A DNA stretch of 64,000 nt from Maylandia zebra (lineage: Eukaryota; Chordata; Actinopteri; Cichliformes; Cichlidae), in assembly GCF_041146795.1 (NCBI RefSeq), contig NC_135173.1:54624365-54688364 (forward strand). The letters are read 5' to 3'. The position numbers and the translations under genes were made by a program. Below are positions 1 to 64,000 of this stretch, piece after piece (position 1 is the first letter of the stretch; every line of letters begins with the position of its first letter). The notes below the pieces were generated by a model. It worked only from the letters and a program-made list of their open reading frames with translations, was not told the origin of the DNA and did no database searches.

Positions 1-64
1 CAAGCAGCACAAGCAGCTCTTGCAGCAGCAGCAGCAGCAGCTGGAGGGGGGGTAGAGAGGGCAT
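1..64 (-). CDS. Possible first-exon start of an unidentified secreted/membrane protein (partial, runs off window)
   Basis: Read on the minus strand from an ATG at 64-62, the frame stays open to the window edge. It encodes a short Met-Pro-Ser-Leu-Pro-Pro stretch followed by a run of leucines (the CAG/CTG repeat at 22-41), which looks like the hydrophobic core of a signal peptide. The sequence to the right (65-1400) is rich in CT/GA tracts and CG-containing segments, as upstream regions often are. I do not recognise the gene. On the plus strand the same bases read as a Gln/Ala-rich tail ending at TGA 76-78, so the opposite interpretation (last exon of a plus-strand gene) is also open, and a non-coding CAG repeat is possible. 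Confidence 0.22.
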   Translation of the reverse strand, partial: MPSLPPLQLLLLLLQELLVLL

Positions 65-1880
65 GCTGTCCAATCTGAACAGAATATTGATGCATCAATA
101 ATACAGGATCATACAGTACACACATCAGCCTTCACATCATATAATACAGCACGCCTGCTGATCTCTCAAGGACGCAAACTTGAGATATTTAACACACACT
201 GATCCGAGGAGCAGCGAACGGTGCCATGCAGAATTAGAAAAAATGGAAAAACAATAACAATAACCCCCCCCCCTTCCCCCCACCTCAAAAAAACCAAAAA
301 AAAAAAACAGGACTGAAGATACATGCCTGCACTTCCAACCATAAAAAAGACATAGCAGAAGCTGACTTAGAGGAGACAACAGCACTAGAGACAACAATAG
401 AAATCCTGCTCATCATTGTTCGGGGCTCAAATGTAGGCTTTGAAAAGCCCCGCTACTCCCTCTAAGGGGAAGCAATCGTTCCAGCGGAATACTGGAGGGA
501 TAGAGGGTAATCCTCAAAGATGTATAACACAGCTGAGAGCTGCCTGATTGACTGTGCATGTGGAGTGGAAGGGTGTCAGAGTGTGCATGTGATGCTCCAT
601 GCCTGTGCTATCTCCTAACAAGCCTGCCTCTTCCCTGACTAATCTGGCAAAGATTCCCTCTCATCTGTTACAACACACACCTACACACTCTCTCTCCCTG
701 CCTCTTGCGCACACACGCATACACTCTCTCTCTTTCCTTGGCGTGCGCGCGCACACACACACATACACACACATTTTATCCATCTCTTCCTCTCTTCCCA
801 TGCGATGTACCCTGGCTGAATCCTGAGCCTGTGAAGAAAAGACATGGAGGAGGATATTTACCTGACTGCAATCTGCAGGCTGGTTATCGGGATCGGCTGC
901 AGCTGTGGGGGAGAGAATTAGCAAGCCAGCATAGCGGCGAGCTGCTAGTCTCTTCATCAGCTGATCACTCAGAAGCAGAGCCCAGAAGGGGGGAGAATAA
1001 AAGCGCTATGTTTTCATATACAAATCATTGGGCAGGGGGAAAATACAAATGCCATACCCATCTCCCGTCTGCAGCTCTCCGAAGTCTTTTTCCTGACTCT
1101 GGAAGGCCCCGAGCTTGTCTCCCTCTGCATGTTTTTAATATCGACTGTTGCCAGACGTTATTATTTTTTTCTTTCCTCTCTCTCTCTCTCTCTCCCTCTC
1201 TCTCTTTCTCTCTTCCTACCCCTCTGTTAAAGTTGTCGGGTCCTTTTTTATTTTTATTATTTCTTTAAAAAAAAATCTGCACTGTATTTTGGAGGGATCG
1301 TACTGTTCGTTATCAACTAAGGCAAGCAAGAAACTCCTGCTGGAACCAGGAGTCCAAGCCTGAAAGCAGCACGGACATTCATGAGTTCACTCGAGAGCAC
1401 GTTTGAATGTGCAGCCGCCTCGGAATTCCAGCAGGGTGATTAATGCATAAATATTGACTCAGATTACACTTAATTCCTCAGCCGAGACAGCAAGGAAAGA
1501 AGAAAAAAAGTTCTCTGCAAAGTCCGAGCCGCTGAGCTGCAGCAATTGCAGAAAAAAAAAGGGGAGTTTTTCTACTTTAGGCAAGTATTCAAAGCCATGT
1601 GGTTTCTGTAAAGCAATTAGTTTTCTTCCTAACATGTGCACAAAAAAACAAGCCAAAAAGGCTGCTGCTGGATAACAGCACATGTAACAGCACAGAAAAA
1701 CATATGCAAAAAAAAATTTAAAAAAATGTCTGATGTCAGAGCAACATCGTTTTGTCCAGTGGAAATACTTGTGAAGTGGAGGATCTCAGCTGAATGGAAT
1801 TCAGTGAGAGAAAATCATAATGCACGAGTTACAGACTATTTGTCATGCCATGCTACCCTACTACAGTATACATACACTCC
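65..1880. other. Gene-free stretch with CT/CA-rich simple repeats, promoter-like composition
   Basis: No coding exon is visible. The stretch holds an A/C-rich low-complexity patch (265-308), mixed CT and CA repeats (680-775, with a GCGCGCGC core at 743-752), and a strong CT tract at about 1174-1213. Long ORFs here are only translations of these repeats. It may be the upstream region of a gene running left off the window. Confidence 0.5.
1174..1213. repeat. CT/GA microsatellite
   Basis: A nearly pure CTCTCT tract with a few interruptions (CCC, TTT) is visible. Such tracts are common in fish upstream regions; no function is claimed. Confidence 0.85.
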
Positions 1881-2372
1881 TATATTCGTCCACTTTATTA
1901 GGTACGCCTACTCTTATGCGCCCTAACACGAATATATGGTAAGCCAATCATATGACAGCAACTCAGTGCATTTGGGCACGTAAGCATGCTCCAGGCGATC
2001 TGCTGAGGTTCAAACTGAGCATCAGAATGAGAAAGCGTGATTTAAGTGTCTTATAATGTGGTATGGTTGTTGGTGTCTGATGGGCTGGTAGGAGTATTTC
2101 AGAAACTGCTGATTCTCTAGGGATTAGCAAATGGTCCAAAAAAAAAAAGAAAAAAAAAGAGAGAGAGGGGGGAAATAGTTCTGGGTGAAAGTGATTTGTT
2201 GATGCCAGAGTTCAGAGGACAATGGCCAGACTGATTTGAACTGACAGGAAAGCAATACCAACTCGAATAATCACTGCAGAGATGGCAGAAGAGCATCTCT
2301 GAAGGCACATCACATTGATCCTAGAAGTAAATGGACAGCAGCAGCAGAAGACCACAATGGACACAATCATTC
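1880..2372 (+). mobile_element. Truncated, decayed Tc1-like transposon (5' half)
   Basis: The segment opens with the terminal motif CACTTTATTAGGTACGCC. It continues through sequence matching my memory of a very common fish Tc1-like element, including the stretch encoding the N-terminal helix-turn-helix part of the transposase (the 'GTATTTCAGAAACTGCTGAT' stretch at about 2094-2113 and 'GAGCATCTCTGAA' at 2290-2302). An A-rich insertion at 2139-2160 and other indels break the reading frame. It stops at about 2372, before the catalytic region, next to a CA repeat. Family assignment is from memory, not a search. Confidence 0.75.
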
Positions 2373-2383
2373 AACAATGAAGG

Positions 2384-2386
<3 letters not shown>

Positions 2387-2441
<55 letters not shown>
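2387..2441. repeat. (CA)n microsatellite
   Basis: About 27 uninterrupted CA units are visible immediately 3' of the truncated Tc1-like element. The poly-His/Thr ORF across it is an artefact of the repeat. Confidence 0.95.
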
Positions 2442-4310
2442 CATATATATACATATATCTGAGTTTGATTGGTTTATCGCGAAAATATTGATTATAGCTG
2501 TTTTATATCAAACTGATTCAGGGAAATATGTGACATCACCTTTGCCAAACAACTCCCACCCACTTCAATAAACCAGTAAGAGAAGCACATGACCAATGGC
2601 TCTGAATGTGCGGTCAGCATAAAACCCAGTACGTGGTGCCACATTTGATTTAACTTATTCGATTTGACTTGTCCACAGCAAATCAAAGTTTCTGCACTGT
2701 CTTTTCCGAATCCAACAAATGCATTTATTAGTTAATTTAGTGTTTGTGGTTTGTTGGATCTTGGTCCCAAATTGACAAATGGCCCAAAACATCAAGAATG
2801 TTTCACAGACATTGTTGCAGCGACTGTTTTTCAAAACCTTTCAAGTCTCAGTTTTATGATATGGCACAAAACTAATAATTACTAACTCTTACAGTATTTT
2901 TATCGCCCAATATGTAACCTGATTTAAATGTGAGCCTTATTATGACATATTGAGCTGCACAGTAACCCAAACATATACACAAGGATGGTCTGCACCATGA
3001 AATAACGAACCATCTGATGTAGAAGTCCATACATGTCACATGCAACATATTGTACTGAAGACACATGTACCCTTCTGACAGGAACATCCATATCTTTTGA
3101 TGGCATGTGTCAGTGTACAAAGGGCTTCACTGGCATGAAACTGTGACTGCTGAATGTCCTTGCATGCCAGCTTCATATGACATTCATTAGGGTTTTACAA
3201 AACAGTTTTGTTTTGCTTTCAAGATTGCTTACATCGGCATCTATTCTACTAAATAACATGGTAGCGGTGACGCTTAAACAAACGGGGAAATTAAATGAAC
3301 GGATTAGCTAACCTCGGTGAAATAGAGATATCTTTCCAGACTAATGTTCCCAAGAATCACTTGCTGAAAACTGCTGACTGTTACCATGGCAACAGCAAAT
3401 TTTGATGGTGGACCTTGTATATCATTGTGTTTTATTGCTGTTGCTGGGAAATGATTCAGAGTGCTCTCAGTCACACAAGCGCTCAGGAATTGGAGACAAA
3501 GTGGTACACTGGGGAAACGAGTGCAGCGGGAAGCCGAACAACATAATTTTATAATCTGTCTTTTCATGGAAGCTTTCTGTCTTGTGCACCCAAGCACTGC
3601 TTTAAAAAAAAAGCTCTGGAAATGGGCAAAATATAAATCACATGAGTAGATGAAGAAAACAAAAGGAAGAGGAAATACAACAAACTGACTGTGAGATCGC
3701 ATGTTTCACTGATGAAAACATCGTACTTCGTAAACGGTTAAAAAAAAAAGGTTGAAAAAAAACGAGATACCCCTTAATCTGTTCTTTCTTTTATTTTATA
3801 ACTTGTCACATGTTCACTCACCAACAGTGCTGTAGCGTAAAATTAAACAATGATAATCTCTGAGCTGCAGGACTGCTGTAGAATTGAATTATCACCACAC
3901 GCTCTCTCTTCTCACACCAATGAAGCTCGTGGGGAATATTAATTAAAATGGTGAGAACTGTAGGGCACAGGTTATTCTGAATGGTTGATAAATGATTTAC
4001 AGCTCATTCAAAGCTGAAATTCGCTTTTAATTTCCAGTAGTACAAACGCCAAGAGAGGCAAGACTACTCTGATGAGTTATCAAGGCCAGGTTTTGCAGTC
4101 TAAGGTCACAAACTCACCTAATAATTCAGTCATTAATAGTCATTTTTTGAAAAAGGTCTACATAATCTTGCTTATAGGGGAAAAAAGGCAATGGTACTTT
4201 ACTGATAGACATCATAGTCAACAGAGAAGGGACAGGATGAACACTGGGGGCAATGCCTGGTGAGGTGGTAGAAACGAGGTGAGAATGGTGGGTAGTTTCT
4301 GTGTAAGAGA
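2442..4310. other. Gene-free stretch
   Basis: AT-rich sequence with no convincing coding exon on either strand. The ORF on the minus strand at 3304-3702 (132 codons) has no recognisable domain and no supporting splice context, so I treat it as chance. Confidence 0.55.
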
Positions 4311-4389
4311 GCTCACAGCGAGCATCAGAGCCATCTGACCGGCCTGGGCAGCAGAAGGCAGGAGTCAAACACAGGAAGAAACAGGGTAA
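4311..4389 (-). pseudogene. 79-bp partial copy of a kank1 exon/intron boundary
   Basis: This segment is a direct repeat of 7772-7850, with about two mismatches by eye. The source contains the first 33 bases of the kank1 exon beginning Ala-Gly-Gln-Thr-Ala-Leu-Met (7604-7804), its 3' splice acceptor, and about 45 bases of the preceding intron. The copy keeps the same orientation and lies about 2.7 kb beyond the kank1 stop codon. It has no downstream exon body or donor, so it cannot encode a full ankyrin repeat. The near-identity implies a recent local duplication or an assembly artefact. Confidence 0.85.
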
Positions 4390-5320
4390 AAGAGCTGGGT
4401 GTCAGGATGAAGAAAAATTGGTGCCTGCCAAACCAAAAAAGGAAAGAAGTGTTCGTGCTTCAGCCAGGCACGAGCCTGGTTGAGATACTTCAGGTGGAAC
4501 AGTGGTAAGCACTGCTGTCTCACAGCAAAGAAGGTACTGGGTTTGAATCCACCAGCTGGTTGAAAAATCTCTTACACAATGACAGAGCTCACGTGACCCT
4601 TCCTTTGTGTGTGACTAAAAACATTATCAGAGGCTCCATTTTTCCTTTCCTCCAGCAAATGTGTAACACATATAACACAATAACGTGCTACCTTAAAATT
4701 CCTTACTATTAAACATGGGACTAATCTTGTCATCTGTCAGACTGTATTTATTTATTACATTGCTGATATTTATTTGTACATTTTGTCCATGATTGGTAGA
4801 AAAGGATGTGCTACAGATATGTAGTAGTTTATGCTGCATCTTCTTACCCTGTTTACATAGTATAAAGTAAAAGCTTTGCCAAAAAATAAACAGTTTTTAA
4901 AGATTACAAAACATATAAATAAAAAGGCCACTTGGGTTGAATTGAACTTTTGTTGGAATCATGAACAAAAAGGGTATTTTGACATTTACAGTAAACAACA
5001 AGTAATCATGCATTTCAACATAATCTATAATCCTTATGAATTTAAAATAGTAAACTATGTTGCCATGCATCTATATTCCTGTAAGTTATAGTAATGTACA
5101 CAGTATGGTGTCAATAACTTTAGTATATTTAATGAAGTCATGCAAACCTTTACTATGGTATCATGGATATTTTCTGAGGTACAGATCCTTTAAGTACGAA
5201 AGGGCTGGGTCAAGATTTTGCACTTTGTAATTTTTGTTACTTTTACCCCAGCACATTTGAGCCCTGTGACTTTACAAATAATATGAGATTTAAAAATAGT
5301 ACAAAATTTCACCTTAGCAC
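4390..5320. other. Gene-free AT-rich stretch
   Basis: Apart from the SINE-head fragment at 4493-4553, I see no gene or recognised repeat. The sequence is AT-rich and contains scattered short ORFs without recognisable content. Confidence 0.5.
4493..4553 (+). repeat. Fragment of a tRNA-derived SINE head
   Basis: The segment resembles the start of the full SINE at 58770-59155: a GTGG..CAGTGGTAAGCACTG stretch (A-box-like) followed by TCTCACAGCAAAGAAGGT and GGGTTTGAATCC (B-box-like). It is only about 60 bp, so it is a truncated remnant. Confidence 0.6.
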
Positions 5321-5324
5321 CAAG

Positions 5325-6755
5325 TAAAACCCAATTCCAAAACTGCTGGGATGCCGTATAAAAAATAAACAAATAAATAAAAAAGCTATGATTTGCAAAT
5401 CTCTTAAACCAATAACTTTTCACAATAGTACATAAAAAATAAATCAAATGTTTAAATAAAATGTACTATTTAAATTTTAATTTAATGGAGCAACATAACT
5501 CAAAAAAGTTGGGAATGGGCAACAAGAGGTCAGAAATTTAGAGATACTAAAAAGAAACCGCTGGAAGAACAAAAGGTTAACTGAGAATTTGTCAGTAACA
5601 CGATTGGGTAAAAAAGTGCAGCTTAGAGACGCAGAGTTTCTCAGAAGTGAAGATGGGAAGTATCTAGAAGATACAAATTATGGAACAATTTCAGAATGAT
5701 ATTTATCACTGTGAAGACTTACTCATCATCTACAGTATATAAAAGGATTCCTGCAATCTGTAGAAATCTCTGTGCAGAAAGGAACAAGTCTGAAAATCCA
5801 ATAGTGGATGCCTGTGATTTTCAGGCCCTCGGGCATTGAAAACAGCCACTATTTGGATTTGTTCGGAAATCACTGTTATGGAAATCACTGAATGGGCTCA
5901 GGAACACTTCCAGAAATCACTGTGTGTGAACACAATTCACCGTCCCATCCACAAACGCAGGTTAAAGCTCTATCATGCAAAAAAAGAACCCCTATGTGAA
6001 CATGATCCAGAATTGCAGCTGTCTTCTCTGGTCAAAGCTCATTTTAAGAGAACTGAGGCAAAGTAGAAAGCTGTTCTGTGGTCAGATTTTTTTGGAAAAC
6101 ATAAATGCTGCATCCTCCAGACTAAAGATCAGAAGGATCGTCTGGTTTATTATCAGCACGCAGCTCAAAAGCCTGAATCTCTGATGTTTTTTTGACATTA
6201 GTATCTATGAAACAGCAGCTGGCACTTCTGAAAAGGCACCATCAGTGCTGAAAAGTATGTACAGGTTTTAGAGGAAAATATGTAATGTCTTTGCTGCTGA
6301 TATAATCTTAGCATACTTCATATGCTGAGACCATGCTACTGCATCTATTGCAGCAGCATGGCTTCATAGAAGAGTTTGGATGCTGAAACAAAAAGTACAA
6401 CAAAGACAACACACAACTGTTGAGCAGTTAGAATCGCCTATCAGATAGGAATGAGGCAATTCTCCTCTACCAGAGGGTCTAGCAGCTGGTCTCCTCAGTT
6501 CCCAGATGTTACAAAGAGACGTTACAGAGTGTTGCTAAAAGAAGAGGGGATGCCCCGCAGTGTTAAACATGGCCTGTGCCAAAGTTTTTAGATATGTTCT
6601 GGCCATCAAATTCAAAATAACCTGATTTAAAAATAAGAATAAAAGGTTTGACATGTGTTCTATGTTCCACCTTCAATAAAAAAAATGGGTTGAAATGATT
6701 TGCAAATCATTGCAATCTACTTTTATTTCCATTTAACACAGCATCCCAGCTGAAG
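5325..6755 (+). mobile_element. Decayed full-length Tc1-like transposon
   Basis: The outer ends are inverted relatives: TTTGCAAATCTC..(5385-5405) against GATTTGCAAATCATTGC (6696-6712), each next to a 'GGGATGC' or 'GCATCCC' end. The interior encodes broken pieces of a Tc1-type transposase in plus orientation, for example about 5836-6066 (Glu-Trp-Ala-Gln-Glu-His-Phe) and 5975-6184. The 3' part (about 6480-6570) still resembles the element's C-terminal coding end. Several frameshifts and stops make it inactive. The same family recurs, deleted, at 49400-49990. It lies immediately 3' of kank1. Confidence 0.8.
6722..6727 (-). terminator. Candidate polyadenylation signal for kank1
   Basis: An AATAAA reads on the minus strand, about 350 bp beyond the kank1 stop codon at 7078. 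It lies in the right end of the Tc1-like relic. The 3' end of the transcript is not visible in the sequence, so this is only a candidate. Confidence 0.3.
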
Positions 6756-7077
6756 TGCATCTTAACTTGGGGACTTTGGATAATTTTGCATGCTCTCCTT
6801 AAATATACACACATGCACTATATTAAATTTACTGTAATACACATTTCTTTGTATGAAATATGAAATTACCAGTCTTATCATATACACATGTATGCATACC
6901 GTGCTACTAGATAATGAAAAGCATTTTGTCAACTGCTGAATTATGACAGATAAATATTCAACTGAATTCTCTTGATAAGATTGAAACTGACAAAGTTATA
7001 CACAATGTGGGCTTTGATATTGAATCATCTGAAAATAAGTTTCATGTAGCATCAAATCAGAGTTTGGGGGGATCCCA

Positions 7078-14502
<7,425 letters not shown>

Positions 14503-14782
14503 GCCCAGTAGTTTTGAATCATCACCACTAGATGATGACAAGGACTCTGCAGAATACCACTGACTAGATGAAATGCCCCTCTGCGTTTTGTCCACATTAC
14601 TGCCGGCCACCCTGGGCCTCCTTTTTAGGCTTAGTCGCTTAATGGTGGCGGCGTCTCAGAAACTGTCCACACTCTTGATGCAGTCCACTTCAGACTGATA
14701 ACTGTAATCAATTTCAAGGTGGTTAGGGAACCAGTGCTTTGGCCTGTTAAATAGTTGGACAGCTGTACTTTAATCTTCCTCT
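14503..14782 (-). other. kank1: 5' part of the kank1 large exon with decayed KN motif
   Basis: The exon's acceptor (CTTTTCAG) ends at 14783. Read in the kank1 frame, the exon carries TAA early (about 14770-14772), then a stretch with HLEIDY (compare QLDLDF in KANK), a divergent insert, TGA at 14656-14658, and [11 protein letters not shown], which matches the end of the KN motif (TIKKLNIQKRR in KANK1). No ATG lies in frame between the two stops. GCCGCCACC directly precedes an in-frame ATT at 14643-14641. Either translation starts downstream, or an assembly error hides an intact motif; the wide divergence argues against a single-base error. Confidence 0.7.
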
Positions 14783-14789
14783 CTGAAAA

Positions 14790-16400
14790 GAGTAGTCAGG
14801 GAAGCAAAAGAATAAAAATAAAACAGCAAAAATCCAGACCAAACATTATGCAGAAAGGTGGAAAATCTTTTAAAAAAAATACAATAAATAAATCTTACAG
14901 AAAATAAGAAGTTGTTGTAAATTTAAGTTTTAAATAACATTTAATCATCATGAATCATCATGAATACACAGTAAAATCTTGAAGGCTTTAGGCTATATAC
15001 TCTTCCCTTTTCTTTCCTTACCTTAGTATGTGTTGATCAGTGACCATTTCTCTGAGTCTCAAGCCTTCCTTCACTTCAAAATGTTTCTGACTCTAATCTC
15101 TCTGAGCCTGTCCCACAAGGGGAGGAGGGAGAGAGGAGTGTCTACCAATCCTGCAGACACTTTTTTCAGTAGTTACTTCTCTCCCAATGGTATGTCTCTC
15201 TCTACATAGACTGAGCCCACTCTATAATTACTCGGCAACTCTCCCTGTAAATGCCCAACCATTCTCTTGGCAGGACTTCTTAACCACAAACATATTCCAA
15301 GTATTTTAGCCACTGAATATAAAAGCAAAGAAAATACCTAGGACAACACAATTCTAACCTATAACTATATTTAAATAGTAAATGTTAAATGCATTAAGCT
15401 GGAATTGCAATAAATTCCATCATACAACCCCTATTATCAAAAAGTACATTTCATGCATTACTTCCAGAAGCATGTACAAATTACAAACATTTTTGTGACT
15501 CTAAAGCATTTAGGTTAGTGGTAATTATATCAGTTATCATTACCTGACATATTCCTCAGGACTTAAAAACCTTGAACGTGTTTCAGAATATCTCAATAAT
15601 GATTTAATTCCTTTTTCATTCAGCCTAAACTTTGAATAAGTCTGCAAATAAAAGAAAAACACATCAAATTAACTTTGAACCTTGGTGTTGCTGTCTCATT
15701 CGTATGAGCTCCTTCTCTCTCTCATCCCAGGTCTGACAGTCGATAACAGCTAACATTACAGTGCTTGCATAAAGGAAATGCAATACTGAGACATGGTCAT
15801 TTCTGCACAACTACAGGAGGATGGGGCTTAGCCTCAACACACTGTCATTGCAATGCTATCCCCTATCACATTTTCATTGATAAGCACCTTTCGGTTCTCA
15901 GCATGCTGGTGTTTTGAGAAGGCTTCCTCTCTTCTTCTCCCTTCATAGAAAGTCAGTTTAAAGAATTACTGAAATCTATATTTAATATATATATATATAT
16001 AATACAACAATCTACTCTAATATAATATAATCTGATATAGCATTTATAATTAACATGCATAAAATAATGACTTATGTGAGGAGCAAGCCAAGTGGAGTTG
16101 GAAAAGGAGGATTTAACAACTTGATATCTTTTTTGTAAGCTGCCTGCATTTTTCTACATTTTTTAGAACTTGATACCCCGAAAGAGTCAAAACTATGTGA
16201 AGCCCAGCAAATGTGTAAGTAAATTGGTGTGTACAAAGTCAATCCAAACTAAACATCAAAAACACAGACAAGTTGCTATTTGCATACTACTGAGACATAA
16301 ACAATCTGAAAAATACTGTTTATTTTGCAGAACCAATGAAAATGGTATTACTATGAAATAAATTACAGTTTTCTCTGGCTGGAGGTAAGGTTGACTAATC
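14790..16400. other. Upstream region of kank1, no coding exon seen
   Basis: Besides the putative non-coding exon at 15022 and an (AT)n tract at about 15984-16001, I see no gene. The sequence is AT-rich. Confidence 0.45.
15022..15160 (-). other. kank1: Probable upstream (5') exon of kank1
   Basis: On the minus strand a strong donor (CTAAG|GTAAGG) ends an apparent exon at 15022. An ATG in this exon, if spliced to the acceptor at 14783, gives a 12-codon ORF (Met-Val-Thr-Asp..) that stops at the TAA in the next exon. The exon is therefore most likely 5' UTR with a short upstream ORF. Its 5' boundary is not visible. Confidence 0.4.
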
Positions 16401-16402
16401 AT

Positions 16403-16583
16403 CTGCTGATTCAAGTGTTTGTGGGTCTCTGTAACAGCCTGTTCCATCACAGGGCTTTATCTCTACAGCTGGTTTATCTGACTTGACTCATCTGTGGCTA
16501 ATCTGAGGTTGCTGGACTTCTCAGTCTTTTTGTGTTATCCACTGAGAAGCCACGTGGTAGATCCACCTCGAGATGTAGAATGA
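16403..16583 (-). pseudogene. Degenerate partial copy of the kank1 large exon
   Basis: This segment aligns with 14300-14485 of the kank1 large exon. Shared blocks are CTGATTCAAG.GTTTGTGGGTCTC, TTCCATCACAGGGCTTT, TATCTGAG, TTATCCA, CCA.GTGGT and CTACCTCGAG versus CCACCTCGAG. On the minus strand it reads MEQAVTETHKHLNQQ against [15 protein letters not shown] in kank1. Many indels break the frame and no splice sites are visible, so it is a non-functional relic, older than the copy at 4311. It lies about 1.4 kb upstream of the kank1 5' exon. Confidence 0.8.
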
Positions 16584-16609
16584 ACGGATCGTCATTCTAC
16601 AACTCGAGG
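16566..16609. repeat. Long palindrome (18-bp arms, 8-bp loop)
   Basis: CCTCGAGATGTAGAATGA is followed by ACGGATCG and then the inverse complement of CCTCGAGTTGTAGAATGA. The arms match at 17 of 18 positions. The left arm is the end of the kank1 exon copy; the right arm is its inverted repeat at the junction with the next transposon. Confidence 0.9.
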
Positions 16610-16639
16610 TGCTCCCTTCAGGATTTATTTGTTTTTCTT

Positions 16640-17800
16640 ATTTTTTATTGTGAACAAGTGAGAACAAGTTCTTGCCCTAAACTTAATAACTGGTTGTGCC
16701 ACCCTTGGCAGCAGGAACTGCAATCAAGCATTTGTGATAAGTGGCAATGACTCTTTCACATCACTGTGGAGGAATGTGGAGGGATTTTGGCCTAATCTTC
16801 CTTGCAGAGTTGTTTAAATTCTGTCACACTAGAGGCTTTTTTTGTTTGGTTTTTTTAACATGAACATCCCATTAAAGCATCTTAATTGGATTTAAGTCCA
16901 GACTTTGACTAGTCCTGCTGCATAACCTCAGTGTGCATCAGCATCATGGCACACATAGATGATGGGCGGACATTCTCCTTCAGGATTTTGTGGTAGAGAG
17001 CAGAATTCATGGCCCCAGATCATCACACTACCACCACCATGTCTGACTGCTGGTATGATGTTCTTTTCATGAAATGCTGTCTTATTTTTACAAAATATGT
17101 AACAGGAGACAACCCTTCCAAAAAGTTCAGCTTTTGTCTCGTCAGTCCACCGAATACTTTCTCAAAAGTCTTGCAAAAACATTTTGAGAAATGTGATATG
17201 AACCTTTGTGTTCCTTTTAGTCAGCAGTGGTTTTCTCCTTGGACCTCTTCCATGGAAACCCTTTTTACCCAGACTCTTTCCTATTGTTGACTCATGAACG
17301 CTTACCTTAAGTAAGGGAAGTGAGGCGTGCAGTTTTCGGTTCTTTTGTGACCTCCAGGTTGAGTTGTCATTGCACTTTTGGAGTAATTTTGGTAGCCCTG
17401 CCACTCCTGCCAAGATTCACCACTGTTGAAATTTTTCTCTATTTTGGATAATGGCTCTCATTGTGGTTTGCTGGAGTCCCGAGGCATTAGAAATGGCTTT
17501 ATAACCCTTGCCCAACTGATAGATATCAATGACTCTGCTTCTCATCTATTCTTGTTCCTTTAAATTGTAGCGAGATGTGTTGATTTTTAAGATCCTTTAG
17601 CATATTTCATTTTTTCAGACAGATTCTAATTAAGTCACTTCCTGATTCAACAGGTCCGACAGTAATCAGGACCGGTTGAGGCTAGTGCTATCCACAAAAT
17701 GTTATCAATCACAGTTAACTCGTGATTTAACAACAGGGCCAATTACTTTTTCACACAGGAGCAGATAGGTTTGGATAGGGGACTGCAGCCACCAGCAAAA
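16640..17800 (-). mobile_element. Decayed Tc1-like transposon, transposase on minus strand
   Basis: The plus strand carries the antisense of a common fish Tc1-like transposase: GGCAGCAGGAACTGCAATCAAGC (16710-16732), ACATTCTCCTTCAGGATTTT (16971-16990), CACACTACCACCACCATGT (17024-17042), AAAAAGTTCAGCTTTTGTCTC (17120-17140) and CCAATTACTTTTTCACACAG (17740-17759). The minus-strand reading at 17162-17413 gives a fragment of the helix-turn-helix and linker region. Internal deletions and stops make it inactive. Identification rests on memory of the family consensus. Confidence 0.75.
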
Positions 17801-17818
17801 TGGAAAAGCCCTACAAAC

Positions 17819-19369
17819 TAGAGATGGCACGATACCACTTTTTAATGTCCGATACTGATTCCAATATCATAAATTTGGATATCTGCCGATACCGGTATGA
17901 ATCCGATATAACGTATTTTGTAATCAATAAAACAGTTTTTTTTATAAATATCTTGCTGCATTTTGTATAAGTTCATACTCAAGTTTTAAAAAACAAGAGA
18001 CTGAAGCTATTCTGTTATACCTTTATGCACAAAATACACTCCACCCAAAACATTTTATAGTTCAGCAACACTGATCAATCTAATAAATTTAAACCTACAC
18101 CATCCTCCCTATTCTGGTATTTTAAAGAGTACTTACCTACCTAACAAATAGGGTTGCCAACTCCCAGCAAAAATATTAGGGAACCACCCCCTTAATCGAT
18201 GTAATCAACTTTAATTTAATGCAAGTGTAAAACAAATGCACAGAAATCAATTATTTTTCTACAGTAATTAAATAGATTCAATATCTTTCTTCAGCAGAAT
18301 TGCAGACTGCACAGATGGTACCTTCCCAAAGGAAAAAGTACTATAGCTTACTAGGGTGTATATTAGACTTATTAGTTACTATATACAATAATGGATTCTA
18401 TACATTTACACTATAGATAAAATTGAATTGAATTGAATACATGTAATCAGATGACCACTTTTTTTTGTAAGATTCAGATAATTATTTATTCAAAATTTTT
18501 AAATGACATAACAAAGAAAAATATTTCTTTGTGCCCCCCTTTCCCTGTTAATGCCCAACCTGGCTCCCGACAAAACTTTGCTAGACCCGCCCCTGCACAG
18601 TTACCAGCCGTCAGCTACTTAGAAAAGAATCCTGGTGTTATTTGTCTCTCAGAAACAGTTCATAACTTTCCTTCAACTCATTCATGTCACCTAGAAGGTA
18701 AACCTGTTTCTCCATCTCCTGGTTTCATCTTCATGCTTCCCTCTCACCACATATCCAAACGGATATCATGACCAGCAGCTTTTACAGCTGTGGCTCCAGC
18801 AAACATCAGCTGATACTAGAAAGTAATATTAAATAAATTCTAACAACAGCTTATCACGCTTAAACGTGTTGCTGTTGTTTATCCACTGGTCTCCTCTTGC
18901 TAGCGCAAAGTGGGCGATAAACAAACAAGAAAGACGGGACTTGCAGCAGAAAAGCCGATCAGCTGATCATTGATCAGTTTCATGTTTGAAGTAATAACAG
19001 GAGAGCAAGGGGGAGAGAATGAGCGAAGTAGATGCAACTGCGCAGCAAAGACAGAATAACTCCAGCTTTGTGTCTATTTTTTAATTCTAGCTGAAGTACG
19101 GGACAAATCACTTCCTTTTCGCCTCAATATGGAACTCCAATGGCCAGTCCAGCTGTGGCTCCATATATCAGTTGTTAAGCTTAACATGGAAATACTATGC
19201 AAACATTCAGGGATGAACTTATACACTTGCTTTACTTCTCTGGGATTCTTCTCTGATTTTGTGATACTTCGGATCGGATTACATTTTTTTTTCTCTCCGA
19301 TATCCGATCCAGTAATTTAGGTCAGTATAGGACCGATACCGATACATAATATGGATCAGTCCATCTCTA
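17819..19369. mobile_element. Non-autonomous hAT-type element with perfect 8-bp target duplication
   Basis: The ends are TAGAGATGG..(17819) and ..CCATCTCTA (19369), followed inside by related GATAC/GATCC repeats (CCGATACCGG, ATCCGATA; GGACCGATACCGATAC). Both sides are flanked by CTACAAAC (17811-17818 and 19370-19377). An 8-bp duplication with short inverted ends is the hallmark of hAT elements. No transposase is seen in the 1551 bp. Confidence 0.85.
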
Positions 19370-19500
19370 CTACAAACGCACGCTAAATACAGAAAACAGA
19401 ACATGAAGGATTGCATCGTCACACTTCAAAGAAGCAGCGGTTTATCAGTGATGTGAAGGAGCAAAGTAAAGTGTGCTTTAATTGCATGAGTGACATAGTA

Positions 19501-20772
19501 GGGGAGACCGGGGATAGTTGTAACGTGGGTCAGTTGTAACACTTCCAATTTCTCCAATCAGGGCTAAGTTTCAAATGATGTGACTCATCCTGTGCATGCC
19601 CAATTCAGTTCTGCTATCACACGTGAAAAATCAGCACATTTTGTCAAATACAGACAATTTAACATGAAAAAAAGTAATTTGTATGCCAAAAAGTAAGTTT
19701 TTCTACTTTATTTCAATTTGTGATAGCATTATCTGCTTTGCAGTTAAACTCATCAAACTTAAATTATGTTATTTGTATGTCTATGGGGATATATTCTGTG
19801 TAAGTCTTTAGTGCTAATGTTTTAGCCGTTGGCTGTAATGTTAGCTAGTTCATGGCTATAGGAGTCTGGGTCAGTTGTAACAGCAACAGTCTGGGTCAGT
19901 TGTAACAATAATGCAGATGTTACAACTTGCCACACTATTACTTTAACTTATATTAAACAAGTTGGGGCAACGACATCAGCAGAGAGAGGTTCACTGGTCG
20001 CATTTGTATATGCGGTTAATGCCATTGGCAACACAATTCCTCCACTGTTTGTGTTCCCACACATACATTATGCAGACCTCTGTGTCAGAGATGGACCAGT
20101 AGGAAGTACTGGTAGTGGAAATAAATCAGGATGGGTGCAAGAAACAGATTTCCTCATCTTTCTGAAGCACTTTGCAAACCACACCAAGGTAAGCCATGAT
20201 AAAAAGTAATGGAATTGCGATGCTGGTGAACAACTACATTTTTTCAGCTTCATTGTTATGTTCAAAATTGGTGCAAGAGTTGTAAGTTATAATGCCCACT
20301 GAGCCAATGAGGCCAAACTCAAGGAAGACCAACCAAAATTAATGAAATATTCAGTTGCAGAAAATTCCATAATATGTCTTTTTTGGGGGGTTGGAATATG
20401 TTCAAAAGCTAGATTTCTGCATTCTGTCACACACACACACATAGCTACATAAATGGATGTAAGTGCATTCATGTGTTGAATAAACAAAGATTACATGTTA
20501 ATGTTTTGTTAGTACCCTTATTTCATTGTGTTACATTTTACCCCAGGATGTGTTACAACTAACCCAGACTATGGGGTTAATTGTAACATTTCACTCTTTG
20601 TGTTTGAGACCATACCATGCAATGGGTAATTGTGCTGCAGAGAAAATAGCTGCATTATTTAATAGCAGAGACATGTAAATACTTTGCATTACATTTTGAA
20701 TCCACTACCTTAAAAGAGCTTCAATTTACAGACAGAAATGTCAAAAATGTTACAACTATCCCCGGTCTCCCC
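19501..20772 (+). mobile_element. Pogo-type (Tc1/mariner superfamily) element with a transposase relic
   Basis: Perfect 24-bp inverted repeats start GGGGAGACCGGGGATAGTTG at 19501 and are mirrored at 20749-20772. Both sides are flanked by TA (19499-19500, 20773-20774), the target duplication of this superfamily. At about 19970-20190 the plus strand reads NTIPPLFVFPHIHY, RDGPVGSTGSGNKSGW and FLIFLKHFANHTK, resembling the DDE_1 endonuclease domain of pogo/Tigger transposases. The rest of the enzyme is missing, so the element is non-autonomous. The motif TGGGTCAGTTGTAAC recurs near both ends (about 19528, 19868, 19893 and inverted near 20553). Confidence 0.85.
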
Positions 20773-20774
20773 TA

Positions 20775-22800
20775 CTGTCACTTCCACAGCTGTTTCCCCA
20801 AAAACATGTCCGTTTTGTTTCACTGTTTTTTGTTTGTTGTTGTTGTTGTGTTTTTTTTTTTTAATGGAAATTCCGTTGGGTTTTGTGCCTTTTTGCAGCA
20901 TTTTTTAATTTGCTGGTGTTTTCTTCAATTACAGTGCGTTTGACCTCTCAGGGCCACCATACATTTCTCACTGACAAAAGTGCCAAGCGATTATTAATAA
21001 AGGGTAAAACTTTGTATGATAAAAATATAACTAATATTAATATTTGAACTTTTTATAAATTGACAGATAACTGCAGCCCTTCCTCCTTCCTTACTTCAAA
21101 TTGAATGTTTTATTCCGTCGTGTTATAAAAAGTTAGCCTCTGTTTGCTTAACATGAGAAGAAGTAAATCACCTGTGCATTCGGAGAGGAGGTGGACAAAT
21201 ACAACATGCTCGTGTGATGCAAAGTTAAATATTATGAGTATTATTAACAGCTTACCTTATCAGTTGGCACGTGTTTTTTTTAAACGTGTATTTTTGACGC
21301 TAACAAGACCGCTTCCCCCCCCCCTTTTCTCCTTTCTCAATAATTTTTCGATATTAGACGAACTTTTCCTCTGCATCTGTGAGATGCATACCGCGCATGC
21401 GCGCAGAGCTGGCGACGCGCACAGCAGATGCTCACGGGAATCAGTCATTAAAATATTGATGAGGCGCTTTCTTCTGTTGACTCGATTACACAGCATAAAC
21501 ACCACATCATTTCGGTCTCAGAATCTGGTTTCAGGGGTAGTAATTACCGAACTAATTACCTGAGTTGTTTTTTTTTCCAGTGACATAACCGGGAAATAAA
21601 GTTAAACAGTCATTTTTATGTAGTTTCCATATATTTAACTGTATGCTTGGGATAATGGCACCTGCTAAAAATAAGTCACTCTTACATCCTGCAGGGTGGT
21701 GCTGTTTGTAGAGCTGTTTTAATAGTGCTGAAAGTTTAATCGATTCGGAGCACCAGAGAGCTCTTATGGAATATATCTTTTACCAGACATTCCACATTTT
21801 CAAGCTGAACTGCGACATCATGTGGACATAGTGCAGCAATACATCCTGCACTCTAATACACTTTGAGTCCAAAGTTGTTCCTGCGGAGTTTTTGAGGTAT
21901 TCCCATGCGAAAAATATCCCCCAAATGGATTAACTGACTGATGCTTACGGACAAGGTGTCTAGCGCCTGCTGCATAGTTTTCTCACACGCGAGCCTTAAA
22001 AAGTCTCTCTGAAACCTCTTGTTTTTTTGTGTTTGCTTTTTTAAAATAATTTATTGACTTGAAAGCATGCTTGCAGCATGTTACTACCCACCTCACATTA
22101 CATTACACTGGAGGTTTTTATCCTACCTGCTATCTTTTAAGTCCAAAGTTTAACTTTGGTTTGTGAAACAGCTCTCTAACTCGTTTTGTGTAAGCTTAAC
22201 TCAAGCAGCACCATTGATTGTGTGGAGTCCTTTAACTTTTTTAAAAAGTTTGATGATTTCCCAGACAGAGACTACCATAACCTAATTATCTGCATGCAGA
22301 GACACAGTGACACACTCCACCAGTTCATGTGAATAAATGTGACTGTTTATTTTCTCGTACATAGTTGTATTAACCCATCGAAAATTAACACAGAAGTCAG
22401 GTAAGATTGCCTCGTACAATGAGTCCTATCATTTGAACTTTGCACCTCTTCAGGATCACGCAGGGAAAACATGTTTACATGCTTGAAAGTGCTGAGTTCG
22501 TTGGTCCGGTGTAAGGTGTTCACCAGATTTTCTATAATGATCTGAAGGTTTCTGAGTAACAGAAGTTTATTAAATCTCACAAACTGACAGGGGCAAAACT
22601 ACAGACAATACATGGTCGGTTTAAAAGAGCATCTGTAAATGAAATGAGCTTGGTGCTGAAAAGCTTAGCTGTTTCTATTAAAAGATCTGAGTGCAGTTAC
22701 GTACTTCAGTGAAATGAATGCAGTTAAACAAAATCAAGTTGCACTGAGACTGAAATCCACTTTAAAATATTGAGTTGTGCATGCTGATAAAAAAAACTAA
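20775..22800. other. kank1-fbp1 intergenic region with a CpG/NRF1-like patch
   Basis: No coding exon is supported. A GC-rich patch at about 21385-21425 contains the palindrome GCGCATGCGC (21393-21402), a match to the NRF1 binding consensus. Because kank1 runs left and fbp1 runs right, this patch could be a promoter for a distal kank1 transcript. The 139-codon ORF across it has no recognisable domain. Confidence 0.4.
22434..22446 (-). promoter_or_regulatory. HNF4-like DR1 site, distal
   Basis: The minus strand reads GGTGCAAAGTTCA, two AGGTCA-like half-sites separated by one base (DR1), the HNF4 type of site. It lies about 570 bp upstream of the fbp1 start codon. Confidence 0.45.
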
Positions 22801-22815
22801 AATGTTCACTATCTT

Positions 22816-22828
22816 TGAACTTTGCTCT
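22816..22828 (-). promoter_or_regulatory. HNF4-like DR1 site, proximal
   Basis: The minus strand reads AGAGCAAAGTTCA, a DR1 close to HNF4 consensus, about 190 bp upstream of the fbp1 ATG. Mammalian FBP1 is an HNF4-alpha target in liver and kidney; binding here is inferred from sequence only. Confidence 0.5.
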
Positions 22829-22934
22829 TCAAACCCACAGTCACAGAAGTGATCCAACCAGCATCAGAAAGGACACTAGTGATTGGTTAGAAGAGTTGCA
22901 CACCCCGGTCCCTACCCCTATCTACAGTCCACCC

Positions 22935-22942
22935 TTTTTAAA
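22935..22942 (+). promoter_or_regulatory. TATA-like box of fbp1
   Basis: TTTTTAAA lies 66-73 bp before the fbp1 ATG. A start site about 30 bp downstream would give a 5' UTR near 40 bases. No other promoter signal is closer. Confidence 0.4.
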
Positions 22943-23007
22943 CTTCGGTGAAACACTTACCTGTTTCACTCAGGGCATTAGGTCTCAGTCCCACGCCTGA
23001 CAGCAAC

Positions 23008-25482
23008 ATGTCTGACAAAGGAGCTTTTGATACCAATGTGCAGACGCTCACCAGGTTTGTTCTGGAGGAAGGCAGAAAGGCCCAAGGAACAGGCGAACTG
23101 ACAAACCTGCTCAACTCCATCTGCACAGCTGTCAAAGCCATTTCCACTGCTGTCAGAAAGGCTGGGATTGCTAACCTGTGAGTACTACATTCTTTTTTTT
23201 AATTCAGACTCTGAAAGGTAGCAAAAAAAAAAAACCCCAGATGCTTCTGAATATTCAGGAAGTTTTCACCATTTAGCCCTGCAACCAGTGGTTATTTATT
23301 TTTCTTATTGAATATACTGTACAGTTTAATTATCTTTTGATATTTGGCTTTAGTGCAGCTACATGCACTGCAGCATGCAATCCAATAAAGCAGTTTTAAC
23401 TTAACCCCAGGCCAAAGGTAAACCTTGCACAAGTGTGCACAAATCCACCTGGGGTAGAGGACAAGCAGATAATAGATTGTAATAGAATATTGTTATCATA
23501 TTTATTTTATTGAGTTCTTAAATAGCTTCAGAGTGAATAGTTTGTATTTGTGCTTTGAAGATATGGCATTGCTGGGAGCACCAACGTGACAGGGGACCAA
23601 GTAAAGAAGCTGGATGTCCTCTCCAATGACCTAGTCATCAACATGATCAAGTCTTCCTTCACCTCCTGTGTGCTGGTCTCAGAAGAAGATGAGAAGGCCA
23701 TCATTGTGGAACCGGACAACAGCGTATGTGGACTCACACCTATAGATGTATATTAATGTCTGAATAGGTCTATGTGTTCTTTTACTTTGAGAATAAAAAA
23801 AATCCTCTTCTCACCTGACAGGGAAAATACATCGTTTGCTTTGATCCGCTCGATGGCTCCTCCAACATCGACTGTCTTGTCTCCATAGGAACAATATTCG
23901 CCATCTACAAAAAGGTCAGTGATGCTGGTAATGCATGCAGATTCCAAGCACATCGGCTTGTTGTTGTTCAACACTGTAGAGCGGTGTCCCGATCAGCCCT
24001 GAGTGAACTAACAACAATTCGAATGACATTTAAGATAAGATAAGATAACCTTTATTAGTCCCACACGTGGGAAATTTGTTTTGTCACAGCAGGAAGTGGA
24101 CAGTGCAAAAGTTATGACGCAAAAATTAGAATACAATAAGAATAAATACAGTACACAGCTGTACAGAATAGAATAAAATAATATACTATATACAGTAGAA
24201 TAAAATAGAATAAAAATATACAATAAGATAAAAATAGAATACGAATGCTATATACAACTGAGTAAAAATACAACGATGCCAGAAAAGATTATTGCACTTA
24301 GTGTTATTGCACTATTTATCTTTGCAGAGAAATAATTGGTCGTCAGAGAATTAAATGTACTCAGTATGCTGACATACCATAAACATAACAGCCAATTCAG
24401 TACCAGATCAACACACATTGCTGTCCCAGGGTTAACTGAGAACTAAATAACAAGAGGGCGTATGTTTATATCGCTGCCAGTAAGGTGTCCTTGTCCTTAC
24501 CTGTCCTAACAATATGTGATAGCCTGTGGTTCCAATAATAACTTTAAAGTTTTTGATATCTTTCCACATAGACCACAGATGGGGAGCCATCTGAGCAGGA
24601 TGCTCTGCAGCCAGGAAGAAACATTGTAGCAGCTGGTTATGCCCTGTACGGCAGTGCCACCATGATGGTCTTGTCCACTGGTCAGGGAGTGAACTGCTTC
24701 ATGCTCGACCCTGTAAGTTAATAGATGTCGTCAAAACTGTCACCTGACCGTGCGTATATAAGACAGTATACTGCTTTTCCCCCCTCTGTTTTCCAGGCAA
24801 TTGGCGAGTTCATCTTGGTGGACCAAGATGTGAAGATAAAGAAAAAGGGAAAAATCTACAGTCTGAATGAAGGATATGCACAGCACTTTTATCCAGATGT
24901 GACCGAGTACCTACAAAAGAAGAAATTCCCAGAGGTAAAGCCAATAAAATAAATAAATGAGAATCCTAATGTGGAATTGACCACCATAAAGGTCAATCTC
25001 TAATGCTGCATTGAGGAGTAATATGAAGTTAATCTAAGCATAAATTCTACATTTACTTGTTTTCAGGATGGCTCTGCCCCATATGGCAGTCGATATATTG
25101 GATCAATGGTGGCAGATGTTCATCGTACTTTGGTGTACGGAGGAATCTTTTTATATCCTGCTAATGTCAAGAGCCCCAAGGGCAAGGTGAGGAGGTGGAG
25201 CGTCTAGAAATGGTGATTTAAAAAATAAAAGAGAAAGATTTTCTGATACTTCATATTCTTATCATGTCACTACTGTTTTGTTTTGCTTTTCAGCTGAGGT
25301 TGCTTTATGAATGCAACCCCATGGCCTTCATCATGGAGCAGGCAGGAGGCATGGCCACTACTGGAGCCATGAACGTTTTAGACATCAAGCCCACGAGTAT
25401 CCACCAGAGAGTACCCGTGGTCCTGGGATCCCCTGATGATGTGCAGGAATACATTGCCATCTACAAAAAGCACAACAAATGA
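23008..25482 (+). CDS. fbp1: Fructose-1,6-bisphosphatase 1
   Basis: It removes the 1-phosphate from fructose-1,6-bisphosphate, the controlled step of gluconeogenesis, in the cytosol as a homotetramer. Seven exons in phase: 23008-23177, 23561-23723, 23822-23914, 24572-24712, 24797-24934, 25067-25186 and 25294-25482, all GT-AG. The product is 337 residues (human FBP1 has 338). Seen: the AMP-site segment GTGELT (27-32); VSEEDE (metal-binding Glu); DPLDGSSN at 119-126 (metal-binding Asp119 and Asp122); the active-site signature [11 protein letters not shown] in the last two exons. [27 protein letters not shown] and [15 protein letters not shown] match liver FBP1 rather than muscle FBP2. The start ATG opens the conserved N-terminus ([17 protein letters not shown]). 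No break is seen. The teleost a/b copy cannot be decided here. Confidence 0.97.
24027..24300 (-). repeat. 3'-end fragment of a non-LTR element in fbp1 intron 3
   Basis: AGATAAGATAAC..CTTTATTAGTCCCACA..GGGAAATTTG is the antisense of a common fish LINE 3' tail ending in TTATC repeats. AT-rich decayed sequence follows. A related fragment lies at 42053-42290. Confidence 0.6.
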
Positions 25483-25777
25483 GGTACTTGTGTGATTTTG
25501 CTTTGTGTACTCATGAAAGGATGTAACATGTAGGACAATAACTACATTTTTTTTTCAATTTCCCCAAATTTAGCAGGTCAAATGTGGTGGTGAGCAGCCT
25601 AAATCGGCAATGACAACACAATCCAGAGGCTCAGTCAGCACATTCACTGCATTTTTCTCGGTCGCTCTGTTGCACTGATGAAGAAACCAGGGGCTTCAGT
25701 GGATCTATGAACTCATACTGTGCTGATTCTGTCCTGTTAAAGGGTGTTATTTGTGGAGCGTTACCCTGTATTTTTTA

Positions 25778-25783
25778 AATAAA
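25778..25783 (+). terminator. Polyadenylation signal of fbp1
   Basis: AATAAA lies 296 bp beyond the fbp1 stop codon and is the first canonical signal on that strand. Confidence 0.65.
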
Positions 25784-25789
25784 AACAAA

Positions 25790-26430
25790 ATGTTTTTCCA
25801 CGTTCTTCTTACTGAGGTTCCAAAGTCCAGTATGTGCATATGGGTTGTTAGGTATGTCTTCGTGTAAAAACAATATTTTTTCCTATAAGGACAAAGGTCA
25901 CATTTCAGATCTGAAAGAGAAAGAACTGCTGAATCCCAGTTTACTGAACAAGCCCAATATTCTGGAGTGGACACTTACACATATTTACAGGAGAAAGAAG
26001 TCCAGTACATCAAGATTTTTGCTTAAAAATGTGTTCAGTGATGGTAGCATGGGCAGAGCCTGCTCTTTTTCACGCTCTCCGCCCAGGTTTGAGTAACCAT
26101 GCTAGGAATGCAAGCAGTCTGCTTCTTTATGAGCTCTGACCTTTCCTGAATTTGAGCAGCTTGTGTCATTTATACATAAAAACAATGGTTTCCTTTGATA
26201 CCGCTGCTAAAAATGCTAAGCAATCAACCCATTTCATTACATCTTAACTCAATGGAACTTTAAAAATGAAGTCCAGACTTTCCAGGACAAGGAAAATTAT
26301 CCAATTACTTCCCAGCTGTCTAAATACCTATAAATCAGCGAGGAGAGGAGTTGATCAAATGTTTAAACAAACCAAAGCAAAAATACAGAAGAGAAATTTA
26401 AGATAAATCATCCCGGAAGAGACCACTCCT
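25790..26430. other. Gene-free stretch between fbp1 and the hAT element
   Basis: I see no exon or clear repeat here. Confidence 0.45.
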
Positions 26431-26438
26431 GTGACGAT

Positions 26439-28930
26439 TAGGGTTGCAAAGGGGCGGAAAATTTCCGGTAAATTTCCGAAAAGTTTCCGGTAAATTTCCA
26501 TGGTAAGTTAAGCTTGGGAATTTTGGAAATATTCCATATTGGAAACTGTCCATGGAAATAATGGGAATTATGGAAATTAATGGGAATTTAGGAGAACTAA
26601 CTGGGAATATATTATTTCCAAGCATAAATATAAACAGAAATCATAAGAAAACCTCCATGCAAAATGTTTTCAACAGTTATTTCAACAGATTTATTTGTAA
26701 GTACAGTAGAATAGAACACGTTTCAATAACTTGTTTCATGGATGAATAAAAACAGAAATGTTGAGTTCAATATTACCATCCCCTAACCCCGCTCATTCAA
26801 AAATGCCCCCTGTCCAAAAATCTCCACAAAGTCCCATTCTAAAGGTTAAAAGAAAAATGCCACTTATCCTCCAAAACGTCCCATTAAACATGCAAATCTT
26901 CCTTCAAGCAATCGTCTTTTCTCATTTTTGCTCAGTCAATAGACTCTTCCTGGACCTCATCATCATCCAACAACATGTTCACTTCCTCAGCATCCAACTC
27001 TGAGTCTTCCTCTTCAGTGTCACTTTCCAGCCTTGTTGAGGATGGCTCTGTGTCAGGCTCAAAGAGCCGTAGGTTTGCCCGAATGCCGACCAGCTTTTCC
27101 ACTCTCACATTTGTGAGCCTGTTGTGAACCTTTGTGTGGGTGTTGCCAAACAGTGACCAGTTGCGCTCGGAGGCGGCTGATGATGGTGGGATTTGGAGGA
27201 GGATGGAGGCTACAGGTGCAAGGGCCTCAGATTCACATAGTCCCTTCCACCAGGTGGCTGCAGATATGTGCTGGCATGACTGCCATATTCCATCCCCTTT
27301 CCAAAGACCTTGCTTTGTTCGATACTTTGCCAAACTGCCTAGAACTTTGCCTTTATCGAGACCCAGGTGGTCAGACATGGCTGTAATGACTGCATAGGCA
27401 CCGTTGATCTCTTCCCCAGAAAGTATGCCCTTGTCATATTTGGGGTCCAGCATGTATGCTGCATGCACTGGCTTCATGCAGAACTCCCTCCGCTGTTCCA
27501 ATGACTTGACCACAGCTGTTTCCTCTGCTTTCAGTAGTAGGGAAGTGGGCAGAATTGTCTGGATTTCTTCTTTGAGTTCTGCAAAAAGGCACTGGACATC
27601 TGACAAGATGGCACCATCCCCATCTATCTTCGCCATTGCTGCTGCAATAGGTTTGAGGATTTTCTGACTGCTAGATACTCTTTCCCAGAACACATCATCC
27701 AAGATGACCTTCTTGATGTCACTGTCGATGCCTACAGACTGGGATATGGCCATCTCTTGCAGAGACTCCTTTCCCTCCAGAAGGCTGTCAAACATGATAA
27801 CAACACCACCCCATCGCGTTATGCTGGGAAGCTTCAGTGTAGTACTCTTGTTCTTTTCCTTTTGCTTTGACAGAAATGTAGCGGAAGTTACTTGTTTGCC
27901 TTTAACATATTTCAGAACTTGCTTCACTCTCTTATTCAGAGTGTCCATTGGTTTTAGTGCCATTATGTCTTTTAGGAGAAGATTTAGTGTATGGGCTGCA
28001 CAGCCAATAGTAGTTATATGAGGGTAGGTCTCCTCCACATGTGCCCAGGCAACCTTCCTGTTGGCTGCGTTGTCAGTGACCAGTGCAAAAACCTTATCTG
28101 GTCCAAGGTCATTGATGATCACTTTTAGCTCATCTGCAATGTATTGGCCTGTGTGTCTGTTTTCCTTTGTGTCTACACTCTTGTAGAACACAGGCTGAGG
28201 AGTGGTGATTATGTAGTTAATAATTCCTTGTCCCCTGATATTGGACCATCCATCAGAGATGACTGAAATACAGTCAGCTTGGTCAATGGTCTGTTTCACC
28301 TTTGCTTGAACTCGACTGAACTCTTCATCCAGTAGATGAGTAGACAATGCATGTCATGGCTTATTTAGCGTCTAACAGATGCTAGCATTTTATTTAGCAT
28401 CTTATCAGATTGCTATCTACCAGATTAATACATTTTATGTGATATTCACAATTTAAACATTTAATGAATATATTTTCCCATAATATCATCAAAACTTACC
28501 TCACTTGTTAAGTCCACAGGCTCAAATGTGTGCCTTCAATACTCTTTGTCCTTCAGGCTCAAAAGTGTGGTCCATGTGTACATGTGATGGAGGCATGCAC
28601 AGTGCCAGTAGGTGGTCTCAATAGCCATGCAGCAAGCTTGTGCTCTGTACATGTGATTAAGGAATGGCATGGATATTCAAGTGTATTTGAATTGCATTTG
28701 TTTGTTTTTGTCAATATTATGCTAAAATATACTTTGCTCAACTATATTTAAGTTCCCTAAGAAGAGCCAACCTTCAATTTTGAAAATTCCCACTTTATTC
28801 CCATAAATTCCCACTTTATTCCCACTTTATTCCCATAAATTCCCATAAATTCCCGTTAATTCCCGTTTATTCCCATAAATTCCCGTTAATTCCCATGGAA
28901 AGATTCCATCTTTGAAAATTTGCAACCCTA
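26439..28930 (-). mobile_element. hAT transposon with perfect ends and 8-bp target duplication
   Basis: The 2492-bp element starts TAGGGTTGCAAA and ends TTTGCAACCCTA (12-bp inverted repeats). It is flanked by GTGACGAT on both sides (26431-26438, 28931-28938). Subterminal zones are filled with short repeats: TTTCC/GGAAA-rich units at 26457-26595 and about ten TTCCCATAAA/TTCCC units at about 28785-28905, the usual layout of transposase-binding sites. It carries the transposase ORF at 26932-28347. Confidence 0.95.
26932..28347 (-). CDS. hAT-family transposase, N-terminally incomplete
   Basis: A 471-codon ORF inside the element at 26439-28930. Seen: SVISDGWSNIRGQGIINYI (start of the RNase-H-like DDE core), FALVTDNAANRK, GCAAHTLNLLLKDI, a TRW motif (SITRWGGVV), and a C-terminal dimerisation block (PPSSAASERNWSLFG..NRLTNVRVEKLVGIRANLRLF) followed by an acidic tail. 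It resembles the DUF659/ZBED-like hAT enzymes. These normally begin with a BED zinc finger, which is absent. The frame is closed by TGA just upstream of 28347 and I see no acceptor after it. A donor-like GTAAGT near 28493-28498 hints at a lost upstream exon. The enzyme is therefore probably inactive although most of the catalytic core is unbroken. Confidence 0.9.
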   Translation of the reverse strand: MSTHLLDEEFSRVQAKVKQTIDQADCISVISDGWSNIRGQGIINYIITTPQPVFYKSVDTKENRHTGQYIADELKVIINDLGPDKVFALVTDNAANRKVAWAHVEETYPHITTIGCAAHTLNLLLKDIMALKPMDTLNKRVKQVLKYVKGKQVTSATFLSKQKEKNKSTTLKLPSITRWGGVVIMFDSLLEGKESLQEMAISQSVGIDSDIKKVILDDVFWERVSSSQKILKPIAAAMAKIDGDGAILSDVQCLFAELKEEIQTILPTSLLLKAEETAVVKSLEQRREFCMKPVHAAYMLDPKYDKGILSGEEINGAYAVITAMSDHLGLDKGKVLGSLAKYRTKQGLWKGDGIWQSCQHISAATWWKGLCESEALAPVASILLQIPPSSAASERNWSLFGNTHTKVHNRLTNVRVEKLVGIRANLRLFEPDTEPSSTRLESDTEEEDSELDAEEVNMLLDDDEVQEESID

Positions 28931-28939
28931 GTGACGATA

Positions 28940-31368
28940 GAAATGTTCCATCTTAGGATAAAGGTTATCAGAAGAACTTTCACTTTAAAAAAGGATTACT
29001 TGTGAAGAAAGTTATTAATGAGGTTTTCTGGACTAATTTGGGACTAATTTGGGATACACTGACTTCATTATTGCTGGCACCAGGTTAGAGTCCCTTTTAG
29101 CTTCAGAACTGTCTTCATTCTTTGTGGCATACATTTATTGTATTGAGATCCAACATAGCATATTAGACTCTGAAGACCATTTCAGTAGAGTGAATTCACT
29201 GTCGTGTTCAAGAAAGCAGATGATTTGAGCTTTCTCACATGTATACTCTTACTGGAACTCAAGTCATTAGAAGATGGGTGCACTTTGTTCATAAAGGAAC
29301 GGGTATGTTTAGCAATGATCCTTAAAAGTCCTGACCCTTTTTAGCCAAAGGACAAAAAATGGCGACTTCCCAGAAATGGTGTAAAAATATCACACAGTAA
29401 TATTTTTCCACTTTAAATGACACAGTCATTTTAAAACTACTTCAGCCTGAAATATAAATATTAAATATTAATTATAGTTTGTGGACTCCAGCTGAGGTGG
29501 AGCAGCGGCTGCAAATGGACACACCGTGGTCTTTGCAAGTAAGCGTCCCAGAAGGTGCTGCCAGGTCTTCTCTTTTTCATCCGTGCAAAAGTCACACTGC
29601 CCTTACATTGGCTGAAGAAAGGGGCTTGCAGCAGCACCCTGCAGATTTGAATTGATTTGTTTTTGGACCTGTAGACACAGTCCAAAATGAGCATCCCTAC
29701 ATAAGCCTGCAGTTCCTCTGTATCCACATGAGCCTCTAAGTGTTTCCCATGCAGGTTTGCCTTGGCCAGGATTTCATCCATCGGCAGCAGTGCATAGCTG
29801 GTGGTTACGTGTGTAGGTCCCAGAATCAAACCTCTGGCTGCTGGGACGTAGCGCTGCAGTCTTTGTGGGAGACCAAAATATGCTAATGACCAAAATATAG
29901 AGATGAGTCAGAGTTGGATTCCAGCTGATCTCTTTCTTCATCTTCACACGATCATTTCCAGAGCCTCCTGTGTGCTGTAGTCTTGCCATCTCCAAAATGA
30001 GTGCATGAGTGCACTACTGCTCATTACCAAAACAAAGTCCAATTTTGTTTTGGTTCTTGCTGCTGAGATATCTTTGAAGCTCTGAAAGGTTGTTTTTTAA
30101 ATTATTGAATTAGTTTATAACACAGACTGTGGCCTTTTAAGAGAAAAGACTCAAAGGTGGATGTTACACACACACACACACTTGGAATGGAATGTTTGAA
30201 TGGAAAAAATAGTGCCACCTGGTGGAAAAATCCAAAAAATGAAATTGAAGGCCAGTAGTCCAAAATAAAATCTTAACATAAAGAAATGCATTAGTTGATG
30301 TCAAAATAAATGTGGGATCAAAAATTGTATTTTGAAATATTTTTGGCCTTAGGATAAAATGTGGCAGTTTTTGCGTAGCTTAGAGATATGCCACAAAAAA
30401 TAACAAAAAATAACAATATCCTCTGGGAAATATCAGATTCATTCAGCACAACCAAAATAGCCTGAAAATAAACAGACAGAATGGCACAAACTATCTCCAG
30501 GATCCCTAACCCCCAGGTTAAATGGTGTTCAGTTAGTCCATTATTGTAGGGTATACCTTACAACATAAAGCACCTTGAGGCAACCGATGTTGAGACCCAA
30601 GTTAGCTGTTTGTCCCGGTTTCCCCTTTTTACGCTGAGCTAAAGTAACTGGCCACTGGCACTGATCTCAAATGAAAACTTCTGTTTTAAAAAGTGAGCTT
30701 TAGCAATGAATGGGGAAGAATATGACACATTTGAACAGGTTTCCCCTCTTTATGCTAAGCTAAGCTAACTAGCTTCTAGCTCCAGCTAGAAGAGGCGCAC
30801 TTGAGAGCAACAGCAGTCTGTACAGACCCTTCTATTATTCATCCATAATGCTGAGCACATTTCATTTCTTTGAGCCTTTGTGGTTCTTTGCTAGCTCCTG
30901 ATGATCTTTGGCAGCAGCAACATGCTGACAGGCTTCAGCAGTGCCAGAAATCTTTGAGCTTTGCCACAGCACTAATGAGCCATAAAGACTCACAGAGAAA
31001 AACAAAAAGATCCAGCAGAAAATGCCTCATTCAATCAATCAAGTTTATTTAGAAAAGCAGTCACTGCTGTGTGTAGAACAACAGCGACTACAAAGTCAGC
31101 ATATACAGGCTGAATTATAGCCTACAGTAGCTTCCATCACGGAAAATAAAAATAAGTATGTCTGGAATACATCTGAATGAATTGAACACTGTCGCAACAC
31201 AATAATAACATGGTTGCGTGCATCGATGGCTGCTGATGTCACTTGGAAATTTACTGTGAAGTCTAAAGCTCCCCTGAGAGCATAATGGAATTATTATTAC
31301 TTAAATTAAAAAATAAATAAGATGTGAGAAAATTGTATGTGACTCATAAAAGCTAACCGTTGTCAACT
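28940..31368. other. Intergenic stretch with old repeats
   Basis: Apart from the piggyBac relic, the only features are short AT-rich segments, a (CA) run at about 30168-30180, and a duplicated TTTCCCCT(C/T)TTTA(C/T)GCT(A/G)AGCTAA segment near 30615-30645 and 30740-30770. No gene is supported. Confidence 0.45.
29461..29995 (-). pseudogene. PiggyBac-type transposase relic
   Basis: The minus-strand reading has ELQAYVGMLILDCVYRSKNK, close to the conserved start of the piggyBac DDE_Tnp_1_7 domain (a 'L..F.G.LIL.GVYRS' pattern). A decayed upstream part is readable at 29774-29995 in another frame. Surrounding sequence is out of frame and truncated, so only a fossil remains. TTAA occurs at 29324-29327 and near 30519, but the inner flanks do not form convincing inverted repeats. 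Confidence 0.55.
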
Positions 31369-31370
31369 TA

Positions 31371-32364
31371 CAGTTTTTTACAGACGCTAGGACACATTTC
31401 TCAATACTTAGGTCACTTTTGCAAAACACTTCACACAATCCTCCTAACTGACCGTCAGCTTGGCAAAGCAGTTCATTTCACATTCAAAATGCACTACAAC
31501 TACCAAAACACTTCATTCAGGTCTCAAATAACCTCATTCTTCCAGAACACTAGCAAAGGTTGACAGCCGACAAACACACTTTGTCACCCACAAAACAATG
31601 ACCTAAAAAACACTAACAACATGTAGCATTACACAGTGTTTTCTTGTGTAAAACAAGGACACATCTCTGTTTATAATTTCAATATATGTTACTGGAATGA
31701 ATCAGACATCATGCAGAATTCGTTAATATTTGTTTATGTATTTTTTTATTTTTTTGCACTAAGTAATCCCAAAATACAAGAATTTGTATACACACCATCC
31801 ACTGATACACATACAATAGTAATGCTAATCTACTCGGTCTTCTCCATTTGGCCACAGGTTCTCATCCACATCACATCTCATGTCATCTAGGGCAATACAC
31901 CTAGGAAAGAATCTTCTGGCATGCCAGAATTGAAGGAGTTGAAAAATTGAAGGAGTAACACCTGTGTAGATGTTCATCTACAATGAGAATAAGCTGTGGC
32001 TGGTTAAACTGCATTTTTAGATTTAAAATATGTTTCAATAAAATATTGTTGTTGAATTTTGCTGTCTTTTCAAGTTTTGCATTGTGTTATTGTTTTGGCC
32101 ATAAGTTTAACAGTTTTGAAAACAGTATGTAAGCACATGCAAAATGTCCTGTCTGTACAAAGATTTTTGGCAGTTGTTGTGTCTGAGTGAGAAGATAATT
32201 CATGAAATTTGAGAGATGTAGTCATTGAATGCATTTTGTGCCAAAACAATGATAACTGATCCTCAGTTTAGCCCACATAGACTTCTGTTGTGCTCACTGT
32301 GTGAGGAGTTTTGCAAACGTGACCTAAGTATTGAGAAATGTGTCCTAGCGTCTGTAAAAAACTG
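31371..32364. mobile_element. TA-flanked non-autonomous DNA transposon with about 60-bp inverted repeats
   Basis: The left end CAGTTTTTTACAGACGCTAG..(31371) is mirrored by ..CTAGCGTCTGTAAAAAACTG (32364), and the inverted match extends inward through ACACATTTCTCAATACTTAG and beyond. Both sides carry TA. No transposase is readable in the 994 bp. This layout fits the Tc1/mariner superfamily or a close relative. Confidence 0.85.
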
Positions 32365-32366
32365 TA

Positions 32367-32698
32367 AAGCAGATGTTTGATCAGAAGCTGAAGGCCCGGT
32401 GCTTTTGAAGGAGCTCTTTTGTATACAGAATGCAGAATAATTTATGTAGCCCTAGTATGCTGGGTGGAATCCATACTGTCTGCTTTTCTCTGAAATCTAA
32501 ACCACTTCCTTTTTAATGTGCGTTTGTCAGTGTCAGCATTCAAGGGCCTCGGTGCCCATGAGACCGCCTAACACTTACACATTTCAGGCACTCTTGTTTA
32601 TTTCAATTTTGTTCAGACTGTGTATGATTATAGGTTACAGAGTCAATATTTAGATTCTGCAGGAAAAGCAAAACTCAGCCTGTTCATTTTCCCCTGGC

Positions 32699-32775
<77 letters not shown>

Positions 32776-34925
32776 CGTACTGTTTGTGTTCGCTCATGTA
32801 TAAGACAAGATAACAGTCTTATTCAGTTTGAATGATTGGAGTATGTTTGGAACAAGTATTTAAAATGTGTGAATTACTGTGTTTTAAAGAAATTTGTTTC
32901 CCAAAAAAGAGCTATCAGACAAAAAATACCACATTAACAGAGGGTTGAAACAGCAATGTTAGCCAGCATGAAAGAAAATTTCAAATAAATCAGGTATCAC
33001 TGACATTTCTGATTTCAATTTTTTTTTCCTGTTACATTTTGTTTTTGCCTTTTTCCCTCCTTAACCACAGCGGGCCACTAGCTGCCGTCTGCTTTTGGAG
33101 TCACTTCACTACCTGACTGACATCCAGCCTATGTCCAGACAGGCTCTGTTTATCTTACACTCTGATGAAGAGTGCTATAGTTGTTTGTCTGTGGTGCATC
33201 TGCGGTGCTGACAGCTTACTCAATAAAATCAACATCCTTCCCCCTCTATCCCACATCAGTTTTGCTTGTGTCGACAATCACAAAAACAGCAGCTTCTCCA
33301 GTTTATGTCCCTGCAGAGTAGCATGACCAGAATGAAGCAATGATAGCTACTCTATCCAGTTAGAAATGCACAGGACTGACTGGTTGTAATCAAATTTGGT
33401 CCACAGATGAGAAAAAAATGAAGATAAAGCACTTGCGTTGGATGTTATCAGTCCATTCAAGGTGCGTTAGTAGAAATCGATAAAGTAGGGTTTATCTTTA
33501 GATCTTAGCGTGCTAAAACAGCACACTACTGACCTTTTGTAATAGTTTTTGAAATATTATTTCCATCTGGTTGTGCAACACAAAGAAAGAAAACATAAAA
33601 GCGTTTTAAAACTTCTTCCATGATGCTAGATATTAGACCTGCCATCTGACTGGCAAAGCTTTTCTCTGCACAGTGACAGCACACAGACCCAGAGAGCACA
33701 TGTTTAAATTAAACAAACTCTGTGTTCCCAGACCACCCTGACTGGAGCTGTCACTGCAAATACTTAATTCCCCATCCAGTAAGAATCCATATTTGTACCC
33801 AGTACTTCATTCATCAAATACTTTTTTTTCTTGGAGTTTCCATGGTCACTACACATGAGACCCCATTTCATGTTCCCACATCTAAAAGCCAAAAGCTTCA
33901 GTCTGACATCCGAGTGACTGTAGTACAATAAAATACCCACTCCGGTAATCCACCCAAAGCTTTTTTTGTAACTATTGCTTTTCTCTTGTGTAAGCTGCCA
34001 GAAAATGTTTTGGCCACTATTTCACTAGGAAATATTAATGCTCATGAGCACAGCATGACCAAAAACACATAAGAGATATAGAGTATATACATAATGACTA
34101 CTTAATGGCAGGAAAATAGTTGGCATGGATCAGTACATCAGGACAAAACATTATCCTGCTTGCGTGTCCTTGAAATGATTCTGCAGAAAGGTTGGTGTCT
34201 CTTATTTTTATTTGAGGTGGTTCAAATCGAGTACCGAGGTCTTTTGCAGCATTTGTATACAGAAGCAGAAAAAAGAGTCTCCTCAAATGCTCTTGATTTA
34301 TTCTGTGGTGTCATGGATGAGGACAATTGAGCCAGACCACCACCAGTGCTGCGCCTTAAAAAGGGTGGTGTGTTTGGATTAAAGGCATGCATGTGGTTAC
34401 TGTCACTGAAGATAGCCTCATCTGAGCTCTGACCACAACGTCTTCATTAACTGAAGCCTGTATTTCTTCTCCTTGTAGGGTTAGTATGTACTGTAACAAA
34501 AGTAATTGTACATTTGTAGATGTTTTTGTACGAGGAATGCCTCACTGTCCTAACACTTATTGTGCATGTCTTGGTCTACACCATATAAAACTTTGTCAAA
34601 TTGAGTTGTACAACAGAAACTGCTGACACTCAGCAGGATCTCAGAAACCAGCCAGTATATATTTACTATGTCTAGCCCCAGCTTTCCAAAAATACTCTGC
34701 CAGAATCTTCTGGGAACAATGGCCCATGCTACTCATACAGTGTCTTTAATTCTGAACATCATTGTGATTACGCAGGCAAATGTTAGGATAGGCCACATCT
34801 TGTCTTCGGTCTCCTGAAACAGCAGCTATGCCTGAAAGACTGAGTTTAAACGTGCCTGTCACTGGCAAGATGCCAGATGGAAAGGCTTACGTGTACAGAA
34901 TCAAAACTGGCTGTTCTGCATCCTT
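32367..34925. other. Gene-free stretch
   Basis: Only the (GT)n microsatellite and unremarkable AT-rich sequence are seen. Confidence 0.45.
32702..32771. repeat. (GT)n microsatellite
   Basis: About 35 GT units, ending in GCGTGCGT, are visible. The Cys/Val ORF across it is an artefact. Confidence 0.95.
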
Positions 34926-34929
34926 CTCA

Positions 34930-35300
34930 CAGCCCTGCAGAATTCACGACCTCTTTTTAATTTGTGAGAGTCGTCGCTTCTGGATCAGCTCCTCCATTGA
35001 AGGCTGCTGGTGACATTGACTACGTATCGTGGTGTTGCTGAGACGGTCACAGAGGGACACTCGGAGAATCTGATGCAAACAGCACATTCGGAAGACCTCG
35101 AGCTTGTTGAGGTCATGCTTGAGAATGAAACAGGTCTCAGATCCACAGAGAAGAATGGGCAATACCAGTGTGCAGTACAGGTGATGAGAGTGGTGAGGGT
35201 GTCTTCTTCCAGATGCACCATCGGAGGGAGGCGAAAGCCGCCGCTTGACCGACTCTTGAGTGCATTTCCGTCATTGATGCCACTTTGTGATGGCAAAACG
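34930..35300 (-). pseudogene. Non-LTR retrotransposon reverse-transcriptase C-terminal fragment
   Basis: The minus strand reads LPILLCGSETCFILKHDL then NKLEVFRMCCLHQILRVSLC and NTTIRSQCHQQPSMEELIQK. This matches the widespread C-terminal part of LINE pol proteins (pattern LLYGSETW..L..KLE.F..RCLR.IL). It is truncated on both sides with a frameshift near 35160-35200. Confidence 0.75.
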
Positions 35301-38300
35301 AGTGTCTACTGCTCTATCTGAAGCTTAACTCTCTGTTCCAATCAGTTTAAGAGGCCCCATTTCATTTCTTCCAAAATTGTCAAGAGGAACACAGAACACA
35401 AGTCTTTTGTAATGTTGGCTTACTCCCTGTGGTGTTAGTGTGTTCCATAAAGCAAGCCAAAGGAATTTTTAAAGTCTTGCTGATGGGAAACCAGAACAGC
35501 AAAACAAATCTGTTATTCCTCACATCACACACCAGGATGACCTGTGTTTGAACTTATAGTTTTGTTCCCGTCTTTGAGCTCAAAGTCAGTCAAATCTTTT
35601 TTCCTGCTGTGGTGCACCGCTTCCCACACAGGGGTGCAATAAATCACAGAAATGTGGTATGATCCTAAAAACTATGTGGTGTGATAAGAACAGGGGGTGT
35701 GCTAGAGTCTGGACAATATGAAAAGAGAAAGAATATTCTGCAAGCATATATATCAACATGCCTACATATATAAAACTATCTACAACCATGCAGACAGGTC
35801 TGTGAGTACACAGAGTAGGCATTGCAATGGGTTTCTCTAATGCTAATTCATTATGTTAGGATGAAATCTAGTACAAGTTTACCAACAGAATCATCTTGGG
35901 CCCCCAGTCCCTCAGGCAGTCATCCGTCTCTGTGTATTCCCCAACTGGTTGGAAATTTGCTGTGAAATCTATTGCTAAAGTCCCATTCACTCAGGGGTAG
36001 AGAATTTTGAAGGTTGACTTTGGCAGTCAGCTAGAAATCATGACAAGGAGCCTTTTGGTGCAATACCTTTTGTGTGAATGATTTCACACGGTGACAGCCA
36101 GTAACCTCCAGCAACTGCTTGCAAAAAGGGTTGGGGAGTAGACATTTTTTTCTAGTAACCGGAGACTGACAAGAGGTTGCTGACCAGTTTCTAGGCCTAT
36201 GTGACTGAGAGCTTTGATAAGCAAAAATTAAATTAGTTTCAATTCAAATATATGTACAAAGTGCAAAATCATATCAACAGTTGTCACAAGGCACTTTATA
36301 TTGTACAGTAAAGACCTTAAAATAATGAAGAGAAAACCCCAGCAATTAGACAAACCCCCATGAGCAAGCACTGGAAAGGAAAAACTCCCTTAATATCAAC
36401 AACTAACTAACTAACTAAGAGGTCTTTGATAATAATTAACAAAAAGTTTCTAAAAAATTCATTTATTTAACGTTCATGGTGGCCCTTCCTGGTCTGAAAT
36501 GTGAGGTCAAATCAAACCTCCATTAAACCTCCGTTCTCTCTTATGGCCAGCAGGGGTAACTCTCCTTGTGAAAAGAAGTTGAAATGTACAAAAGTCAATG
36601 ATCAAATTTCTCTGCTTTTAACTTGATTTATTGCCTCTCTGAGCATATTCCTAGTGAAATCACGGTTCTAGTTACTATTTTCAGGTCTTCTTCATTAGAG
36701 CAGGATTTTTTGTTTTGTACATTGTGGTCATATTTAAACTTAAAAAATGATAAAGCAGAGTATGCTTACATGTGTGGTTCCCCTGTGATTGACAAGTTGC
36801 TGCTATATGGGTGTGTAGTGTACGTGGCTTCACAGTGAGATACACCCAATGGGTTTTTTTCACCTCTTTCTCCAAGGAGAGGACTGTAGATTATTTTCCT
36901 AACCTTCTTCTTTTTCAGTATGAATCCCAATTCATACCAAAGTTAATAATGGGAGGTTCTGGGACCAGCGTTAGGTGTTTGCTTGACTCTTGGACACATA
37001 CAGTCAAGTCCAATTTCAAAGCAGTAGCCCAAAACTAGTGTGTGACATAATGGTGACTGTGTCCATATATTCTGTTTACATTCTATGGGTGACAGAAAAG
37101 GCAGGAAGTAATCAAAGTTAAGATTAATTTAACATAACCCAGAATTCTTCAACAAAATTAGCCTAAAAACAAGACTTTCAATCCTTTAATCCTCTGGGAA
37201 CGATCGTTTTCATGGCACTGGATCCAAAGTTCTTATAACATCTCTGATTCTATGCCACAGTCGTTGGTTTTTTGGGGGGTTTTTTCATTGTGTGCCGACC
37301 TTGCTGCCATTCTGTTAGCAAAGCTAAAATTACTGAGATCCCTGAGATGTGATCCCTCTCGTGTAATCTTGCAGATGCAGACCTGGAAAACCAAATGACT
37401 TGCTGTGTTTTCACCCTAATTTGAGATGACACTTATACTGCATATGCATGTAAAACTATCCACCATCAAGACTAAGCTGTTTTCTTGTTTTCACAAAACT
37501 GTATAATTCCTGCCTTTTGTGTAAGAACCTCTGAATCCAGCGTATTTGAGACAGACATCTGAGAACTTTCCAGAGGCAGAGCAAAAATGAAAAAATGTCG
37601 ACAGCAAAACATTTGGCAGCTTCTTAATACTGACTCCTTTTCTGCCCCCCACTTCTTTTGCTGCCTCTCTCAGGACTTGGAAGCACTTGAATACAAAGTC
37701 CAGTTAATTGTTCTGGCAGTTCAGCTTGTGTGTAATGACTTCTGACAGCAGTGGAGACAAACTGAGGAATATGTCTGTCTCTGCATGTGTATTTACAAAT
37801 CTACTCTGGGGAACCGCATTCCAGTTCTGGAAACACTATTACTTACAAATCCCCCTGAACTACTGCATGTCCAGGATCTGGGGATACTCGTTTGAAATAA
37901 AAATGAACAGAATGAAAAGTAGGACAAGACCATGCAAGACGCTGGCCTTGTATTTCCATCAGAGCAACGTGAGAAGTTTTGGTATAAAAGCAGAAAATGT
38001 AAGTGATCTATTGGAGTAATTTAGGAGGTACAGTTTGGGGGGAGAGCATTTGCCTCGTCCATCATAAGAGCGGCTGGCTCCACTGAATTTGGCTGTTGTT
38101 CCTAACTGGCTGTAATCCAACACGGATGGGAGTTGGGTTCTGCTGTGCATTATGAACTCCTTTTAAAGAAGTGAAACACAAGTGTGACCAGGCTTTTTTC
38201 TTTAATTCACGCTCAAAAAACCATTTGTAGCAGCTTTGTATTTCTGAGAATTCTAACCGAACTTTGAACATAAGGAACAAACAAACAAACAAATAGAGTA

Positions 38301-39385
38301 TTGTTGGTCTGCAGCATTTCGATTTCTGCTAAGGGCCGTGTTTTGCCTAAGCAGTCCTGGATGATGTCAGTGTCTTTGTAGTTAATGGGAATCCTTGAGC
38401 AGTTCACCATTTGAGCTTTCTCTAACCTCCACTTTGATGTTGCTCTAAATTGAGTCTGTAGCCAGCCTGTTGCTCTGGAATGCCAGCTGGATGAGGCTGA
38501 AGGAGGGTGTTTGGGTTGTTTGGCTAAGAAACTACTCTGCACTTGTCTTGACTCCTTTCTAATCTCTCTAATTGGAATCGGGGGTCCAAGAATCGAGAGC
38601 TGCCAGATCTTTGTGGTCATCGTTTGGTGAAGTGACGAGGTCAGACGTGGCTTCTTTCCCTACACTTTGTTCTCCTGGCCCCCAACAGATCTATTCTCTT
38701 CTTATTTGTGGAGCCTGCACGCTTAATGTTTGTTTACATTGCATGTGCCTGCAGTTTTTAATCCCTCTTTTTCCTTGCTAAGTGTTATTGTTAGGAAATA
38801 GGAAATACCCTTTACCAAATGGTAAAGAACTGGATTTTGCACAGCTACTTGCTTACACTTGCACAGGATGGACTGTTGAAACAAAAAGAGCCATATCTAA
38901 TTTTTTTTTCTTTTACTTTTTTTTTTTGCTGTGGAGGCATCTGGTACTTTCCCAGCTTCATATGTGGAAACCATAGCTCTAAAATCTCTGAGCTGTAATG
39001 TTATTACTAATGCGTGTGAATGTGTTAGTACAGAACTCTTGGGTATGGTGTATCATATGGACTCCATGCTAGTTTTATGATGGAAAGTGTAAGACAGGAG
39101 CGCTGCATGTGTTTTAGCAGCTGTTGTTTCTGCCTGCAGGGAGGCTGCAGAACTCCGATGTTTTCCAAAGACATTCTGCTTCATTGTACCCAAGTCTCAT
39201 CGCAGGGATGAGCAGTTTTGAATGACTGTCTATTATGCATGTTTTAAATTCTAATTTTAATCTAGGGTAATTTAAAGCTGCAAAGCAAGACATTGGTACA
39301 GAAAGAACATAATTTCCATAATGACTGCAACGTGTGGTGTCCTAAAACACAAATGGGCAAATATTTACCTTTATAAGAGTTTTCA
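35300..39385. other. Gene-free stretch upstream of gas1
   Basis: No gene is supported across about 4 kb. A decayed interspersed repeat lies at 36225-36400; short tandem runs occur at about 36403-36418 (AACT) and 38276-38291 (AAAC). Confidence 0.45.
36225..36400. repeat. Decayed interspersed repeat (common fish LINE/SINE-like segment)
   Basis: CAAGGCACTTTATATTGTAC..AGAGAAAACCCCAGCAATTAGAC..CATGAGCAAGCACT..GGAAGGAAAAACTCCCTT resembles a very common percomorph interspersed repeat. Its class is uncertain. Confidence 0.55.
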
Positions 39386-39387
39386 CT

Positions 39388-39480
39388 AGAGGTGGATCCA
39401 AACATCAATAGTATCGATAACCAACGCTGGTATCAGGGAGATACTAGCGCGACAGTATCGATACTTTGGTTCTATTGTCT
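39388..39480. mobile_element. Remnant end of a hAT-like element
   Basis: TAGAGGTGGATCCAAACATC..AGTATCGATA..ACAGTATCGATACTTTGG resembles the GATAC/ATCGATA-rich terminal zone of fish hAT-like elements. The partner end is not found. Confidence 0.35.
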
Positions 39481-39515
39481 AAGTTCAATAAGTAGCCCAC
39501 TGAATTGTCTTAAAT

Positions 39516-39518
39516 TGT

Positions 39519-39549
<31 letters not shown>

Positions 39550-39550
39550 G
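39516..39550. repeat. (GT)n followed by a long G run
   Basis: GTGTGTGTGTGTGTGT leads directly into about 18 consecutive G bases. It can form a G-quadruplex on the plus strand. Confidence 0.9.
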
Positions 39551-39784
39551 ATATGAAAAAATGTACCCCAAATATGCACTAGCTTTTGTTGTGTTGATTT
39601 GTTATTATACAAAGTATCATTAAAATGTTGAAGATTTAAATCACGACAGGCTGATCTTCCCTAAGCAGGCTGCCTTTATAGTTTAAAACTCAGAACGTAT
39701 TTACTTTGTATCATTCCAAAATTTGCAGTATTGCACAGTACTCATTTCATCACAATGAGATGACAAACGTGTAAAAGATTTCTA

Positions 39785-40326
39785 CACATACATCAATTAC
39801 GGTCTTCAGCGGTCTGCGTCACGACCGCGTGTGACGAGCGAATCAAAACAGTTTATCGGACCAATGGGACGCGGTCCCTGCGGAACCTAGTCACCCCACA
39901 ACTACACAACCCGTATTTCAAAGCGGTTGCAGCTGGAGTGGATGTGGATTAATAGTGAAAAGAGTGACTTTAGGATCGAGTGTTCCCAGTTGCATGTGGA
40001 ATAAACAAGCTGTGGGTCTTTCTTTTTTCTTTTCTTTTTTTCCCTTGTAAACTTCACCAAAACTTTTTTTTTGTGGACGACAGATGCAAAAGTGAGGCCA
40101 CTAGAGAGGAACCGCACGGACGGAAGGGGGGAAAGTGGAACTTTGTTATGGATTTCGGAACTTTTAGGATCTTAACGTGATGCGCTTGTTGTGCCTACTT
40201 TGTGGCGCACCGCTAACTTCAAGTCACCGACTTGTGACGTGATCTAAAATCATCAGGGAGTAGCTCTCTGAACTGTTGATGCGACAGGATGGAGTAACGC
40301 TTTTCTAAGATTCATTCTCGGAGGAA
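39785..40326 (+). promoter_or_regulatory. CG-rich 5' region of gas1
   Basis: The stretch before the gas1 ATG is richer in CG dinucleotides than its surroundings (for example 39805-39835 and 40105-40125). It probably holds the promoter and 5' UTR. No TATA box is evident and the start site is not visible. Confidence 0.45.
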
Positions 40327-41106
40327 ATGGGAAGTCGTGCCACATTGATGGAGCGAACAACGGTTTTTATATACGGCGTGTTGATCCTAATCCTCGGTCT
40401 CTGTGTCGGATCTCCCAACCACAGCCACCGACTGGTCTGCTGGAAAGCCATCCTGAAGTGTCATGCAGAGCCAGAGTGCCAATACGCCTACAATCAGTAC
40501 ATCTATGCCTGCGCGTCTGTTTTGAGCGGGGAACGCAAAAAGTGCCCCAGTCACTGCGTGTCCTCTTTGATTCAGCTCAATTTAACCCGGAGCGGCCCGG
40601 CTCTGGAGGACTGCGACTGCGCCCAGGACCCGAACTGCAGAAACACCAAACGGACCATCGAGCCGTGCCTGCCGCGGACTAGCACCATGGGCTGCACCGA
40701 GGCCCGGCTGCAGTGTGAAATGGACCCGCACTGCAGCTCTGCCATGGGGGATTATTTATATCACTGCCGCAAACTTTTCGGTGGAGAAAGGTGCTCAGAT
40801 GCGTGTCGCAAAGTGATAGCCAACATGCGTTCCATACCTAAAGCGCAGCAGCTGGACACCTGTGTGTGCGACGGCACCGAAAGGAACATATGTGAGTACA
40901 TCAAAGTCAGCATGAAAACTTTCTGCTCCGACTCCAGTGACAGGTACGCGGGAAGCGGCTTCTCAGACTCCGAGGAGGACACTGAGAATGATTATATGGA
41001 TCTGGAGGATGAGCCATATGTGGAAAACTCAAGTGACACGGCACATTTTCAGACTGCTGTGTTCAATACTCTGACTACCATTCTGGTTTTAGCCAAAATT
41101 ATCTGA
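40327..41106 (+). CDS. gas1: Growth arrest-specific 1, GPI-anchored Hedgehog co-receptor
   Basis: GAS1 is a cell-surface protein that promotes Hedgehog binding to Patched and also modulates GDNF/Ret signalling; structurally it is a GFR-alpha relative. The single-exon ORF gives 259 residues (human GAS1 is 345), as expected for this intronless gene. Seen: a hydrophobic signal peptide (about 12-28); Cys-rich domain 1 (CWKAILKCHAEPECQYAYNQ.., about 38-115); Cys-rich domain 2 (GCTEARLQCEMDPHCSSAMG.., about 121-199); an acidic Ser/Asp/Glu-rich linker; and a C-terminal hydrophobic tail (FNTLTTILVLAKII) for GPI attachment. Sequons include Asn31-His-Ser and Asn85-Leu-Thr. A second Met at codon 8 is an alternative start. 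The teleost a/b copy is not decided. Confidence 0.95.
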   Translation: MGSRATLMERTTVFIYGVLILILGLCVGSPNHSHRLVCWKAILKCHAEPECQYAYNQYIYACASVLSGERKKCPSHCVSSLIQLNLTRSGPALEDCDCAQDPNCRNTKRTIEPCLPRTSTMGCTEARLQCEMDPHCSSAMGDYLYHCRKLFGGERCSDACRKVIANMRSIPKAQQLDTCVCDGTERNICEYIKVSMKTFCSDSSDRYAGSGFSDSEEDTENDYMDLEDEPYVENSSDTAHFQTAVFNTLTTILVLAKII

Positions 41107-41560
41107 AAAGAGTGGGAAAAGGTGCCTACTATCGGGGACAGTTAGACCAGACAGGAGCCTAACCCGTGGGACTGGACACCAGAAACAGAGACCAAACTAA
41201 AAATGTGTGTTCTTCTAATCAGAACATTCTATTTTATAACTCAACCAAAACCTTCTACTTCATGTCTACAACAATGTATTTAACAACAGGGCTTATGACG
41301 TTTGTCAGTCACTGTTGTGGATCAGATAGTAGTTATATTTCAATTACACATTTAAAAAAACATCTTATACTTTTAAAGGAAGCTATTTTTGTATGTTGGT
41401 ATACATAAATTGTATAGTATATTGTAAAAATAATAATAATAATTTTGTCTAAATATTTGTTTGGGTGTTATATATATAGAGAGAGAACATGAGATTTTGC
41501 ACTGTATCTAAAAGAAAGTCCTGTACTGCATTATCACCACAGAGGAAGGAAATGTGCTTC

Positions 41561-41566
41561 ATTAAA
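41561..41566 (+). terminator. Candidate polyadenylation signal of gas1
   Basis: ATTAAA, the commonest variant signal, lies about 455 bp after the gas1 stop, followed by an A-rich stretch. Confidence 0.4.
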
Positions 41567-42052
41567 ATCCAAAACAAAAAAAAGAAAGCAAAAATGCCTC
41601 AAGGTCGTTTTTATTCACAAGCAAGACTGTGAAAGCTCTACAACACTTTCACTTAAAAAAGTAACCCCAAAAGTTGATTAAAACCACTAAAATGTGTTTA
41701 AATCCCAAGGCGGATAATGAATCTGTGTAAAGAATCTCATGACCTTGAAAACATGGTGTTTGCTTAAGGTATAAAGTGTTAATTCCAAACTCAAACAGAC
41801 TGCAGAAGGCCAAAACCCTCCTCCTTGGGATTTGTGGAGAAGTATTCAGTCGGTTTGTTTATTTTCACCCCGTGTGTTTGTCCAAAGTCTTAACAAAGGC
41901 ACACTGATTATAAGACAACATGTCTGTGTTTGGGTGAATGAAGATATTAAGTGCCCATTATGAACACAGACCTTTGAATGTACATGCACATTAAATAAAT
42001 AGCATTTTTAAAACTATTTTTGTCCTTGGACTTCCGTGTGTATTTCTCTAGT

Positions 42053-42290
42053 ATATAGAATAGAATAATCCTTAAATTGTCCCACAAGAGGAAATTTGGG
42101 TGTAACAGCAGCAAGAAAGACACATGTACAAACAAACAGTACACAAGACACAGATCAGAAACATACACAATTTTTACATATTTACATCAAGGACAATGGT
42201 TACCACAAACAGAGTACCGTACCGTTATTAAATTGAATAAAATTAAATACAGATAAGAGGCAAACCCTGGTTATAGTGCGAATCGGTTGA
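42053..42290 (-). repeat. 3'-end fragment of a non-LTR element
   Basis: AGAATAGAATAAT..CTTAAATTGTCCCACAAG.GGAAATTTG matches the start of the fragment in fbp1 intron 3 (24027-24300), again antisense. It is truncated and decayed. Confidence 0.55.
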
Positions 42291-45200
42291 TATAATAGTG
42301 CAAGTTACAGCGCTGATGTAAACATCTATGTTGGGAGTAGTTCTGTTTGCATATAAGCATAGTTTTGGCGTTGTGTGTATTCATCAGAGGAGAATGCTGA
42401 AGTGGTTTATTCACAGTATTCTGTTTTATTTTATAACATAAAATAACACAATTTATGGTTTTCATTCTTCAATGTCGCAAGTAATCATTTCATTCATTCG
42501 TTGGTCTGCATTTACACCACTGGTATTTTTTTGCTATTTAAACCATACCTGAGTTGCAATATTAAGTGTCAGTACCACTCAGCAAAATCTAGAGCTAACT
42601 TAACCCAGATTAAAAGGTCAGTGGTATCATAATAACCTGTAAAAATCCATATCCTGTACTGTGTTGCAAAGATGTTGCCCAGAGTCATTGAATTGTTTGT
42701 GACAACTATGTTTAATCAGTGATAGCAGTGACACATGCTGTCTGTCTACATGCCTGTGACTCATGCAATGAGTCAGTCAGCTCAGTATACCGAAACAGCC
42801 AGTGTCCCGTCCTTCTGGTGTTTTGAAACCAATAATGGCAGCCATTTTGCTTTTAAATAAAAAGAGATGGGCCCATTGTTGAAGGAAAAGTCAAGTGGCA
42901 CCTCTATTATGCAGAGACAACCCCCCCCCCCCCCCCCCCCACCCCCCCACCCCCCCAACACACACACACACACACACAATGGTGCTCTGGCACAATACGA
43001 GTTGCACTTCATTCACTCTGTCCTAGTGTTTGGGAGTGGGGGGGAGCATGAAGAGGCAGCTACCTCAGAAGAAGAGAGAGGAGTTATGTGAGAGAGTTTA
43101 GCTTAATGGCTCAGTCTAATTCCTGCTGACGCTCTGTTAACAGTTCTTCATCTGTTTTGGTTTACTTATAAATAAGTATATAGAAGTATATAGTCATTGT
43201 CTCCAACTTCTATCAGAGGCTAGGAGGATAAATTCCTTCAGTTTTGTACACTGACTACACTGTGGAAAACATCAGCTGTTAATTGACAGCTGTAAACAGA
43301 ATAACCCAAATAATAAATCCTAGAAAGGTCGTAACTGTTTAAAAAAAAGTTATGCAGAAGGGGCCTTTCTGGGTCTTTGTTATGAAAAGAAAAAGGCTGG
43401 TACTGGCACTTTAAGAGAGCAGGCCTCCAATCCAACCATTAATAATTGTAATGCCTTTTTATTATTGTTTGGGATAATGAAGGGATGAGAGTCATATGGG
43501 GGCCCCGACAATACATTGCCCTGAAATGTTTTCAATTAACTTTTGGTACCAAAGAAAAATGGGAAAGTAGTGTTTCATTCCCTGTGCTGAAACAGAAAAG
43601 AGTCAACAGGGGCTTTTTTCGTGCACGGAGCACAACCTCATTAAAATTGCCTCATCATAACTCAAACTGTTGCTCGGCCATCCTCCCCTCTGGCCCACCT
43701 CAAATCATTCGACCTCTAGAATATGCCGTGTCAAAGCAGACAGGCACATTTTTATTACTTTTATTGTTTACTTTGCAGACAATATTCAGGCAGTCCACGG
43801 TCGTTCATATGCAACTTCTTATCATTTTGTTATTTTTATGCTTCAAATGTTATTGGCTAAAAATAAAAAAAGAACATCTAAACTATGAAATATGTTATTT
43901 GAATTCAACGTATTTGGCCCAATCCCGTGGTTTATTTTGATGTCCCAACCTGTTTCTTAGCTCAGTGGCAATAAAATAAGTCATTTCCTGTGACAGTGCC
44001 ACTGGACTTCTAAAGCAGCTCAGTCGCCAGCCTGACTTTTTTCTGCTGAGCTTATTTGGATACTCGCAGTCTTGGAGAACTGCTTTAATTCAATTATGCT
44101 CTAGTTTGCCTGAGGTGAACCCACAGAAATGAAGTTAAAAGGGACGAAACAAAGAAAGTAAGAAAGTAAAGAAAGAAAAAGAAGTTTCAAGGGCAACAAG
44201 TTGTTATGTTTAAGAAAGCCAAAGCTGGAATAAACAGAGGTAAACAAAAAGGAAAAGGTAAGCAAAAGCAGCAGAAACTACCACTGTTCTCCCTTTTATT
44301 TTGAAACCCATGCAGACTCTCAAACAGTGAGTGAGGCATCTTACTTGGTTAGACATTAGACATCCCTTCAGTCTCATTAAACACATGTAAATGATTAATC
44401 TGAAAAAGGATAATAATAACTAGAACTATTTGTTGTAGCTCTGTAAGATCAAAGTTTGCACCTGCAAAATATCAACATGTTCAGTTTGAGTATTAATGTA
44501 GCATAACCCTAAACTATAGATCACATAGCAGCAAAAGATTTGGGAGAATCTATTGTAGCAAAAGGATAGTTTCACTTTTTGTGAATTGCACAAAAAGTGA
44601 CAATAAAACTCAAATGAAATGACTTGAATTTATTGATTTATATTTTGTGGGAGGATGATTGTTTGATTTCATTCCCAAAAAGCTACAAGCATTAAAGTTT
44701 CTAAATGCTTCTTTAGATATGGGCAACCCTTTAGCTGTGATCAAAAGTAAACAAACTTACTGCAACAGCAATGTAAAGTGAATAAACCCCAGTGACCCAC
44801 AACAAGAAGAGGTTATGAGATGAGCCTGAGGAAGGGAGTACCCGGAGCTTTAGAGAGGTTGGGAAGGTGGAGGAGGGGGTTGATTTATGATTCAGGGTTA
44901 ATGGGGGAAGGGATTGGACTGGGAGAGGGCGTTGAATGTCAGGGGTTTTCTAGCCTCTCTGAATTATGATGCAAAGAGGGAATATTTATTCAACCAATCA
45001 GATCAGGTTCTCGTGGATAGCTGGAGAGGAATTATCTTTTGGTTCCCTCCCCCCGGTTCCCTCCTGCAGTCCTGCTGAAGAGCAAGTTCTCAAGGAGTTA
45101 GAGAGGGAACACAAAACATCGCTGACAAGGGGTATAACTTCATTTCCACGGTGCTGGGACAGCTGTGTGAAGTAATCTGCCGTAGCAGCCCTCTAAAATT

Positions 45201-45550
45201 TCAATGCATTTAGTGACCCAGGGAAGAGGGGTGGGGGCGACTCCAACTGTGTTAGTCATTTAAGAGTGTGAGGCGGGGTAGTTTCACACTATTCTTCGGG
45301 CTTTTTGTTACCTGTTCCTCACAGAAAGCAAATGTTTGCGAGATTCAAAAACAATGCCACAGAAATGGAAACTGAGCATTTGTTCTGCAGCTTTGGAGAA
45401 ACAAGCAAAGTGAAGAACTTTCTGATTTAAGTTTAATTTTTATCAAGTAGAATAACTTGCATGTTATAACTATATCACAGTGAAGTGTATTTTATTTAAG
45501 TGACGCCAAATCTTATTTTCCCCCATTGTGCATAACCAGATACTTCACAG
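42291..45550. other. Gene-free stretch between gas1 and c9
   Basis: No exon is supported. It contains the C-run/CA tract at 42921-42979 and a purine-rich (GAAA) segment at about 44149-44185. The 151-codon ORF at 43485-43940 has no recognisable domain. Confidence 0.45.
42921..42979. repeat. Poly-C tract followed by (CA)n
   Basis: Twenty C bases, then A, seven C, A, seven C, then a CA repeat. On the minus strand this gives three closely spaced G runs, a strong G-quadruplex candidate beside a Z-DNA-prone repeat. Confidence 0.9.
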
Positions 45551-45555
45551 ACCAG

Positions 45556-45684
45556 CGGTCCCCAACCCCCGGGGCACGGACCGGACCGGTTGCTGTATTT
45601 ATCCGCGACACCTTAAAGGCTGGTCCGTGAAAATATTGTCAGACATAAACCGGTTTGTGGCGCAAAAAAGGTTGAGGACCACTA
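45556..45684. mobile_element. Short hAT-type MITE
   Basis: AGCGGTCCCCAACC at the left is mirrored by GGTTGAGGACCACT at the right. The interior holds GGACCGGACCGG and CTGGTCCGTG, typical of the common 'GGTCCCCAACC' hAT miniature elements. Size is about 130 bp. Confidence 0.7.
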
Positions 45685-45689
45685 TCATA

Positions 45690-46980
45690 CACTATTTGAT
45701 AAAGGAAAAGCATATTATTATTTAGTATTTATCACAGTTCCTTCATAGCACATCAAATACAGATGTATATAAAAATATGCAGTATGCAGTTTAAATATGC
45801 ATAAATATTGTCCCTCTACAAAAAAATGACTACAACATTGTAGAATTTAAACTATTAAGTTATCCAAACGAGTTCTTAGAGTGCAAATTTTCACACGGTC
45901 CCGTGTGATTCAGCATGTAGTATGTGTTTAATATTTCTTAAAAAGAAAAGAAAAAAGAAAGAGAGAACTGGGCAGTCTATTGATGAAGAGGAGTTCATTA
46001 TTTTCTGCAAATGGTGCTGCTAAGGACGGAGTTAAGAACAAAACGTTTTCCACTAAGATAATGGCTTGAGGCTGGGTTGCTGACTGCAGTGAATGGAGTT
46101 TCCCTGGAGCTCAATACGGTCCCAAAGTTTTACTCCATTATGCTGACATCCTAAAGGCCAGGGGCCACCACCCCCCATGGTTATTTCTCAAGTATGCATT
46201 CATTCCCCCACACACAACCTTCAAGTAGACACACACCCATTTACTCACACAGAAATGTACACATATGCACGCTCACACAAACACACAATCTTTTGGACTT
46301 ACTCTTTAAGCAATGACAGCAAGTGATACTCCCAGAAATCTGATATTGGAAAATGTAATACATACAAAATACTTCGCCACAGTATGTCAAAGATGAGGCC
46401 TTCTGCAGCACAATATTGGAAAAACCTCCCACTCCAGTGCCAGTATTTCACAAAAGGAAGGAAAACAGTGAAAAAGAGGTTGGGCACTGTATATTACAGC
46501 ACCGGACTTCTGACTTCTCACATTATAAAAAGCACAGGTGTTTGTAATATTATTGGCAATAAGATTGATGCTTTTCAAATGTCCTGGACAGGAAACGGAA
46601 ACCAAAACACATTTCATTGACATTATTTCTCTGATTTGGAATTTGTAAATCCAAACTACACACAATTTGTAAACTACACATGCTATGTACTTTTTTCAGG
46701 AAAATTTCAACCGGGATGCAGCATTCTCCTCTCAAACATGTACGTATCGAACATGCTGCATACCGAGTTGCAGGCATGTAAGTAAAACGAGTAAAGTTTT
46801 GATCCAAAATCCACAATGGATCATGTATTCTCCAGGAATGGCAGCATACAAGGTGTATTTTTAATTTTCATTAGCACTCATAAACAGTATTAAACACAAG
46901 AATTACATTTATTTCAAGTTCCACATTCATAATATAGATATATATTGTAATATATCTATATCATAGCTAAAGCACTTCTG
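45690..46980. other. Gene-free stretch
   Basis: AT-rich intergenic sequence with several short ORFs but no recognisable coding exon. Confidence 0.4.
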
Positions 46981-46981
46981 G

Positions 46982-47064
46982 ATGGATGCAAACTGCATTT
47001 TGTTGCCCTGTACCTGTGACATGTGCAATGACAATAAAGTTGAATTCTATTCTATTCTATTCTA
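46982..47064 (+). repeat. 3' tail of a non-LTR (L2/Rex1-like) element
   Basis: GCATTTTGTTGCCC..ACCTGTGACATGTGCAATGACAATAAAGTTGAAT followed by (TTCTA)n resembles the usual 3' terminus of fish L2-like elements. Only the tail is present. Confidence 0.6.
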
Positions 47065-47657
47065 ATGCCTTATGATCCTTTAAGATTTCAAAGATATTTT
47101 GGGGGCTTTTAATTACATATAAACAAAGAAGGATGGTCATCCTTTATGTTTGCTGTATGTCCAGCACCTCCAAATCTCTCGTCTCTGTCCACTGACGGTC
47201 TCTATTTGTCCTCAGTTGTCAGTTTTCTTTCCACCCAGTTGCCTTCTACTCATCTGGTTCTTATTTGCACGGTACAGCCAGATGGAATGTGGCCACATGC
47301 CTTTAAGGATGAGCTATTAGCCCATTAATATAATTCAGCCAACACTATCTGAGTGAAGCAAAGCTGAAAGATGCACACTGTTAGAGAGAAAGACAAAGAC
47401 CATTTGAACCTAAATGTTTAATTTAGATCCCGATAACATGTTTTTTACACCTTGACATGTCAAAAATATGCCTTAAGATTTTGATGGTGCCATATACAGT
47501 GGGGCAAAAAAGTATTTAGCCAACCACCGATTGTGCAAGTTCCCCCACTTAAAATGATGACAGAGGTCAGTAATTTGCACCAGAGGTACACTTCAACTGT
47601 GAGAGACAGAATGTGAAAAAAAAATCCATGAATTCACATGGTAGGATTTGTAAAGAA

Positions 47658-47663
47658 TTTATT
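47658..47663 (-). terminator. First canonical AATAAA downstream of c9, inside the Tc1 element
   Basis: On the minus strand I find no AATAAA or ATTAAA in the short gap after the c9 stop (49160). The first clear one seen by eye is here, in the far inverted repeat of the Tc1 insertion, about 1.5 kb away. The scan was visual and a variant signal may be used. Confidence 0.3.
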
Positions 47664-47862
47664 CGTAAATTAGGGTGGAAAATAAGTATTTGGTCACCTC
47701 AAACAAGGAAAATCTCTGGCTCCCACAGACCTGTAACGTCTTCTGTAAGAAGCTTTTCTGTCCCCCACTCGTTACCTGTATGAATGGTACCTGTTTGAAC
47801 TCATCATCTGTATAAAAGACACCTGTCTACAGCCTCAAACAGTCAGACTCCAAACTCCGCCA

Positions 47863-48885
47863 TGGCCAAGACCAAAGAGCTTTCGAAGGACACCAGGAAA
47901 AGTATTGTAGACCTGCACCAGACTGGGAAGAGTGAATCTACAATAGGCAAGCAGCTTGGTGTGAAAAAAATCAACTGTGGGAGCAATCATCAGAAAATGG
48001 AAGACATACAAGACCACTGATAATCTCCCTCGATCTGGGGCTCCACGCAAGATCTCATCCCGTGGGGTCAAAATGATCATGAGAACGGTGAGCAAAGATC
48101 CCAGAACCACACGGGGGGACCTGGTGAATGACCTGCAGAGAGCTGGGACCAAAGTAACAAAGGTCACCATCAGTAACACACTACAACGGCAGGGAATCAA
48201 ATCCCGCAGTGCCAGACGTGTTCCGCTGCTGAAGCCAGTGCATGTCCAGGCCCGTCTGAAGTTTGCCAGAGAGCACATGGATGATACAGCAGAGGATTGG
48301 GAGAATGTCATGTGGTCAGATGAAACCAAAGTAGAACTTTTTGGTATAAACTCAACTCGTCGTGTTCGGAGGAAGAAGAATACTGAGTTGCATCCCAAGA
48401 ACACCATACCTACTGTGAAGCATGGGGGTGGAAACATCATGCTATGGGGCTGTTTTTCTGCCAAGGGGACAGGACGACTGATCCGTGTTAAGGACAGAAT
48501 GAATGGGGCCATGTATCGTGAGATTTTGAGCCAAAACCTCCTTCCATCAGTGAGAACTTTGAAGATGAAACGAGGCTGGGTCTTCCAACATGACAATGAT
48601 CCAAAACACACCGCCCGGGCAACAAAGGAGTGGCTCCGTAAGAAGCATTTGAAAGTCCTGGAGTGGCCTAGCCAGTCTCCAGACCTCAACCCCATAGAAA
48701 ATCTGTGGTGGGAGTTGAAAGTCCGTGTTGCTCGGCGACAGCCCCAAAACATCACTGCTCTCGAGAAGATCTGCATGGAGGAATGGGCCAAAATACCAGC
48801 TACTGTGTGTGCAAACCTGGTAAAGACCTATAGTAAACGTTTGACCTCTGTTATTGCCAACAAAGGTTATGTTACAAAGTATTGA
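47863..48885 (+). pseudogene. Tc1 transposase, one frameshift from intact
   Basis: The coding region starts at ATG 47863 (MAKTKELSKDTRKSIVDLHQ..) and continues in one frame to about 47965. A run of seven A bases (47964-47970), where six would keep frame, shifts the reading. The remainder is open from about 47977 to the TGA at the end: 302 codons including the GRPR-like linker ([11 protein letters not shown]), [11 protein letters not shown] (first catalytic Asp), [11 protein letters not shown] (second Asp) and [15 protein letters not shown] (catalytic Glu), a DD34E triad. Apart from the single base, about 340 residues are uninterrupted. This is one of the youngest elements in the window. Confidence 0.93.
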
Positions 48886-49159
48886 GTTGTATTTTTGTTA
48901 TTGACCAAATACTTATTTTCCACCCTGATTTACGAATAAATTCTTTACAAATCCTACCATGTGGATTCATGGATTTTTTTTTTCACATTCTGTCTCTCAC
49001 AGTTGAAGTGTACCTCTGGTGCAAATTACTGACCTCTGTCATCATTTTAGGTGGGGGAACTTGCACAATCGGTGGCTGACTAAATACTTTTTTGCCCCAC
49101 TGTATGTATCAGAGAGAATAAGATTGTGAAAGAAACTCTCTAATTTAGTTCTTTTGCTA

Positions 49160-52100
49160 TTAGCAGTACTCTTCACTGTTTCTGTCTCCACTGCACGCAG
49201 CTCCCGGGACACCATCTGTGTTACAGCCACGTGTCCTGGTGCGTTTCCCTCCACTGCAGTTGGACCAGGCAGACCAGCAAGACCAGTTACCTTCATGAAC
49301 AACAGCCGGCCTTGTACCTGGCACACATTTTTCAAATTAACAAATGCAGGGAAAATTACTTAAAGCAACATGAGCGAGGCCTTGTTAGAATGATAAGATT
49401 TACGATCCCAATTCCAAAAAGAAAGGTGGGATGCTGTGTAAAATGTAAATAAACCAGAATCCAGTTATTTGCAGATCTCATAAACCCATATTTTATTCAC
49501 AATAGAACATAGAAAACATATAAAATGTTTAAACTGAAATTTTGCTATTTCATGGAAAAATATTAACTTGTTTTGAATCTCAAATCTCAAAAAAGTTGGG
49601 ACAGAATGATGTGGCATCCATGTTTTCCATAAGGAATTTCAAATATCAATTAATCTGATCACAGAACACTTTTCCGATTTGTCTCAGTCCATTTTAAGTC
49701 ATCTTTGGCCAAAAGAAGACCGCAGTGTTTCTGGATCATATTCACATATGGCATCTATTATGCACAAAAGAGCTTTAATCTGCATTTGTGGATGGTGCAG
49801 AAAACTATGTTTCAGTGCTGATTGTGTAAAGAGCTGAGGCATCCAATATTGTGTTCCAGTTTCTGCCTCAGGTTTCTTTTTTAAATCTTATCTACATTCT
49901 GTGACTAAGATATGGGTTTATGAAATCTGCAAATCATCAAAATCTGCTTTTATTTAGCATTTACTTAGCATCCCAACTTTTGTTGAAGTTGGGTTGCATT
50001 GAGAAAACAACTGTTTAGGCTTACCTTGGACACGAATTCTATCACGCTTGTAAGTCTGGCAAGCAGCGCCTTCAAACAATTGCAAGCACAGACAGATACA
50101 CTTTCCATCCAGCAGAGCAAGAGTGCCTCCATTTTGACAGGGCCTGCACTTGCATACGTTATATTCTGCCACATACTCTGCAATAGCCCGCTTCAAGTTT
50201 GATATCGTGGAGTTAGCGCCTGGAATTTCCAGTGGAATTAACATGTGGATGGGCTCTGGCTGCCATAAACAACAAAATATATGCAATATGTTAAAATACA
50301 TTAGAACATATATTAGAAGGAGTTTTGTTAGAATATATTAATATTTTTTCATTTCATATTTATCGTAATTTGTTGTGTTAGCATGCTAATATTTAGCAGT
50401 GAGTGTTGAACACAAAGTAGCCTTTAAACTTTGAGCCTTTGCCTTTGCAAAGTCAAAACTATGACTGATAGAAAAGCTCCAATTAAGGCTGCACACACTC
50501 AAGGATCTAAGTTTTAAAAAAAATAAAATATAACTTCTTCATCCCTTTCTTGGTCTTCCATGTGAACCTGTTGATGATGTGGACACCGAGGTACTTGTTC
50601 TCCTTCTCCACATCAACACATAATTTCCTTAGGGATTAATAAGGTATTCTGATTCTGATCCTCTAACAGAATAGACATGGAGGATGTAGCTGCTGATGCA
50701 TCTAAAGTCAATTACCATTTCTCTCGCCTTATTTACATTCAGAAGAAAACGATTCCTCCCAGACCACTCTGCACAATCACCCACTGCACTGTTCCTCTCG
50801 CCAGCTGCTAATAATATCCAACCACTGGAGAACTGTCAGGGTATTTCTGTAGGTGGCATGACCCCGCAATTGTATCTTGAGTCTGAGGTGTACAAGGTGA
50901 ACAGAAATGGAGACAGTACAGTCCTCTGTGGAGACTCTGTAGTACATATAATCAACTCACACTGAGCACTGCTCAGTCACACATACTGCAGTGTGCCTGT
51001 CCGGTAGGTGGTAATCCAATAGGTCAGAGGTATAACAAAACACATGTCTGTGTTAAGTTTTTTAGTAAACACTCATCTATCACATTGCAACTGTTCAGTG
51101 GCATTTAACAATTCTATGAGCTCACTACATTGTTGTCTACATAAGATTCCCTAAAGTGAAAGTGTAGAGTCGGGAGTATGGCAGTTCATTTTAAGGATGA
51201 CATTTATGTGTAAAGTTTCACAGCAATTCGCAGTTGAGAAAGTTTAAACCATGTGAGTGCACCAGAAGAAAAGTAAATGTCATATGTGTAGTAGAAGCTA
51301 CCTGCATAAATGCTGTGCTGATTCATTGAGTTAGGTAATGTCACCAGTTTAGTGAAGACACTGATGATAGCCCTAGATAATATAAAAGTCTGGTTTGATT
51401 ACAGTCATTAGATCAAATTTCTGCAATAGCAATCCCTTAAGAGATTTTGGTAACACTTTATACTACAGCCAAAGGAGCTTTTAATGAAATCAATTCAATA
51501 TTCATTATGTTGGTGTGCATGATGAATTTTATTAGTCCATTATTCTTTTATTTTACCTTATACTATATACTTACTGCATATTTATTGTTGTTTCATGTAA
51601 AAACCTGACTTGTTACCCCCTTTTTCCACTAGGCCTACCTTTAAGCATTTGTATAATTTGTGTATCCTTTCTGGTAAAATACCCAGAATGTAGGCATTAC
51701 AGTGGTCCCTCGCTATAACGCGGTTCACCTTCGGCGCCTCGCTGTTTTGTGTGCAATTTTGCACACTTTTGTTTTGTTTTGTTTTTGTTTACAGCGCATT
51801 GTGTTCTGCATCCTGATTGGCTGTAGACCATGGGCCAGTCAATCTCGTGCCGTGTCTCCTGTACAGTGCAGAATGCGTTCAGCTTGTCAAATTTACATAA
51901 ATCTTCGATCACTAGCAGTGTGACTCTGAAGTGCTGGACCGCGGGTGCCTTTGGTTTCATTCTATAATACTGGACTTATTTTTCTACAAAGGTTTGAACT
52001 TTGAGAGAGTTTAAACAAGAGAGAAAAGTGTGAAAATGTTAATGCCTTTCTGAGAAAAGTGTATAAAGTGTGTAGTGAGGGGTTTTGCAGCCTTAAAACA

Positions 52101-55100
52101 TCTATAACAATTGTAAAAAATAAAGTTGGCTACTTCGCGGATTTCACTGCGGGTTAGAACGTAACTCCCGCATAAACACATACATTTATACAGTATGTAT
52201 ATTTCAGTTTAACTTGCTCTCGCCTTGCTGTGACCTTTATTCGTACCTCACTGTGCAGCAATGCAGGGGCCTCTGTGATGGTCCGAGCCCATTCCTGATA
52301 TGTTGCAAGGTCCATCACTCCATCCCTATTTAGTTTAGCCCTCATACTAACAGCACTTAGTAGGGTACCTCCCTTGACTGATGTCATCACCTGATCCACC
52401 ATAGCTTTTCCTTCAGCCTTACCTGTGTGGCAACAGAAAAGGAAACTTTAGTGACTTTTCATAATCAGTGCAGTGACTCGCTCCAAATTCAGTTTAAGAC
52501 TTTAACTTTGGATTTGAACTTTTCTGTTTTAATACAGTTAAGTTTCATGCATGCAGCATTCCTTGAAGTAAAACACCAAAATACACTTAAACTGTGGAAA
52601 GTGGTTGGGAATTTAGTCAGAATCATCAAGCATGCTAGCTTTGTTCATTTAACAGGGAATGCAAACCTTCGTCCATTTTTGATTTATTATCACAATGTTT
52701 AGGCTTATAGCGTCCGCTTATACTGTCCGTCGTAAGTGTGGAACTGAGGCCTCCTTCAATGCCTAATGTGATGCAGTCTTGAACTTCTCTCTGCGTCATA
52801 TCTGCAAGAACAATAAAGTATAGATAATTAGTGCTTATCACTTGTATTTAATCAACACACCATAAGGCTGAAGAAGCTTCATAGCAGAAAAGAATGATTT
52901 CAAATAGACATACTTCTTTGCTTAATGGTGTCATGGTCGAGGACATAGATCAATTCGTATTCACCGCCGGTTTTCCCATTTTTTGTGTAATGGGTTCCAT
53001 AGTCCTCCAGGAAGGCAAAATAAATTCCCTTCTCATATTGCAAAGGTAAAGATTTGACATGCACCAGGAATTCATCTGCTACTTTGAGCTCACGGGAGCG
53101 CATCCTGTAGGTGCTCAGTTGAACTTTGCCCTTCACCCGCATAAAGTTGTTGTTCTAAGTTTGTGGGGTCAAAAAAAAAAAGAGATGCAGCTTGTCCATA
53201 GAATATTGATTATTCTGGGTTGTACATTAGATTCTGTGAAATTATTAGAGGATATTTACCTTAATTTTGGTGTTTTCGGTGACCGTTTTAATCATTTCTT
53301 TCCTCTCATACTGACTCGATAGTCCAACATTTAGAGAAATATTCGACAAAGACTCCTCAGTTGGGGTGAATTTGAAAGAAAGACCAGCATCAATGTTGAC
53401 ACTCATCTCAGTGAGGATTTCACGCAGAAGGCTATGAGTGTCTTCAAAGAGTGCTTTCGAAGCTGTTTCCTCCACTAACGTCTGAAACAACAGAATACAT
53501 ATATCAGTATTGGGTGGCAAAACAAAATCCTTTACATGTGTTCACGATCAGTTTATAATACTGAAATTCTTTTTGTTGCCATGGTTAACCTGATAGTTAA
53601 GCACGCCGACGTTCCAGGGCAGCCTGTCAAACGTCCCAGTGTTTGGATTCCTCACTCGATCACATCTCCCGTTGAAGTAATCATTGTTGAACGGGTTCAT
53701 TCGAGGATCTGTACCCAAGATGTTGATTCTGGTGGATGAACATAGAGGCCACTTTAAGACTTTTACAGTGTTACCCCAGTTCAAGAGTTTTAATATTATA
53801 GAAGGCATCCTCATTCTCCTTCTTTGTAAGAGTCAGGTGAAAAGACTGATACCACTCGTGCACTCTATCCATCCATTAAACAGGACGTTAAAGTCAGAAG
53901 ATCCAGGTTAAATGGCTTAGACTCTGGGTAAAATAGCCAGTACTTCCATCCAGACAAAGATTTCCTCTTATGTGAGCTGGTCATCCTTTATGATTTTAGT
54001 TAAATATAAAAAGCCATAAAAAAGATTAATTGTCTGTTTAATAGGATAAAGTTAAAGCCTGGCCAAGCATGGTTGGTTAGTGGCACCAAATTAAGTACGC
54101 ACAGCAAGCTCCCAGTACAAAAAAGTCCATCCCTTGCCTGAAGATTCTGCATTTTTATAAGCCGATATCTTTTTGTAGGTTGTAGGAAACATCCTGCCTC
54201 ATTTATGACACCTATCAGTGAAATTAACGTGTTCATCAGTCTTTTGGTGAAAAATTTCATAACAGACCAGCTATTGTTAAAAATATTAAGAAAAAAATCT
54301 GTGGATTTTTTGCTTAAAAGCAGCTCACATTTAAAACGCCAACTCTGCTAGGAAGCTGGTTTTCTGTAAACATTGTCACCAATAGATGTTTATGTGTCTC
54401 CCCAATGTAAATGATTTACTCTTTCTACCAAGTATTCATTTTACTGTCATGCTAATTTATAGTGACTCTTTATTTCCCACTGATTGAGCTCTTTAATAAC
54501 TTACCCATATCCTGCTGTCCTGCCTTGCTCATTGCTGTCAAGGACTGCCGAGCCACAGGGTTTACGCTCTGTCTCACAGTCTTCATCTGATCCATCTTCA
54601 CAGTCATAGTCTCCGTTGCACATTAATCTCTTTTTAATGCAAGACCCTGTGTAGAGACAGAGAATTGCATGATACTGCTCCCCAAAAACAAAGCGATAAA
54701 GACTGAGGTACTAATACTGTGGTACCTGACTCGCACTGGAACTCTGAGTCTGAGCACGCACGGGGAGGCGGTAGCTCGCATTGACCATCAGGTACACAGA
54801 ACTCCCTGTCTCCTATCGATTCCTGGCAGGCTCTACCTCCAAACTGGCCAAATGCTTCTGTACTTCGAGAACGCCTCTGAGGATAATACATAGTGTCACA
54901 TTAAAGATAAAGACAGAGAGCAGCACTGCAAAAGAAGATTGGCTGTGAGCGGCACTGTGCATAGATAGTAGACCACTACTTCAACCTGTTTAGTCTGATT
55001 ATTTATTATTATAGACTTAAAAAGTTAAAAGCATTCTAGCTTGGGCACTATTAAGTTCACAGTCTCTGACACTGATCAAAATCCTAATTGACTCACTCTG

Positions 55101-55361
55101 GTTTTTGTGCAAGGATCACAAGAACTCCACCCTGACCAACGACTCCATGCACAGTCCACAGCTGGCGGATCAGGATTAGCCCTAAAATACGCAAATTAGA
55201 CACAATAAACTCTCTAAATAATAATAGTAAATGATTAAACAAACATCCTTAATGTTGTGTAAGTGAAGCAGGAAATATACATACATGCCTTCCCCAAGAA
55301 GTGCCAGAGCTAGACAGAGGCCAGCGAGAGCCAACTGGAGAGCGATTTCAAGCCTCATCAT
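49160..55361 (-). CDS. c9: Complement component C9
   Basis: C9 polymerises to form the pore of the membrane attack complex after binding C5b-8. Eleven exons, minus strand: 55285-55361, 55097-55181, 54726-54876, 54505-54646, 53590-53728, 53260-53481, 52914-53154, 52667-52801, 52247-52422, 50025-50259, 49160-49317. Phases agree, giving 586 residues. Domains in order: signal peptide ([20 protein letters not shown]); TSP1 ([13 protein letters not shown]..); LDL-receptor class A ([23 protein letters not shown]); MACPF with the signature [20 protein letters not shown]-like ([10 protein letters not shown]..); and a second, C-terminal TSP1 ([20 protein letters not shown]). Mammalian C9 lacks that last module; fish C9 has it. 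The donor of the eighth exon (52667, GTTTGC) is non-canonical; an alternative at 52694 keeps frame. A second ATG at codon 2 is a possible start. Confidence 0.94.
49400..49990. mobile_element. Internally deleted Tc1-like element in c9 intron 10
   Basis: The left end (CCCAATTCCAAAAAGAAAGGTGGGATGC..TGCAGATCTCATAAACCC) and the right end (GGTTTATGAAATCTGCAAATCATC..TAGCATCCCAACTTTTGTTG) are inverted relatives. They belong to the same family as the element at 5325-6755. The transposase is gone, leaving about 590 bp. The middle contains GGGACAGAATGATGTGGCATCC and unrelated sequence. Confidence 0.75.
50520..50965 (-). pseudogene. Non-LTR reverse-transcriptase fragment in c9 intron 9
   Basis: On the minus strand about 50525-50625 reads [21 protein letters not shown], the (K)YLGV motif region of L2/Rex1-type pol proteins. 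Further decayed sequence of the same type follows to 50965 in a different arrangement, so the fragment is probably rearranged. Confidence 0.65.
51703..52175. mobile_element. Tigger/pogo-like non-autonomous element in c9 intron 9
   Basis: The left end CAGTGGTCCCTCGCTATAAC (preceded by TA-like sequence) is a standard Tigger-type terminus. The right part holds GGCTACTTCGCGGATTTCAC and CGTAACTCCCGCATAAAC, matching the inside of the opposite end, but the final GAGGGACCACTG is missing. It is a truncated element of about 470 bp. Confidence 0.75.
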
Positions 55362-55399
55362 AAACCTTTGACAGCACAAATGATACCGTGCCTGTCCTC

Positions 55400-58300
55400 C
55401 TTTAGTCCTTTAAGCTACCACCTTGTTAATGATTATCCATCTGCTAAAGGACTGTGTTTTTGTTGTTGTCACAGTCAATAATTTGGATTTCAGGTGCAGC
55501 AAAAATCAATTCAGTGCTCGGAAACTCCCAAAGCAGAGTTTACAGTGTTTGTCTGCATATAAACATCTTACTCACACAGCTTCAATCTTTATTCTTCACA
55601 ATGCAAGGAAAGCACCCACAAAAACATAATAACTACTATAAAAGTAAGTAATAAATCGTCTCCTTTCATAATCTATAGAAAGCGGTTATTGTTTACATTA
55701 CATTCATTTGTTTGATTAGTAATGAGCTAGTGTGTTGGTAAAGAAAGCCATGATTTACTACAATAACAGAGAAAGATTGTGTTTCTAAGTATTACAACTT
55801 CCTGCTAAATGCCACCAAAATATAACAAATGAAAAATATACATTGAAATGATAAAAGTGCAAATTGGAGACCCTATTAAATTTATTTGGACGAACAAGGG
55901 CTACACTCAGTGGATATTTGGATATTTTTAACAAACAATTTAATCACAGTTTGATCTAATTGAAAATATATGGATTTATTAAGAATCACGTATTTCATCT
56001 TTAGCCTAATATACAACAAAAATATAAAAATCTAAATATAAAAATGGTTTTTAAAACTATGGGAAGGTGTAAATGATCCTAAGCGCTGGGTTTAAAGCAG
56101 ATACACACATTTAGAAATTATATTTATTCTTTTTTCTGTTTATTTTCAGATTTCTTCTTTTGAGACATTTTTTTTAAGACCATTTGTTCATGTTCGTGTT
56201 TCCAGGATTACGCAACCATGCAAACAAAACAAGTCAGCAGCAAAGCAGAACAAATATTTAAAGAATCAGTTCTTGACTGTTGTAATACATTGGCATGATG
56301 CATCCACGGTACATTTAGGTCATCGTCTAAGATTGGAAAATGGAATGACAACACTAAATATGAAAATGAATTTTCATTCAGTCCCACTGCTGAAAAAAGG
56401 TTGGTGTGCTGAAGTAGAGCTCTTTGTCCACAAGATGGCAACGCTGAACAGATAACGGCAGTGTTAGTTTTGTCCTCTTGTTTCACTCCGTCACTGTTTT
56501 TGGGTTTAGGTGGAAGGAACGTTGTTTACTCTGCAGTTGTAGAGTTTGGAAAGCAATGTGTAATGCATACACATGAATTCAAGTAGTTTTCGAGTATCTG
56601 TTTTCTTTGTTAAATATACCTTTAAAAATAAATAAAGTCTTGCACAACGCACAGTGAGGTTTGAACTGTTGCACCCAATCTGTCATGTGATCGGGGAGAC
56701 TTTTGCTGAGTCTGCAGAACTTTGTTCTTCAAGTGGAGGGAGTGCAGTTTGTATAATTTTTTTTAAGGCAAAATAGATTAGTTCTCAGTGAAGAATGCTG
56801 AAAGTAATCTTTAAATGTAGGCTAAGCAATAATTAAACTGCAATAAAAGTTTGAAAAGTTGATTAGTCACGATCAGGGCAATTATTATTAACAGAGCAGA
56901 GAGAACGTTTGTAAAGTGCTGGGAGGTGAAGGGCTGACAAGTTTTTGCTTTTGTTGCTCTCAGGGAGTAACACTGATCTTTAACTTGGGGTCTGGCTTGT
57001 GCTGGTTCTTTCCCTGTATCTGCAAACAAAGCTGGGGTATTCTAGGGGCAGTGTGGTCGTGGCCTAATGGAGAGGCACAAATATGTGCTGAAGTCACCAC
57101 TTTTATGAGGTTCCACAGTTTCCTCCCTGCTTTCCCAGGAAACCAGAGGGTAGTTAAGGTGCTTGGCAAATCTCCTGACTAGAAAGACTTCCTGTTTTTT
57201 GAGGGGGGGCTGAAACTGTGTGGAAACACTTGTGGAACAGCATACTACACAGTCACTCTACTACCAGTAGAATGCTGTCATCGTATTTATCAGAATACCA
57301 TGATGGTGCTTCCTGCACTGCCATTTGCCCCACTGCTGTGTGTTGTTCTTTAAGAACTAGCTGCTAAAGACACTTGAGGGTTAAAGAACAAAGAGGGACA
57401 TAGACAAAAAAATCTACCTCAATTATGGCTTGGAGATAAGTGGCTATCTTTGGTTCTGGCTGTGGTGGCAGGCAGTTCCAGGATTCACGCCCTAAAATGC
57501 TTGATGTTTGGATTGTGGCCTTCCTGTCATAAACTAAGGGAAGGACACTTCCCATTAGACTTTCTCTGTCAGCATTCTATCGTGAAATAAAGGCTCGAAT
57601 GTGCCAGTGCTGACTTTTGCCATCTGTATTTGTTTTTTTTCTTTTTTTTGCCATGAGTTTCTTAAAAAAATGTAGTTTTTAAGTACAGACAGTAGCATCA
57701 AACATGTACTTCTGTGTGCAAGTGCTAGTAGCACTGGGTGTGCCGCTGACCTCAACTGACAATGAGTAACATTTAGAAGAACAAGGAACCATATCTTTTA
57801 TCACTGAACAGTGGTTCTGAATTGGAAAGACACGTCATGGCAGGAAAACATGATTCTTGTACTGATATGCAAGAAGAAAAAACACAAAACAACTAACCAT
57901 ACATAATAATAGACACTGCCAACATCCGTCTGAATACAGCATGTTGTCACATGCATATTCTTTCCAGATGATCTGCAAATAAAGGCAAATATCTGATAAC
58001 ATCAAAGTGTTTAATAAGAGGTTCAGAAAAAGACCATTCCAGCGGTTGGTGACTAAATGGGAAAACACTCTCAGCGAGACAGTAATCTGGCTTCCGTGGG
58101 GCTCATCTCCTAAAAACCAGCCTCTGTCAGCAGAACACAGGATACAGAGTCAGGAAAGACATCCTTCCTCTGTCCTTTTCTCTCTCATTTCTCAGCTCTA
58201 AACCCACAAAACACACTATACTGTACGTCTGTTAACATCAACAACACATCACGCTTGCACTTTTTGAGAAATCTGCACCGTATCAGGTTTGAAGTCCTCA

Positions 58301-58765
58301 TGCAGAATTTGGTGAATTTGCTGAGGTATGCCGAGATTGTGTCTCCTTTTTATTTTACATTTACAATGAATGCAATTCGGGGATAAATAGAAACTAAAAA
58401 TTATTATCATTGCAAAACTATTTTATTTACTTTTTAATGAGTCAATCATTTTCACTGGATAAAACTGAAAGGAAAATATGAAAACTGTCTTGTTTTGTTT
58501 TTTGCCAAACCCAAATGTGTCAACGATCATATCAAGCAAAAGAAAAGCAGTATCTTTCGCACAGGAAAAAAGGTGAAATCAGAAAATATGTGGCGGTTTC
58601 TTCAACTGATTATAAAAACAGGGGGGTTTCAGTTGGCTAATATTTGCAGTTCTGCAGCATGGTACCAGCACTGGGCTGTTAACCTGCTGTTTATACTGCC
58701 ATCACTTCCTATACTTTCTATTTCATTATCAGGTTCACATTAATTCACATTAATTAGTTCACATT
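55400..58765. other. Region upstream of c9, no gene seen
   Basis: The first 300 bp should hold the c9 promoter. I see no clear TATA box and the start site is not visible. The remainder is AT-rich with unremarkable short ORFs. Confidence 0.45.
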
Positions 58766-58769
58766 AAAA

Positions 58770-59155
58770 CAGGCAGCACGGTGGCACAGTGGTTAGCACT
58801 GTTGCCGCACAACAAGAAGGTCCTGAGTTCAATTCCACCATCAGGCTGTGGTCTTTCTGTGTGGAGTTTGCATGTTCTCCCCGTGTTTGCGTGGGTTCTC
58901 TCCGGGTACTCCGGCTTCCTCCCACCGTCCAAAGACATGCAGCTTGTGGGGATAGGTTAATTGGATAATCCAAATTGCCACTAGGTGTGCGAGTGAGTGT
59001 GAATGGTTGTCTGTCCCTATGTGTTAGCCCTGTGACAGACTGGCGACCTGTCCAGGGTGTACCCCGCCTTTCGCCCTATGACAGCTGGGATAGGCTCCAG
59101 CGCCCCCCGCGACCCTGAAAAGGATAAGCGGAAGCGAATGGATGGATGGACATGA
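58770..59155 (+). mobile_element. tRNA-derived SINE
   Basis: It begins GGCAGCACGGTGGCACAGTGG with an A-box-like GTGGCACAGTGGTTAG and a B-box-like GAGTTCAATTCC, continues through CATGTTCTCCCCGTG and GGTTCTCTCCGGGTACTCC, and ends in (GGAT)n at 59139-59153. This is one of the commonest percomorph SINE types. It is nearly full length and little diverged. Confidence 0.88.
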
Positions 59156-60620
59156 ATTAAAACATAAATAACATGAAATGAAGAAAGTAAAACACATTTG
59201 CAGAAGTGAAACTAACCATTTCTCAATTGAGAACCACATTGACATCAGTAGTCATGTCACTGCGGATGTCAAAGCTGGCATTTATTAGTTCTGTAATAAT
59301 TACACATACTTGCTTTCCTTTCCCAACAGCTTGCTTCTGCTAAATAAATTGGAGTCCTTGGTCTGTGTAATTGTAACCATCTCTGCTTATACATACACTC
59401 CATCTTTTAATTATCCCAAACAAACATCTATTGATGCCTCTGCAAACATGAAACAAACACACTTTCTATGTTACTTGAATATTTTCCTCCTGGGAACGCC
59501 ACACCTGCCACTTAAAAGCAGCAAATGTAAAAACGGTTATTACATGGCTAAATCACCATATGGCATCAAAAGCAAAACAGACAAAGGAAGTTTGTGACCC
59601 ATTTTCAACCTTCAGCTTACTGTAATTGTGGTGAGATTAGAGCATAGCAGAGAAAATGTTGGGCCTGCACTTTTAGAAATTTTGCTGCGTTAGCAACAGT
59701 TGAGCTTTGCCACTCTGGCTGACGTTCCCCAGTTCCCTCTCATTCCTCCATTTAATAATACGATGATCAGCCTACATATAGTGTATGCAGCTCTTATATC
59801 CTCTATTATTATTAATTTTTAAATTCAATAGTCAGTATGTACTGTAGACCCACAGTGGCGGAGATCAATGGTTGATGTAGCTTAGCTTAGCAATAAGAAA
59901 TCTGTTCTGTTTCATGTCACATGTTTGGGGGGAAAAATACTAATGATGAAAGTACAGCTTTAAATAAGCTGTGATGCGGTGATGCACACTACTCAGAAAG
60001 AGATTTAATTACAAAATTCAAGAACATTCAACATAATTCACTGTCTGAGAGAACTAGAAAATCTTCAGTCAACGCACCTTGGTTTTTTTTAGTGTTATTT
60101 AGTCAGCATGACTCACCCAACAGTTTAAAAGACCAATCACTGAGTGGAGCAAATGCTAATTTTGCCCTGCACACACTTTAGTCTTTTCAAATGACTCCAA
60201 TTTGAAAAATAAGAATAATTTTTAAAAATAAAAGTGAAATTGACTTTTTCACCTTTTAACCACGTTGTAAAGTTGTAAACACAACATTGACAAATCCCTT
60301 TTCAACAGACATCTCTAGCAGGCTAATAAATAGTTTGTTTAAACTTCATACAGTAAAAGCTCAGCTCATATCTGCTAGGTGAAGTGTAACGCCAACTGTC
60401 CGACTACTTGTACCAACTGTGAGGCAGGGTTAATTTTTGTAACTGGGTAAGTTGTTTTCTTGGAACCACGCATTTCATTACATCATTTTAAATCTAGGCT
60501 GTAATACCTTTCCTTTTCATTATATTGACAGTTTTCATAATACAAATTGATGATAAACCAAAACATAAAGCCAAAGGAACTCTGGAGTTTATAAAAACAA
60601 AGAAGTGGAATATTCTTGAT
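59156..60620. other. Gene-free stretch
   Basis: I see no coding exon or clear repeat. Confidence 0.4.
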
Positions 60621-60624
60621 TCAG

Positions 60625-61675
60625 TTCAAGATTCAAGGTCTTTATTGTCAAATGCCATTTCACCCCAAGCCCCCCATGGGCCATTTATAAGAATATAAAA
60701 AATATATCTCCAAGAGATATAAAACTAGAAATGACAAATAAATATTAACTCGTTAAATTTGGGTAAAATTAAGGAATAAAAATGTACTACTACTAACTAT
60801 ATCTATGTACAATAAACAAAGAGAGGACAGAGACAATATGAAGTGGTCATGTGCAATTACAGTAAAATAAGATGATTGTGCAGTAGTTATTGTATACCAG
60901 GTTCAAGTTATGGTCAGGATATTGTAGATAAGACGAAGACATGTGCAAGATGCAAAATGTGCAAATGTGTTCAGTAACTATGTGACTGAGTATGCAAAAT
61001 AAGCATATTGTTCCTAGGTCGAGTTTGTAGTGCATTTGTGGAAGTTTGTGTTGTTTTTGAGTCTTTTGGTGAGTAGTGTATTGTAAGGTCTTTGTAAAAG
61101 TGTTTTTCAGTCCTTTGGTGGTAGTGAGTTGAGGGCTCTGACTGCTTGGGGGAAGAAGCTCTCGCAGTGTCGGGCCGTTACGGTTTTAATGCTGCGAAAC
61201 CGTCTGTCAGATGGAAAACTGTCTGCCACCCCTCACTTTCCAATGTGAGGGGCGGAAAGTGTCCTTCAATATGCTGTTTGCACGTCGGATGATGTGTTTG
61301 TCGTAGAGTTGGGAGAGGGCCTCCAATGATCCTCTCTGCTGTCGTCACTATCCGCTACAGAGGCTTCTTTTCAGCAAAAGTGCAGTCCCCGTACCAGATA
61401 GTGATGTAGCAGCAGAGGACGCTCTCAATGGTTCCCTGGTAAAATGATGGGAGGATGGGAAGAGGGAGACTGGCCTTCTTCAGTTTCCTAAGAAAGTGAA
61501 GTCGTTGTTGGGCTTTCTGCATGATGGTGGTGGTGTTCAGGTTCCAGGAGAGGTCATCTGATATGTGCACACCCAGGAACTTCATACTGTTGACCCGTTG
61601 ATGTGCAGTGGGGTGTGGGCCATTGAGCTCTTCCTGAAGTTAACAACCATCTCTTAGTCTTCTGAACATTTAGAG
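60625..61675 (-). mobile_element. 3' part of a non-LTR (L2/Rex1-like) element
   Basis: On the minus strand 61585-61355 reads KFLGVHISDDLSWNLNTTTI, KAQQRLHFLRKLKKASLPLP and YQGTIESVLCCYITIWYG, the C-terminal part of an L2/Rex1-type reverse transcriptase. The 3' UTR continues to a tail mirrored as AAGGTCTTTATTGTCAAATG near 60636-60655. The upstream part of the same type of element is found at 62561-62971, beyond an inserted Tc1 relic. Confidence 0.8.
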
Positions 61676-61679
61676 TCAG

Positions 61680-62150
61680 GAAAATTCTTGAATGGCCAAG
61701 TTAGTCACCTGATCTTAACCCAACTGAGCATGCATTCACTCGTTAAAGACTAAACCTCAGACAGATAAGGGCCCACAAACAAACAGCAACTGAAAGCTGC
61801 TGCAGTAAATGCCTGGCAGAGTATTAAAGAGGAAACCCAGCATCTAGTGATATTCACGAGTTCAAGACTTCAGGCTGTCATTGTCAGTAAAGGGTTTTCA
61901 ACCAAGTATCAGAAATGAACATTTTATTTTCAGTTATTTAATTTGTCTAATTAGTTTTGAGCAACTGAAATGAAGGGATTGTGTTAAAAATGCTTTAGTT
62001 ACTCACATTTTTATGCAATCTTTTTGTCCAACCCACTGAATTAAAGCTGAAAGTCTGCACTTAAACTGCACCTGAGTTGTTTCATTTAAAATTCATTGTG
62101 GTAATGTACAGAAAAACGTTGTCTGTCCAAATGTTTATGGATCTAACTGT
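61680..62150 (+). mobile_element. 3' end of a Tc1-like element
   Basis: The plus strand reads EWPS*SPDLNPTEHAFTR at about 61692-61745, the DD34E-Glu segment of a Tc1 transposase with an internal stop. It continues to an end similar to GTCTGTCCAAATGTTTATGG (62120-62139). It has no 5' half here. Confidence 0.7.
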
Positions 62151-62560
62151 ACATACACAAATGAACCCATGTATAGGTAATAGTAAACAGTAATATACAT
62201 ACAGTAAAAAAATCTGTTTTGAATTGTGTTTGTTCCTGTTCCGATACATTCTCTGTTTAGATACAGATGGCATCAGTTCAAAGAGTTGTTATACTGAGTT
62301 GGATGAGTCTGTTGAGGCAGTGGGGGCTGTAGATGTCTCAAGAGGGGAAGTGGGCAGTTGAAACATTTTTGACAGTGTAAATGACCCTCTGAAAACTCTC
62401 CTGTTTCTCCTGAGGTGCAGCTGGTTAACTATGCAGAGATGCAACCTTCAGAATGCTCTCAAAGGAACGTCAGCAGAAGAAAACCAGTGGGGGTTTTTTT
62501 TTGTTTATTGGGTCTTTCAAAGAATTCTCAGAGGACAGAGTTGCTGCTGAGCATTCCTGA

Positions 62561-62971
62561 CTACCATGATGGCATTGTTGATCCACTGAATGGTAACAAA
62601 CACTGGTGATATTGCCCTCCTATAGTCTGTGAGGAGTTCTTTGGGCTTAGAGGTGTCAGATCTGGATTATTCTTTAAGCACCAACTAGCCAGCCTCGCAA
62701 ATTCTGTCTCACCTTTCTTTGAGAAGAGCCCCATCATCATCAACGTACCATCTATGACCGTGATGATAGCGCTTTTAGAGGTGCAGTCAGATCTATAGAG
62801 TTTGCAAAGTAGGAGGCTCAAAAGGCAGCTCGAGTGGAGCTCAGGATGAGCACACAACATGAATATTCTTGAATTAAGAATCAGTTGATCAGCAAAAACC
62901 CTAAAACTGCTAATGTAGTAAACATTCTCCCTGAAGCCTACAAAGCGCACTTCACATAGCGCCCCTGGCAT
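62561..62971 (-). pseudogene. Non-LTR reverse-transcriptase fragment (upstream part)
   Basis: The 136-codon minus-strand ORF includes LYRSDCTSK, then DGTLMMMGLFSKKGETEFAR and LASWCLKNNPDLTPLSPKNS. It corresponds to the region after the catalytic Asp-Asp of L2/Rex1-type pol (typical pattern DDT..G......E..Y...V..L..WC..NNL.LN). The second catalytic Asp appears as Asp-Gly, so it is decayed. Confidence 0.65.
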
Positions 62972-63068
62972 TCAAGATGGCACACTGCAATGTGAATGGC
63001 TGTGATGGTGTCCTATGAAGATCTGTTATCTCAAACTGATATTAATCAAAATGGGTACAGGGTATAGG

Positions 63069-63712
63069 GTGCATTGCATATGGAAAATATCCACAGCAAA
63101 TCACTTGTTCTACATTTTGTCATTTTACAGCCTTATTCCAGAATGACTTTAATTCAATTTTCACCTCAATTCTACACACAAAACCATTGAGTCTTCACCA
63201 AATCTTCTCCCACTTACAAATGATGGAGGCCATTGTGCTCACTGGGATCTTCAATTAAGGTCCCAGTGAGCACAGTGGGAAAGGCTACTGAAATGTTCCT
63301 GTACCCTTTTCCAGATCTGTGCCTTGATACAACCCTGTCTCAGAGGTCTACACACAAATTCTTGTACTTCATGACTTGGGTTGTGCTCTGACATGCACTG
63401 TCAACTATGGGACCTGATATAGAAAGGTGCACCTTTCCAATTTATGTCCAATCAACTGAATTTGCCACAGGTGGACTCCAATCAAGTTGTAGAAACATCT
63501 GAACAGTTGAAACAGGATGCGCCTGAACTCTATTTTTTTTTTTTTTTTTACTTTTAATAAATCTGCAAAAACCTTTTCACTTTCTCATTATGGGGTACTG
63601 TGTTTAGAATTTTGAAGTAAACATTTTTTTCATGCATTCTGGAATAATATTGTAACCTGACAAAATGTAGAACAAGTGAAGCATTGTGAATACTTTCCAA
63701 ATGCACAGTGTA
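63069..63712. mobile_element. Internally deleted Tc1-like element
   Basis: The left arm (GCATTGCATATGGAAAATAT..AAATCACTTGTTCTACATTT) is the inverse complement, with mismatches, of the right arm (AAATGTAGAACAAGTGAAGC..AATACTTTCCAAATGCACAG). The interior is non-coding and carries a T run at 63532-63549. This is a well-known fish Tc1 type, here without transposase. Confidence 0.8.
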
Positions 63713-64000
63713 TTGCTGGACCAGCTTCTCAAAACATTGTATAATAGCTGGTATTAGCACAATCCACCAGTGCCAGTCCCAAATCTAGAATAGGTCCCAC
63801 ATATTTCTACCAAAAATAGATGGTCCATGCATGAAAACAGTGACGTCAGTGGCTGTGGGAGGGGTAATGCAAGAAATTCACTAATGAATGGCGGCTGTAG
63901 CCCACAGGCTTCTTCCACCATGTTTTAACAGCAGTTTCACTTAGAAAATAGCTCAACCTTAACCAAATTCAAATGTACAGAAAAACACATAAAAAAATAT
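63713..64000. other. Right edge, nothing recognised
   Basis: Short AT-rich segment with no exon or repeat that I can identify. Confidence 0.4.

Follow-up and report, generated by a model that had tools for sequence, protein, structure and literature searches.

A KANK1 gene of a fish with a decayed, stop-severed KN motif and a probably talin-blind product

The analysed window, a 64-kb stretch of fish DNA, contains a minus-strand KANK1 gene, for which nine coding exons from 14782 to 7078 were modelled from sequence alone. KANK1 links cell-adhesion sites to microtubules, and its KN stretch grips the adhesion protein talin. The splice sites were placed by hand, guided by the matches and the phases, and the model may miss a further small exon. 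As placed, all eight introns were of the GT–AG type with continuous phases, and 1,167 codons were open between a TGA near the 5′ end of the first exon and the stop ending at 7078.

Two of the parts by which KANK proteins are recognised were found in this model. The coiled coil that follows the KN motif matched KANK1 in its complex with liprin-β1 (PDB 8iw0, E 1e-19), and the C-terminal ankyrin repeats matched KANK1 over 246 residues (PDB 5ybe, E 3.4e-112, 376.7 bits). Among the 17 PDB chains listed for the ankyrin domain, which include no KANK4 chain, KANK1 chains scored higher (376.7 bits) than those of KANK2 (285) and KANK3 (254). By these scores the domain is of the KANK1 type, closest among the KANK1–3 structures. 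In the 817-aa ORF of the large exon, no Pfam family scored above cut-off. When relatives of this ORF were sought in bacterial and archaeal contigs, 19 stretches fitted the pattern and none of the 19 was confirmed, and viral contigs contained none; both collections are uninformative for fish.

Stray copies of parts of the gene were seen on both sides of it. Upstream of kank1 and on the same strand lies a decayed noncoding copy of part of the large exon, which stops just short of the KN region and whose end runs into a short palindrome, located by eye at about 16563–16607. Downstream, 4311–4401 is a copy of the intron/exon 7 junction (7772–7863), 97.5% identical over 79 bases and probably a small, recent duplication. 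A GAS1-like ORF of 265 codons (40309–41106, plus strand; Pfam GDNF/GAS1, 40.4 bits) lies upstream of kank1 at a distance of 25 kb, and a complement C9-like exon (49957–50337, minus strand; PDB 6dlw, E 6.5e-19) also lies upstream of the gene. Both gas1a and kank1a are listed as neighbours of the zebrafish dmrt1 cluster in the part of that study available to us (PMC7689362), and both kank1a and kank1b are described as kept in some teleost species (PMC4904190, in part). No convincing DM domain was present in the window (best E 0.28), which ends 7 kb past kank1. The window also holds long open frames assigned by Pfam to transposases of the hAT (26932–28353) and Tc1 (47965–48885) families, and a dispersed repeat, 71–77% identical between 5330–6751 downstream of kank1 and 49407–49795 beside the C9-like exon.

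Table 1. Features of the kank1 locus, in window coordinates
Feature	Position	Strand	Remarks
Decayed noncoding copy of exon stretch 14270–14497	16377..16580	minus	78% identical in aligned columns, 15 gap openings
Probable splice acceptor CTTCCCTGACTACTCTTTTCAG	14783..14804	minus	opens the large kank1 exon, just before 14782
kank1 exon 1 (large exon)	14782–12228	minus	
In-frame TAA	14770..14772	minus	near 5′ edge of exon
KN-motif relic	14659..14727	minus	aligns to P30–I52 of KANK1, gap-free, in the kank1 frame
TGA	14656..14658	minus	at the Q53 position
Candidate non-AUG start GCCGCCACC-ATT	14641..14652	minus	ATT 14643–14641; GCCGCCACC at 14652–14644
Rival non-AUG start, in-frame GTG	14608..14610	minus	−3 A, +4 G
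Out-of-frame ATG 14597, 66-codon ORF	14397..14597	minus	overlaps in-frame ATG 14502
First in-frame ATG	14500..14502	minus	−3 G, +4 T
Liprin-β1-binding coiled coil	13876..14061	minus	core 40/51 residues identical to KANK1
Ankyrin domain	7239..10792	minus	exons 4–8 of the model
kank1 exon 2	11940–11788	minus	
kank1 exon 3	11266–11158	minus	
kank1 exon 4	10792–10705	minus	
kank1 exon 5	10112–9893	minus	
kank1 exon 6	8904–8762	minus	
kank1 exon 7	7804–7604	minus	
kank1 exon 8	7337–7239	minus	
kank1 exon 9	7140–7078	minus	includes the stop

The 5′ part of the large exon carries a relic of the KN motif. The KANK1 reference peptide used for comparison ends in what we take to be R60 and L61. Its residues P30–G55 were confirmed letter for letter by PDB 8ivz, and N56–K59 by PDB 8as9, which ends in KK. 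Just upstream of the TGA, the gap-free register reads YSYQSEVDC for YGYQLDLDF; nine of the 26 KN residues (P30, E34, Y37, Y39, Q40, D44, K47, V49, and D50) are identical, and all five residues of T57–L61 (TIKRL), which follows the KN block, are retained. A preliminary description of this DNA had traced the kank1 frame upstream through the TGA to the TAA, as the sequence confirms, and had reported a decayed KN motif in which HLEIDY stood for QLDLDF. The decay was borne out both by the nine remaining residues and by a profile score below cut-off, but the alignment was seven codons out of register. The HLEIDY register was rejected because it needs a seven-codon insertion, and the gap-free register fits instead.

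Among 127,846 gap-free window positions in six frames, the relic was the best match to the 26-residue KN peptide (score 42; next 25), and none of 20,000 residue shuffles reached its score. With 13-residue pieces of the KN peptide the relic was not distinctive, tying for first place in two of the four, both times with a plus-strand site at 32602, and falling outside the best five in the other two. The Pfam KN_motif profile aligned 32 residues of the relic to 32 profile positions at 13.6 bits (E 0.062), against a curated cut-off of 26 and a control score of 78.2 bits for an intact KN peptide; no match to this profile was obtained when TIKRL was removed from the relic, when only the segment beyond the stop was used, or when the relic was reversed. 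A 62-residue query spanning the relic returned nothing from PDB sequences up to E 1. We take the relic to be a genuine KN motif in an advanced state of decay. Since the N-terminal KN motif with its LDLDF talin-binding core is represented here only by this subthreshold match with a TGA inside it, the gene, by the features compared, descends from KANK1 yet is not a KANK by the KN definition.

The lesions affect residues through which KANK1 contacts talin. L41 and F45, both talin-contact residues, are replaced by S and C, respectively, and L43 by V; no ATG occurs in any frame from the acceptor down to 14597. In the part of the published work available to us, L41E and F45E abolish binding of the KANK1 peptide to talin R7R8 and L43E and V49E weaken it, while in cells each of the four mutations abolishes recruitment by talin (PMC10281804). 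The substitutions in the relic (to S, V, and C) differ from these charge mutants, and the retention of V49, Y37, Y39, Q40, D44, and K47 counts against a loss of binding. With L41 and F45 both substituted and the TGA separating the relic from the remainder of the protein, we infer, in line with the preliminary description, that talin binding is lost in any product of the exon, and the protein made by this kank1 gene is probably talin-blind. The reading that we favour, and hold to be probable, is that this KANK1 gene is alive but no longer has its N-terminal KN motif for binding talin.

An alternative, which we consider unlikely, is that the N terminus, possibly including an intact KN motif, comes from an upstream exon, either beyond the window or interrupted by an intron, that is joined to an acceptor after the TGA to give a normal or near-normal protein. 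The acceptor at 14783 suggests that exons exist further upstream. Between the TGA and ATG 14502, 17 of 51 residues match the partly unverified human KANK1 reference, among them TIKRL, W-x-S-x-ESLSSS, and DD, as though the stretch were being translated. This points somewhat towards initiation upstream of 14502 or the use of an upstream exon, although homology alone is no proof of present translation. A short human KANK isoform exists and bears on how variable KANK N termini are. Such variability is also seen in a fly KANK isoform that lacks the KN motif, as described in the part of that study available to us (PMC4159139). AG sites that would give exon starts between 14654 and 14527 number 14, and three of them (exon starts 14546, 14544, and 14527) are preceded by 56–63% pyrimidines, overlapping the range of the nine acceptors of the model (56–94%), whereas the other 11 are preceded by only 25–50%. 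The preliminary description had allowed for another exon with an intact KN motif; we looked for one in all six frames of the 64-kb window, which covers 49 kb upstream of the gene, and found no second contiguous 26-residue KN motif. Thirteen-residue pieces gave only weak, scattered matches elsewhere in the window (27–29 of a possible 67–76), some of them equal in score to the relic's own pieces; this search targets a contiguous motif, so that an intron-split one would be missed or lost among the weak matches. The relic is moreover in register with the large exon, and the motif was therefore formerly encoded there.

We give similarly little credence to the view that the whole kank1 gene is dying and that the lesions struck the KN region first by chance. 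This view accommodates the missing start codon, the two in-frame stops, and the nearby stray copies of gene parts, one decayed and one near-identical. Against it, the nine exons hold an open frame of 1,167 codons and all eight introns retain GT–AG. At least 24 of 78 nucleotide sites in the relic are changed, whichever codons are assumed for the KANK1 peptide, compared with 12 of 153 in the coiled coil by the same measure. Simulated drift by point changes at the rate seen in the relic (27% of sites; n = 200) introduced about 22 stops into the 817-codon ORF, with a minimum of 10, whereas none was observed. Drift of 5% introduced 4.9 stops on average, and runs with no stop occurred, so that a very recent death of the gene is compatible with the open 817-codon ORF.

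The extent and manner of the decay bear on its history. The KN block is expected from the literature to be near-invariant, yet its nine identities in 26 fall inside the spread of 31 other blocks of the exon (1–19 identical), as measured against a partly unverified KANK1 reference. Across 32 codons the relic contains no indel, which is unexpected for sequence that has long escaped coding constraint; the noncoding copy at 16377–16580, by comparison, has many gaps. The stop is therefore perhaps younger than the amino-acid changes: in this one sequence, decay of the encoded residues may have set in before translation of the stretch ceased, with the stop and the loss of the start codon following later.

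A further possibility concerns the start codon. The preliminary description had noted an in-frame AUU in a perfect Kozak context. GCCGCCACC indeed directly precedes ATT 14643 and makes the upstream context ideal, with A at −3 and C at −4, both favourable, but position +4 is A, not G. That this AUU is the principal start, its context having been selected after the loss of the KN motif, is in our view unlikely. GCCGCCACC occurs only once in the 64-kb window, where 0.10 occurrences are expected, although 10 of 100 shuffles also contain one. ACC ATT at this site encode the retained T57–I58, and only six bases of the context therefore need explaining. The AUU precedes the out-of-frame AUG 14597. 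According to the parts of the literature available to us, AUU serves as the main start codon of PTEN-M (PMC4892431), and a C at −4 favours non-AUG initiation, AUU outperforming CUG in some contexts, but A in place of G at +4 reduces non-AUG initiation, up to 10 times for CUG (PMC9082881). Predicted RNA folds are ordinary both downstream of the AUU (z 0.26) and around it (z −1.28), and GUG 14610 combines A at −3 with G at +4; further in-frame near-cognate codons are also present. These observations give weak support to a start at AUU 14643, which is one candidate alongside GUG 14610, AUG 14502, and an ATG in a putative upstream exon.

That the TGA and the other KN lesions are sequencing or assembly errors is very improbable. 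One wrong base could create a TGA, but no single error would also account for at least 24 changes among 78 sites, the absence of an ATG, and a TAA elsewhere, and the reading frame is preserved on either side.

If, as we favour, a living KANK1 gene has lost its KN motif, its mode of action may be outlined as follows. The old KN code still lies inside the first large coding exon and would now serve at most as 5′ leader, because it has no ATG, its talin contacts are altered, and it ends in a stop. Translation, supposing that the gene is expressed, would begin downstream, either at AUU 14643 or GUG 14610 at low yield or at AUG 14502 by leaky scanning, or else at an ATG in an upstream exon. The product would keep the liprin-β1-binding coiled coil and the KIF21A-binding ankyrin domain and could join cortical microtubule-stabilising complexes via liprin or other KANK chains without anchoring them to talin. 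In the part of Bouchet et al. 2016 available to us (PMC4995097), KANK1 without the KN motif shows no enrichment around focal adhesions, and the KANK1-4A mutant is dispersed over the cortex while still colocalising with LL5β through liprin-β1. By analogy, the present protein may be a cortical, liprin-linked, talin-blind KANK1. It might still reach adhesions as a dimer with other KANKs, a route that has been suggested for talin-binding mutants (PMC10281804, in part). When overexpressed, the coiled coil CC1 acts as a potent dominant negative (PMC4995097, in part). That a vertebrate lineage has fixed a talin-blind KANK1 made only from AUU 14643 or GUG 14610 amid the debris of the KN motif, perhaps with a dominant-negative action, seems to us a rather improbable extension.

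KN-mediated talin binding is treated as a defining job of vertebrate KANKs. A KN-less vertebrate KANK1 under constraint, if confirmed, would imply that the microtubule and cortical roles of the protein are selectable without talin. It would provide a natural counterpart of the laboratory talin-binding mutants, that is, a natural separation-of-function adaptor between adhesions and microtubules. If the start were non-AUG, the gene would also show how a gene survives the loss of its start codon.

In the part of Hensley et al. 2016 available to us, every KANK protein examined, from Trichoplax and Hydra on, has the KN motif (PMC4904190). A contrary study, also seen in part, describes non-bilaterian KANKs without a conserved KN motif and finds the motif in three of four molluscs and three of six arthropods (PMC9145010). 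KANKs without the KN motif, namely a fly isoform and some invertebrate proteins, are thus already known. Among the matches listed from titles and abstracts of the open-licence literature, no report concerned a vertebrate KANK gene with a lost or relic KN motif.

The gene resembles known KANK1 in the liprin-β1-binding coiled coil of its large exon, its KANK1-closest ankyrin domain, and the TIKRL end of the KN region, but differs in that the KN motif is decayed and severed by a stop and that no ATG lies upstream of it in the exon. Isoform A of Drosophila kank is likewise a KANK product without the KN motif; it is one isoform, however, and other fly isoforms apparently carry the motif (PMC4159139, in part). 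KANK homologues of sponges, other non-bilaterians, and some molluscs and arthropods also have no conserved KN motif, but they are invertebrate proteins, and no relic is mentioned in the part of that study available to us (PMC9145010). PTEN-M offers a parallel in that a possible AUU start has A at −3; in contrast to the single kank1 sequence, the AUU of PTEN is conserved across 52 eutherians and was proved through mutation (PMC4892431, in part). The engineered KANK1 mutants (4A, KN deletion, L41E, and F45E) resemble the predicted protein in combining a coiled coil and an ankyrin domain without talin binding, whereas the present case is a natural genome sequence with several substitutions plus a stop.
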